Below are positions 1 to 43,761 of a stretch of DNA of 43,761 bases, one piece after another; the first letter of the stretch is position 1; each line of letters opens with the position of its first letter. The notes beneath the pieces are model-generated. The model saw only the letters and a list, made by a program, of their open reading frames with translations, ran no database searches and was not told the origin of the DNA. Position numbers and translations under genes: made by a program. The DNA comes from an uncultured Clostridia bacterium. GTDB taxonomy: Bacteria > Bacillota > Clostridia > Oscillospirales > Acutalibacteraceae. The stretch covers positions 1-43,761 of the forward strand of contig CAMVLW010000010.1 of NCBI GenBank assembly GCA_947168445.1. Reading direction: 5' to 3'.

Positions 1-632
1 CTTCATGGTTAACAGTGTTTTTTATTTCACTGTCTTCCATAAAGGGAGCATACCACAGCGCGGCAGGCTCTTTTGTTGTAACGATGGCTTTCGCGCTTTA
101 TAACGGCTTTTTGGGCGTATATTATTCTTCTGTTTGGTACGGAACCATTTGTGTGTATTATATGGTTTTGGCAAGCCTGCGCGGACTGATTGTGCTGTTT
201 TGGCGCAAAGGCGGGGAGAGCGTAAGAACAAAAGCGTACATCGCAGCTTCTGTTTTGATGCTGCTTTTGAACATCAGCCTTATTGTGCCGATTTCTTTGA
301 TGGTGATGCTGCAAAAGCCGGTCAGCATGACGTTTATTCCCGCAATCTCCATGGCGTCATATACAACGTACAAGGTTATAATGGCGGCTGTTAACTTAAA
401 AAGACGGCGCAAATCCGCCGATAAGCTTATCCGTTTGCTGCGGACAATTTCTTTTATCGACGCGCTTGTGTCCATTCTCACCCTGCAAAATACGCTGATT
501 ATGGTAATGGCTAAGGGAAATCTGTCTGACATTCTTCCTTTGACCGCCATTTCGAGCGGCGTGATTTGGGTGTTTATTCTGCTCTTGTCTGTTTCTGCGC
601 TGGTGAACGGTTTACGCAGCAAAAAGGCATAG
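1..632 (+). CDS. Polytopic membrane protein, 5' end outside window
   Basis: The reading frame is open to the first base, so the gene begins upstream of the window; the internal GTG at 15 is not taken as the start. About 210 residues are visible, ending at TAG 630-632. The visible part is dominated by hydrophobic segments (roughly five membrane helices), separated by short basic loops such as KRRRKSADK, and it ends in a basic tail RSKKA, which suggests a cytoplasmic C-terminus. I do not recognise the family. A transporter or a membrane sensor accessory protein are both possible. It is followed immediately by a long hairpin element that could stop its transcription. Confidence 0.6.
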   Translation, partial: SWLTVFFISLSSIKGAYHSAAGSFVVTMAFALYNGFLGVYYSSVWYGTICVYYMVLASLRGLIVLFWRKGGESVRTKAYIAASVLMLLLNISLIVPISLMVMLQKPVSMTFIPAISMASYTTYKVIMAAVNLKRRRKSADKLIRLLRTISFIDALVSILTLQNTLIMVMAKGNLSDILPLTAISSGVIWVFILLLSVSALVNGLRSKKA

Positions 633-634
633 TG

Positions 635-793
635 ATACTACTCTCTGATAAAATCCTTTAACATCTGCCGCGTAAAATTTCGCAGAACTGCGTTGTCGTC
701 CTCGGAATCCGTCAGGATTCCTGCGTCCTCCGCCTTGTTCTGCAAAATTTTCCATCGGCATCTGTTTTAAAGTATTTTATCAGAGACTAGTAT
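635..793. repeat. 159-bp imperfect palindrome, MITE-like
   Basis: The 20-base ends (635-654 and 774-793) are complementary with one mismatch. Complementarity continues inward: ACATCTGCCG pairs near CGGCATCTGTT, and AAAATTTCGCAGAAC pairs with GTTCTGCAAAATTTT. The centre holds GGAATCC/GGATTCC. The whole interval folds into one long hairpin with no coding potential. This is the structure of a miniature inverted-repeat element or a large structured terminator. Confidence 0.75.
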
Positions 794-813
794 AAAATTT
801 CCGCGAATTGCTA

Positions 814-842
814 TTGCGTTTAGAGCGCATTTATGTTATAAT
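814..842 (+). promoter_or_regulatory. Promoter of the 883-1969 unit
   Basis: TTGCGT (814-819) and TATAAT (837-842) are separated by 17 bases. The inverted repeat at 846-861 covers the expected transcription start. Confidence 0.7.
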
Positions 843-845
843 ACG

Positions 846-861
846 GTTAGCAAACGCTAAC
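846..861. promoter_or_regulatory. Operator GTTAGC-N4-GCTAAC
   Basis: A perfect 6-bp inverted repeat with a 4-base spacer lies at the expected start of transcription, so a bound repressor would block initiation. The GTTAG/CTAAC half-sites resemble DtxR/IdeR half-sites, but the 6-base spacing between them is wider than in the DtxR box. A MarR- or TetR-type repressor is equally possible. No regulator gene of these families is in the window. Confidence 0.65.
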
Positions 862-882
862 TGATAGACAGGAGGGATTGAT

Positions 883-1182
883 TTGAGCAAAAAGCTGACG
901 ATAAAAAAAGGAACGGTGCAGGAAACGCTTCTGATTCCGCTTTACGGCAGAAAGATTTGCAACGAGGTTTTTCCGAAGCTTTACAGCGACCCGTACGCGG
1001 ACGAATTGATTGACAGCCTTGACTATTGTTTTCCAAAGTCTGTCAGAATTTCCGCAAAGGGATATATGTGCGGCTACTATGATTTGAAGCAATATCAAAT
1101 CAGCGGCTTCCACCGCTTCCTCGCCAAAATCGGCGACGGCGTGATGAAAATGCAGATTTACAGATTGGAATTCGGGGGATAA
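883..1182 (+). pseudogene. Internally deleted LCM-type methyltransferase remnant
   Basis: TTG start with GGAGGG six bases upstream; 99 residues. The first ~50 residues (KKGTVQETLLIPLYGRK and following) match from memory the N-terminus of clostridial leucine-carboxyl-methyltransferase-family SAM methyltransferases. The last ~45 (KGYMCGYYDL, then SGFHRFLAKIGDGVMKMQIY) match their extreme C-terminus. Full-length members are about 270-290 residues, so roughly 170 residues, including the glycine-rich SAM-binding core, are missing in frame near residue 50. It should lack methyltransferase activity. Its promoter, operator and ribosome binding site remain intact and serve the downstream ZIP gene, four bases away. 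The family assignment rests on recognition, not on an alignment. Confidence 0.65.
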
Positions 1183-1186
1183 TCTG

Positions 1187-1969
1187 ATGGAACTTTCGGT
1201 TATCGCAGGCGTTATCATTCCGTTTGTCGGCACCTCGCTTGGCGCGGCGTTTGTGTTTTTTATGCGGAAAAACCTCAGCCGCAGCGTGCAGCGCGCTTTA
1301 ACAGGCTTTGCGGCAGGCGTGATGACGGCGGCTTCCGTTTGGAGCCTGCTGATTCCCGCTATTGAGCAGAGCAGCGGGTTAGGCGGCTTTGCCTTTATCC
1401 CGGCGGCAGTCGGCTTTTGGGTCGGTACGCTGTTCCTGTTGATTCTCGACAAAACGATTCCGCACCTGCATATGTTTGCCGACAAAGCCGAAGGGCACCG
1501 CAGCAGGCTTGCCAAAACCACCATGATGCTGCTTGCCGTCACGCTGCACAATATCCCCGAAGGTATGGCTGTCGGCGTGATGTACGCGGGCTTGCTGTCG
1601 GGTTCGCCGCAGATTTCCGCAGGCGGCGCGTTGGCGCTGGCAATCGGTATCGCCATTCAGAATATTCCCGAAGGCGCGATTATCTCCATGCCGATTCATG
1701 CCGAAGGAAAAAGCAAGCTGTTTTCGTTTGCAGGCGGCGTCATTTCGGGCGCAGTGGAGCCAATCGGCGCATTGCTCACGATTTTGGTTTCATCACTGAT
1801 GGTGCCCGTTATGCCGTATTTGCTGAGTTTTGCGGCAGGCGCCATGATTTACGTTGTGGTTGAGGAACTGATTCCCGAGATGAGCGAGGGAGAACATTCC
1901 AACATCGGCGTGGTGATGTTCGCGCTCGGCTTTACGGTCATGATGATTTTGGACGTGGCGTTAGGATAG
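1187..1969 (+). CDS. ZIP-family divalent metal transporter
   Basis: 260 residues with about eight predicted membrane helices. The two signature segments are visible: HNIPEG at 121-126 in TM4 and NIPEG at about 159-163 in TM5; these form the metal-binding site in ZIP/ZupT proteins. A His-containing loop (HLHMFADKAEGH, about 93-104) lies between TM3 and TM4, as in the family. ZIP proteins import Zn, Fe, Mn or other divalent cations into the cytoplasm; the substrate cannot be read from sequence. ATG 1187 has GGGGGAT upstream and lies four bases after the methyltransferase remnant, so both share the promoter and operator at 814-861. Confidence 0.9.
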   Translation: MELSVIAGVIIPFVGTSLGAAFVFFMRKNLSRSVQRALTGFAAGVMTAASVWSLLIPAIEQSSGLGGFAFIPAAVGFWVGTLFLLILDKTIPHLHMFADKAEGHRSRLAKTTMMLLAVTLHNIPEGMAVGVMYAGLLSGSPQISAGGALALAIGIAIQNIPEGAIISMPIHAEGKSKLFSFAGGVISGAVEPIGALLTILVSSLMVPVMPYLLSFAAGAMIYVVVEELIPEMSEGEHSNIGVVMFALGFTVMMILDVALG

Positions 1970-1987
1970 ATTTGTTCGCTAAAAGCC

Positions 1988-2016
1988 TTGACAAAATCAG
2001 CAAGCTATGGTATATT
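1988..2016 (+). promoter_or_regulatory. Promoter upstream of the ABC transporter operon
   Basis: Perfect TTGACA (1988-1993), 17-base spacer, TATATT (2011-2016). An imperfect copy of the GTTAG/CTAAC operator begins seven bases after the -10 box. Confidence 0.7.
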
Positions 2017-2022
2017 ATAGTC

Positions 2023-2040
2023 AGTTAGCAATAGGCAACT
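2023..2040. promoter_or_regulatory. Second operator copy, AGTTAGC-N4-GGCAACT
   Basis: Same geometry as the operator at 846-861 and the same place relative to the -10 box. One arm departs from perfect symmetry (GGCAAC for GCTAAC). Confidence 0.55.
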
Positions 2041-2080
2041 GATTGACGGCATCCTAAGCGGGTGCTTGATTTTTGAAAAG

Positions 2081-2106
2081 TAGTTAGCTAAGACTAACTA
2101 TATAAT
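2081..2106. promoter_or_regulatory. Third operator copy with a TATAAT
   Basis: TAGTTAG-N6-CTAACTA (2081-2100) is a perfect 7-bp inverted repeat on the same 16-bp GTTAG-N6-CTAAC frame as the other two. TATAAT (2101-2106) follows at once, but I see no convincing -35. It may be a second operator for the 1988 promoter or part of a repressible second promoter. Confidence 0.6.
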
Positions 2107-2194
2107 TCAAGTCAATACCAATTTCATAATTTTGCATTGACGCTCGCCTTTGCGCGGGCGTTTCTGCAATATGATTTCAAATGAGGAGAGTTCT

Positions 2195-2896
2195 ATGGCA
2201 ATTGTCGAATTTCACAACGTCACAAGAATATACGCGAGCGGCGAGCATGAGCAAAAGGCGCTTGATAACGTCAGCTTTTCGCTGGATGAGGGCAAGTTTG
2301 TTGTCATTCTCGGACCCTCCGGCGCGGGCAAGAGCACGCTGCTCAATCTGCTGGGAGGGCTCGACAGCCCGACAAACGGCACCATTACCGTCGGCGGCAG
2401 GGACATCAGCACGCTGTCCGACAACGAGCTCGCCGATTACCGCGCGGCAACGGTGGGCTTTGTGTTTCAGTTTTACAACCTGATTCCCACACTGACGGTG
2501 TATGAGAATGTGGAACTGGTGTCAAATATCGCGCCGAACGCGCTGGATTCAAAGCAAATGATAGCCGAGGTGGGACTGAGCGACCACCTGCACAACTTTC
2601 CGTCGGAGCTTTCCGGCGGTGAACAGCAGCGTGTTTCCATTGCGAGAGCGCTTGCGAAGAATCCGCAAATCCTGCTTTGCGACGAGCCGACCGGCGCGCT
2701 TGATTCCGAAACGGGCGTAATGGTTTTAAAACTCTTGCTGAAAATGGCGAAAACCTACGGCAAAACCATTGTGATTGTCACGCATAACCAGAGCATCGCA
2801 AAAATGGCGGACGTGGTGATTCGCGTGAAAAACGGCAAAATCCGCTCGGTGGAGGAGCAGGCAAATCCCATGAGCGCAGACGAGGTGGAATGGTAA
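2195..2896 (+). CDS. ABC transporter ATP-binding protein, MacB/LolD type
   Basis: 233 residues from ATG 2195, which has GAGGAGAG upstream; an upstream in-frame extension to 2150 has no such site. Walker [10 protein letters not shown] at 40-48, Q-loop FQFYN at about 91-95, signature LSGGEQQR at 139-146, Walker B ILLCDEP at about 159-165 and H-loop VTHN all look intact, so it should hydrolyse ATP. The family (MacB/LolD/SalX) energises FtsX-fold permeases that move substrates at the membrane by mechanotransmission. The permease gene overlaps its stop codon (TAATG). The operators upstream suggest induction by the same signal that controls the ZIP transporter unit. Confidence 0.9.
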
Positions 2897-5286
2897 TGCT
2901 GATACGCAAATTATTCCGCACCGCATGGAGTTACAAGGCGCAGTTTATCTCGATGATACTGATGATAACCCTCGGCGTAGGCATGTTCCTCGGCTTCAAT
3001 ATGGAATGGAAAACGATTGAGGTTGATACCGGCAAATTCTTTGCGCAGACCGGCTACGCCGATTACCGTCTGTATTCCGAAAAGGGATTTTCAAGCGAGG
3101 ATATTGAAAAAATACAGAATATCAGCGGCGTTGAGGCGGCGACGCGGTTTCTGTCCGTCAACTTGGATATAAAAGGGGAGAAGAACAAAAGCCTTGCGCT
3201 GGACGTCAGCGAGAATTTTACCGTTTCTACCTTTACCCTTATGTCCGGCGCGGCGTATGACGAAAAGGGAGAGGGCTTTTGGCTGAGCGATAAATTTGCC
3301 GCCGCGAACGGTTACGCTGTCGGGGATACGCTCACGCTCGAATTTCAGGGAACGGAAATCTCCGGCGAAATCGTCGGCTTGATTAAATCCGGCGAGCACA
3401 TGATTTGCGTCGCCGATAAAAACCAGATGATGCCCGACTACAACACCTTCGGCTATGCGTATATCTCTCCCGCAAAACTCCGTTCGGTTTTGGAATCGAA
3501 AATCAAAAACGATTTAGCAAAGGAACTGGAAAAGTCAAATGTTCCGGCAGAATTCCTTGACGACAGCTTGACAAAGCTGTTTATCACAGAAGATATGCTA
3601 ACGGAAGCGAAGGACAAGGTATTCGCGCAGGTGAACCTGCTTTCGGATTTGCCGAAGGAAACACTGGAGGACAAGGTGAAAAACACCCTCGGCAGAACCA
3701 TCATGGTAACGCCGAAGGACGACCATGTGGTTTACAAGGAGGCAATGGGCGAGGCAGAGGAAGGAAAGACAATGGGCTCTGTGCTGCCGGTGCTGTTTCT
3801 TGCCATTGCCATTCTCACAATGGTGACAACCATGCACCGCATTGCGACAAAGGAGAAAACGCAAATCGGCACGCTCAAAGCCCTCGGCTTCAAGAACCGC
3901 CGCATTTTGCGGCACTATACCTCCTACGGCTTGTTTATCGGCTTGGCAGGCACGGCGTTCGGCGTTGCGCTGGGATATCTGGTTTGCAAGGTAATTATGA
4001 GTGAGAACGGCATGATGGGCACTTATTTTGATATGCCCGACTGGAGCGCGGCGATTCCGGAATTCTGCTATCCTGTCATGGCGGCGACAATTGTACTGCT
4101 CACACTCATCAGCTTTTTGTCCGTCCGTCAGCAGCTTAAAGGCACTGCCGCCGACGCTTTACGCCCTTATTCTCCGAAGAAAATGCGCAAAATCTTTTTG
4201 GAGCGCTTCCGCATTTGGGATAAGCTGCATTTCGGCACAAAATGGAATATCCGCGACCTGCTCCGCCACAAAAGCCGTTCGGCAATGACATTGTTCGGCA
4301 TTGTCGGCTGCATGGTGCTGATGGTCGGCGGCTTGGGTATGCGCGACACCATGGCAGGCTTTTTGGATTTGCTCAACAACGATATTTCCAACTATACAAC
4401 CAAAATCAACCTCATTGATGACGCCGACATAAAGAAGTCAAAAGCGTTGGCGGAAGAAACCGGCGGCGACTGGGAGAGCCTGTGCGGTATCAGTTTAGAC
4501 GGCGACACCGTCACGCTTGATATTGTCCACAATCCCAACAGCCTGTTCAACGTCATTGACGAGGATAACCGCAGAATTGCCCTCAGCGACGAGGGCGTCT
4601 ATCTCTGCCTGCGTTTGCAGGACAGGGCGCATATCGGCGATGAAATCACCTTTTCACCCTACGGCGGTACGGAAACCTACACCGCGAAGGTCGTCGGCTA
4701 CAACCGCTCCGTGATGACCGAAAGCGTCACCATGACGGACGCGCTTGCCGACAAGCTTGGTATCGACTACCGCATTTCATCTATCTATACGGATAAAAAA
4801 ACCGACGAAATCCCCGATTCCGACCTGATTTCCGGCAAGCAGGACAAAGCCCAGCTGATGGAAACCTTCAACAGCTTTGTTGAGATTATGGACAGTATGG
4901 TGCTGATTTTGGTGCTTGCGGCTGTGATTCTCGGCGTGGTGGTGCTGTATAACCTCGGCGTGATGAGCTATGTCGAGCGTTCGCGCGAGTTGGCGACATT
5001 AAAGGTGCTCGGCTTCCGCAACCGCGCCATCGGCAAGCTGCTGATTTCACAAAACATCTGGCTGACCTTTATCGGCGTGCTTATCGGACTGCCCGCGGGC
5101 GTGGGTGTGCTGCAATGGCTGCTCACGGCGCTTGCCGGAGAATATGAAATGAAGCTCATGCTCGGCGTGCTGACCTACAGCGTTTCGATTCTGCTGACCT
5201 TCGGCGTGTCACTTTTGGTCGGTTTGATGGTTGCGCGAAAGAACAAGAAAATCGACATGGTAGAAGCCCTCAAGGGTGCGGAATAA
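2896..5286 (+). CDS. ABC transporter permease with two FtsX domains
   Basis: 796 residues from ATG 2896, which overlaps the ATPase stop codon; ATG 2890 is also in frame but sits too close to the GAGGTGG site. The order is an N-terminal membrane helix (about 15-35), a large extracytoplasmic region, a three-helix FtsX domain (about 295-420), another helix near 475, a second extracytoplasmic region, and a C-terminal FtsX domain (about 665-785). This duplicated layout is typical of Firmicute exporters for peptides or lipids. Both FtsX domains have a KALGFKN/KVLGFRN-like segment after the first helix. The substrate is unknown. I see no regulator or two-component gene beside it. Confidence 0.88.
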   Translation: MLIRKLFRTAWSYKAQFISMILMITLGVGMFLGFNMEWKTIEVDTGKFFAQTGYADYRLYSEKGFSSEDIEKIQNISGVEAATRFLSVNLDIKGEKNKSLALDVSENFTVSTFTLMSGAAYDEKGEGFWLSDKFAAANGYAVGDTLTLEFQGTEISGEIVGLIKSGEHMICVADKNQMMPDYNTFGYAYISPAKLRSVLESKIKNDLAKELEKSNVPAEFLDDSLTKLFITEDMLTEAKDKVFAQVNLLSDLPKETLEDKVKNTLGRTIMVTPKDDHVVYKEAMGEAEEGKTMGSVLPVLFLAIAILTMVTTMHRIATKEKTQIGTLKALGFKNRRILRHYTSYGLFIGLAGTAFGVALGYLVCKVIMSENGMMGTYFDMPDWSAAIPEFCYPVMAATIVLLTLISFLSVRQQLKGTAADALRPYSPKKMRKIFLERFRIWDKLHFGTKWNIRDLLRHKSRSAMTLFGIVGCMVLMVGGLGMRDTMAGFLDLLNNDISNYTTKINLIDDADIKKSKALAEETGGDWESLCGISLDGDTVTLDIVHNPNSLFNVIDEDNRRIALSDEGVYLCLRLQDRAHIGDEITFSPYGGTETYTAKVVGYNRSVMTESVTMTDALADKLGIDYRISSIYTDKKTDEIPDSDLISGKQDKAQLMETFNSFVEIMDSMVLILVLAAVILGVVVLYNLGVMSYVERSRELATLKVLGFRNRAIGKLLISQNIWLTFIGVLIGLPAGVGVLQWLLTALAGEYEMKLMLGVLTYSVSILLTFGVSLLVGLMVARKNKKIDMVEALKGAE

Positions 5287-5287
5287 G

Positions 5288-5400
5288 GACGAGCAATATG
5301 AAATACGGCGAAACAGCTATTCTCTGACCGAGCAGGACGGCGAGATGATCATCAAGGTTTCATACACGCTCCACGACGGCTCAGGTCAGGACGAATTATA
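5288..5400 (+). pseudogene. Possible 3' fragment of an unidentified gene
   Basis: Read from 5288 the frame gives about 37 codons of ordinary-looking protein (DEQYEIRRNSYSLT, then EMIIKVSYTLHDGSGQDEL) before TAA at 5398-5400. It has no start codon or ribosome binding site of its own and lies in a different frame from the permease. It may be the tail of a gene whose front was lost. The family is not recognised and the call is weak. Confidence 0.25.
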
Positions 5401-5459
5401 AGGTGTCGGGAGCGTTTCAAAAGGGCGTTGACAGTATAAAATTTTGTTCTCGGATTGAT

Positions 5460-5481
5460 TATTTGCCCATAATCATTCTCC
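5460..5481. repeat. Inverted copy of the phosphodiesterase SD/start region
   Basis: These 22 bases are the exact reverse complement of 5615-5636, which holds GGAG, ATG 5626 and the first codons of the phosphodiesterase gene. Four further bases match beyond a single bulged base (GTCA 5611-5614 with TGAC 5483-5486). The copy lies upstream of the recognised promoter, so only a longer or separate transcript would contain it. Confidence 0.85.
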
Positions 5482-5562
5482 GTGACTCCGTCATTTTATT
5501 GCAGATTCTTTCAAATTTCTTATGATGGTTACCAAATTTACGCAAAAATGTGAATGAATGTA

Positions 5563-5590
5563 TTGACTTTTGGTGAAAAACAGATATGAT
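5563..5590 (+). promoter_or_regulatory. Promoter of the GGDEF/EAL gene
   Basis: TTGACT (5563-5568) and TATGAT (5585-5590), 16-base spacer; GATAAT at 5588-5593 is an overlapping alternative -10. Confidence 0.6.
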
Positions 5591-5625
5591 AATAGTATAA
5601 CCGTTTTTGGGTCAGGAGAATGATT

Positions 5626-7347
5626 ATGGGCAAATATCAGTTTGAACCAACTGTCATGAGGGAACTGGAACGCCTGCGCGTGCCGCTGGCGGTTTATCAG
5701 TTTCTTGAAAAGCGCGTTGTCACCATCATGCTGTCCGACGGCTTTTGCGAGCTGTTCGGCTTTGACGATAAGAACGAAGCCTATTACATGATGGACAACG
5801 ACATGTACCGCGACGCGCACCCCGACGACGCGCCGCGTATTGCCGATGAGGCGTTCCGTTTTGCCACGGAGGGCGGCAAATACGAGGTTGTTTACCGCAC
5901 GCTGACAAACCGGCGCGACAGCTATAAAATCATTCATGCCATCGGAGAGCATGTTTATACCGACGACGGTGTGCGCCTTGCCTATGTCTGGTACACCGAC
6001 GAGGGCAGCTATACCACCGAACAGGACACCCGCCGCAAGCTGGTGAACGAAGCCTTTCGCCGTGCGCTGCAAAAGGAAAGTTTGATTAAGTCGCTCAGTT
6101 ATGATTATCTTACGGGACTTCCCGAAATGTCCTACTTCTTTGAGTTGGCGGATGAATGGCGCAGACCGCGTCTGGCGCGGCAGGAAACGGTGGCGCTGCT
6201 GTTCATGGATTTGTGCGGCATGAAATACTTCAACCGCAAATACGGCTTTGCCGAGGGCGACAACATGCTCCGCCGCTTTGCCAACATTCTCAAAAAGGAA
6301 TTCAGCAACGAGAATTGCAGCCGCTTTGGTTCCGACCACTTCTGCGTTTTCACAGGCGCCGCCGATTATAAGGAAAAGCTGGAAAGTGTGTTTGAGCAGG
6401 TGCGCTGCGCAAAGGACGGCAAAATGCTCCCGGTGCGCGTCGGCGTGTTTATTGATACCGACGGCTCGCTTGACATCAGCGCCGAGTGTGACCGCGCCAA
6501 GTATGCCTGCGACACCATGCGCAACACCTATCTCTCGCGCTTTCGCGTGTTTGACGACACCATGCTGCGCCGCACAGAGACAACGCAGTATATTATTGAC
6601 CATCTGGACAAGGCGATTGCCGAGCGGCAGATTGAGGTGTACTGCCAGCCGATTATCCGTTCCTCAGACGGCGAAATCGGCGACGTAGAGGTGCTTTCGC
6701 GCTGGAACGACCCCGACCGCGGTATGCTCATGCCGAATGATTATATCCCCGTTTTGGAAAAAGCGCGGCTGATTTATAAGCTTGACCTCTACATGGTTGA
6801 GCGCGTTCTCGCGCGCTTGAAGCAGCGCGGCGAGGACGGCTTGCGGGTGGTTCCTGTTTCGGTCAACCTGTCGAGAACGGACTTTGACGTCTGCGACATC
6901 GTGGAGGAGGTTCGTCGTTTGGTTGACCTTGCGGGTGTTGACCGTGAGCTGATTAACATTGAGGTGACAGAAAGCAGCGTCGGAGAGGATTTTGAGTACA
7001 TGAAGGCGCAAATCGAGCGCTTCCGCGAGCTCGGCTTCCGCGTTTGGATGGACGACTTCGGCAGCGGCTATTCGTCGCTCCATGTGCTGCAAAGTATCCG
7101 CTTTGACTATATTAAGTTTGATATGAGCTTTATGCGCGGCTTTGACCGCGGCGACAAGAGCAAAATTATCCTCACCGAGTTGATTCGTCTGGCACAGGCG
7201 CTGGACATTGACACGGTGTGCGAGGGCGTCGAAACCGAGGAGCAGGTCAATTTTCTGCGCAACGCGGGCTGCACCCGTATGCAGGGCTACTATTTCTGCC
7301 GTCCCATTCCGCTGCCCAAAATGCTTGAACAGTTTTCAAAGGAATAA
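5626..7347 (+). CDS. PAS-GGDEF-EAL protein, probable c-di-GMP phosphodiesterase
   Basis: 573 residues from ATG 5626; AGGAG is seven bases upstream, whereas the in-frame ATG 5620 is one base from it. Order: PAS-like fold (about 15-125), GGDEF domain (about 155-312) and EAL domain (about 320-565). The GGDEF signature reads GSDHF (235-239), so cyclase activity is unlikely; such domains often act as GTP-binding regulators. The EAL domain keeps the catalytic set: EVLSR (355-359), VNLS, IEVTES, DDFGSGYSS (476-484), IKFD and GVETEEQ. It should hydrolyse c-di-GMP to pGpG in the cytoplasm. No membrane segment is seen. It is monocistronic, with a terminator just after it. Confidence 0.88.
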   Translation: MGKYQFEPTVMRELERLRVPLAVYQFLEKRVVTIMLSDGFCELFGFDDKNEAYYMMDNDMYRDAHPDDAPRIADEAFRFATEGGKYEVVYRTLTNRRDSYKIIHAIGEHVYTDDGVRLAYVWYTDEGSYTTEQDTRRKLVNEAFRRALQKESLIKSLSYDYLTGLPEMSYFFELADEWRRPRLARQETVALLFMDLCGMKYFNRKYGFAEGDNMLRRFANILKKEFSNENCSRFGSDHFCVFTGAADYKEKLESVFEQVRCAKDGKMLPVRVGVFIDTDGSLDISAECDRAKYACDTMRNTYLSRFRVFDDTMLRRTETTQYIIDHLDKAIAERQIEVYCQPIIRSSDGEIGDVEVLSRWNDPDRGMLMPNDYIPVLEKARLIYKLDLYMVERVLARLKQRGEDGLRVVPVSVNLSRTDFDVCDIVEEVRRLVDLAGVDRELINIEVTESSVGEDFEYMKAQIERFRELGFRVWMDDFGSGYSSLHVLQSIRFDYIKFDMSFMRGFDRGDKSKIILTELIRLAQALDIDTVCEGVETEEQVNFLRNAGCTRMQGYYFCRPIPLPKMLEQFSKE

Positions 7348-7367
7348 TATAATATAAGAAAAACAAA

Positions 7368-7411
7368 GGCTTGGCTTTTACTCACGCGTTGAGTTTGCGC
7401 CAAGCCGATTT
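7368..7411 (+). terminator. Terminator after the phosphodiesterase gene
   Basis: GGCTTGGC (7368-7375) pairs with GCCAAGCC (7399-7406), with an inner ACTCA/TGAGT stem, followed by GATTTTT. Confidence 0.85.
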
Positions 7412-7438
7412 TTGTCGTAGTTTACATTGTTTCTTATC

Positions 7439-7466
7439 GTACAATGAGATTGTACCAAGCTTTTTT
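7439..7466 (+). terminator. Second small terminator-like hairpin
   Basis: GTACAAT-GAG-ATTGTAC (7439-7455), followed five bases later by TTTTTT (7461-7466). It may back up the preceding terminator. Confidence 0.5.
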
Positions 7467-7494
7467 ATGTGACAAATAAATAATTAAAAGAATA

Positions 7495-7523
7495 TTGAAT
7501 TTACCGGCAATCTATAGTAAAAT
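7495..7523 (+). promoter_or_regulatory. Promoter of the esterase gene
   Basis: TTGAAT (7495-7500), 17 bases, TAAAAT (7518-7523). Confidence 0.6.
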
Positions 7524-7560
7524 AGGGAAGAACTGCCGAGTATCAGGAGGTTGCAGCAAC

Positions 7561-8469
7561 ATGAGTTTTGTGGAAAATATTGTACTGTCGTTTATCAAGC
7601 GGGGGCTGAACAAGGCGCTCAAGCTTGACGAGCTCCCCGTCATATCCTCGGAGGGCTTAAAGGAACACCGTGACATTCCGTACCGCAACCGTTCCGGCAA
7701 GGAGTTGTTGATGGACATTTTCGAGCCGGTGGTTCCCAAGGGCACAGAACTGCCCGTCATCGTAAACATTCACGGCGGCGGTTTGATTGACGGCAGCAAG
7801 AACATCTCCGCTGGCTTTTGCCGTCAGCTTGCCAAGCGAGGCTATCTGGTGTTCTCGCTGGAATACCGCCTGATTCCCGACGTGCGGGTGTACGAGCAGT
7901 TTGACGACGTGTGCGCGGGAATGGACTGCGTGGGCAGAAAGCTGGTGGACTTTGACGTTGACTTTACGCGGATTTATATGGTTGCCGAAAGCGCGGGCGC
8001 GTATCTTGCTACCTATGTTGCCGCGATGAAGCACTCAAAGGCGCTTCAAGACGCTATCGGCTATCCGCCGACGCGCATGCATTTCAGGGCAATGGGACTT
8101 CTCAGCGGCATGTTCTACACCAACCGAAGCGACGCGCTCGGCTGGGTTTTGTCGCGCTCTATTTACGGAAACGACGAGCGCAACAAGCGCATGGAGCAAT
8201 ACACCAACCCCGAACACCCCGAAATCATCTACAACATTCCGCCCTGTTATCTGATGACCAGCAAAGCGGATATTTTGGAGCGCTATACCCTTGACTTTGC
8301 GGGCGAGCTCGGCAACAAGGGCGTAGAGCACTTTCTGCGGCATATGGGCAGCGACAAAAAGCTGATACACGCCTTCCCGGTTATCCGTCCCGATTACCCC
8401 GAGAGCGAGCGCGTGATTGATGAAATCGTCACCTGGTTCCGCCGCCACGGAGAAGAAGAAAAGCATTAA
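7561..8469 (+). CDS. Alpha/beta-hydrolase (HSL-family esterase/lipase)
   Basis: 302 residues from ATG 7561, with AGGAGG (7545-7550) upstream; the in-frame extension to 7495 would overlap the promoter. The oxyanion-hole motif HGGG follows NI near residue 72 and the nucleophile elbow reads AESAG (GDSAG in the family), so the HSL/alpha-beta hydrolase fold-3 family is clear. The acid is probably in SKADILE and the base in LIHAF near the C-terminus. No signal peptide is seen, so it is likely a cytoplasmic carboxylesterase of unknown substrate. It stands alone between two terminators. Confidence 0.85.
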   Translation: MSFVENIVLSFIKRGLNKALKLDELPVISSEGLKEHRDIPYRNRSGKELLMDIFEPVVPKGTELPVIVNIHGGGLIDGSKNISAGFCRQLAKRGYLVFSLEYRLIPDVRVYEQFDDVCAGMDCVGRKLVDFDVDFTRIYMVAESAGAYLATYVAAMKHSKALQDAIGYPPTRMHFRAMGLLSGMFYTNRSDALGWVLSRSIYGNDERNKRMEQYTNPEHPEIIYNIPPCYLMTSKADILERYTLDFAGELGNKGVEHFLRHMGSDKKLIHAFPVIRPDYPESERVIDEIVTWFRRHGEEEKH

Positions 8470-8478
8470 GCATAAGAA

Positions 8479-8512
8479 CAACCGCCTTGCCGATTATCCG
8501 GCAGGGCGGTTG
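8479..8512. terminator. Bidirectional terminator between converging genes
   Basis: The 14-base arms 8479-8492 and 8499-8512 (CAACCGCC.. and ..GGCGGTTG) pair with a single G-T and a 6-base loop. It separates the esterase from the convergent kinase-cassette genes. Confidence 0.75.
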
Positions 8513-8526
8513 CTTGCTGTGATGGG

Positions 8527-9150
8527 TTACCATTCTTTGTCCTCGTCGTCCTCCTCTTGGTTGATGGCGCGGAAGATTTCGTCGCATTTATCACGTGTCA
8601 GCTTGGGAAGGCCGTCATCGCAGCGGTTCTTTTTGCCGCGGTACAGGCGGTTCAGTGTCTGTTTGAATCCCTCCTGTGCCCGCTGACGGTGATGTTCATC
8701 TCTGCCAAGCAGCATTTCGTATTCAACAGACTGTTCGGCGATTCTTTCCGCAATCATCTCGGGCGGAACCATGCCCATAGCAAACCGGCGAATGTCTGTT
8801 CCGAACACCTTTAAATAATCTGCTGCGGTGAAACAAACGCCCTCACACGCGTCGGGTGTCGTTGTAAAGCAAAGCAGAATTTTTCCCATTTCGGATTGAT
8901 ACTCAAAGTACATGCCTTCCATCACTTCATTGGCTTGCATCATGTATTCCGCCGCAAGGTTGTAGATACACACCGCGCCAAAGTCAATTTTGCCTGTCAC
9001 TGTGGTATCGCTCAGCGGCTCAAAGAGTACATGGTACTCCTCGCCAAAACTGGCGGTGACAAAGCTTTCGCCTGCCGCGGTGTGATAAAACAGGTCGCTG
9101 TTTTTCATCTGTTGTCTGAGTTTCAAAATCATAAGGTATTGTCTGTCCAT
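8527..9150 (-). CDS. Conserved-looking protein of unknown function, last gene of kinase cassette
   Basis: 207 residues. The ATG overlaps the stop of the preceding 4-TM gene (TAATG), so translation is probably coupled. The N-terminal half looks like a compact alpha/beta domain, with FGEEYHVLFEPLS, then FGAVCIYNLAAEYM and a hydrophobic strand ILLCFTTTP. The C-terminal part is charged (YRGKKNR; EEDDEDKEW end). No catalytic motif, signal peptide or membrane helix is recognised. Its place at the end of the kinase-VWA-PP2C cassette suggests it is a substrate, chaperone or adaptor of that system; this is inference from position only. Confidence 0.7.
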   Translation of the reverse strand: MDRQYLMILKLRQQMKNSDLFYHTAAGESFVTASFGEEYHVLFEPLSDTTVTGKIDFGAVCIYNLAAEYMMQANEVMEGMYFEYQSEMGKILLCFTTTPDACEGVCFTAADYLKVFGTDIRRFAMGMVPPEMIAERIAEQSVEYEMLLGRDEHHRQRAQEGFKQTLNRLYRGKKNRCDDGLPKLTRDKCDEIFRAINQEEDDEDKEW

Positions 9151-9701
9151 TAGAATCCTCCTTTAAAAAATATGCAGATAAATTCATTGCCCTTCACCGA
9201 AAGGCTGCGGATAAAGATATGGCTGAGCGCGCATTGAAGCGTCACGCCGATGACGATATACATCAGGAACAGTCCGATGAAGATTGCCGGAGAAGGCGGG
9301 CTTTCAAGGTATTCGCCGCCGTTTGTCGCAAGACAGAGCAGCTTGTTCTCTGTTTTCAGCGATACGCCCTTGAAGCGGAGCACTGCCGAAACAATCGCCA
9401 GCACGCTGAGCAGCGCTGTGACGGCAATCGTGCCCGGGTTCTCAAACAATTGCTTCATGTACGCCGTGGTGCTCAGGCAGTAGCCGCAGTAGGGAAGAAG
9501 TACCGCGGCGGCTGCCTGTGCGGTTGTTTTGTTGCCGAGCATGGTGTAGAAGAAGCCCGCCAAGAGCGCTCCCGCAGCGGCGACAATCTCTCCGATGGTG
9601 AGCGCGTGCAGTTCCTTGTTATACACAATCAGGAAGAACACGCTGCCCGCCGTCAGGGTGAAAAAGATGTAGGTTAAGGTGAATTTGATTTTTGATTTCA
9701 T
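9150..9701 (-). CDS. Four-helix integral membrane protein of kinase cassette
   Basis: 183 residues from ATG 9701 (GGAGAG about ten bases upstream); GTG 9710 is an in-frame alternative. Four hydrophobic segments lie at about 8-28, 38-58, 85-108 and 143-165. The family is not recognised. It has its own likely promoter (9726-9757), which shares ATGC repeats with the promoters of the kinase and transglutaminase genes, so it may be transcribed apart from the genes above it. The downstream gene overlaps its stop by one base. A membrane target or anchor for the phosphorylation module is plausible but unproven. Confidence 0.7.
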   Translation of the reverse strand: MKSKIKFTLTYIFFTLTAGSVFFLIVYNKELHALTIGEIVAAAGALLAGFFYTMLGNKTTAQAAAAVLLPYCGYCLSTTAYMKQLFENPGTIAVTALLSVLAIVSAVLRFKGVSLKTENKLLCLATNGGEYLESPPSPAIFIGLFLMYIVIGVTLQCALSHIFIRSLSVKGNEFICIFFKGGF

Positions 9702-9725
9702 TTGAATCACTCTCCTTTCGTAACT

Positions 9726-9757
9726 ATCATAACAAGGTCATGCATGATTCCGGCATA
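9726..9757 (-). promoter_or_regulatory. Candidate activator-type promoter A (membrane gene)
   Basis: On the minus strand TATGCC (9757-9752) and CATGCA (9746-9741) are 11 bases apart and precede TATGAT (9731-9726). No -35 box is present; GCCGGA occupies its place. The transglutaminase promoter has the same arrangement and spacing, and the kinase upstream region has related repeats. Confidence 0.4.
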
Positions 9758-9773
9758 ATTGTGCGGTGTTGCT

Positions 9774-10943
9774 TTAAATTGTCGGCGGCAGCGTGTTGCG
9801 GAAGAAGCCCGCGTTCTTGAAGTAGCCGGAGTTGTGGGTAATCCAGTTGCGGTAGGCAAGGTGCTGCCTTGCCGCTTCACCGTAATAGCGCGTGGCGGCG
9901 GTGTTTTCAACGACGGACTGCTGAATTCCCGACAGCGAGCTGTTAATGGCGGACATTGAGTTGTTCAGTCCGTTAAAGCCGTTTTGCAGCGCGCCTTGGA
10001 TTCCTGCGTTTTGCTCGGCAATGGCTTCAAGGCGGCTGGTGATAATGCGGCTTTGCGCGAGAATCCCGGACATATGCTGATTCAGGTGCTGTGTTTGCTG
10101 ATAAATGCGGCTGGCGGTGCGGCTGATGTTGTTGAGCGTGGCGCCGATACCGTCAAGGGCGTTTATGACGCGGTCAAACTGACGGATATGGTCAAGATGG
10201 TCAATGCTGTCCTTCATGTCCGCGTCGTTTACGCCGCGCGGCGCGTAATAGATTGCGCGGGTGTCAAAGTAATCATAGATGAGCGAGAGACAGTGGGGGT
10301 TGCGGTGCTTGGGGTGGACAATGCCCTCGCTGTAATAAGGCGCGAGCAGGGCGTTGATTTTCTTGATTTCCGTCTCCATTTTTGCGTTTTCCTTGTTGAG
10401 ATACTCGCGCTTTAAGCGGTTGGCGAGAATGGTTTTGTTGCGTTGGAGCACGGCTTGCTCAAATTCTCTGCGGGCGGCGTTGTATTTCTCATTCTCCTCA
10501 CTGCATACGCGCTCGTGCTCCGCACGCTTGAAGTCGTTTTGCTGCCTGACGGCGTTTTGCCGTCTTATGCGCATGTTCTGCTTCTCTATGCGGCTGCTCT
10601 CTGAGCCTCTGGTGATTCCGCCAGCAATGGCGAGAACCACAGCGATGATAAACGGGGGAATGGAGGCATTGTACTCCCAGCCTATGACGAAAATCATCAC
10701 AAAGGAGAACGCCGCTGCGAAGAAGAGCATGGAAGAGAAGAGGTGCGTCACCTCGCGTTCCTCAGGTTCTTCCTTTTGGTAATCCGGGGTGGCAATCTGC
10801 GCTCTTACGGGAGCCTTGGGCATTGGCGGGTCGTTGAGCGCACTGATTCGGCGGCGGTTTTGCTCGATAAGACCTTGCAGCGCGCTCTTTTGGTTTTCTA
10901 AGTCTAGGCAGGTTCCGAGATACTGCATAAGGTGACGGTACAT
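9774..10943 (-). CDS. Coiled-coil membrane protein of kinase cassette
   Basis: 389 residues; ATG lies two bases after the PP2C stop codon (TAAGCATG), so it is co-translated. A short N-terminal helical region is followed by two adjacent membrane helices (about 68-88 and 94-112), then a long charged coiled coil (about 115-200, rich in R, E and Q). The C-terminal half is low-complexity and amphipathic, with repeated NxIS/IxQ patterns (GIGATLNNISRTASRIYQQ) reminiscent of methyl-accepting or syntaxin-like helices. I do not recognise the family. As the membrane component beside a kinase and a phosphatase it may be the phospho-regulated effector. Confidence 0.75.
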   Translation of the reverse strand: MYRHLMQYLGTCLDLENQKSALQGLIEQNRRRISALNDPPMPKAPVRAQIATPDYQKEEPEEREVTHLFSSMLFFAAAFSFVMIFVIGWEYNASIPPFIIAVVLAIAGGITRGSESSRIEKQNMRIRRQNAVRQQNDFKRAEHERVCSEENEKYNAARREFEQAVLQRNKTILANRLKREYLNKENAKMETEIKKINALLAPYYSEGIVHPKHRNPHCLSLIYDYFDTRAIYYAPRGVNDADMKDSIDHLDHIRQFDRVINALDGIGATLNNISRTASRIYQQTQHLNQHMSGILAQSRIITSRLEAIAEQNAGIQGALQNGFNGLNNSMSAINSSLSGIQQSVVENTAATRYYGEAARQHLAYRNWITHNSGYFKNAGFFRNTLPPTI

Positions 10944-10945
10944 GC

Positions 10946-12124
10946 TTATCCCTCCTCATACTTTCTTTTGTATTCGCTCTGCGCCTGCTCTAAGGCGTTG
11001 CGCAGGTCGAGGTATTCGCCGCTGTATTCGTCATATTCGGCTTTCAGGCTGTCGTATTCCTCGCGCGCCTTCTTCTCCTTTGCGAACAGCTTGTAGGTTT
11101 CGCGCATGGCGGCGGCAAGCTGCTTCTTTGCCTGTCTGTTGCTCTCGGGAGCGGCGTTTTTGATAATACCGGAAAAGATTTCGGCAAGGGTCAGGGGCTT
11201 TTCAAAGCTGTTGAGCGTTCTTTCAAGGCTTTTGAGCTTGCCGCCGTTCTCAATCGAATTGATTTTATTCTTTAAGTAAGAAATCTCGCTCTTTAAGCTG
11301 AGTCTGTCCTTCTCGCGCTCCGCCGCCTGACGGATAACTTTTTCATAGCCGGACAGGGTGACAACAACGGCGGAAGCGTCGTCATGACTCACAGCGCGGC
11401 TTCTGGTGTCGAGCGCCGCTGCGGTGTCGGCAGGGGAGAGTCCGATTAAGGAAGGGAGAAAGGCGAAGGTTTCGCTGCGGGAGCCTTCCACGCCGTCTGT
11501 GGCGATTGCAAAGCCGCCGAGGTTGCCGAGCTCAAACACGCCGCAGCGGACGGCGGCAGGGTTCATCTCGCACAGCGAGGTGCTGATGTTGCCGCGGCAG
11601 CGCTCGTCCAACGCAAGCGCCTGCGAGGGCTTGCCGTCGCGGTCATAGAGCACCGTCACGCCGTCGCCCGCCTGCAAGAGAATGAGCTGCTGCGCGTCCT
11701 CGCTGAACACGCCCGCAATCAGGGTGGTGCCGTAGGCGTGCTCTGTGAAGCGGTTTTGGCGGTGCAGCTCCGCGTCCGGCACGCCGCTCAGTTCCTCCTC
11801 GGTGAAGGGGTGGGCTTCAAGGTGCGCCTGCACCGCCTCCTTCCAGCCGTAGAGAAGGTTGAGCGTGATGTGGCGCAGCAGCGCGTCCTTCTCCTCGCCG
11901 CGCAGCTTTTGCGCAATCTCCTTGGTGAAGGGAAAGCTGCTCAGCGCCTCGCACGCCACCTTGCAGGCGAGCTTTGAACCGACAGCGGCGCGGAAGCAGT
12001 TGGAATCGCTGTGACCGTCGGCAACGGCAAAGGCGCAGCCGGCGGTGAGCACGCTGTCCTCGCAGGGCATGTTCTCTTTAATGTGGCGGCAGCCGCGAAC
12101 GCTGCCTGCGTTCATTTTATACAT
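10946..12124 (-). CDS. PP2C-type Ser/Thr protein phosphatase with C-terminal coiled coil
   Basis: 392 residues from ATG 12124, which has AAGGAGG upstream; an in-frame extension to 12271 overlaps the VWA gene and has no ribosome site. PP2C motifs appear in order: CEDS (about 21-24), VADGHS (about 34-39), GTTLIAG, ATDGVEG and SHDDAS, which supply the metal-binding aspartates. After about residue 255 a long Lys/Glu-rich coiled coil runs to the end, which is unusual for stand-alone PP2C and may dock to the coiled-coil membrane protein encoded next. It would reverse the action of the kinase at 12980-14266. It lies 58 bases after the VWA gene. Confidence 0.88.
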   Translation of the reverse strand: MYKMNAGSVRGCRHIKENMPCEDSVLTAGCAFAVADGHSDSNCFRAAVGSKLACKVACEALSSFPFTKEIAQKLRGEEKDALLRHITLNLLYGWKEAVQAHLEAHPFTEEELSGVPDAELHRQNRFTEHAYGTTLIAGVFSEDAQQLILLQAGDGVTVLYDRDGKPSQALALDERCRGNISTSLCEMNPAAVRCGVFELGNLGGFAIATDGVEGSRSETFAFLPSLIGLSPADTAAALDTRSRAVSHDDASAVVVTLSGYEKVIRQAAEREKDRLSLKSEISYLKNKINSIENGGKLKSLERTLNSFEKPLTLAEIFSGIIKNAAPESNRQAKKQLAAAMRETYKLFAKEKKAREEYDSLKAEYDEYSGEYLDLRNALEQAQSEYKRKYEEG

Positions 12125-12182
12125 TGGAACCTCCTTGTCGTGTGTGGGGTGCGGAGACCACGCCCCGGTGTCTGTATTCTGT

Positions 12183-12962
12183 TTAGGGATTAATCCAGCC
12201 CGAGTCGTCGTATTCCCACTTGCCGGAGTTGTCATCGGGGTCGGGGGTTTCGGTGGAACCGTCGGCGTCAATGGGCTCCTCGTTATCCGTCATCTCCTCC
12301 TTGACCTTGTGCGCCACGTCAGAGGAAATCTGTGCGGAGGAAATGTGGGTCTTTTCCTTCATGAAAATGGTGGAGATTGTCGCGTCGGTGAGCAGCTCGG
12401 CAATGTCCTCAACGTTGTTGACGGGAATTACCGCGTCGTCGCTGCTGGCAAAGCTTTTGAGCATTTCAACGTCCGCGTCGTCGCCGATGGGAATGACAAT
12501 GCGGGTGGCGGCGTTGTACCACTTGTTGGTTTCGAGCAAGCGCTTTTGCTCCTCGTAGCTTTGTGTGGAGTGACCGTCGCTGAGAATGAAGATGACCGGA
12601 GCGACAAAGCCGGGGGAGTCGTCGCCGTCATCGGTTCTGAACATGCGCGCGGAGCTGAGCTCCTTGTCCATTACCTCGCACAAGTCACCGACGTTGGTTC
12701 TGCCGTATGCGGTCAGCGGGTCAAGCTTCAAGTCCGCCATATCGACCGGGCTGTCAAACATGGGCGTTGCCTCAGAGGAGAAGGTGATAATCTGGCACAC
12801 GGGCTGGACGTTGAGTTCGTTTGTTTTTTCGTGAATCACCTTCTGGATAGTGCTGATTGACGTGTCCACCTGGAGAATCTTGTCGCCGTTCATGGAGCCG
12901 GAGTTGTCGAGCGCGAACAGGGTTGCGAGTCTTTTTAAGATGTAGTAGTTATTGATTTTCAT
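12183..12962 (-). CDS. VWA-domain protein, TerY-like
   Basis: 259 residues; ATG 12962 has AGGAGG upstream. The MIDAS metal site is complete: DNSGSM at 19-24, a threonine in GRTNVG near 90, and LSDGHS near 130. The VWA fold covers about 10-205. The C-terminal tail is strongly acidic (EEPIDADGS, PDPDDNSGKWEYDD) and probably disordered. The TerY branch of VWA proteins is encoded with a PP2C phosphatase and a Ser/Thr kinase in Ter-associated stress systems, and the same three genes lie together here in one operon. It has no signal peptide, so a cytoplasmic scaffold role is likely. Confidence 0.87.
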   Translation of the reverse strand: MKINNYYILKRLATLFALDNSGSMNGDKILQVDTSISTIQKVIHEKTNELNVQPVCQIITFSSEATPMFDSPVDMADLKLDPLTAYGRTNVGDLCEVMDKELSSARMFRTDDGDDSPGFVAPVIFILSDGHSTQSYEEQKRLLETNKWYNAATRIVIPIGDDADVEMLKSFASSDDAVIPVNNVEDIAELLTDATISTIFMKEKTHISSAQISSDVAHKVKEEMTDNEEPIDADGSTETPDPDDNSGKWEYDDSGWINP

Positions 12963-12979
12963 GGTTTTTCCTCCTAATA

Positions 12980-14266
12980 CTAAATAAATTCTATCAGTGT
13001 TCTGGCGCCGCTTTTCAGCTTAATGCCTTTGATGCAGGGAACCACCTCGAGCGGGCGGACGGCGCGCTCTTTTCCGTTGAGCGCTTCACCCGTCAGCTCT
13101 GTGCCGGAGAGATTAACGATACCAAAGCGGTGCGATTTTTTGTCGGTCACCGCCGCGGCAAAAGGACGGAGCATTTCCGACCACTTGACCGTGGCAACCT
13201 GACCCTTTAACAGGGTGGTGTTCTTGTGCAGCGGAAGGCTATAGTGCGGCAGCTTGATTCGGTGCTCGAATTTGAGCGTTGTGCCGCAGCCGTCGCAGCG
13301 CTGCACTGACTTTTCAATGGCGTTTTCCTCGCCGCAGCAGGGGCACACTGCAAGCTCGCTGCGCAGCGCCATCAGGTGCTCTGCCCATTCTTCAAGCTGG
13401 ACGCGGCTTTCGGGATTGGCATACGCCGTTCTGCCAAAGGCTCTGCGGAACAGGCGGCGCATGTGCTCCGGCATGGCGTTCCAGATGGCGACAACATTCT
13501 CCTGCGCTGCCATCGGCGCGTTGTCGCTGTTGTGCTCGTCAAAGATAAACAGCGGGTCGGTCTGATAGAGTTTGACGGCAATCTCAGGCGTCAGGCAAAT
13601 GCACTTGAAATAGCGCTTGCCGTGGAGCGGGTGGTTGTTGAAGAACATCTCAAACACCAGCGTGGCGTAGGCGAGCAAATCGGAATACTTGGTAGGCGGT
13701 GCGCCCGCCATTACCTCGGGAGCGATATAAGTGGGCGTGCCGTCGATTCCTTTGTTGCTGGTGCTGGAGGAGATGTTGTCGGTGTCGATAATTCTCAGCG
13801 TTCCCGTGTCGCAGTCAATCATGGTGTTGCGAGGGGAGATGTCCTTAAAATATTTTCCGTTGCGGCTGAGCACCGCAAAGGCTCTTGCGGCGGTGAGCGC
13901 CGCGTTGCAAACAGCGCGAAAGCTTTTGAGGCGCAGGGAAGGGTCGTTCTGAATGACGGTCAGCGTGTGATAGCGGCGGGGGAGCAGCTCCATCAGGTAG
14001 CCAAAGCCGCCCGCACCGTCCTCAATCAGTTCCTGCGGCCACACAAACGCCGCGTCGGGAGCGCCGTCGGCAATCATGCGGGCGATTCTGCGCTTGTACT
14101 CCGCGCTGCAAAAGTCCGGGCGGAACCACTTCAACGCCTTTTCCTTTCCGCCGTCGCTGACGGTGTAAAGACAGGCGGTGGCGCCTGTGTCGCTGAGCAG
14201 CGCCTTGACAACCACCTTGGCGTCGTTTTGCTTGTGAAGAACAGCGCCGGGTTCGAATTTTTTCAT
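12980..14266 (-). CDS. Ser/Thr protein kinase with C-terminal zinc ribbon
   Basis: 428 residues; ATG 14266 follows AAAGGAATG. The kinase fold is clear but has variant motifs: the VAIK lysine is K46 (ALKWF), the HRD motif reads FKD (140-142) with N147 retained, DFG is replaced by DTD (161-163), and APE is intact (182-184) after GTPTY. The catalytic aspartates and lysine are present, so activity is likely. A zinc ribbon follows (C308/C311 and C324/C327). The last ~90 residues look like a small beta-rich domain. The first gene of the cassette, it is the probable writer for PP2C, VWA and membrane partners encoded after it. Confidence 0.87.
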   Translation of the reverse strand: MKKFEPGAVLHKQNDAKVVVKALLSDTGATACLYTVSDGGKEKALKWFRPDFCSAEYKRRIARMIADGAPDAAFVWPQELIEDGAGGFGYLMELLPRRYHTLTVIQNDPSLRLKSFRAVCNAALTAARAFAVLSRNGKYFKDISPRNTMIDCDTGTLRIIDTDNISSSTSNKGIDGTPTYIAPEVMAGAPPTKYSDLLAYATLVFEMFFNNHPLHGKRYFKCICLTPEIAVKLYQTDPLFIFDEHNSDNAPMAAQENVVAIWNAMPEHMRRLFRRAFGRTAYANPESRVQLEEWAEHLMALRSELAVCPCCGEENAIEKSVQRCDGCGTTLKFEHRIKLPHYSLPLHKNTTLLKGQVATVKWSEMLRPFAAAVTDKKSHRFGIVNLSGTELTGEALNGKERAVRPLEVVPCIKGIKLKSGARTLIEFI

Positions 14267-14309
14267 TCACATCATTCCTTTCTTTTTTGTAACAGGTTTC
14301 CCTGTCGGT

Positions 14310-14347
14310 ATTATCATTTTTGCATAGTCCTGCATAGAAATGGCATA
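14310..14347 (-). promoter_or_regulatory. Candidate promoter B of the kinase cassette
   Basis: Minus strand: TATGCC (14347-14342), TATGCA (14336-14331) and TATGCA (14326-14321), at 11- and 10-base steps, before GATAAT (14315-14310). No good -35 is visible. The repeats match those at 9741-9757 and 15416-15432, although the distance to the -10 is longer here. Confidence 0.4.
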
Positions 14348-14385
14348 ATTTTGAAAAAATTTTAGAATAATGAAATATTGTTATA

Positions 14386-15345
14386 TTATTGACGAATAAT
14401 GATAGCTTTCTGCTCTGTTTTGTCAAACAGATAACTCACATTCTCAATCTGCGCGGTTTGGAGCAGGCTTTCGAACGCTTTTTCTGTCGGCGGAGCGAGC
14501 GCCTTGTCAAAATACAAAAAGCAGCGCGGGTAGCGTGCGGCGGCTTGGCGAAGGCTCTTAATATCCTTAACGGTCGCAATGCCGCAGCCGTCAAAGCGGT
14601 TTTCGCGGCACGGCGGCAGGCTGCGCGTGTCCCAACTGTGATTAAAGCGCAGCAGGCGGTCGCTGAGCAAAAAATACAGACGGCGTGCCTTTCCTGATTT
14701 TGACATATCCCACGTAGGGTCAATGTGGTAATTTATGCCCTTTTTGACGTCGCGCACCATCACCCAGCAGTGGTTGCTTTCCGGCGTGACATCGGGCTTG
14801 CCGCTTTCATACGCAACGCCCGACACCGCCATTGCGGGGATTTTCAGTTCGTCGCAAAGCAGCTTGAACGCCCGCGAAATCGCCGCGCATACGCCTTCCT
14901 TGCGCAGCAGCGCGCCCACAACCGTGCGGCATTCGGGATTTTCGCTCAGCCGGTAGGTCACGTTGTCGGTCAAATAATCATGCACCGCCGCGACCTTTTC
15001 CTCAAAGCCGCCCTTGATTCGGCGGGTAATGCCGTCCGCCGCAAGGCGAAGCTGTTTTCTCAGCGCGCGAATTTCGCTTTCGGGATAGTAATACTTCACC
15101 CGGACGCTCACATGACCGTCGTCCCATGCGTACATGGCAGCCGTTGCGTAATTGACAAAGAAGAATTCGGGAATGTCCTTGTCAATGCTGCTGCACACCT
15201 TGGCAAAGTCAACTTTGCCGCCGAGACCGTTCACCGTCACGCTGCGGCGGTATTCGTCCCAGCCCTTCACAAGCGCGTCATACAAGCGCCGCTCGCCTTC
15301 GGAAAGGCGGGAATAGTAGTATCCGGAATAAACGTGAAGCTCCAT
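14386..15345 (-). CDS. Transglutaminase-like (papain-fold) protein
   Basis: 319 residues from ATG 15345, preceded by AAAGGAGTG in two tandem copies; a longer frame to 15708 is non-coding overlap with the divergent lipoprotein gene. The triad of bacterial transglutaminase-like proteins is visible: C153 in KEGVCAAIS, H192 in SNHCWVMV and D209 in HIDPTWDM. No signal peptide is seen. The C-terminal ~80 residues form a separate small domain, with two possible strand-helix units. Such proteins are usually cysteine peptidases or amidases. It has the same promoter repeats as the kinase cassette, which suggests co-regulation. Confidence 0.82.
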   Translation of the reverse strand: MELHVYSGYYYSRLSEGERRLYDALVKGWDEYRRSVTVNGLGGKVDFAKVCSSIDKDIPEFFFVNYATAAMYAWDDGHVSVRVKYYYPESEIRALRKQLRLAADGITRRIKGGFEEKVAAVHDYLTDNVTYRLSENPECRTVVGALLRKEGVCAAISRAFKLLCDELKIPAMAVSGVAYESGKPDVTPESNHCWVMVRDVKKGINYHIDPTWDMSKSGKARRLYFLLSDRLLRFNHSWDTRSLPPCRENRFDGCGIATVKDIKSLRQAAARYPRCFLYFDKALAPPTEKAFESLLQTAQIENVSYLFDKTEQKAIIIRQ

Positions 15346-15400
15346 GTTTTTCACTCCTTTCACTCCTTTCATTTTTGACAGGCATACTGTCATAGATAAA

Positions 15401-15432
15401 ATGATAGAGCATTGCTGCATAAAAACGGCATG
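15401..15432 (-). promoter_or_regulatory. Candidate activator-type promoter C (transglutaminase gene)
   Basis: Minus strand: CATGCC (15432-15427), TATGCA (15421-15416) 11 bases on, a weaker AATGCT at 15413, then TATCAT (15406-15401). The distance from the first repeat to the -10 (26 bases) is the same as in promoter A. GCCGTT occupies the -35 place. Confidence 0.4.
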
Positions 15433-15454
15433 GAATACATAATGAATCAGACAC

Positions 15455-15483
15455 TTGCATTTTTTTGCGAAAAATGCTACAAT
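15455..15483 (+). promoter_or_regulatory. Promoter of the lipoprotein gene
   Basis: TTGCAT (15455-15460), 17 bases, TACAAT (15478-15483). Confidence 0.65.
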
Positions 15484-15511
15484 AGCAACTATCGGAAAGG
15501 AAGCGATTTTG

Positions 15512-15931
15512 ATGAAATTCAGACTCATTGCCGCAATGCTGGCGGCCGTGGCAGCCGCCGCGGTGCTCGGCGCATGCGGACAAGATAATAAAACCGAATC
15601 CACCGCAGCAACGGCTCCCGCAACACAGGCGACCACCGCACAGCCCACGACGGTTCCGCCCACAACCGTTCCGCCCGCGACGCAGCCCGCAACGCAAGCG
15701 CCCGCCAAAGCAGACGAAAAGCCCGCCGCACAAAGCAGCGCACAGGGCAGTCCCGCAGCCGAATCCGCGCCGGAGGTTTCCTATTACGAGCAATCCGCCG
15801 CCCCGCAGCAGTCGAGCAAGCAGGAACAGTCAAGCAAGCAAGAGCAATCGAGCAAACAGGAGCAGTCCTCGCGGCAGGAAATTCCTGAGTTTACCTACGA
15901 GGAATACGAACTGCCGTTCATTCCGAATTGA
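15512..15931 (+). CDS. Small lipoprotein with Pro/Thr-rich and SSKQEQ repeats
   Basis: 139 residues from ATG 15512 (GGAAAGGAAG upstream). It has a signal peptide with MKFR n-region, an Ala-rich core, and a lipobox LGAC near residue 22, so the mature protein is lipid-anchored outside the membrane. The rest is low-complexity: Thr/Pro/Ala-rich with repeated TTVPP, then three SSKQEQ repeats, and an acidic aromatic end (FTYEEYELPF). It looks like a wall-spanning linker with a short C-terminal peptide. No enzymatic domain is present and the role is unknown. It is transcribed divergently from the transglutaminase gene. Confidence 0.8.
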   Translation: MKFRLIAAMLAAVAAAAVLGACGQDNKTESTAATAPATQATTAQPTTVPPTTVPPATQPATQAPAKADEKPAAQSSAQGSPAAESAPEVSYYEQSAAPQQSSKQEQSSKQEQSSKQEQSSRQEIPEFTYEEYELPFIPN

Positions 15932-15937
15932 GTGGCC

Positions 15938-15990
15938 AGCGGTGAGTGGTGAGTGGTGAGTTATAAGTTATAAGTAATAAGTTATAAGTT
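15938..15990. repeat. Degenerate GTGAGTG / TTATAAGT short tandem repeats
   Basis: Tandem GTGAGTG units are followed by TTATAAGT units just after the lipoprotein stop. The same word families recur at 26219-26270 and 26815-26878. From there to 16110 I see nothing further. Confidence 0.6.
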
Positions 15991-16110
15991 TGTATTCGGT
16001 TTTGAGGTTGTTTCGCAGGGACTTTTTCAGCGAAAACGGCAACCCTTTTGTCGCTATATCTCTATCTGAATTTTTGTGAAACATTATCCAACTAAACTCA
16101 ATAAAATAAA

Positions 16111-16149
16111 AAATGCAGTCAGGAATCAAAACCTTTCCTAACTGCATTT
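16111..16149. terminator. Terminator hairpin after the lipoprotein gene
   Basis: The 14-base arms 16111-16124 and 16136-16149 (AAATGCAGTCAGGA / TCCTAACTGCATTT) pair with one mismatch. AT-rich tracts lie on both sides, so it could act in both directions. Confidence 0.75.
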
Positions 16150-16156
16150 CTTTATA

Positions 16157-16204
16157 AAAAAAGAAAGCACTCCGTTAAGAGTGCTTGTTCTGGCGGAGAC
16201 GGTG
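16157..16204. repeat. 48-bp direct repeat, copy 1 (tRNA 3' end plus terminator)
   Basis: Identical to 16342-16389 at a 185-bp offset. It contains the AGCACTC/GAGTGCT hairpin and the tRNA-Ser CCA and 3' acceptor sequence, but the rest of the tRNA does not follow. Confidence 0.85.
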
Positions 16205-16340
16205 TGTGTTACAGCGACAGAAAGGCTCTGCGCCGTTTTATGCGGCGTGAGCACCGCCAAAGAGCTATCTACGCTCTCGCGGAAAACAGTCCGCCGGACT
16301 GTTTTCTGTTCGCTCGCCTTCGAATCCCACCGCCTCCGCC
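16192..16340. repeat. 149-bp palindromic element ending in tRNA-Ser-like termini
   Basis: It begins GGCGGAGACGGTG and ends CACCGCCTCCGCC, inverted copies with one mismatch that match the tRNA-Ser 3' end. Inside it is a perfect GAAAACAGTCC-GCC-GGACTGTTTTC palindrome and a CGCCG..CGGCG stem. Bases 16319-16340 are an inverted copy (one mismatch) of 16377-16398, inside the tRNA gene. No coding sequence is seen. Confidence 0.6.
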
Positions 16341-16344
16341 CAAA

Positions 16345-16370
16345 AAAGAAAGCACTCCGTTAAGAGTGCT
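16345..16370 (-). terminator. Terminator of tRNA-Ser
   Basis: AGCACTC (16351-16357) and GAGTGCT (16364-16370) form the stem; on the minus strand it is followed by TTCTTTTTT. Confidence 0.8.
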
Positions 16371-16375
16371 TGTTC

Positions 16376-16464
16376 TGGCGGAGACGGTGGGATTCGAACC
16401 CACGGTACCGTGAGGTACAACTGATTTCGAGTCAGTCCCGTTATGACCACTTCGATACGTCTCC
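16376..16464 (-). tRNA. tRNA-Ser(CGA), CCA encoded
   Basis: Minus-strand acceptor GGAGACG (from 16464) pairs with CGTCTCC (16386-16380), followed by G and CCA. The anticodon arm ACTGA-CTCGAAA-TCAGT gives anticodon CGA, which reads UCG. A long variable arm (ACCTCACGGT) and a T-arm with GGTTCGAATCC fit class II tRNA-Ser. Confidence 0.95.
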
Positions 16465-16532
16465 GTATATATCCACTGAGGGATTTTTCTTCTGCGGAAT
16501 TATTTTGCCCTTTGGCTTAACCCGCTTTGCCT

Positions 16533-16561
16533 ATTATAGCACATAAAAACCGAATACGCAA
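16533..16561 (-). promoter_or_regulatory. Promoter of tRNA-Ser
   Basis: Minus strand TTGCGT (16561-16556), 17 bases, TATAAT (16538-16533). A leader of about 60 bases precedes the tRNA. Confidence 0.7.
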
Positions 16562-16610
16562 GTTTTAGCGGAAAATTTTTTTGATTCCTCGCGCGAAATT
16601 TTTACAGCTA

Positions 16611-16639
16611 TAGACAACCTTATGCAACTATGTTATAAT
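16611..16639 (+). promoter_or_regulatory. Promoter of the NACHT operon
   Basis: TAGACA (16611-16616), 17 bases, TATAAT (16634-16639). TATGCA at 16621-16626 followed by TATG at 16629 resembles the repeats of promoters A-C, but the spacing differs. Confidence 0.55.
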
Positions 16640-16676
16640 ATTTTTATCATATTACTGCGAAAAGGAGGTGCCGCGT

Positions 16677-18548
16677 ATGGCGATTTATGCTATCCGGCAT
16701 ATTGATTCGGGCAAAACCGCCTGCTTTGACGCGGGCAACGGGATTTTTTATGCCTATGAAATGCATGATAAAAGCAGCGATAATGTCATTCTCCTGAAAA
16801 ACACGTTTTTTCGCATTTTTGAACTGTTGGTATTCAATAACGGCAATATGGTTTCCGAGGATACGTTTGCTGAACAGGCGTTTCTTGAACGCGATACCAC
16901 GCGGCACGCAATGCAAAACAGCATTAACAACTGCAAAAAGCTCTTTCTTGAAAAATGTCCGTGGATTGCCGACAGCATTGTCAGGGGAGAGGGCGCAAGC
17001 GCAAGGCTGAAAAACTGCGTTGTGAAAAAGCTTCCGTGCGTACCCTACAGCTTTCTTTTCGGCGATAAGGACGAAACAGTCCGTTTGTACCGTCAGGCAT
17101 TGCTGAATGCCGAAAGGGAGTCCGGCTACGGCGTGGATTTCAAAACGCTCGACGACGGAAATCCGCTCGCGCAGCGCTATGTGTTTCCGAACCTTTCCTT
17201 TCAAAGGGGCGGCGGCAGGCTGCTTTCTTCAAGATATGACAATTTCCGCAGAGTGGTAATCGCTCCCGCGGGAATCGGAAAAACCTCGCTGCTAAAGGCG
17301 GTTATGCTGCATTACGCGCAAAATCTTCCCGAACTCGGCGAACAGCTCGGCGCGGCGGACGGTTTCTTTCCTGTTTTTGTCCGCGCGGACAAGGCGAACA
17401 GTCAGCCGGGCAGCTTTTCGCTTTTCGATTTGGCGTTTGACGCGCAAATTCCGTTTTTTAAAAATCTTTCGGCAGAGGGCAGACTGCTGATGTTAATCGA
17501 CGGCTATGACGAACTCAGCAGCTATCAGCCCGACACCGAACTGGAATCTCCGCTGGAACGGTTTCAGGCGGCGCTCAGGGCGTTCCGGCAAGCGTTTCCG
17601 AAAGCCTCTGTCATTGTGACAAGCCGGTTCAACGACCCGCTGTTTGAGGAGTTTGAGCCTGTCAGACTCGAACGCTTCACGGACGAACAGATTGAAAAAT
17701 ATCTTAAAAAAGAAGTGGAGCGGAATCCCTCGCAAAAGCAGCGCTGTGACGAAATCACCGCCAGCGCGCTGCTCAAATCGCTTGCGTCGTCGCCGTTTTG
17801 CCTGTCGGAGCTGCTGCGGATTCACGCGGACGCGGCAAAATCCGCCGAAGCGCTGTGCGACGCGATTATCCGCCGCAGAATCAACAGCGGCCTCGGCGCG
17901 GAGGTAAAGGACATCCGGATGGCGCTCGCCTTTGTCGCCTATGACGCGGTGTTTGTCCAAGCGTCACCGCTTTCAAAATATGTCGTCAGCCAAGACAACC
18001 TGAAAAAATTCTTTTTGTCCGCTGCCGAAGCTGCCTTTGACATTGAGGGCTGCGAGGACGATAATGATGCGCTAAAGCTAAAGCGCCGTCAGTTAAACAC
18101 AGTCGTCAACGATATGCTGCCCATCAAGTCCGGAATCCTGTCGCGTTTGCCGAGAGAGCAAGCCTATCAGTTCTCCGCCAACCCGCTTTTGGTGCAGTAT
18201 TTGGCGGCGGCAGCGCTGCTCGGCTGGAAAGAACAGCGCGATGGCTCCGGGGCGTATTCTGCTGTCGCGGAGTTGGTGGCGCGTTTTGGCTTCGGCGGAA
18301 CGCTGACCGAGGATATTTTGTTCTCGCTCGCGCTTTTGTTTGAGTTTCTCAACAAGGGAAAAGACCAGTTTGATTTGCTTTCCTACATCATCAACCGCGG
18401 CTTTACCGCGGCGGCGGACGAGCGCAGCCGCGTGATAGAGGCTGCGGACAGGATTTTCCGCAAGGAATTCGGCGACAACAGCCGTTTGGACAAAAAGCAA
18501 ACCGAACAGCTGCAAAACGCGCTGAATTATTTGAGAGATACGGTTTAA
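16677..18548 (+). CDS. Winged-helix / NACHT-type STAND NTPase
   Basis: 623 residues from ATG 16677, eight bases after AAGGAGG. Residues ~35-118 resemble the OmpR/PhoB C-terminal winged helix (KNTFFRIFELLVFNNGNMVS, then a recognition-helix-like ERDTTRHAMQNS). A STAND-type NTPase follows: Walker A APAGIGKTS (196-204), Walker B LLMLIDGYDEL (270-280) with the NACHT-type DGxDE, and a sensor-like VTSR (314-317). The C-terminal ~300 residues are helical. NACHT proteins oligomerise on sensing a trigger; bacterial members include anti-phage proteins. The winged helix could make this a DNA-binding, self-assembling regulator. First gene of a three-gene operon; the next starts six bases after its stop. 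Confidence 0.78.
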   Translation: MAIYAIRHIDSGKTACFDAGNGIFYAYEMHDKSSDNVILLKNTFFRIFELLVFNNGNMVSEDTFAEQAFLERDTTRHAMQNSINNCKKLFLEKCPWIADSIVRGEGASARLKNCVVKKLPCVPYSFLFGDKDETVRLYRQALLNAERESGYGVDFKTLDDGNPLAQRYVFPNLSFQRGGGRLLSSRYDNFRRVVIAPAGIGKTSLLKAVMLHYAQNLPELGEQLGAADGFFPVFVRADKANSQPGSFSLFDLAFDAQIPFFKNLSAEGRLLMLIDGYDELSSYQPDTELESPLERFQAALRAFRQAFPKASVIVTSRFNDPLFEEFEPVRLERFTDEQIEKYLKKEVERNPSQKQRCDEITASALLKSLASSPFCLSELLRIHADAAKSAEALCDAIIRRRINSGLGAEVKDIRMALAFVAYDAVFVQASPLSKYVVSQDNLKKFFLSAAEAAFDIEGCEDDNDALKLKRRQLNTVVNDMLPIKSGILSRLPREQAYQFSANPLLVQYLAAAALLGWKEQRDGSGAYSAVAELVARFGFGGTLTEDILFSLALLFEFLNKGKDQFDLLSYIINRGFTAAADERSRVIEAADRIFRKEFGDNSRLDKKQTEQLQNALNYLRDTV

Positions 18549-18554
18549 GAAAGA

Positions 18555-21407
18555 ATGAAAAACGATTCTGTGTTCGCGCGGTGCGCCGCGAAATTTGATG
18601 AATTCACCGAAACGCCGGTGCAGGCGCATGTGCCGCAGCGGGAAGCGTACCAAAAGCCGCCGCGGTTTGAAAGCGTTTATTTTACACAGCGTGTGTTTCG
18701 TGATTACGGCAGTGTAAAAGCCGCGTCCATGCGGGAATATATAGAACGCAGCTCAGAGCGCGTCGCGCGGGAGGACGCGCTTTCGGGAGATTTGCCGCGG
18801 TATATGCTGACAGGCTCTCAGGGCTGCGGCAAAACCTTTTTTGCGGTGCGGCTGTGCCGTGCGTACTTTGCGAATGACAAGGATTTTTTGCGGCTTTTTC
18901 ATACGCCGAACAGTTCGCTTTTTAAAACCGAGCCGCTTTTTCCCGTGTATTGCGACCTCAATCTCGCGGGCAAAATCACGGAGGAAGAAGCGTTTTCACG
19001 GCTGTTGTACCAAACCGCCTGCAGTGTGCCGTCGAGCGTGAGCGCCGAAGCGTTTGAGGAATACTTAAATCATCGCAGTGCGGACGGCAGCGCGTTTTTG
19101 ATTTTTGACAGCTGCGATTGTTTGAATGAAGCAGAATGGCGGATTTTTGACCGCGGCTTGTCTGCTTTTTTGGAAAAGCGGCAGCAAATTCAAGTGCTGC
19201 TGATCGGCAAGCAATCGCTTTCAGTGGGAGCGCGGGGCTTCAAGCCGCTGCGTCTTTGCGGAATCCGCACCGAAGCCGAAGCGTGGCGGTTTGCCGAAGG
19301 CTGGTTTAACGCCTATTACGCGGACGCCGAACTCGCGCGAAAGGCGCTTGCGGAATTGCAGGCGGATGTGGCGGCAAGCGCGCCGGAGGACACGGCGATT
19401 CTCCTTGTGAATCCGCTGTGCCTGTCCTATTACCTCTACCGCTTTCCCGAACGGCGGCGCGACAAGGCGGCGTTCTATGACGGACTGGTGAGCTTACAGC
19501 TGCGGCGCTGTCTTGACCGCCGCGATATGCTTTTGAGCGACAATCAGCTTCGAACGCTCGCGTCCTGTCTGTGTGCCGCCGATTATTTTGACGGCGGCAT
19601 GACGCTTGAACGGATAGAGCAGGCAGCCGCCGGATTGTTTGACAGAAATCTGATGTTTGAAAACGCGGACGCACAGGCGGCTGTCTGCTCGCTTTTGCGC
19701 TGCGGCTTGCTTTCACCGCTGCCTCATCAGCCCGGTTGCTACGGCGTTGCGCTGCCGCAAGCGTGCCGCCGATTGTTGTGCGCCGAAGCGGTGTTGGAAG
19801 AAAATGCCGGACATGATTGCGATTTTTTGATTGAGCACGCCGTCAAATATCACGAAGTCGCGGTGATGGCGGCTTCACTGAGCGCGGGCTTTGCAAAGGC
19901 GCTGTTCAGAAGCGTTATCGACAGGCTCCTTGACGGAGAAGCGCCTGACGACAGGGCAGAAGCGGTCTTGGGAGCCATCGGGCTGACTGTTATCGGCAGC
20001 CGCGGCGTTAAAATTTCGCCCGGAATGGTAGACGAGTTCTGCGGCGCAATGTTCCGCGAGGTTTCCGTTTCCGGCGTTCTCACACTGGCAAGGGTGTTAA
20101 CGGACGGCGTTCTGCGCGTTGAGCAGATTCGTGACAGCATAGAAAGCCATTTCCGCGAGGCGGCGGAGCGCGGAGAGATGACGTTCGGCTATGCGATTGC
20201 GGCGACAGAACTGTGCGCTTGCCGTGAAAGCAGTTTTGCAACGCGGCTGGAGTCGCTGCTGCAAAGCGGCGATTTGTATGAACAGGCGGCGGCGCTCCAT
20301 GTGTTGTCGCTGCTTGGCAAGCTGCTGCTTTTGAAAATCGACATAGAGGCGTTTTTCCCTGCCGCCGCGGATATTTTTCCGCTGAGCGGAGTTGCGCATC
20401 AGGCGCTGACGCGGCTGCTGCTCGGCTTTCCGCAGCGAAAGCTTGCCGCTTATGCGGCGTGGCAGATTCTCGGCTCCGGCGCTGTGCGGCGCGAGGCGCT
20501 TTCCGTCAGCGACGAAGCACTTTCGGCGCGGCTTGCGGACAAACGGGATTCCGCAGCGGAAATCCTTCTGCTGTTCAGCGACATTCTGCGCAAGCCGTTT
20601 CCGTCCGGAGAACCCTGCGCCGCGGCACAGCGCTATTATTCTCTTTTTACGCAGGCGGATTCCATTGAAAAATGGGCGCTGTATTTCCGTCTGTCCGTTG
20701 CCGCCGGATTCCCTTGGAAGCCCTCCGATTTTTTCCGGTTTTACATCACGCTGGACGAAAAGTTAGAGGAGCAGGGAAACGCGGCGCACTCGCTTGTGTA
20801 TGCCGCCTTTTGCCAAACCTCGGCGGCGGTTGAGGTGCTGTTTAAAAGCAGACACCGCCTTGTGTTTGTGATTAACCGTGCGCGGCGCGGCGACAAAATG
20901 TTCAATAAGCTGATTGAAAAACGCGACGGCGAGGCGCTTGCCATGACAGCGGTGCTGTTTCGCAGGGGCGTGGTGCTGCGCCTGTTTCTTATGGAAGAGG
21001 AGCCGGTGGAGTTTTCGCCGTGCGGTTGGCTGGAATTCATCGGGCTGATTGCCCGCAAGGATAACTTTGCCATGATGGAGTACGCGCTGGCAAAGGAAGG
21101 CTTTTCGGGCTTGACGAACGGTAGCCTGCAAGCCTGCCTTGAAGCGCTCATGGCGCGGGGAGACGCGCCATGTCAGCCCTTACGTGAGGACGTTGCGCTG
21201 TTTTATGAGTCCTACGTCTGCGACAACGACCTTGAAGCCGTTGCCGCGCTCGTGCTGCTCTGCCGGGTTTACGGCGAGGCGTACCGCGGGCTTTCTCAAT
21301 TGGATTTCTACAAGCTGGGCGCGGTGAATCTCACCCTGATGAACCACGGCGTTTCCGGCGAAATCCGTCGCCGGATTCTCGGCGTTTTGAGGGGGGAAGG
21401 GGAATGA
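18555..21407 (+). CDS. NACHT-like NTPase with degenerate Walker B and long helical C-terminus
   Basis: 950 residues; ATG six bases after the previous stop. Walker A GSQGCGKT lies at 87-94. The Walker B region reads FLIFDSCDCL (181-190), where the acidic residue after the second Asp of the NACHT DGxDE motif is Cys, so hydrolysis may be impaired. From about 280 onward the protein is almost wholly helical and Leu/Ala-rich, with HEAT- or TPR-like periodicity, such as the sensor arms of STAND proteins. It has no winged helix and no recognisable effector domain. It probably pairs with the upstream NACHT protein as sensor and signal-transducer. The next gene overlaps its stop (ATGA). Confidence 0.72.
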   Translation: MKNDSVFARCAAKFDEFTETPVQAHVPQREAYQKPPRFESVYFTQRVFRDYGSVKAASMREYIERSSERVAREDALSGDLPRYMLTGSQGCGKTFFAVRLCRAYFANDKDFLRLFHTPNSSLFKTEPLFPVYCDLNLAGKITEEEAFSRLLYQTACSVPSSVSAEAFEEYLNHRSADGSAFLIFDSCDCLNEAEWRIFDRGLSAFLEKRQQIQVLLIGKQSLSVGARGFKPLRLCGIRTEAEAWRFAEGWFNAYYADAELARKALAELQADVAASAPEDTAILLVNPLCLSYYLYRFPERRRDKAAFYDGLVSLQLRRCLDRRDMLLSDNQLRTLASCLCAADYFDGGMTLERIEQAAAGLFDRNLMFENADAQAAVCSLLRCGLLSPLPHQPGCYGVALPQACRRLLCAEAVLEENAGHDCDFLIEHAVKYHEVAVMAASLSAGFAKALFRSVIDRLLDGEAPDDRAEAVLGAIGLTVIGSRGVKISPGMVDEFCGAMFREVSVSGVLTLARVLTDGVLRVEQIRDSIESHFREAAERGEMTFGYAIAATELCACRESSFATRLESLLQSGDLYEQAAALHVLSLLGKLLLLKIDIEAFFPAAADIFPLSGVAHQALTRLLLGFPQRKLAAYAAWQILGSGAVRREALSVSDEALSARLADKRDSAAEILLLFSDILRKPFPSGEPCAAAQRYYSLFTQADSIEKWALYFRLSVAAGFPWKPSDFFRFYITLDEKLEEQGNAAHSLVYAAFCQTSAAVEVLFKSRHRLVFVINRARRGDKMFNKLIEKRDGEALAMTAVLFRRGVVLRLFLMEEEPVEFSPCGWLEFIGLIARKDNFAMMEYALAKEGFSGLTNGSLQACLEALMARGDAPCQPLREDVALFYESYVCDNDLEAVAALVLLCRVYGEAYRGLSQLDFYKLGAVNLTLMNHGVSGEIRRRILGVLRGEGE

Positions 21408-21673
21408 AAAACTGTATTTTGATTAACGGCGAGCGCTTTTTGCCGGTTTGCGGCTATGATCTTCGCGGCAGGGAATATGTCGGCGTTTTTGAGTACGCGC
21501 AGGAAATCCGCGACGGCAAGCCTGTTTACCGACCCGTGCCGAAGGTGTTTGACCCGGCTTCCGGAACGCTGAAGGACGTGCTGACGGCGGAGGAACAGCT
21601 TGAATTTGCCAAGCGCCTGAAAAATTCCGTGAACGAAATAATGGAATCCGGGGATTACGGCTTTCGAGAATAA
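21404..21673 (+). CDS. Small protein of unknown family, third gene of NACHT operon
   Basis: 89 residues; ATG overlaps the previous stop codon, so translation is coupled. It is a soluble, mixed-charge protein: an N-terminal beta-like segment (CILINGERFLPVCGYDLRG), a central VPKVFDPASGTL, and a C-terminal amphipathic helix (EEQLEFAKRLKNSVNEI). No known motif is recognised. A strong terminator follows. Its strict coupling to two NTPases suggests it is a subunit, trigger or effector of the same system; that is inference from position. Confidence 0.7.
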   Translation: MKNCILINGERFLPVCGYDLRGREYVGVFEYAQEIRDGKPVYRPVPKVFDPASGTLKDVLTAEEQLEFAKRLKNSVNEIMESGDYGFRE

Positions 21674-21676
21674 TAA

Positions 21677-21721
21677 CAGCCGCCGGCTCATGCCCGAGAA
21701 ATCGGGGTGAACCGGCGGCTG
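21677..21721. terminator. Terminator between NACHT operon and rmuC
   Basis: CAGCCGCCGG (21677-21686) pairs with CCGGCGGCTG (21712-21721), with an inner CCCGA/TCGGG stem. It serves both converging units. Confidence 0.8.
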
Positions 21722-21737
21722 CCGTTTGTTGTGATGA

Positions 21738-23015
21738 TTATTCCGTATTTTCCTCCGCTAGCTCCGCGGGAGTTTCCACATTTTGCAGCCTGCGCTGGAT
21801 TTGGCGGGTGCGCACGCCGACAAGGGTGTCAAGGTCGCGGTTCGCCTGTTCAAGCCGTTTCTGTGTGCTTTCCAGCACCTTTGCAAAGGCGTCAAACTCG
21901 CGCTTCACGCTGCCGAGCACCTTCCACACCTCCGCGCTGCGCTTTTGCACCGCCAGCGTTTTAAAGCCCATTTGCAGCGAATTGAGCAGCGCCGCCATGG
22001 TGCTCGGACCCGCGATATTGACCTTGTAGTCGCGCTGCAAGACCTCTACCATGCCGCGGTTGACGACCTCGCTGTATAAGCCCTCAAACGGCAAAAACAG
22101 AATCGCAAAGTCGGTGGTGTTCGGCGGGTCAATGTATTTGGTGCTGATGTCCTTCGCCTCGTTTTTAATCGTGGCAATCAGCAGCTTTGCCGCCGCGTCG
22201 ATCTTTGCCTTGTCGCCCTCGTCGATCGCGTCACGCAGAGCGGCGTAGGTGTCGCCGGGAAATTTGGAGTCAATCGGCAGCCAGATAAAGCCGTCGTCCG
22301 CGGCGGGCAGCTTCACGGCAAATTCCACCACATTCTTTGAGCCCTTTTTGGTCGCCACGTTCTCGGCGTACTGTTCGGGAGAGAGGATTTCCCGCAGAAT
22401 ACTGCCAAGCTGAATCTCACCGAGAATTCCGCGGGTTTTCACGTTGGAGAGCACTTTTTTCAAATCGCCCACGCCCGTTGCAAGGCTCTGCATTTCGCCC
22501 AAGCCCTTGTAAACCTGCTCCAGCCGCTGACTGACAAGCGCAAAGCTCTTGTTCATCTTTTCCTCAAGCGACTTTTCCAGCCGCTCGTCAACGGTTTTGC
22601 GCATTTCCTCCAGCTTTTGGCTGTTGTCCTTTTGCATGGCGTCAAGCCGCTTTTCGGTCATCTCGCGGTTCTCGCCGAGTTGTCTGTCCACCGATTGGCG
22701 GAGGTTTTCCAGCTTTTGCTCGTTTTGCAGCGAAAACGCCTTCATGCGTTCGTCAAGCGCGCGAAGCTGTTCCAGCTGATTGTGCGCGGCGCGCTGCTGG
22801 TTGCCGAGCAGCATGTCGCCCATGTTTTTCACGCTGGTCTGGGTTTGCGCGGTCAATTCCTGCCGCAGCACGCTCTGCTGCGCAATGGTTTCGCGCCGCA
22901 TTGCCGTAATGACTTCCTCGGTACTGTTGTTATGATTCTTTAAGAGAACAATAATGAGCGTGACGAGCGCAATGAGCAGCGTCGCCGCGCATAAAATCAT
23001 CAAGATAACATCCAT
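21738..23015 (-). CDS. rmuC: DNA recombination protein RmuC
   Basis: 425 residues from ATG 23015 (AAGGAGTGAG upstream); the frame is open to 23036 without a ribosome site. An N-terminal membrane helix (about 3-24) is followed by a long coiled coil (about 30-150) and the conserved RmuC domain (about 165-390), with GILGEIQLGSILREIL, LPIDSKFPGDTY and LPFEGLYSEVVNRG. The domain belongs to the PD-(D/E)xK nuclease superfamily; the Asp of IDSKFP and its Lys are the likely active-site residues. RmuC limits inverted-repeat-driven rearrangement in E. coli. It has its own promoter and is apparently monocistronic. Confidence 0.93.
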   Translation of the reverse strand: MDVILMILCAATLLIALVTLIIVLLKNHNNSTEEVITAMRRETIAQQSVLRQELTAQTQTSVKNMGDMLLGNQQRAAHNQLEQLRALDERMKAFSLQNEQKLENLRQSVDRQLGENREMTEKRLDAMQKDNSQKLEEMRKTVDERLEKSLEEKMNKSFALVSQRLEQVYKGLGEMQSLATGVGDLKKVLSNVKTRGILGEIQLGSILREILSPEQYAENVATKKGSKNVVEFAVKLPAADDGFIWLPIDSKFPGDTYAALRDAIDEGDKAKIDAAAKLLIATIKNEAKDISTKYIDPPNTTDFAILFLPFEGLYSEVVNRGMVEVLQRDYKVNIAGPSTMAALLNSLQMGFKTLAVQKRSAEVWKVLGSVKREFDAFAKVLESTQKRLEQANRDLDTLVGVRTRQIQRRLQNVETPAELAEENTE

Positions 23016-23036
23016 TTTCTCACTCCTTATGGGCAT

Positions 23037-23065
23037 ATTTTACCATAAGGAATTTTTTGTGTCAA
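23037..23065 (-). promoter_or_regulatory. Promoter of rmuC
   Basis: Minus strand TTGACA (23065-23060), 17 bases, TAAAAT (23042-23037). A TGTCCC/GGGACA hairpin (23077-23094) lies just upstream, beyond the S1-protein stop, without a T tract. Confidence 0.75.
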
Positions 23066-23103
23066 CGGCGCACTGTCCCATAAACGGGACAATGCTCAGG
23101 CGC

Positions 23104-24024
23104 TCAGTCAAAAACGGTTTCCACAATTTTGCCGCAGCCCTCGGGGGAATAGAGAAAGCGGCTGATGTGGGCTTCGTCGCTGAAATAAACAGGCTTTGAC
23201 GGGTTGTATTGATAGTCGAAGGCGTCAATGATAATCAGCTTGATTTTCATTTTTTCAGGGATAATGCTCTTGATGTAAACGCTTGCCTGCTGACCGACGC
23301 GCACCCCCTCGCGGCTTTCGGCAAGTCCCGCAAGATTGGGCGTCAGCTCAACAAACACGCCGTAGTTTTCCACACTGCGCACAATGCCCGCGACGGTTTC
23401 GCCCGCCGAAAAGCCCGCCGCGTTTTCCTCCCAGGTGCCGAGCAGCTCCTTGTGGCTGAGGCTGATTCTGCCGTTTTCAACGGACTTTATCACCGCCTTG
23501 ACGTCCATGCCCACCGAAAAGCGTTCGCGCGGGTGCTCAATCCGCGACACGGAAATCATGTCAATCGGCAAAAGCGCCGCCACGCCGCAGCCAATGTCCG
23601 CGAACGCGCCGAAGTTTTCCAAATGGGTAATGCGGGCGGGAACAACGTCGCCGCGCCTTAGCTTCGAAATGTAATTTTCCGTGCAAAGCCTTTGCGCGTT
23701 TGCGCGGGAGAGAACCGCCCTCGGCTCGCCGCCGTCGTCCTCAATGCGGCTGACGGTGAAGCAAACCGGGCGGTTGACGCGGGAAATCACGGCAATATCG
23801 CGCACGCTGCCGTCCTTCATGCCAAGCGCCCCCTCCTCACGCGGAATCACGCCGCGCATAGCGCCCAATTCCACGCACAAATTATGCGACGAATCGCACA
23901 GCGTCGCCCGCGCCTCCAAAATCGTCTGCTGCTGCATTGCCTCGCGCAAAAGCCGCTCGCTGTGCAGGATTCTTTGGTTTTCAATCGTGTTAATCCGCTT
24001 TCCTTCGGGCAAATATTCTGACAT
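23104..24024 (-). CDS. S1-domain RNA-binding protein (ribosomal S1-like)
   Basis: 306 residues; ATG 24024 has GGAGGTAGG upstream. Two S1 OB-fold domains are clear: one at about 135-200 (GDVVPARITHLENFGAFADIG) and one at about 210-275 (GETVAGIVRSVENYGVFVELTPNLAGL). The ~120-residue N-terminal region resembles a divergent RNA-binding fold, with IPREEG like the family's GMIPR start. The C-terminus is an extra unrelated tail. It is much shorter than a four- or six-repeat ribosomal protein S1, so it may help translate structured leaders or act in RNA turnover. Good family call, uncertain role. Confidence 0.85.
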   Translation of the reverse strand: MSEYLPEGKRINTIENQRILHSERLLREAMQQQTILEARATLCDSSHNLCVELGAMRGVIPREEGALGMKDGSVRDIAVISRVNRPVCFTVSRIEDDGGEPRAVLSRANAQRLCTENYISKLRRGDVVPARITHLENFGAFADIGCGVAALLPIDMISVSRIEHPRERFSVGMDVKAVIKSVENGRISLSHKELLGTWEENAAGFSAGETVAGIVRSVENYGVFVELTPNLAGLAESREGVRVGQQASVYIKSIIPEKMKIKLIIIDAFDYQYNPSKPVYFSDEAHISRFLYSPEGCGKIVETVFD

Positions 24025-24128
24025 TTTCCTACCTCCGATAATCTGTGGGTTCAGGAAAGCTTATGATTTTTCGCGCCGATTTATGAATGTTAATCAATGG
24101 ATAATTTTCAATTGTAAAGGCGCCGTAG

Positions 24129-24158
24129 TTGACAGAGGTACACAAAATGTGTTATAAT
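24129..24158 (+). promoter_or_regulatory. Promoter of the HAD phosphatase gene
   Basis: Perfect TTGACA (24129-24134) and TATAAT (24153-24158), with an 18-base spacer. Confidence 0.8.
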
Positions 24159-24202
24159 TATTGGGTATATTTGGACTATTTTTCTTATTTTACGGAGAAG
24201 TT

Positions 24203-25072
<870 letters not shown>

Positions 25073-25093
25073 ATTGACAATTGAAAATCGGGT

Positions 25094-25145
25094 GCGGGCA
25101 GCGCCCGCCCTTCATTATTCATTATTCATTATTCACTATTCATTA
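25094..25145. repeat. Small hairpin and ATTCATT tandem repeats
   Basis: GCGGGC-AGC-GCCCGC (25094-25108) is followed by several ATTCATT-type 7-mers to about 25145. It may act as a weak terminator of the HAD gene. The stretch is otherwise empty. Confidence 0.55.
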
Positions 25146-25164
25146 AATTAAATGAGGGATTATT

Positions 25165-25494
25165 ATGATTGTAAAGGATTTAATTGAAAAACTGAATTTG
25201 AAAACGCTTGTTGAGGGCGAGCATGACCGCGAGGTGACGGATTGCTATATCGGCGATTTGCTCAGCTGGGTCATGGGCAGAGCGCCCGGAGATTCGGCGT
25301 GGCTGACCGTCATGGGCAATATCAACTCCATTGCCGTGGCAACGCTTGCCGACGTCAGCTGCATTATTCTTGTGGAAAACGCGGCGCTTGACGCGGAGGC
25401 AAGGGAAAAGGCGGAAATGCACGGCGTCACCATTCTGCAAACCGAAGAAAACAGCTATCGGCTCGCTGTCAAAATCAGCGAACTGCTCGCGTAA
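25165..25494 (+). CDS. DRTGG-domain protein
   Basis: 109 residues; ATG follows GAGGGAT. It matches the compact DRTGG fold: an N-terminal LIEKLNLKTLVEG, a central DCYIGDLLSWVMG, then WLTVMGNINSIAVATLADVSC and a final ITILQ-like strand. This domain binds a small ligand in other proteins, but stand-alone copies have no proven role. In Clostridia such genes are often found with PHP proteins near hydrogenase genes. The PHP gene here starts seven bases after its stop, and the hydrogenase operon starts about 1 kb downstream. Confidence 0.8.
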   Translation: MIVKDLIEKLNLKTLVEGEHDREVTDCYIGDLLSWVMGRAPGDSAWLTVMGNINSIAVATLADVSCIILVENAALDAEAREKAEMHGVTILQTEENSYRLAVKISELLA

Positions 25495-25501
25495 AATTGC
25501 C

Positions 25502-26212
25502 ATGCGGTATTTTTACGACCTTCATCTCCATTCGTGCCTGTCTCCGTGCGGCGATATGGACATGACGCCCAATAATCTTGTCAACATGGCAAAGCTGCTG
25601 GGGCTGGACGTAATTGCCCTGACCGACCACAACACCTCGCTCAACTGCGAGGCGGCGATGGCAGTCGGCAGGGAAACAGGACTTGTTGTGATTCCCGGCA
25701 TGGAGCTGACCACCAGCGAGGATATTCACGCGGTGTGCCTGTTTCCGACGCTCGAAAAGGCGCTTGCGTGGAACGGCTATGTGGATAATCACCGCATTAA
25801 AATCCGCAACCGCGCCGATATTTACGGCAGACAGGTCATTATGAACGAGTCTGACGAGGAGATGGGGGAGTTGGAGCACCTTCTGCTGCCCGCCACCGAA
25901 ATCAGTATTATGAACGCCTACCGCAAGGTCAAGGAATTCGGCGGCATTTGCTATCCCGCTCATATCGACCGCGACAGCCTTTCGATTCTCTCGGTGCTCG
26001 GTGAAATCGACGAAAGCTGCGGCTTCAAAACCGCCGAGCTCGCCGATAAATCCAAGCTCGAAGCCCTCCGCACCCAGCACCCGATTCTCAACACCCTCCA
26101 CATCGTCACCAACTCCGACGCGCACTATCTCGAAAACATGCGCGAAGCCGCGAATTATCTGGAATTGGATTCCCTCTCCCCGGAGAGTGTGATTGAGTTT
26201 TTAGATAGTTGA
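25502..26212 (+). CDS. PHP-domain metal-dependent phosphoesterase
   Basis: 236 residues from ATG 25502, with only a weak ribosome site; it probably depends on coupling to the DRTGG gene. The PHP metal ligands are visible: HLHSCLSPCGD near residue 8, TDHNT near 41, GMELT near 66, and later PAHIDR near 154 and TNSDAH near 205. The PHP family hydrolyses phosphoesters; the small stand-alone members include RNase AM/YciV-like nucleases that trim nucleotides. Substrate not determined. It closes the unit, with a long repeat-filled gap after it. Confidence 0.86.
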   Translation: MRYFYDLHLHSCLSPCGDMDMTPNNLVNMAKLLGLDVIALTDHNTSLNCEAAMAVGRETGLVVIPGMELTTSEDIHAVCLFPTLEKALAWNGYVDNHRIKIRNRADIYGRQVIMNESDEEMGELEHLLLPATEISIMNAYRKVKEFGGICYPAHIDRDSLSILSVLGEIDESCGFKTAELADKSKLEALRTQHPILNTLHIVTNSDAHYLENMREAANYLELDSLSPESVIEFLDS

Positions 26213-26218
26213 AAGTTG

Positions 26219-26290
26219 AAAGTGGTTAGTGGTTAGTGATAAGTGGTTAGTGATAAGTGAGTTATAACTTACTCAACTTTCCCACATAAG
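26219..26290. repeat. Outer left arm of nested inverted repeats (GTGGTTAGT units)
   Basis: Repeated GTGGTTAGT/GATAAGT units end in CTCAACTTTCCCACATAAG (26272-26290), whose exact 19-bp inverted copy lies at 26791-26809. No coding sequence is seen. Confidence 0.75.
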
Positions 26291-26310
26291 TTAAAACAAT
26301 TTAAAACGTT

Positions 26311-26497
26311 CTGTAGGGGTCGGTCTTTGAGGTGAAATCCAAATTTTAATTTGGTTCATTTCACCCATGCACAGCTGACCGACCCGCGGGTTGAGTTCCA
26401 TACGTTTGATTCATCGCCCGCGGTTTGGTCAGCTGTGCATGGGTGTTGTTACCAAAATCAAGATTTTGACAACACCTCAAAGACCAAACCCTACAGT
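26311..26497. repeat. 187-bp palindromic MITE-like element
   Basis: The ends are CTGTAGGGG.. and ..CCCTACAG. The arms share TGGTCTTTGAGGTG-like sequence and a perfect CCCATGCACAGCTGACC, and end internally in CGCGGG / CCCGCG. The inside holds two further short stems. It lacks coding potential. Confidence 0.8.
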
Positions 26498-26600
26498 AAA
26501 GCGAGATAAAACCATAAGGTTTTTGATACAAGGAAAAGTTTAGAACAGCCTGTAGAAAAAGTCTGAGTGTTGTTTTTACAGGACAACGCTTGACAAAATC

Positions 26601-26709
26601 GTAGGGGCGCACCCGCGTGTGCGCCCGGGATAGGAAGCCGTTCATTTCCGCGGCAGAAACGGTTAGATAGGAATACGCGGCTCGGGCGAACACATTGGTT
26701 CGCCCCTAC
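26601..26709. repeat. 109-bp palindromic element, GTAGGGGCG ends
   Basis: It starts GTAGGGGCGCACC and ends GGTTCGCCCCTAC, with a central GCCGTT..AACGGT stem. The terminal GTAGGGGCG type is common between genes in this group of bacteria. Confidence 0.75.
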
Positions 26710-26790
26710 AATGTTAAGGAAAGTTTTTTCCTTAAGCTGTTGACATTGCCCTCGGGGGAAGGCTTTTTTGGCGCTAATTCAAATGTTATA

Positions 26791-26878
26791 CTTATGTGGG
26801 AAAGTTGAGCATATTACTTATAACTTATAACTTATAACTTACCACTTGCCACTAACCACTAACCACTAACCACTAACC
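26791..26878. repeat. Outer right arm of nested inverted repeats
   Basis: The perfect 19-bp inverted copy of 26272-26290 is followed by TTATAACT and ACTAACCACT tandem units, which mirror the left arm. Between 26710 and 26790 there is only a TTAAGGAAA/TTTCCTTAA stem; from 26880 to 27060 the DNA is AT-rich without recognised features. Confidence 0.75.
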
Positions 26879-27060
26879 ATACTAAATCACTAACCATACT
26901 TCCTAAAAAGTTAGTCGCATAATACCTTAAATTTCGGTAATTTGACGGCAATTTATGACAAAATTTGACAATTTTTTATCACAGGACAAAAAATGGGAAT
27001 TTTTGTGCGTATTTTTTGATTTTTGATAGCACTTTTCGACAAATGAGGAAAAAACTTTAG

Positions 27061-27089
27061 TAGACTTTTTGATTTCTTTGTGTTATAAT
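27061..27089 (+). promoter_or_regulatory. Promoter of the hydrogenase operon
   Basis: TAGACT (27061-27066), 17 bases, TATAAT (27084-27089) with a TGT extended -10. The implied leader is about 170 bases and contains the hairpins at 27162-27226. No Rex-type palindrome is seen near it. Confidence 0.65.
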
Positions 27090-27161
27090 CAACTGTGAGC
27101 AGATACAATGTGACAAAAATAAAGTTAGAAGTCTTTATTTTTTTAGAAAAATGCTCTGAAA

Positions 27162-27226
27162 TTAACCGCATTGCCGGGCGCTTTCGCCAAGCGCCGGCGG
27201 AGCGGATTAACGGCAGCCCCGGCTGC
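27162..27226 (+). promoter_or_regulatory. Structured leader of the hydrogenase operon
   Basis: TTAACCGC (27162-27169) pairs with GCGGATTAA (27202-27210), enclosing a GC-rich GCCGGGCGC / GCGCCGGC stem. A second perfect stem, GCAGCC-CC-GGCTGC, lies at 27213-27226. No T tract follows, so a terminator is unlikely; it may stabilise the mRNA or act as a binding site. It does not match a riboswitch class I know. Confidence 0.4.
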
Positions 27227-27264
27227 TTATCGGTATTGACAATTCTAATCAGGGAGGAAAAACT

Positions 27265-27765
27265 ATGCAGAAAAAAATCAGCAGCATTCCGTTTTCAGGC
27301 ACACCTGAGCAGGAGGCAAAGCTAAAGGAGGTCATCGCCAAGAACATTGACGATCCCGGTGCGGTTATGCCTGTTCTTCAGGAGGCGCAGGAGATTTACG
27401 GATACCTGCCCATCGAGGTTCAGACAATGGTCGCCGAGGGTCTCGGCGTTCCGCTGGAGGAGGTTTACGGCGTATCCACCTTCTATTCGCAGTTTGCGCT
27501 CTCGCCCAAGGGCAAGTACAACATCTCTGTCTGCCTCGGCACAGCCTGCTATGTAAAGGGCTCCGGCGACATTCTCAACAAGCTGTCCGAAATGCTCGGC
27601 ATCGAGGCTGAGGAGTGCACACCCGACGGCAAGTTCTCGCTCACAGCATGCCGCTGCATCGGCGCCTGCGGTCTTGCGCCCGTTCTCACCGTCAATGATG
27701 AGGTTTACGGCAGACTGACCGTTAACGACGTGCCCGGCATTCTGGAGAAGTATCAGGATGCGTGA
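27265..27765 (+). CDS. hydC: NuoE-like subunit of [FeFe]-hydrogenase (HydC type)
   Basis: 166 residues; ATG after GGGAGG. It has an N-terminal helical domain (about 15-75; PGAVMPVLQEAQEIYGYLP) and a thioredoxin-fold [2Fe-2S] domain with Cys in CLGTAC (about 92-97) and CRCIGAC (near 132-138), as in complex I subunit NuoE and hydrogenase subunit HydC. It would pass electrons between the flavin subunit and the Fe-S chain. It starts the operon; the HATPase gene overlaps it by eight bases. Member of an NADH/ferredoxin-linked, probably electron-bifurcating, hydrogenase. Confidence 0.92.
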   Translation: MQKKISSIPFSGTPEQEAKLKEVIAKNIDDPGAVMPVLQEAQEIYGYLPIEVQTMVAEGLGVPLEEVYGVSTFYSQFALSPKGKYNISVCLGTACYVKGSGDILNKLSEMLGIEAEECTPDGKFSLTACRCIGACGLAPVLTVNDEVYGRLTVNDVPGILEKYQDA

Positions 27766-28312
27766 GTTATCGCTTAATGTCATGGACGTTGCCCAGAATT
27801 CCGTCAGGGCAGAGGCGTCGCTCGTGGAGATTTTGGTGGAGGAAAGCGACAAAAACGACTTTCTGACCATCACCATCCGCGACAACGGCTGCGGCATGTC
27901 TGAGGAACAGGTGCAGCAGGTCATCGACCCGTTTTTCACCACCCGCACCACCCGCAAGGTGGGCTTGGGCGTTCCGCTGTTTAAAATGAGCGCGGAGCAA
28001 ACAGGGGGCAGCTTTGACATTCAGTCCGAATTGGGACGCGGTACTCAAACCAAGGCAAGCTATGTAAAGAGCCATGTGGACATGACTCCGCTCGGAGACA
28101 TTAATTCCACAGTTTCCATTCTTATCCGCTGCAACCCCGACATCGACTTTGTGTTTACCCGCACAACCGATAACGGAACGTTTACGCTTGACACCCGCGA
28201 GCTGCGCGCGGTGCTGGAGGGCGTCAGCCTTGACACCCCCGACGTGGTGGAATGGATTGAAGAATTTCTGAAAGAACAAACTGAAAATATTTGCGGAGGT
28301 GCAGAATTATGA
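27758..28312 (+). CDS. HATPase_c-type ATP-binding protein of hydrogenase operon
   Basis: 184 residues; ATG lies within the end of the NuoE-like gene. The GHKL ATPase fold is clear: N box MDVAQNSVRA near residue 9-18, G1 DNGCGM near 43-48, F box FFTTR, and G2 GLGVPL near 70. No dimerisation/His-phosphotransfer domain or membrane helix is present, so it is not a classic sensor kinase. Such stand-alone HATPase proteins sit between the NuoE-like and ferredoxin-like genes in many clostridial hydrogenase operons; the role is unknown, possibly anti-sigma-like control or maturation. The C-terminal ~80 residues are of unknown fold. Confidence 0.85.
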   Translation: MRELSLNVMDVAQNSVRAEASLVEILVEESDKNDFLTITIRDNGCGMSEEQVQQVIDPFFTTRTTRKVGLGVPLFKMSAEQTGGSFDIQSELGRGTQTKASYVKSHVDMTPLGDINSTVSILIRCNPDIDFVFTRTTDNGTFTLDTRELRAVLEGVSLDTPDVVEWIEEFLKEQTENICGGAEL

Positions 28313-28683
28313 AATCTTTAGCCGAGTTACAGGCTATCAGAGACAGAGCAAAGGCGAATGTTGCTCTGAGAAAAGAAAACCCCAACGCTGCCCGCGTTCT
28401 GGTCGGTATGGCAACCTGCGGCATCGCTGCGGGCGCAAGACCCGTCCTGAACGCCTTCACTGAGGAAATCGCGAAGCGCGGTCTGCAGGACGACATCGTT
28501 GTGACCCAGACCGGCTGCATCGGCATTTGCCAGTATGAGCCCGTTGTCGAGGTTGAAATCCCCGGTCAGGAAAAGGTGACCTATGTAAAGGTTACTCCTG
28601 AAAAGGTGCCGAAAATCGTCAACGACCATCTTGTCAACAAGAATGTTGTCACAGAATACACAATCGGTTCGATTGCGGATTAA
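28309..28683 (+). CDS. [2Fe-2S] thioredoxin-like ferredoxin of hydrogenase operon
   Basis: 124 residues from ATG 28309, which overlaps the HATPase stop (ATGA) and follows GGAGGTG; the frame is open further upstream without a ribosome site. The thioredoxin-like [2Fe-2S] ferredoxin fold has Cys in MATCGIAAGA (near residue 36) and TGCIGICQYEP (near residues 69-73). Only the spacing of these few cysteines is visible, so complete cluster binding is an inference from the family. It is an electron-transfer subunit between NuoE- and NuoF-like subunits. The next gene starts 12 bases on. Confidence 0.88.
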   Translation: MKSLAELQAIRDRAKANVALRKENPNAARVLVGMATCGIAAGARPVLNAFTEEIAKRGLQDDIVVTQTGCIGICQYEPVVEVEIPGQEKVTYVKVTPEKVPKIVNDHLVNKNVVTEYTIGSIAD

Positions 28684-28695
28684 GGAGGTCACTGA

Positions 28696-30504
28696 ATGTA
28701 TCGTTCTAATGTGCTTGTTTGCGGCGGTACCGGTTGTACATCCTCAAACAGCTTACAGATTGCCGAAAAGCTCAAGGAAGAGCTGAAAGTAAAAGGCTTG
28801 GACAAGGAAGTTAACGTCATCACCACAGGCTGCTTCGGTCTGTGCGCGCTCGGTCCCATCATGGTTGTTTATCCCGAGGGCAGCTTCTATTCCATGGTAA
28901 ATATCGACGATATTCCCGAAATCGTTGAGGAACACCTCCTCAAGGGCAGAATCGTCACCCGTCTTTTGTATCAGGAGACCGTTGAGGAGGACACCATCAA
29001 GTCCCTCAACAAAACCAATTTCTATGCAAAGCAAAAGCGCGTTGCGCTGCGTAACTGCGGCGTTATCGACCCCGAAAAAATCGACGACTACATTGCCAAC
29101 GACGGCTATGCCGCTCTGGGCAAGGTTTTGACAGAAATGACCCCCGATCAGGTTATCCAGACCATTCTGGATTCCGGTCTGCGCGGCAGAGGCGGCGCGG
29201 GCTTCCCGACCGGTCTTAAATGGAAATTCGCCGCTGCAAACGACGCCGATCAGAAGTACGTTTGCTGCAACGCCGACGAAGGCGACCCCGGCGCGTTCAT
29301 GGACCGTTCTGTTCTCGAGGGCGACCCTCACTCCCTGATTGAAGCAATGGCAATTGCGGGCTACGCGATTGGCGCTTCCAAGGGTCGTGTTTATGTCCGT
29401 GCGGAGTACCCGATTGCCGTTAAGCGTCTGCAAATCGCTATCGACCAGGCGCGCGAATACGGTCTGCTCGGCGAGGACATCTTCGGCACCGGCTTCAACT
29501 TTGATATGGAGCTCCGTCTCGGCGCAGGCGCGTTCGTCTGCGGTGAGGAAACTGCGCTGATGACCTCTATCGAAGGCAAGCGCGGCGAGCCGCGTCCCCG
29601 TCCTCCGTTCCCGGCGGTAAAGGGTCTGTATCAGAAGCCCACCATTCTTAACAACGTAGAAACCTACGCAAACATTGCGCAGATTATCCTTAAAGGACCC
29701 GAGTGGTTTGCTTCCATGGGTACCGAAAAGAGCAAGGGCACCAAGGTGTTCGCGCTCGGCGGCAAGATTAACCACACCGGTCTGGTAGAAATCCCGATGG
29801 GCACCACCCTGCGTGAAATCGTATTCGAAATCGGCGGCGGTATTCCCAACGGCAAAAAGTTCAAGGCGGCTCAGACCGGCGGTCCTTCCGGCGGCTGTAT
29901 CCCCGAAGAACACCTCGACGTTCCGATCGACTACGACAACCTGCTCGCTATCGGCTCTATGATGGGCTCCGGCGGTCTGATTGTTATGGACGAGGACAAC
30001 TGCATGGTTGACGTTGCGAAATTCTTCCTCGAATTCACCGTTGACGAAAGCTGCGGCAAGTGTACTCCCTGCCGTATCGGTACCAAGAGACTGCTTGAAA
30101 TGCTCGAAAAAATCACCAAGGGTCAGGGCACCATGGAAATGCTCGACGAGATGGAGGAGCTGTGCGAATTCATCAAGGCGAACTCCCTGTGCGGTCTGGG
30201 TCAGACTGCTCCCAACCCCGTTCTTTCCACCCTTCGCTACTTCAGAAACGAGTATCTTGCGCATATCCAGGACAAGAAGTGTCCCGCCGGCGTATGTAAA
30301 GAACTGCTCGAATACAAGATTGAGAAGGATAAGTGCCGTGGCTGCGGCATGTGCGCGAGAAAGTGCCCGGTCGGCACCATCTTTGTGACCGACTACACCG
30401 CGCCCGGTATGAAGAAGCCCGCTTACATGATCGATCCCGCAAAGTGCATCAAGTGCGGCGCTTGCATGGATACCTGTAAGTTCAAGGCAATTTATAAAGG
30501 CTAA
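28696..30504 (+). CDS. hydB: NuoF-like NADH/FMN subunit of [FeFe]-hydrogenase (HydB type)
   Basis: 602 residues; ATG follows AAGGAGG. Order: N-terminal thioredoxin-like [2Fe-2S] domain (CGGTGCTSS, TTGCFGLCALG), the NuoF flavin core (GLRGRGGAGFPTGLKW for FMN; GAGAFVCGEETAL for NADH), the SLBB domain, a [4Fe-4S] site ESCGKCTPCRIG, and a C-terminal 2[4Fe-4S] ferredoxin (CRGCGMCARKCP and CIKCGACMDTCK). This is the full architecture of HydB of trimeric hydrogenases. It oxidises NADH, or reduces NAD+, at FMN and feeds the HydA subunit. Codon use is strongly biased, as expected of a highly expressed gene. Confidence 0.95.
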   Translation: MYRSNVLVCGGTGCTSSNSLQIAEKLKEELKVKGLDKEVNVITTGCFGLCALGPIMVVYPEGSFYSMVNIDDIPEIVEEHLLKGRIVTRLLYQETVEEDTIKSLNKTNFYAKQKRVALRNCGVIDPEKIDDYIANDGYAALGKVLTEMTPDQVIQTILDSGLRGRGGAGFPTGLKWKFAAANDADQKYVCCNADEGDPGAFMDRSVLEGDPHSLIEAMAIAGYAIGASKGRVYVRAEYPIAVKRLQIAIDQAREYGLLGEDIFGTGFNFDMELRLGAGAFVCGEETALMTSIEGKRGEPRPRPPFPAVKGLYQKPTILNNVETYANIAQIILKGPEWFASMGTEKSKGTKVFALGGKINHTGLVEIPMGTTLREIVFEIGGGIPNGKKFKAAQTGGPSGGCIPEEHLDVPIDYDNLLAIGSMMGSGGLIVMDEDNCMVDVAKFFLEFTVDESCGKCTPCRIGTKRLLEMLEKITKGQGTMEMLDEMEELCEFIKANSLCGLGQTAPNPVLSTLRYFRNEYLAHIQDKKCPAGVCKELLEYKIEKDKCRGCGMCARKCPVGTIFVTDYTAPGMKKPAYMIDPAKCIKCGACMDTCKFKAIYKG

Positions 30505-30523
30505 GGGAAAGGAGACTATATAC

Positions 30524-32266
30524 ATGGAAATGTTGAATATTAAAATCAACGGCAAGGATTATCAGGTTGAGAAAAACACCACTATCCTGGAAGCCTGCCA
30601 CCAATTCGGCATTAAGATTCCGACCCTTTGCTTTCTGAAGGAAATCAACGAGATCGGCGCTTGCCGTATGTGCCTTTGCGAGGTCAAGGGCGCCCGCAGC
30701 CTGGTTGCTGCCTGCGTATATCCGATTGACAGAGAGGGCACCGAAATCTTTACCAACACCCCGCAGATTCAGAAGTACAGAAAGATGAACCTTGAGCTTC
30801 TTCTTTCCAACCACGACAAAAAGTGCCTGTCCTGCCCCAGAAGCAACAACTGCGAGCTGCAGCAGCTTTGTCTGGAGTACGGCGTTGAGGAAACGGCATT
30901 TGAGGGCGAGCAGACTCAGTACACCCCCGACACCTCCACGCTGCACCTCGTCCGCAACAACAACAAGTGTATTCTTTGCCGTCGCTGCGTAGCGGCTTGT
31001 AAGAATCAGTATGTCGGCGTTATCGGCGCGAACAACCGCGGATTTGACACCCAGATTTCCTGCGCGTTCGAGCAGGATCTCAACAACGTATCCTGCGTCA
31101 GCTGCGGTCAGTGCACCGTTGTCTGCCCGACAGGCGCGCTGGTTGAGCGCGACGACACCGACAAGGTGTTCGCCGCTATCGCAGACCCCACCAAGCACGT
31201 TGTGGTTCACACCGCTCCCTCTATCCGCGCGACCCTCGGCGAGTGCTTCGATATGCCGATTGGCACCAACGTCACCGGCAAGATGGTTGCGGCTCTCAAA
31301 ATGCTCGGCTTTGACAAGGTATTCGACACCAACTTCGGCGCCGACCTCACCATCATGGAGGAAGGCAACGAGTTCATCGAGCGCGTTCAGAACGGCGGCG
31401 TTCTGCCGATGATTACCTCCTGCTCACCCGGTTGGGTTAAGTTCTGCGAGCATTACTATCCCGATTTGATTCCGCACCTCTCCACCTGCAAGTCACCCCA
31501 GCAGATGCAGGGCGCGATGATTAAGTCCTACTACGCCGAGAAGGCGGGCATTGACCCCAAGGACATCGTGGTTGTTTCCGTTATGCCCTGCGTAGCGAAG
31601 AAGTTTGAGATTAAGCGTGACGACCAGGGTCGTGACGGTATGCAGGACAACGACATCTCCATCACCACCAGAGAGCTTGCAAAGATGATTAAGCGCGCGG
31701 GTATTCAGTTCACCACGCTTGCCGACGCTGACTTCGATCCCATCATGGGCATCGGCTCCGGCGCAGGCACCATCTTCGGCGCGACCGGCGGCGTTATGGA
31801 AGCTGCTCTGAGAACCGTTGCCGACAGACTGACCGGCGAGGATCTCAAGCAGATTGATTACAACGAAGTCCGCGGCACCAAGGACATCAAGGAAGCCACC
31901 TACGACGTTGCCGGCATGACCGTTAAGGTTGCCGTTGCGTCCGGCTTGAAGAACGCTGCCGTGATTCTCGACAAGATTCGCGCAGGCGAGGCTGACTATC
32001 AGTTCATCGAAATCATGTGCTGCCCCGGCGGCTGCGTAAACGGCGGCGGTCAGCCCATTCAGCCCGGTCACGTGAGAAACTTCACCGACCTCAAGGCGCT
32101 CAGAGCAAAGGCTCTCTATGAGGACGACATGAACCTGCCTTACAGAAAGTCTCACGACAACCCCGAAATCAAGGCGATTTATGACGAATACCTCGAAAAG
32201 CCCGGCTCCCACAAGGCGCACGAGCTGCTCCACACCTCTTATGTAGAGAGAGCAAAGGGCATTTGA
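30524..32266 (+). CDS. hydA: [FeFe]-hydrogenase catalytic subunit HydA (trimeric, group A)
   Basis: 580 residues; AAGGAG precedes ATG 30524. Order: N-terminal [2Fe-2S] domain (C36, C47, C50, C64), a His/Cys [4Fe-4S] site (KCLSCPRSNNCEL), a 2[4Fe-4S] ferredoxin (CILCRRCVAAC; CVSCGQCTVVCP), and the H-cluster domain. Motif L1 reads TSCSPGW (T298-W304), L2 MPCVAKKFE and L3 MCCPGGCVNGGGQP. L1 has Ser where clostridial CpI has a second Cys (TSCCPGW). The protein would reduce protons to H2, taking electrons from reduced ferredoxin and, via HydB, from NADH. Followed by a strong terminator. Confidence 0.95.
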   Translation: MEMLNIKINGKDYQVEKNTTILEACHQFGIKIPTLCFLKEINEIGACRMCLCEVKGARSLVAACVYPIDREGTEIFTNTPQIQKYRKMNLELLLSNHDKKCLSCPRSNNCELQQLCLEYGVEETAFEGEQTQYTPDTSTLHLVRNNNKCILCRRCVAACKNQYVGVIGANNRGFDTQISCAFEQDLNNVSCVSCGQCTVVCPTGALVERDDTDKVFAAIADPTKHVVVHTAPSIRATLGECFDMPIGTNVTGKMVAALKMLGFDKVFDTNFGADLTIMEEGNEFIERVQNGGVLPMITSCSPGWVKFCEHYYPDLIPHLSTCKSPQQMQGAMIKSYYAEKAGIDPKDIVVVSVMPCVAKKFEIKRDDQGRDGMQDNDISITTRELAKMIKRAGIQFTTLADADFDPIMGIGSGAGTIFGATGGVMEAALRTVADRLTGEDLKQIDYNEVRGTKDIKEATYDVAGMTVKVAVASGLKNAAVILDKIRAGEADYQFIEIMCCPGGCVNGGGQPIQPGHVRNFTDLKALRAKALYEDDMNLPYRKSHDNPEIKAIYDEYLEKPGSHKAHELLHTSYVERAKGI

Positions 32267-32300
32267 TGTTCGCTTGATTCAAAAGTAAAATAATTTTTCG

Positions 32301-32337
32301 GCGGCAGTGCTTGTAAAAAAGTGCTGCCGCGTTTTTT
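32301..32337 (+). terminator. Terminator of the hydrogenase operon
   Basis: GCGGCAGTGCTT (32301-32312) pairs with AAGTGCTGCCGC (32319-32330), with two wobble pairs, then GTTTTTT. Confidence 0.88.
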
Positions 32338-32608
32338 GAGTGAATAACGAATGATGAATACTCAACTCTATTCCAAAAATTACAATTCTGTCACAAGTCT
32401 GTCACATTCATATGTTACTATAATGTCGGTAAAAGGCTGCGCAGCCCTGAAAAATGAAAAATTCGTTATCTTTTTTAAAGAAATTTGCGCTAAGAGGTTG
32501 ATTTTTTTCGAGATTTTGTGTAATATGTATATGAGAAGAATTGTATCATACACATCGTGTGTCTGTTACAATGGTTATACAAATTATGCAGGAAAAAGAG
32601 GTAAAACT

Positions 32609-33694
32609 ATGTCCAACAGATTATTTCAGGGTATTGTGCATCAGATGAAGGATGCAATCGACAGAACAATCGGCGTTATCGACGAGACCTCCGTAGTTAT
32701 CGCTTGCTCGGAGCTTGGAAAAATCGGTGAGGTGAACGAGAGCATTAACTCCGAAACCCTCAGCTCCACCGCTCCCTTTGTGATTAACGGCTATACATAC
32801 AAATCCTTCGGCAGCAGCGCAAAGTATGACTACGCTGTTTTTGTGCAGGGCACGGACGAATATTCCCAGAAATATGCCCAGCTTCTCTCGGTCTCTTTTG
32901 CCAGCATCAAGCAGTATTACGACGAGAAGTATGACCGCTCCAACTTCATCAAGAACGTCATTTTGGACAACATTCTTCCCGGCGACATTTATCTCAAAGC
33001 CAGAGAACTCCACTTCAATTCCGAGGTGTCGCGCGTTTGCCTGCTGATTAAGATTATCTCCCGCGCTGATGTTTCCGCTTACGACATCGTGCAGAATCTG
33101 TTCCCCGACAAGTCCAAGGACTTCGTTATCAACATCAACGAAGAGGAAATCGCGCTTGTCAAGGAAGTCAAGCCCGACATCGACGGCAGAGATTTGGAAA
33201 AGCTGGCAAGCTCCATTTCCGACACCCTGTCCAGCGAGTTCTACACCCACTGCGTTGTCGGTATCGGAACCACCGTCACCGGCATCAAGGATTTGGCGCG
33301 TTCCTTTAAGGAAGCCCAGTCCGCGCTGGAGGTTGCAAAGGTATTCGACACCGAGCGCACCATTGTCAGCTACGACAACCTCGGTATCGCGCGTCTGATT
33401 TATCAGCTGCCCACCACCCTCTGCAAAATGTTCTTAAAGGAAGTGTTCAAGCGCGGCTCGATTGAGAGTCTTGACCAGGAGACCCTGTTCACGATTCAGC
33501 GCTTCTTTGAAAACAACCTCAATGTTTCCGAAACCTCGCGCAAGCTGTTTGTTCACCGCAACACGCTGGTTTACAGACTGGAAAAAATCAAGAAGCTGAC
33601 AGGTCTTGACCTCCGCGAGTTTGAGGACGCTATCGTGTTCAAGGTAGCCCTCATGGTGAAAAAATACCTGAACGCGAGCCCCACAAAATACTAA
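32609..33694 (+). CDS. CdaR/PucR-type transcriptional regulator
   Basis: 361 residues from ATG 32609 (AGAGGT upstream); the frame is open to 32351, but that stretch lacks a ribosome site and contains promoter-like DNA. The N-terminal half is a sensory region, starting FQGIVHQMKDAIDRTIGVIDE and including a PAS-like part. The middle resembles the GGDEF-like domain of CdaR proteins (VVGIGTTVTGIKDLARSFKEAQSALEVA, abridged). The C-terminus is the PucR-type helix-turn-helix (NNLNVSETSRKLFVHRNTL, then YRLEKIKKLTGLDLRE). Such proteins activate genes on metabolite binding. It lies directly after the hydrogenase terminator and has TACAAT at 32567-32572 as a likely -10. It may regulate hydrogenase or FtsEX genes; unproven. 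Confidence 0.85.
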   Translation: MSNRLFQGIVHQMKDAIDRTIGVIDETSVVIACSELGKIGEVNESINSETLSSTAPFVINGYTYKSFGSSAKYDYAVFVQGTDEYSQKYAQLLSVSFASIKQYYDEKYDRSNFIKNVILDNILPGDIYLKARELHFNSEVSRVCLLIKIISRADVSAYDIVQNLFPDKSKDFVININEEEIALVKEVKPDIDGRDLEKLASSISDTLSSEFYTHCVVGIGTTVTGIKDLARSFKEAQSALEVAKVFDTERTIVSYDNLGIARLIYQLPTTLCKMFLKEVFKRGSIESLDQETLFTIQRFFENNLNVSETSRKLFVHRNTLVYRLEKIKKLTGLDLREFEDAIVFKVALMVKKYLNASPTKY

Positions 33695-33714
33695 AAAACA
33701 TTGTGTTTTCCGTT

Positions 33715-33743
33715 CCTGAGCGCAGCGTTTTGCCGCGCTCAGG
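33715..33743 (+). terminator. Hairpin after the CdaR-type regulator
   Basis: CCTGAGCGC (33715-33723) pairs with GCGCTCAGG (33735-33743). No T tract follows, so termination is uncertain. I see no clear promoter for ftsE in the remaining 80 bases. Confidence 0.5.
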
Positions 33744-33825
33744 ACGTTGGTATATTTACCGTTCTCTGCCTAAAGAGCAAAACGGGTGAAATATGCCGTG
33801 AATAAATACACAGACAGGTGAAATT

Positions 33826-34698
33826 ATGATTGATTTTGAAAATGTGTCTAAAACCTATCCCAACGGCACCCATGCGCTGAACAACGTCAGCCTGCATATC
33901 GACAGGGGCGAGTTCGTGTTTATCGTGGGCGCTTCGGGCGCGGGTAAAAGTACCTTCCTCAAGCTGATTATGCGCGAGGAAATCGCGACCTCGGGCGAGA
34001 TTATCATCAACGGCAACAAGCTTTCCCGCCTCAAAAAGCGCGATGTGCCTTACCTCCGCCGCCACATGGGAATCGTCTTTCAGGACTTCCGCCTGATTGA
34101 CAAGATGAACGTCTTTGACAATGTTGCGTTTGCCATGCGCGCGGTGGGCGAAAGCTCCGCCGCGGTCAAAAAGCGCGTTCCCTATGTGCTCGATTTGGTT
34201 GGTTTGAAGGACAAAATGAAGGACAAGCCCTCTGAGCTTTCCGGCGGCGAGCAGCAGCGCGTCAGCTTGGCGCGCGCGCTGGTGAACAACCCCGAAATTA
34301 TCATTGCCGACGAGCCGACGGGTAATATCGACCCCGAGCTCTCGCATGAAATTTTGGAACTGCTCACGCAAATTAATTCTATGGGTACAACCGTTCTGGT
34401 TGTCACGCACGAGCATGAGTTGGTGCGCGAATTCAACCAGCGCGTGATTACAATTGACAAGGGCAAGGTCATCAGCGACTCTGCGGAGGAGATGGTTGAC
34501 CTCAGCTACGGCTACGACGAAGGCTATGCCGAGACCTATGCGGAAGCACCTGCACCGGCTCCCGCGCAGCCTGACGCGGACGTTGACATCAGTTCCTTTT
34601 CCGCCGCTCCCGCAGAGGAGCCGGCAGGGGAAGAGGAGCCCTATGACGCGGGCGAGCAGCCGCAGTACCCTGACAATGTGGTCATTATACCCGACTAA
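33826..34698 (+). CDS. ftsE: Cell division ATP-binding protein FtsE, long form
   Basis: 290 residues; AGGTGA precedes ATG. The ABC core has Walker A GASGAGKST (about 36-44), signature LSGGEQQR (about 138-145), Walker B IIIADEPTG and the H-loop VTHE. FtsE is usually about 228 residues; here about 60 residues of acidic, Pro/Ala-rich low-complexity sequence follow (EAPAPAPAQPDADVDISS), ending NVVIIPD. FtsE forms an ATPase dimer on FtsX and drives activation of periplasmic or wall hydrolases at the division site. It is first in an operon with ftsX and an M23 hydrolase. Confidence 0.94.
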   Translation: MIDFENVSKTYPNGTHALNNVSLHIDRGEFVFIVGASGAGKSTFLKLIMREEIATSGEIIINGNKLSRLKKRDVPYLRRHMGIVFQDFRLIDKMNVFDNVAFAMRAVGESSAAVKKRVPYVLDLVGLKDKMKDKPSELSGGEQQRVSLARALVNNPEIIIADEPTGNIDPELSHEILELLTQINSMGTTVLVVTHEHELVREFNQRVITIDKGKVISDSAEEMVDLSYGYDEGYAETYAEAPAPAPAQPDADVDISSFSAAPAEEPAGEEEPYDAGEQPQYPDNVVIIPD

Positions 34699-34716
34699 AA
34701 CCGAAAGGATTATGTT

Positions 34717-35619
34717 ATGAAAGGCTTTGGCTATCTTGTAAAAGAGGGCTTCAAGAACATCTATACCAACCGGATTATGACAATCGCGTCCATCTGCGTG
34801 CTCGTGAGTTGTCTGGTGCTGACAGGCGCCGCGGCGCTGTTCTCTGTGAACGTCACCGCGATTGTCAGCGAGGTGGAAAAGAACAACGAAACCACGGTGT
34901 ATATTCTCCGTGACAGAGGAGAAATTGAAGCCAAACAAATCGGATCGCAGATTGAGGCGATTGACAATGTTGAATCGGCGGTGTTCGTTTCAAAATCAGA
35001 GGCGGTTGAGCAGTACAAGCAGACGCTCGGCGAGCAGCTTTTTGACCGCATCAAGGACAAGGATCCGCTCAACGACGCCTACCGCGTTGTGATTAAGGAC
35101 TTGGAAAAGTACGACGACACCGTAAAGCAAATCAAGGCGATTGACGGCGTTGAAAGCATCAACGACCGCCGCGAATTCGCCCAAAAGCTGTCCACCATCA
35201 GCAATTTGGTGAATCTTATCTCCATTGCGGTTGTGGCGGCGCTGATTATCATTTCGCTGTTCATTATCGCCAACACCATTCGCGCGACAATGTATTCCAG
35301 ACGTTTTGAAATCAGCATTATGAAGTCCGTCGGCGCGACCAACATGTTCGTGCGTATGCCCTTCTTGGTGGAAGGCATGGTTATCGGCATTATCTCCGCG
35401 GCGCTGTCCACCGGCGCGGTTGCCCTGCTTTATGAAGCGGTCAAGCGCGTGATTACCGAGGCGGCAGGCTCATGGATTACCGTGCTGCCCTTCTCCCAAA
35501 TGGTGGTTCCGCTGGCGATTTCCTTCCTTGTTGCGGGTATTCTCGTCGGCTTCTTCGGCGGCTTCATCTCTATCCGCAAGTATCTGAAAAAGGAAGGCAA
35601 CGAAATTCTCGGCTGGTAA
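34717..35619 (+). CDS. ftsX: Cell division protein FtsX
   Basis: 300 residues; AAAGGATT precedes ATG. It begins with KGFGYLVKEGFKNIYTNR and a membrane helix (about 22-44), followed by the extracytoplasmic domain (about 45-170) and three C-terminal helices (about 172-195, 220-248, 265-290), the FtsX topology. The conserved RRFEISIMKSVGATNMFVR follows the second helix. With FtsE it transmits ATP hydrolysis across the membrane to the hydrolase encoded next. Its extracytoplasmic domain is the expected docking site for the coiled coil of that hydrolase. Confidence 0.95.
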   Translation: MKGFGYLVKEGFKNIYTNRIMTIASICVLVSCLVLTGAAALFSVNVTAIVSEVEKNNETTVYILRDRGEIEAKQIGSQIEAIDNVESAVFVSKSEAVEQYKQTLGEQLFDRIKDKDPLNDAYRVVIKDLEKYDDTVKQIKAIDGVESINDRREFAQKLSTISNLVNLISIAVVAALIIISLFIIANTIRATMYSRRFEISIMKSVGATNMFVRMPFLVEGMVIGIISAALSTGAVALLYEAVKRVITEAAGSWITVLPFSQMVVPLAISFLVAGILVGFFGGFISIRKYLKKEGNEILGW

Positions 35620-35661
35620 ATGACAATTTGACATCTGTGAAAACCGGAAGGAGTAATAGAT

Positions 35662-37065
35662 ATGAATAAACTAAAAGCGATTATTTGCGCGGCGCTGAGC
35701 GTTTGCGTGCTCGCGGTTCCGCTGTCATCGGCAGTCGTAACCGTCGGCGCGAAGGACGTCAAGTCGCTGCAGGACAGAATTGACGAGCTCAACGCCAAGA
35801 GCGAGGAGTATCAGTCCATTCTCAACAGCACCGAGACCGACATCAGCGAAAAGCAGGCTTACGGCGACGCGCTGGTCGGCAAGATCTCCACGCTGAACGA
35901 AAAGGTGATTTTGACCCGTGAAGCAATCGCGGATCTCAACACCGGCATCGAGGACAAAAAGGCAAAAATCGAAGCCGGCAACGAGGGCATTGAGGATCAG
36001 ATTGACGCGCTGTGCGAACGTCTGCGCCTGATTTACATGGCAGGCAGCGCCAGCAACCTTGAAATTCTGCTCGGCGCAAAGGACTTCGGCGACTTTATCG
36101 ACAAGCTTTCCCTGGTAAAGACCCTCTCCAACTACGACAAGGAGTTGATTGGTGAAATCAATACCCAGCTTGATGTCATTGAGACGGAGAAGAAAGAACT
36201 GGAATCCGACAAGGCTGATTTGGAAGCGCAGGAAGCGTCCCTTAACGCCGACTTGGAGGAACTCAACGGCTTGGTAGCCGAAAACGAAGCGGTGCTCACC
36301 GACCTTGCCGCAAAGAGCGCGGAGGCAAGAGCGGCGCTCTCCTCCGGAGAGGGCGAGGCAAAGCAGCTTGAAGCGCAGATTGCCCAGTATTGGGCGGAGC
36401 AGGCGGCTGCGGCGGCAAAGCAGTCACAGGCGCAGGCGGAGGCTGCCAAGAAGAAAGCGGCTCAGGAGCAGCAAAAGGCGGCGCAGGAGCAGCAGTCCTC
36501 TCAGCAGGATGAGCAGCCTTCCTATGATGACGACACCTCCGGCAGCAGCAGCGGCGACAGCAGCAGCTCCGGCGACGATTCCTCTCATACCGATTATGAC
36601 GACGTAACGCCCGCAGGCGGCGGCTACACATGGCCTTGCCCGGGTTACTACTACCTCTCCTCGCTCTGGAATGAGGACAGATACACCTACAACCACGGCG
36701 CGATTGACATCGCCGGCGGCGACATTCTCGGCGCTCCCGTTGTCGCTGCGGACAGCGGCACCGTTTGGGACACCTGCACCTACTGCACCCATAACTGGGG
36801 CAAGAGCGGCAGCTGCGGCTGCGGCGGCGGCTACGGCAACTATGTCTGGCTTGACCACGGCAACGGCAAGGAGACCATCTACGGACACCTTACCAGCGTT
36901 ATCGTCAGCCCCGGACAGACCGTTTCCAAGGGACAGGTCATCGGCTACGTCGGCTCCACCGGTCACTCCACCGGTCCGCACCTCCACTTTGAGTGCCGTT
37001 ACAACGACGTCAAGTACAACCCCATGAACGAGCTCTCCGCTTACTGGGGCATGGTTTCGTATTAA
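35662..37065 (+). CDS. Secreted coiled-coil M23 peptidase, EnvC/PcsB-like
   Basis: 467 residues; GGAAGGAG precedes ATG. A signal peptide (about 1-30) is followed by a long coiled coil (about 32-275), a Gln/Ser/Asp linker (repeated AAQEQQ; then a DDDTSGSSSGDSS stretch) and a C-terminal LytM/M23 domain. Metal ligands: H345 and D349 in NHGAIDIAGG and the HLH at 440-442. It should cleave peptide cross-links in the cell wall. A Cys-rich insert (CTYCTHNWGKSGSCGCGG) sits within the M23 domain. Operon position and coiled coil make it the FtsEX-controlled division hydrolase. Confidence 0.92.
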   Translation: MNKLKAIICAALSVCVLAVPLSSAVVTVGAKDVKSLQDRIDELNAKSEEYQSILNSTETDISEKQAYGDALVGKISTLNEKVILTREAIADLNTGIEDKKAKIEAGNEGIEDQIDALCERLRLIYMAGSASNLEILLGAKDFGDFIDKLSLVKTLSNYDKELIGEINTQLDVIETEKKELESDKADLEAQEASLNADLEELNGLVAENEAVLTDLAAKSAEARAALSSGEGEAKQLEAQIAQYWAEQAAAAAKQSQAQAEAAKKKAAQEQQKAAQEQQSSQQDEQPSYDDDTSGSSSGDSSSSGDDSSHTDYDDVTPAGGGYTWPCPGYYYLSSLWNEDRYTYNHGAIDIAGGDILGAPVVAADSGTVWDTCTYCTHNWGKSGSCGCGGGYGNYVWLDHGNGKETIYGHLTSVIVSPGQTVSKGQVIGYVGSTGHSTGPHLHFECRYNDVKYNPMNELSAYWGMVSY

Positions 37066-37105
37066 TGCGGAATTCGTAATTCGGAATTAAATTGAATGAA
37101 AAAAG

Positions 37106-37140
37106 CGGTTCATCGCTCGATGTGAGTGATGAACCGTTTT
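37106..37140. terminator. Bidirectional terminator between M23 and SprT-like genes
   Basis: CGGTTCATCGCTC (37106-37118) pairs with GAGTGATGAACCG (37124-37136), with a T tract on one side and an A tract (AAAAAA) on the other. The upstream GGAATTCG-type repeat (37071-37090) resembles that at 25041. Confidence 0.85.
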
Positions 37141-37141
37141 G

Positions 37142-37654
37142 TTATGCGTTGCGGTTGATGTATCGTTTGGCGTCCTTCATGTTGCTGCCGCATTTGCCGC
37201 AGCGGTAGCGTTCGGGGTGCTTGAAAACCTCCGTCAGGCGGTAGCGGAGGTATTCCGTTTGACAGCTTGGGCAAATCATCAGGTACTTCGCGGGCTTTTC
37301 CAGCTCCTGCGGCACGCCGCTTTCCTCGCGGGTGGTGACCCGTGAAATGTGCAAGCCGTAGGCGGCGTTCACGCGCTCGGCATAGGCTTTCCAGCGTCCG
37401 GTATGGTTCATGCAGCCGTAGCAGCTGTGCAGCAGCTCGTGCAGCAGGGTGTCATAGAGCGTTTGCTCCGGCGTTTTTTCGTCAAGCAGCGACGCCGCAA
37501 TTTCAATGACATAACGCTCGCCCTGCTTTTTGCACACGCCCAGCCGCGAGGCAGCGCGGGTGTTCACCGAAAAGGTGATGTTCTTGGCATAGGGAATTTT
37601 CAGCTTGTCGAGCATCTCCCGGCATTTTAAAACATATTGTTGAAAATCGCGCAT
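37142..37654 (-). CDS. SprT-like zinc metalloprotein
   Basis: 170 residues from ATG 37654 (GAAAGGAA upstream); an open extension to 37714 overlaps the tRNA-Cys promoter and lacks a ribosome site. HELLH at about 74-78 is the metal-binding active-site motif of SprT-family proteases (HExxH), and a C-terminal zinc ribbon has CPSC and CGKC. The SprT fold is related to eukaryotic Spartan, which degrades DNA-protein cross-links; the role in bacteria is mostly untested. It is transcribed away from tRNA-Cys. Confidence 0.85.
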   Translation of the reverse strand: MRDFQQYVLKCREMLDKLKIPYAKNITFSVNTRAASRLGVCKKQGERYVIEIAASLLDEKTPEQTLYDTLLHELLHSCYGCMNHTGRWKAYAERVNAAYGLHISRVTTREESGVPQELEKPAKYLMICPSCQTEYLRYRLTEVFKHPERYRCGKCGSNMKDAKRYINRNA

Positions 37655-37707
37655 ATGGTTCCTTTCAACTGCATAGAATCTTTCAGAGGAAAAAATCAAG
37701 GAAACCC

Positions 37708-37736
37708 TTGACATCTTCTTTGATAAATGGTATAAT
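37708..37736 (+). promoter_or_regulatory. Promoter of tRNA-Cys
   Basis: Perfect TTGACA (37708-37713), 17 bases, TATAAT (37731-37736). Confidence 0.85.
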
Positions 37737-37752
37737 ACCTATTGTTGTGAAC

Positions 37753-37827
37753 GGCGACATAGCCAAGTGGTAAGGCACGAGTCTGCAAAACTCTGATGCG
37801 GCGGTTCAAATCCGCCTGTCGCCTCCA
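37753..37827 (+). tRNA. tRNA-Cys(GCA), CCA encoded
   Basis: Acceptor GGCGACA (37753-37759) pairs with TGTCGCC (37817-37823), followed by T and CCA. The anticodon arm GAGT-CTGCAAA-ACTC gives anticodon GCA. The T-arm has GGTTCAAATCC. Confidence 0.96.
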
Positions 37828-37832
37828 GAAAC

Positions 37833-37858
37833 GCCCCCGATTTTTCGGGGGCTTTATT
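37833..37858 (+). terminator. Terminator of tRNA-Cys
   Basis: GCCCCCGA (37833-37840) pairs with TCGGGGGC (37845-37852), then TTTATT. Confidence 0.9.
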
Positions 37859-37881
37859 CTTTCTATGAAGGTGAATGAATC

Positions 37882-38322
37882 ATGCCCACCCTGAAAATCT
37901 ATCTCGCTTCACCCTTTTTCAACGAATTTGAATTAACCTGCGTGCGGCGTGCGGAAGACATTCTGTTCTCACGCGGCTTTGATGTGTTCAGTCCGCGGCT
38001 GCATGAAATCCGCGGGGCAGAGGAAAACCCTGAGCAGTGGTCGCGCGAAACCTTTCTCAGCGACCGCGACAATCTGGAAAAAGCCGGGGTTGTCGTCATG
38101 CTCTATCACGGCAACTACAGCGACAGCGGAACCGCGTGGGAGGCAGGCTATGCCTGCGCGCGCGGAATTCCCGTGGTGGCGGTGCATGTGGGCGAGAGCG
38201 AACAGGTCGGCTCCAACCTCATGATTCACGAAAGCGCCCGCGCCAATATTTCGCTTGAAGCGCTGGAAAGCTATGATTTCACCGCGCTTCCCCCAAAACC
38301 CTACAGGGGCAAAACCTTTTAA
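37882..38322 (+). CDS. Nucleoside 2-deoxyribosyltransferase-like protein
   Basis: 146 residues; AAGGTGA precedes ATG. It has the flavodoxin-like fold of the family: IYLASPFFN (near residue 6), FDVFSPRLHE near 33, and the C-terminal SDSGTAWEAGYACARGIPVV, with the catalytic Glu in the GTAWEAG motif. Family members exchange bases between deoxynucleosides or hydrolyse deoxyribosides in salvage. The exact reaction is not evident. Its stop overlaps that of the convergent TraX gene. Confidence 0.87.
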   Translation: MPTLKIYLASPFFNEFELTCVRRAEDILFSRGFDVFSPRLHEIRGAEENPEQWSRETFLSDRDNLEKAGVVVMLYHGNYSDSGTAWEAGYACARGIPVVAVHVGESEQVGSNLMIHESARANISLEALESYDFTALPPKPYRGKTF

Positions 38323-39029
38323 CCTAACGGCTGATACTTGATGAAATAAATCACGAGCAGGTGCAGCGGATAAATCGCGTAAAAGGCATATTTGAGCACC
38401 TTGCCCTTAATAAACCCGCGCTTGCCGTTGTAAAGCGACATGATTAAAAACGACGGCATGACCCACCACGGATTGTTGAGAACAAACCCCGTCAGCGCGC
38501 GCGCAGCCTCGTGACCGCGCAGCAGGTACAGCAGGATAATGAAGGCAAAGCCGCGTGATGAAAAGTCCGAGCGCAGCAGCACCGTCAGCATGGCGAGCGC
38601 CAACAGCGTAAAGAATTGCAGTACCGGCAGCTTTTTCCAATATTCCAGCACGCACAGTCCCAGGTAGCCAATCAGCAGCGTAAAAAACACATTTTGTCCG
38701 CTGTGAAACCATGTTCCGCTGTGCGCAAGGTTCCACGGAAGCTCCGAAACCAGCGCGAAAACGCCCAGACTCACGCCGTAGCGCAGTCTGCTGCGGGTGT
38801 GCAAAAAGCCCTCAATCAGCAGAAACACAAACAGCGGAAACGCCCACCGTCCGATACCGCGCAGCACGCCGTAAAGCGAAATGTCAAATCTGCCGAGGCT
38901 GAACAGCACAAGGCGCGGGTCGATAAAATGGCTTGCGATGTGGTCGGTAATCATGGTAAGCACGGCAATCAGCTTGAGCATACTGCCGCTGAGCACGCGC
39001 ACCTTTGCGGGAAAAAGCGGTTGTTTCAT
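38319..39029 (-). CDS. TraX-family membrane protein
   Basis: 236 residues from ATG 39029, with GAGGTAA upstream; the longer frame to 39074 lacks a ribosome site. Seven or so membrane helices are visible. It starts SGSMLKLIAVLTMITDHIA and includes ALVSELPWNLAHSG, both typical of the TraX family (named for F-pilin acetylation), part of the acyltransferase-3-like group. In Firmicutes these proteins probably acylate surface glycans or proteins. Substrate unknown. Convergent with the deoxyribosyltransferase gene, overlapping by four bases at the stops. Confidence 0.85.
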   Translation of the reverse strand: MKQPLFPAKVRVLSGSMLKLIAVLTMITDHIASHFIDPRLVLFSLGRFDISLYGVLRGIGRWAFPLFVFLLIEGFLHTRSRLRYGVSLGVFALVSELPWNLAHSGTWFHSGQNVFFTLLIGYLGLCVLEYWKKLPVLQFFTLLALAMLTVLLRSDFSSRGFAFIILLYLLRGHEAARALTGFVLNNPWWVMPSFLIMSLYNGKRGFIKGKVLKYAFYAIYPLHLLVIYFIKYQPLG

Positions 39030-39054
39030 ACAGTTTACCTCATAATATAAGAAT

Positions 39055-39083
39055 AAGGCACCGGTGACTTTCACCGGTGCCTT
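39055..39083. terminator. Terminator between TraX and the LysW-like gene
   Basis: AAGGCACCGGTGA (39055-39067) pairs perfectly with TCACCGGTGCCTT (39071-39083). Confidence 0.85.
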
Positions 39084-39114
39084 TATTATAACATAGTAAA
39101 GTGAAAAAGTAAAA

Positions 39115-40791
39115 CTATTTCACCGCTTTTTCGTTCTTTCCGATGAATCGGATAATCAGCAATGTGCCAATCATCAGCAAAACGGCAATCGGCAGCGCGA
39201 TATACCAAACCTGCACAAAGCCCGCAATGATGAACGAAACAAACGAAACCGCCGCAACCGTCAGCGCGTAGGGAAGCTGGGTGGAAACGTGGTTAATGTG
39301 GTTGCACTGCGCGCCCGCCGAGGACATAATCGTCGTGTCGGAAATGGGGGAGCAGTGGTCGCCGCAAACGGCGCCTGCCAAGCAAGCGGAAATGCCGATA
39401 ATCATCAGCGGAGAGTTGGGGCTGTTGGTGAACAGGTAGGTGACAATCGGAATCAGAATACCGAAGGTGCCCCATGAGGTTCCCGTCGCAAACGCCAGCA
39501 CGCAGGCGACGACAAAGATAATCGCGGGAAGGAAGTTTTGCAGCGAAGCCGCCGCACCGTTCATCAAATCGGCAACAAAATACTTCGCACCCATCAGGCT
39601 TGTCATGTTCTTGAGCGCCGTTGCAAAGGTGAGAATCAAAATCGGCGGAACCATTGCAAAGAAGCCCTTCGGAATCGAATCCATCGCCTCTTTGAAGCTG
39701 ATGATTTTTCTGAGCATCAGATAGCCGATGGTAAACACCAGCGCAATCAAGCCGCCCCACGGCAAGCCCACCGTCGCGTCGGTGTCGGCAAAGGCGTCCA
39801 CAAAGGACTTGCCTTCCAGAATTCCGCCGTTATAAATCAGCGCGAAAACAGAAACGCCAATCAAAACCAGAACCGGCAGCAGCAAATCAATCACCTTGCC
39901 GTTCGGGTTGTGCTCGTCGTCTGCTCCGTCCACTCTGTCGCCGGTGGTGTAGAGGTCGTCCTTATACATCGCGTTGTACTCATGCAGCGCCATTGAGCCG
40001 TAATCGTAGTTCATCAGGCAAATCGCGATGATGAACACAAAGGTCAGCAGCGAATAAAAGTTAAACGGAATCGCCATGATGAATAGCTTCAAGCCCTGCC
40101 CGTCCTCCGCATAGGACGAAACCGCCGCCGCCCACGAGGAAATCGGGGCAATCATGCACACAGGCGCTGCCGTTGCGTCAATGATATACGCCAGCTTGGA
40201 GCGCGAAACCTTGTGGCTGTCCGTCACGGGACGCATGACCGAGCCGACGGTCAGGCAGTTAAAGTAGTCGTCAATGAAAATCAGCACGCCCAGCACAAAG
40301 GTGGCAAGCATAGCGCCCTTGCGGGTTTTGATATGCCGTGCCGCCCATTTTCCGAACGCAGCCGAGCCGCCCGCCTTGTTCACCAGCGCCACAATCACGC
40401 CCAGCTCCACCAAAAAGACGAAGATTCCCGCGTTGCCGGTCACCGCGTCAATCAAGCCGTGATTAATCACGCTGTCCATGGTGCCGAGGAAATTGAAGTT
40501 GGTGAACATCAAGCCGCCCACCACAACGCCGATAAACAGCGAGGAATACACTTCCTTGGTAATCAGCGCCAAGCCGATAGCGATAATCGGCGGCAGCAGC
40601 GCCCACGCCGAGCCGCGCACCATGCCGGAGCCGTCGCAGGTTTCGCAGGCTGCGCTGTCAACCTGTCCTGTGCCGTGGCAGTCCATACATTTGACCTCGC
40701 CCATTGCGCCGCCGGAAACCGCCACATAAACCAGCAGACCGACGATAATGACAGCGGCAATCGCAAGGACGATTTTTTTCGTTTTTGTCAT
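39115..40791 (-). CDS. lysW: NhaC-family transporter, likely lysine transporter LysW
   Basis: 558 residues; GGAGGAAG precedes ATG. About twelve membrane helices with the NhaC-type signatures FIDDYFNCLTVG and GTSWGTFGILIP. A lysine riboswitch directly upstream indicates lysine transport, probably Na+- or H+-coupled uptake; riboswitch-linked NhaC members have been named LysW. Between TM1 and TM2 lies a DnaJ-type zinc-finger-like pair, CMDCHGTG (35-42) and CETCDGSG (49-56), giving four cysteines (35, 38, 49, 52). This is unusual for the family and would lie on the outer face if the N-terminus is cytoplasmic. Confidence 0.88.
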   Translation of the reverse strand: MTKTKKIVLAIAAVIIVGLLVYVAVSGGAMGEVKCMDCHGTGQVDSAACETCDGSGMVRGSAWALLPPIIAIGLALITKEVYSSLFIGVVVGGLMFTNFNFLGTMDSVINHGLIDAVTGNAGIFVFLVELGVIVALVNKAGGSAAFGKWAARHIKTRKGAMLATFVLGVLIFIDDYFNCLTVGSVMRPVTDSHKVSRSKLAYIIDATAAPVCMIAPISSWAAAVSSYAEDGQGLKLFIMAIPFNFYSLLTFVFIIAICLMNYDYGSMALHEYNAMYKDDLYTTGDRVDGADDEHNPNGKVIDLLLPVLVLIGVSVFALIYNGGILEGKSFVDAFADTDATVGLPWGGLIALVFTIGYLMLRKIISFKEAMDSIPKGFFAMVPPILILTFATALKNMTSLMGAKYFVADLMNGAAASLQNFLPAIIFVVACVLAFATGTSWGTFGILIPIVTYLFTNSPNSPLMIIGISACLAGAVCGDHCSPISDTTIMSSAGAQCNHINHVSTQLPYALTVAAVSFVSFIIAGFVQVWYIALPIAVLLMIGTLLIIRFIGKNEKAVK

Positions 40792-40825
40792 TGTTCTTCC
40801 TCCATTTTTTCTTCTGCGATAAGGG

Positions 40826-41034
40826 AAAACAAAAAGCCGCAGGGGAGCATACCCTGCGGCAAAAATTCACCAATCCGAATAGCACTCCGCCTAAGCGACA
40901 GTTCTGCGCATATTCTGCGCAGCCCCAGCCGCTGTCAAACGGAAATCCGGCAGCAGCTTCGGCGGAATTTCCTTTCACCCGCGGCGTTTCCGCGCCGTTT
41001 TCCGGGCTACTGATAAAGTCCGCGCCTCTATCAC
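40826..41034 (-). promoter_or_regulatory. Lysine riboswitch (L box) with terminator
   Basis: On the minus strand the aptamer runs from about 41034 to 40875. It begins GATAGAGGCGCG, continues with GTGAAAGG and CCGCCGAAGC, then GGCTGGGG and ACTGTCGC, and closes with GAGTGCTATTC, all hallmarks of the L box. The expression platform is GCCGCAGGG.. / ..CCCTGCGGC (40860-40836) followed by TTTTTGTTTT. High lysine should favour the terminator and shut off the downstream NhaC-type gene. Confidence 0.93.
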
Positions 41035-41041
41035 AATCATT

Positions 41042-41070
41042 ATTATAATGCGCGGTGTGCCGTTCGTCAA
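41042..41070 (-). promoter_or_regulatory. Promoter of the lysine riboswitch transcript
   Basis: Minus strand TTGACG (41070-41065), 17 bases, TATAAT (41047-41042). Confidence 0.78.
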
Positions 41071-41108
41071 TAGTTTTTAACAGAAATTTGTCGAAAAATG
41101 ATGAAAAT

Positions 41109-41933
41109 TTAGGAAATATGAAAAACGCGCTGCGCGTTGCGGAACATCAAATCCGCGTATTCCTCCGCGCCCAGCCGCTCTTTCAGCTCGTGAAAGTATT
41201 CCTGATACAGCGAACGGTCGCCCGCCTTGTTGTGCAGCAGCGTGTCCGCGCCGTCAATCGGGTTGTCGGTGCCGAACAGCATTTTTTGCGAGCCGTACCG
41301 GCGGATTGCTTCCACGGTTGTTTCAACAGGCACCCAAGTGGTGTCGCCGTAAAGATTCGGCAGCCTGCCCAACAAATCAAGCGCGGTTTTGTTGTCAGTG
41401 CCCAAATCCATGTGCACCATCACAAAATCAAGCTGCGGATGCGTCTTTGCCGCGTTGTAAAGATGAACCGACATTGCCTCCTCACACCCGCCCGTGTGCG
41501 AGACAACCGGCAGATTGTATTTCATCGCGAGTTCATAAACAGGCTCCAGCCTTGGGTCGTCGGGAGCCGTGCGCGAGTGAAACGGATGCAGCTTCAAGCC
41601 GTACACAATGCCGCGGTTTTCCTTCAGAATGGCTTCAAATTCCCTGTCCGGCTGCTCGCCGTGGATTTTCAGCCACGGCAGCACGCCCAGCTTACCGGGC
41701 GCCTTGCGCGCTTCGGCAACCGCTTCTCTGAACAACTCGTTTTGCGACCGCTGAAATTCCGGCGGCACCGCGTTTCCCATGTGGTCAAACTCCACCGCCT
41801 CAATGTGGCTGAACAGCGTAAAATCCACGCCGTAGCGCTCCATTGAATAGAGCAGCTGCTCCGTCGTCATGTTAAAATCCAAAATATGCCCAATGTGGGC
41901 GTGAGTGTCGATAATCATTTTCTGAATAGTCAT
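41109..41933 (-). CDS. Amidohydrolase-2 family metal-dependent hydrolase
   Basis: 274 residues from ATG 41933 (GAGGTG upstream); the frame is open to 42014, but that includes the promoter. It has the TIM-barrel pattern of the amidohydrolase-2 family: IDTHAHIG near residue 10, GLKLHPF near 110, VVSHTGG near 142, and FGTDNPI near 235 with the conserved Asp. Members hydrolyse or decarboxylate small organic acids; the substrate is not clear. Single gene with its own promoter. Confidence 0.83.
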   Translation of the reverse strand: MTIQKMIIDTHAHIGHILDFNMTTEQLLYSMERYGVDFTLFSHIEAVEFDHMGNAVPPEFQRSQNELFREAVAEARKAPGKLGVLPWLKIHGEQPDREFEAILKENRGIVYGLKLHPFHSRTAPDDPRLEPVYELAMKYNLPVVSHTGGCEEAMSVHLYNAAKTHPQLDFVMVHMDLGTDNKTALDLLGRLPNLYGDTTWVPVETTVEAIRRYGSQKMLFGTDNPIDGADTLLHNKAGDRSLYQEYFHELKERLGAEEYADLMFRNAQRVFHIS

Positions 41934-41954
41934 TTGACGCTTCACCTCATATAT

Positions 41955-41983
41955 ATCATAACAGAATACTGAGAATATTTCAA
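41955..41983 (-). promoter_or_regulatory. Promoter of the amidohydrolase gene
   Basis: Minus strand TTGAAA (41983-41978), 17 bases, TATGAT (41960-41955). Confidence 0.7.
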
Positions 41984-42069
41984 TCGGAAAAGATAAATCA
42001 AAATTATTTTTCACTTCTATCCGTTGTTACACGGGTTTTGTTTGCTTCTTTCTTCTCCATAAAGTGTCA

Positions 42070-42113
42070 GCGCCGCCGCTTTGAGTATCGTGCTCAAAGC
42101 GGCGGCGCGTTTT
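42070..42113 (+). terminator. Strong orphan terminator hairpin
   Basis: The 16-bp arms 42070-42085 and 42093-42108 (GCGCCGCCGCTTTGAG and its exact complement) are followed on the plus strand by GTTTTTGG. No plus-strand gene is seen upstream, and the minus-strand side has no T tract. Confidence 0.75.
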
Positions 42114-42200
42114 TGGTTGGTCGGGGCTGATCGCTCCTTCGGAACTTCCCCCCTTTTTAGTCAAGGGGAGCTTTCGATGCTCCTTTAGAGAAGGTAAGGC
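42113..42200. repeat. Intergenic repeat-like segment
   Basis: Contains GGAACTTCCCCCCTTTTTAG and CAAGGGGAGCTTTCGATGC, a phrase I recognise as widespread between genes of related gut Clostridia; it can fold (CTTCCCCCCTT / AAGGGGAG). Nothing coding is seen between the amidohydrolase promoter and 42200. Confidence 0.45.
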
Positions 42201-42350
42201 TTACATGCCGACGGGTAACTCCCACTCACTGGTCGGAGCAAAGGCGGGACGCGTAGTAGTGCCCTCGCCCGAGGTGGTGATGATGTCCTCGGCGTCAAAT
42301 TTCGTTACGTCCATCAAAAGACGCTCATAAGTTTCTTTATTCAAATTCAT
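42201..42350 (-). CDS. 49-residue small protein after a surface protein
   Basis: ATG 42350 lies 15 bases after the stop of the surface-protein gene and follows AGGAAAGG; the stop is TAA at 42201. The sequence starts MNLNKETYERLLMDVTKFDA, continues EDIITTSGEGTTTR and ends SEWELPVGM. It has no signal peptide or membrane helix. The E-D-I/V-I-T-T-S-G phrase recurs, from memory, in many short orphan proteins of gut Clostridia, often near large surface or secreted proteins. Function unknown; a precursor peptide or a small regulatory protein are both possible. Confidence 0.7.
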   Translation of the reverse strand: MNLNKETYERLLMDVTKFDAEDIITTSGEGTTTRPAFAPTSEWELPVGM

Positions 42351-42365
42351 GCACGTCCTTTCCTA

Positions 42366-43761
42366 TCAATCGAAGTATGCGTTCGCAGCCGCGTTGTAAA
42401 GATAGAGCGACTTTGCAAGGTTCTTCTGCTTACCGTTCATCTTGTCGCTTTTGATAACAGCTATCGCATAGTCGAGCGCGGAGAAGTAGAAGTCTGTACC
42501 GTTTACGGTGAATTTCTGCAGATTGTCGAGCTCGGCAGCGGCGATGTTCTCCTTATCTACATAATAGTAGTAGTCGGACAAGCTGCCGTCATACGCTTCC
42601 GGGTTGTTCATTGTCATTGAGTCTTCAACCGGCGTGAAGTAGACGCGCAGGGTGTTCTTCGAGAGATAGATCAGGGAGTTGGTGTAGTACTCCGCGCCAA
42701 GCTGAGACGCTACCTCGTTCAGATCGGAAGCGGACTTTCCGGGATTCGCCTCGTTGATCGCGTTCTGAATCTTTTCAACAGTAACGTCGCTGAAATCTGT
42801 CTGACCTACTATTTCGACTGTCTTTGCAGGGTCGGGCTTCTCGGTCAGAGCGGAATCGAAGACGATCTGCGCCTGTGCGCCGTAGTTGAGCAGAGCTTTT
42901 GCCAGCGCCTTGAGCTGTTGGGGCTTACCCTTGTCATCATACTTCTCAGGATTCTTATAAATCAGCTCGGCGTAATCCTTTACGCTGAAATCGTCAATCT
43001 GAGCCAGCTTCTCGCCGTCAAGGTAAATCTCGGCGTGGATCTTGTGCGCCATCTGAGCTGCTACCACGTCGCAGGTCACCTTGTACCGGCCCTTGTCGGC
43101 GGTGAGCTTTTTGAGGTCAACTTCTTTCGTCTTATCTTTTCCGCCGCCGTCCCAAGTGAATTTCACAATTGCTTTGGAAGCGCTTGCAAAATTCGCGGCT
43201 GCGGAATTAATGAAGAAATTCACGCCGATGTCACCGCCGAGGGTTACAGAGTGGCCGACAAAGAGCTTGGGAATTGCGGTAAAGGCTGCGGTGTAGGTGA
43301 TGTTTCCTTCGCCGTCTACAGTCGGGGTCCAGCCTTCAAAGGCGTAGAGGTTATCTTCGTCCTCAGCCTTTGTCGGCGTCTCGCCGTCATATGACGGTGT
43401 CTCGCCGTTTGTGACGGTAACTGTTTTAAGTACCGTATCACCGTTCTTCCAAGTAACCGTATACTCCTTGACATCTTCGCTGTAGGTTGCTGTGTATTCC
43501 GCGTCGCCGGTTACGGCAGTGATTGCGGGAGCCCAGCCAAGGAAGGTGTGGTTTTCCTTCTCAGGATCGCTGTGAGCAGGTGTTTCGCCGTACTCAACGG
43601 TGGTTGTGTCAATCACGGAGCCGTCGTCGTTCTTCCATGTGATAGTGTAGGAACGCTTCACATTTTCAAAGGTTGCCGTATAGGTTATATTGCCGGTTAC
43701 AGCGGTAATCTCGGGAGACCAGCCGGAGAAGGTGTAGGTATACTCATCATCAGCGCCCTTT
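42366..43761 (-). CDS. Repeat-containing secreted/surface protein, 5' end outside window
   Basis: 465 residues are visible to TGA at 42368-42366; the frame stays open to the window edge, so the start is missing, and the internal GTG at 43661 is not a start. The N-terminal visible part holds three Listeria-Bacteroides (InlB B-type) repeats of about 55-70 residues, each with Y-T-V/I-T-W-K-N, G-E-T-P and F-x-G-W-x-P-x-I/V. The rest (about 180-465) is an unrecognised, probably beta-rich domain (HSVTLGGDIGVNFFINSAAA) found from memory in large secreted proteins of ruminococci. No sortase motif is seen at the C-terminus. Confidence 0.8.
   Translation of the reverse strand, partial: KGADDEYTYTFSGWSPEITAVTGNITYTATFENVKRSYTITWKNDDGSVIDTTTVEYGETPAHSDPEKENHTFLGWAPAITAVTGDAEYTATYSEDVKEYTVTWKNGDTVLKTVTVTNGETPSYDGETPTKAEDEDNLYAFEGWTPTVDGEGNITYTAAFTAIPKLFVGHSVTLGGDIGVNFFINSAAANFASASKAIVKFTWDGGGKDKTKEVDLKKLTADKGRYKVTCDVVAAQMAHKIHAEIYLDGEKLAQIDDFSVKDYAELIYKNPEKYDDKGKPQQLKALAKALLNYGAQAQIVFDSALTEKPDPAKTVEIVGQTDFSDVTVEKIQNAINEANPGKSASDLNEVASQLGAEYYTNSLIYLSKNTLRVYFTPVEDSMTMNNPEAYDGSLSDYYYYVDKENIAAAELDNLQKFTVNGTDFYFSALDYAIAVIKSDKMNGKQKNLAKSLYLYNAAANAYFD

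Follow-up and report, generated by a model that had tools for sequence, protein, structure and literature searches.

Bacterial NACHT (bNACHT) anti-phage proteins were reportedly the subject of a study by Kibby et al. in 2023. In the NAIP/NLRC4 inflammasome, a sensor NLR triggers the polymerisation of a helper NLR, and the heads of SARP proteins are OmpR-like. According to the parts of PMC12169576 that concern them, bacterial NACHT proteins defend against phage and carry effector, NACHT module and sensor in one chain, and the account of DS-8 in PMC13092281 presents a recently validated defence protein that combines an unusual metallophosphatase with a NACHT domain. In their passages on nSTAND2, Kaur et al. 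2021 (PMC8195603) predicted a mobile two-gene system that couples an intact STAND with one whose NTP motifs are eroded. The pair is predicted to form a mixed ring, the inactive protein bears GT4 or HEPN effectors, and the family is close to CR-ATPases and Dap3. The same passages propose nucleic-acid sensing for eroded or inactive STANDs. An inactive STAND also belongs to the iSTAND ternary systems, which need MoxR and vWA operon partners as described in the corresponding part of Kaur et al. 2020 (PMC7159879), and it was later proposed as the sensing component (PMC8195603). AfsR is portrayed in the parts of PMC10936776 that deal with its activation as a single SARP+NOD+TPR protein, in which an OmpR-like head on a STAND module is restrained and then released by ATP binding.

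Within the 43,761-nt window that we analysed, positions 16677–21673 are occupied by three ORFs reading in the same direction. ORF1 (16677–18548, plus strand; 623 aa counted from the ATG at 16677) is separated by 6 nt from ORF2 (18555–21407, plus strand; 950 aa), and the start codon of ORF3 (21404–21673, plus strand; 89 aa) lies within the ORF2 stop (ATGA). In 300 dinucleotide shuffles of the region open frames reached at most 407 codons (mean of maxima 219); at 626 and 950 codons, the ORF1 and ORF2 frames are therefore not due to chance. Because of the 6-nt gap and the ATGA overlap the linkage of the three genes is real; the translational link that had been proposed stands as an arrangement, while the coupling itself is what we infer from it. 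A ribosome-binding site, AGGAGG, can be read at 16663–16668 (plus strand), 8 nt before the ATG. A promoter-like TAGACA-17-TATAAT sequence with TG before the second hexamer (16611–16639, plus strand; 11 of 12 matches) lies upstream of ORF1, with 37 nt between its end and the start codon. Since the region holds four promoter-like sites against a mean of 2.6 in shuffles, it is the position of this site, not the number of sites, that argues for a promoter. A strong hairpin (21677–21721, plus strand; -36.2 kcal/mol, z -6.35 against 200 shuffles) lies between ORF3 and the convergent RmuC gene; it is terminator-like, but its plus strand has no long T run and it does not appear in the terminator scan output. 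Neither a nuclease or TIR nor any other effector family came up in Pfam and further family scans of ORF1–3, and the three proteins are free of strongly hydrophobic segments. The core of the original prediction, two NACHT-type STAND NTPases packed closely into an operon with a small orphan protein, was borne out.

The NACHT domain of ORF1 (17265–17717, plus strand) was recognised by Pfam (PF05729) at E 1.5e-10, with 41.6 bits against a curated cut-off of 26.7. It carries the Walker A motif APAGIGKT, the Walker B motif LMLIDGYDE (D275-G-Y-D278-E279) and the sensor VTSR. In an alignment with seven NACHT proteins from the same order (L093, L094, L095, L096, L098, L105 and L110), Walker A, DGYDE, TSR, the helical-domain P and the F...Y..A motif were all kept in ORF1, and a profile of these eight sequences had NLRC4 and then NLRP3 as its top PDB matches. 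Judged by motifs and profile score, ORF1 is a genuine NACHT NTPase. Its plan comprises an N-terminal region (residues 1–115), the NACHT NTPase (approximately 185–350), a NACHT-associated helical region containing the F...Y..A motif (499–511) and about 110 C-terminal residues. Because the chain stops about 110 residues past this motif, ORF1 has no long sensor region. At one column of the F...Y..A motif ORF1 has Ala, where all seven other proteins have His. In animal NLRs the His at that position helps to hold ADP, and so ORF1 may, by analogy, be less tightly locked.

The N terminus of ORF1, which the original prediction took to be a winged helix, contains a candidate OmpR-type domain at residues 26–112 (16752–17012, plus strand). 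When the N terminus was cut out and scanned by itself, PF00486 was the sole Pfam family to match at E up to 10 (13.7 bits, E 0.068, 24736 models); its scores of 12.6 to 13.7 bits are about half of the curated cut-off of 26.2, and it was missing when the entire ORF1 was scanned against Pfam at E up to 1. When the bacterium's own genome was scanned with PF00486, ORF1 was the only match beyond the four above the cut-off (13.3 bits, E 0.15). Such sub-cut-off matches occur about once per genome (17 genomes), and ORF1 ranks 10th of 19. Against a profile of six response-regulator domains, ORF1 was outscored by 8 of 394 decoys, a set that includes one copy of ORF1, and by 8 of 1000 shuffles. With a 32-domain profile none of the 393 other decoys and only one of 1000 shuffles reached its hmmsearch score, but its N terminus ranked 15th of 595 in hhalign. 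Global profile alignment gave a negative score (z 3.0; higher in 7 of 392 decoys and 4 of 500 shuffles) and placed VRGEG close to the position of the wing motif of response regulators. These home-made profile and shuffle tests put the N terminus within roughly the top 0.3 to 2.5% of decoys. With a pI of 6.3 to 6.9 the domain is not basic, and the single-sequence AlphaFold model of ORF1 was useless (mean pLDDT 38.1). On balance the odds lean slightly towards a winged-helix fold, and we are less sure of DNA binding than of the fold. The predicted winged helix hence remains plausible, with PF00486 as the sole match, but is statistically weak, being outscored by some decoys and shuffles. Because of this weakness, a transcriptional output or DNA sensing is something that we infer.

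ORF2 gave sub-cut-off P-loop matches only in Pfam (AAA_22, E 0.0015; NACHT, E 0.0083), the NACHT match (PF05729) reaching 16.4 bits against the cut-off of 26.7. Comparison with the NACHT profile in hhalign yielded 91.7% over 234 columns, running through Walker B and the PL.LS motif. An ABC ATPase control reached 81.7% over only 30 columns round Walker A, and an RmuC control 0.1%. Since the ABC control attained its value on the P-loop alone, the argument for ORF2 is the length of the match and not its probability. On this evidence ORF2 is a diverged NACHT-type NTPase, as a remote relation; ORF1 and ORF2 are barely alike by BLASTP (17 bits, E 3). The NTPase extends over residues 83–351 or so by profile, to about 410 by eye, and is followed by approximately 530 residues, counted by eye from the place that matches the ORF1 F...Y..A motif. 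Walker A (GSQGCGKT, residues 87–94; 18813–18836, plus strand) is intact. Motif comparison and alignment showed an altered Walker B (FLIFDSCDC, residues 181–189; 19095–19121, plus strand), in which the DGYDE of ORF1 has become DSCDC (D185-S-C-D188-C189) with both Asp retained, and the sensor TSR is replaced by IGK. Its description as damaged is therefore fair, yet Walker A and both Asp are kept. Given the intact Walker A and the altered DSCDC and IGK, ORF2 probably binds nucleotide and may hydrolyse it poorly. The long helical arm predicted for ORF2 agrees with the model in so far as helices only were seen past residue 217 or thereabouts, but this is a low-confidence single-sequence model (mean pLDDT 41.9), with ten-residue pLDDT means above 60 only within residues 451–540. 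Beyond residue 420 the sequence showed no detectable repeats (45 of 200 shuffles were equally good).

ORF3 had no family in Pfam, further family or PADLOC-DB scans, as anticipated for a small protein of no known family. A match to Sigma70_r1_2 was rejected, being 15 residues long and below the cut-off. One ORF3 cluster, 92% identical over all 89 residues, is located on metagenome contigs of up to 5263 bases. Two partial matches in genome contigs were rejected; they sit inside genes that by eye are ribosomal protein L3-like and FAD-dependent dehydrogenase-like. Among the 161 genus genomes there were 18 other matches at E up to 1. The best (E 0.004) is antisense to a gene that by eye resembles a tyrosine kinase, and the other 17 were taken as noise.

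A gene-neighbourhood search for the trio was run and produced no relatives of ORF1 or ORF2. ORF1 was not seen outside its own genome (1 of 161 genus, 1 of 394 order and 1 of 204 phylum genomes, in overlapping samples). Equally, a survey of 59 relatives and 331 class genomes showed ORF2 in its own genome alone, barring weak matches judged to be chance. Of four weak extra ORF2 matches in the 59 relatives (E 0.001 to 0.079), two fall in AddB-like and RecJ frames, one (L003) covers 47 residues where the frames have no Pfam family above cut-off and was judged to be chance, and that in L005 has E 0.074. The extra match in the class genomes, a 134-codon frame with three stops, was rejected. Against 5.8 billion proteins, ORF1 and ORF2 each retrieved only itself; this search scored only about 8000 top word-sharing candidates for each query and may miss distant relatives, so the negatives weigh against close and middling relatives and not against distant ones. 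Searches of phages, plasmids and viral contigs yielded no relatives of ORF1 or ORF2, genome contigs yielded none of ORF2, and no homologous ORF1-ORF2 pair emerged in the relative, genus, order, class or phylum genome searches.

We also inspected the neighbourhoods of other NACHT genes. NACHT scored above cut-off in 25 of 345 order genomes, and 20 of the 25 above-cut-off places besides ORF1 were examined, leaving out G056, G422, G495, G342 and G437 (frames of 398 to 473 codons). Neighbouring frames of at least 150 codons were inspected by eye, guided by a Walker A pattern, a procedure that a fully eroded partner would escape. No directly adjacent second Walker A frame was seen at 19 of these places, L103 being set aside (its NACHT frame is masked by a longer antisense frame). 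A second Walker A frame two genes away at L107 was rejected as a DUF927 protein, not a STAND, and L112 is by eye a Clp-like ATPase. In the titles and abstract openings of the open-licence PMC papers searched, no description was found of a winged-helix NACHT paired with a degenerate NACHT.

To the right of the operon lie RmuC, S1-domain and HAD-like genes. With genus relatives sharing up to 82% identity in the adjacent RmuC, the contig fits its genome. RmuC was present in 150 of 160 genus genomes. Its 3' side was inspected in 20 of these 150; none of 13 other window genes matched there at 1e-5 (S1 and HAD sit on the opposite side of RmuC and are not expected, and several stretches end at contig ends), there was no tRNA, and no clean empty site was seen in the 20 stretches. 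To the left, across a tRNA-Ser, Pfam identified a run of three kinds of gene, PP2C phosphatase, vWA and protein kinase (10946–14266, minus strand), which is reminiscent of the TerY-P triad; the vWA gene is 3.7 kb from the operon on the opposite strand. The block kinase matches PD-T4-6 defence kinase models (best E 2.3e-9). Beside the block, at 8527–10943 (minus strand), are genes of 206, 186 and 389 aa with no Pfam match at 0.001. Because ORF1 occurs in 1 of 161 genus genomes and the block kinase in 1 of 160, in each case its own genome, the operon is an accessory unit in a variable stretch. No integrase or transposase family was found among the 23 window proteins scanned with Pfam, which lie in the left-hand two thirds of the window. 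The tRNA-Ser(CGA) gene (16376–16464, minus strand) has its 3' end and the hairpin behind it duplicated in a perfect 48-bp direct repeat (16157–16204 and 16342–16389, 185 bp apart), with an inverted remnant of that tRNA end between the two copies (inverted 16319–16348 and 16369–16398). This looks like past recombination or integration at the tRNA-Ser 3' end, towards the kinase and not towards the operon. Elsewhere in the window, a lysine riboswitch is located at 40872–41038 (minus strand, 93.9 bits).

No known system model matched the operon (PADLOC-DB, best E 0.017), consistent with the original prediction that it is no recognised system. The accompanying view that the arrangement is unfamiliar needs qualification, since pairs of intact and eroded STANDs are already predicted in the nSTAND2 passages of PMC8195603. 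As in those pairs, two STAND genes are adjacent here and one is eroded, though ORF2 keeps Walker A. The operon seems to differ from nSTAND2, a family marked by an NTPase with an arginine finger: ORF1 and ORF2 are NACHT-like, it is the intact ORF1 that bears the head, and no GT4 or HEPN family was found in ORF1–3 by Pfam. An eroded STAND is likewise shared with the iSTAND ternary systems, but the MoxR and vWA partners described for them are missing among the three genes. The resemblance of ORF2 and ORF1 to NAIP and NLRC4 is an analogy only: NLRC4 chains were the top PDB matches of the ORF1-containing profile, whereas no LRR or CARD family was found in the operon proteins. Active and eroded STAND pairs and DNA-binding STANDs are each known already, and it is their combination that is new.

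We consider a split STAND switch, with sensing by ORF2 and output by ORF1, possibly on DNA, to be the best reading, at a probability of about 0.38. The short chain of ORF1 after F...Y..A and the roughly 530 residues of ORF2 were counted in favour of this division of labour. Kaur et al. 2021, in the passages cited, provide a precedent for active and eroded STAND pairs in one operon, and AfsR one for a DNA-binding head under the control of a STAND module. In such a switch ORF2 would be the sensor, its C-terminal arm binding the trigger, which may be a phage or other invader, and its nucleotide-binding module would probably hold ATP, perhaps without turnover. Once triggered, this module would template the opening and oligomerisation of ORF1, the output arm, which would have no large sensor of its own. 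The ORF1 N-terminal domains, probably OmpR-like winged helices, would then cluster and alter DNA binding near target promoters, perhaps including the operon's own, and ORF3 would act as a partner, inhibitor or cofactor of the pair. A bolder form of the idea is unlikely: a bacterial sensor-helper NLR pair, in which the degenerate NACHT nucleates a ring, winged-helix heads are clustered on DNA, a small partner protein is dedicated to the pair, and infection is answered by gene switching and not by cell killing.

A slightly less probable alternative is that the locus is an anti-phage operon of the bNACHT type, with a new toxic or inhibitory effector, either the N-terminal domain of ORF1 or ORF3, that does not bind DNA and is released when the NACHT pair senses infection. 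The NACHT modules themselves, the anti-phage activity and the DS-8 architecture described in the parts of PMC12169576 and PMC13092281 cited above, and the accessory distribution of the operon all fit this explanation. Unlike the single-chain bNACHT proteins, effector, NACHT and sensor are here seemingly split over two proteins. Against the anti-phage explanation, neither a nuclease, TIR nor other effector family was detected in the operon proteins. PADLOC-DB matches were no better than E 0.017 (ORF1, mad8, E 0.042 over the NACHT region; ORF2, Unk_04, E 0.017; ORF3, none), relatives of ORF1 and ORF2 were missing from the phage, plasmid and viral collections searched, and the right-hand neighbours are RmuC, S1-domain and HAD-like genes.

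That the operon encodes an ordinary STAND transcription regulator like AfsR or MalT, with a metabolic or stress role and ORF2 as a diverged partner, is quite unlikely. AfsR, as laid out in those parts of PMC10936776, likewise has its OmpR-type head in front of a STAND NTPase, although in ORF1 the winged helix is a candidate only, the NTPase is a NACHT and the sensor seemingly resides in a second protein. BTAD, TPR and an NB-ARC type NOD, which mark SARP/AfsR proteins, were not found in the Pfam scans, and no target gene cluster is evident alongside the operon. A 13-nt direct repeat with 23-nt spacing (16568–16603), just 5' of the operon's promoter-like site, would suit a regulator but is only mildly unusual, being equalled in 20 of 1000 shuffles. 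Finally, a decaying remnant without present function, with ORF2 as a degenerating copy, would explain why parts of Walker B and sensor 1 are gone and why no ORF2 relative was found, but is very improbable given three intact frames, the retained promoter-like site, ribosome-binding site and overlaps, the intact ORF2 Walker A, and an ORF3 conserved at full length on other contigs.

For the split STAND switch, no relatives were found that back the arrangement, and the operon is for this reason an isolated candidate. Its present value is that of a well-defined candidate for structure prediction and expression, not an established system. If the split-switch reading is true, the operon would represent a compact natural NLR-type sensor and helper split across two bacterial proteins, with DNA binding replacing a lethal effector, and the role proposed for inactive STANDs in the passages of PMC8195603 would become testable in a three-gene cassette.
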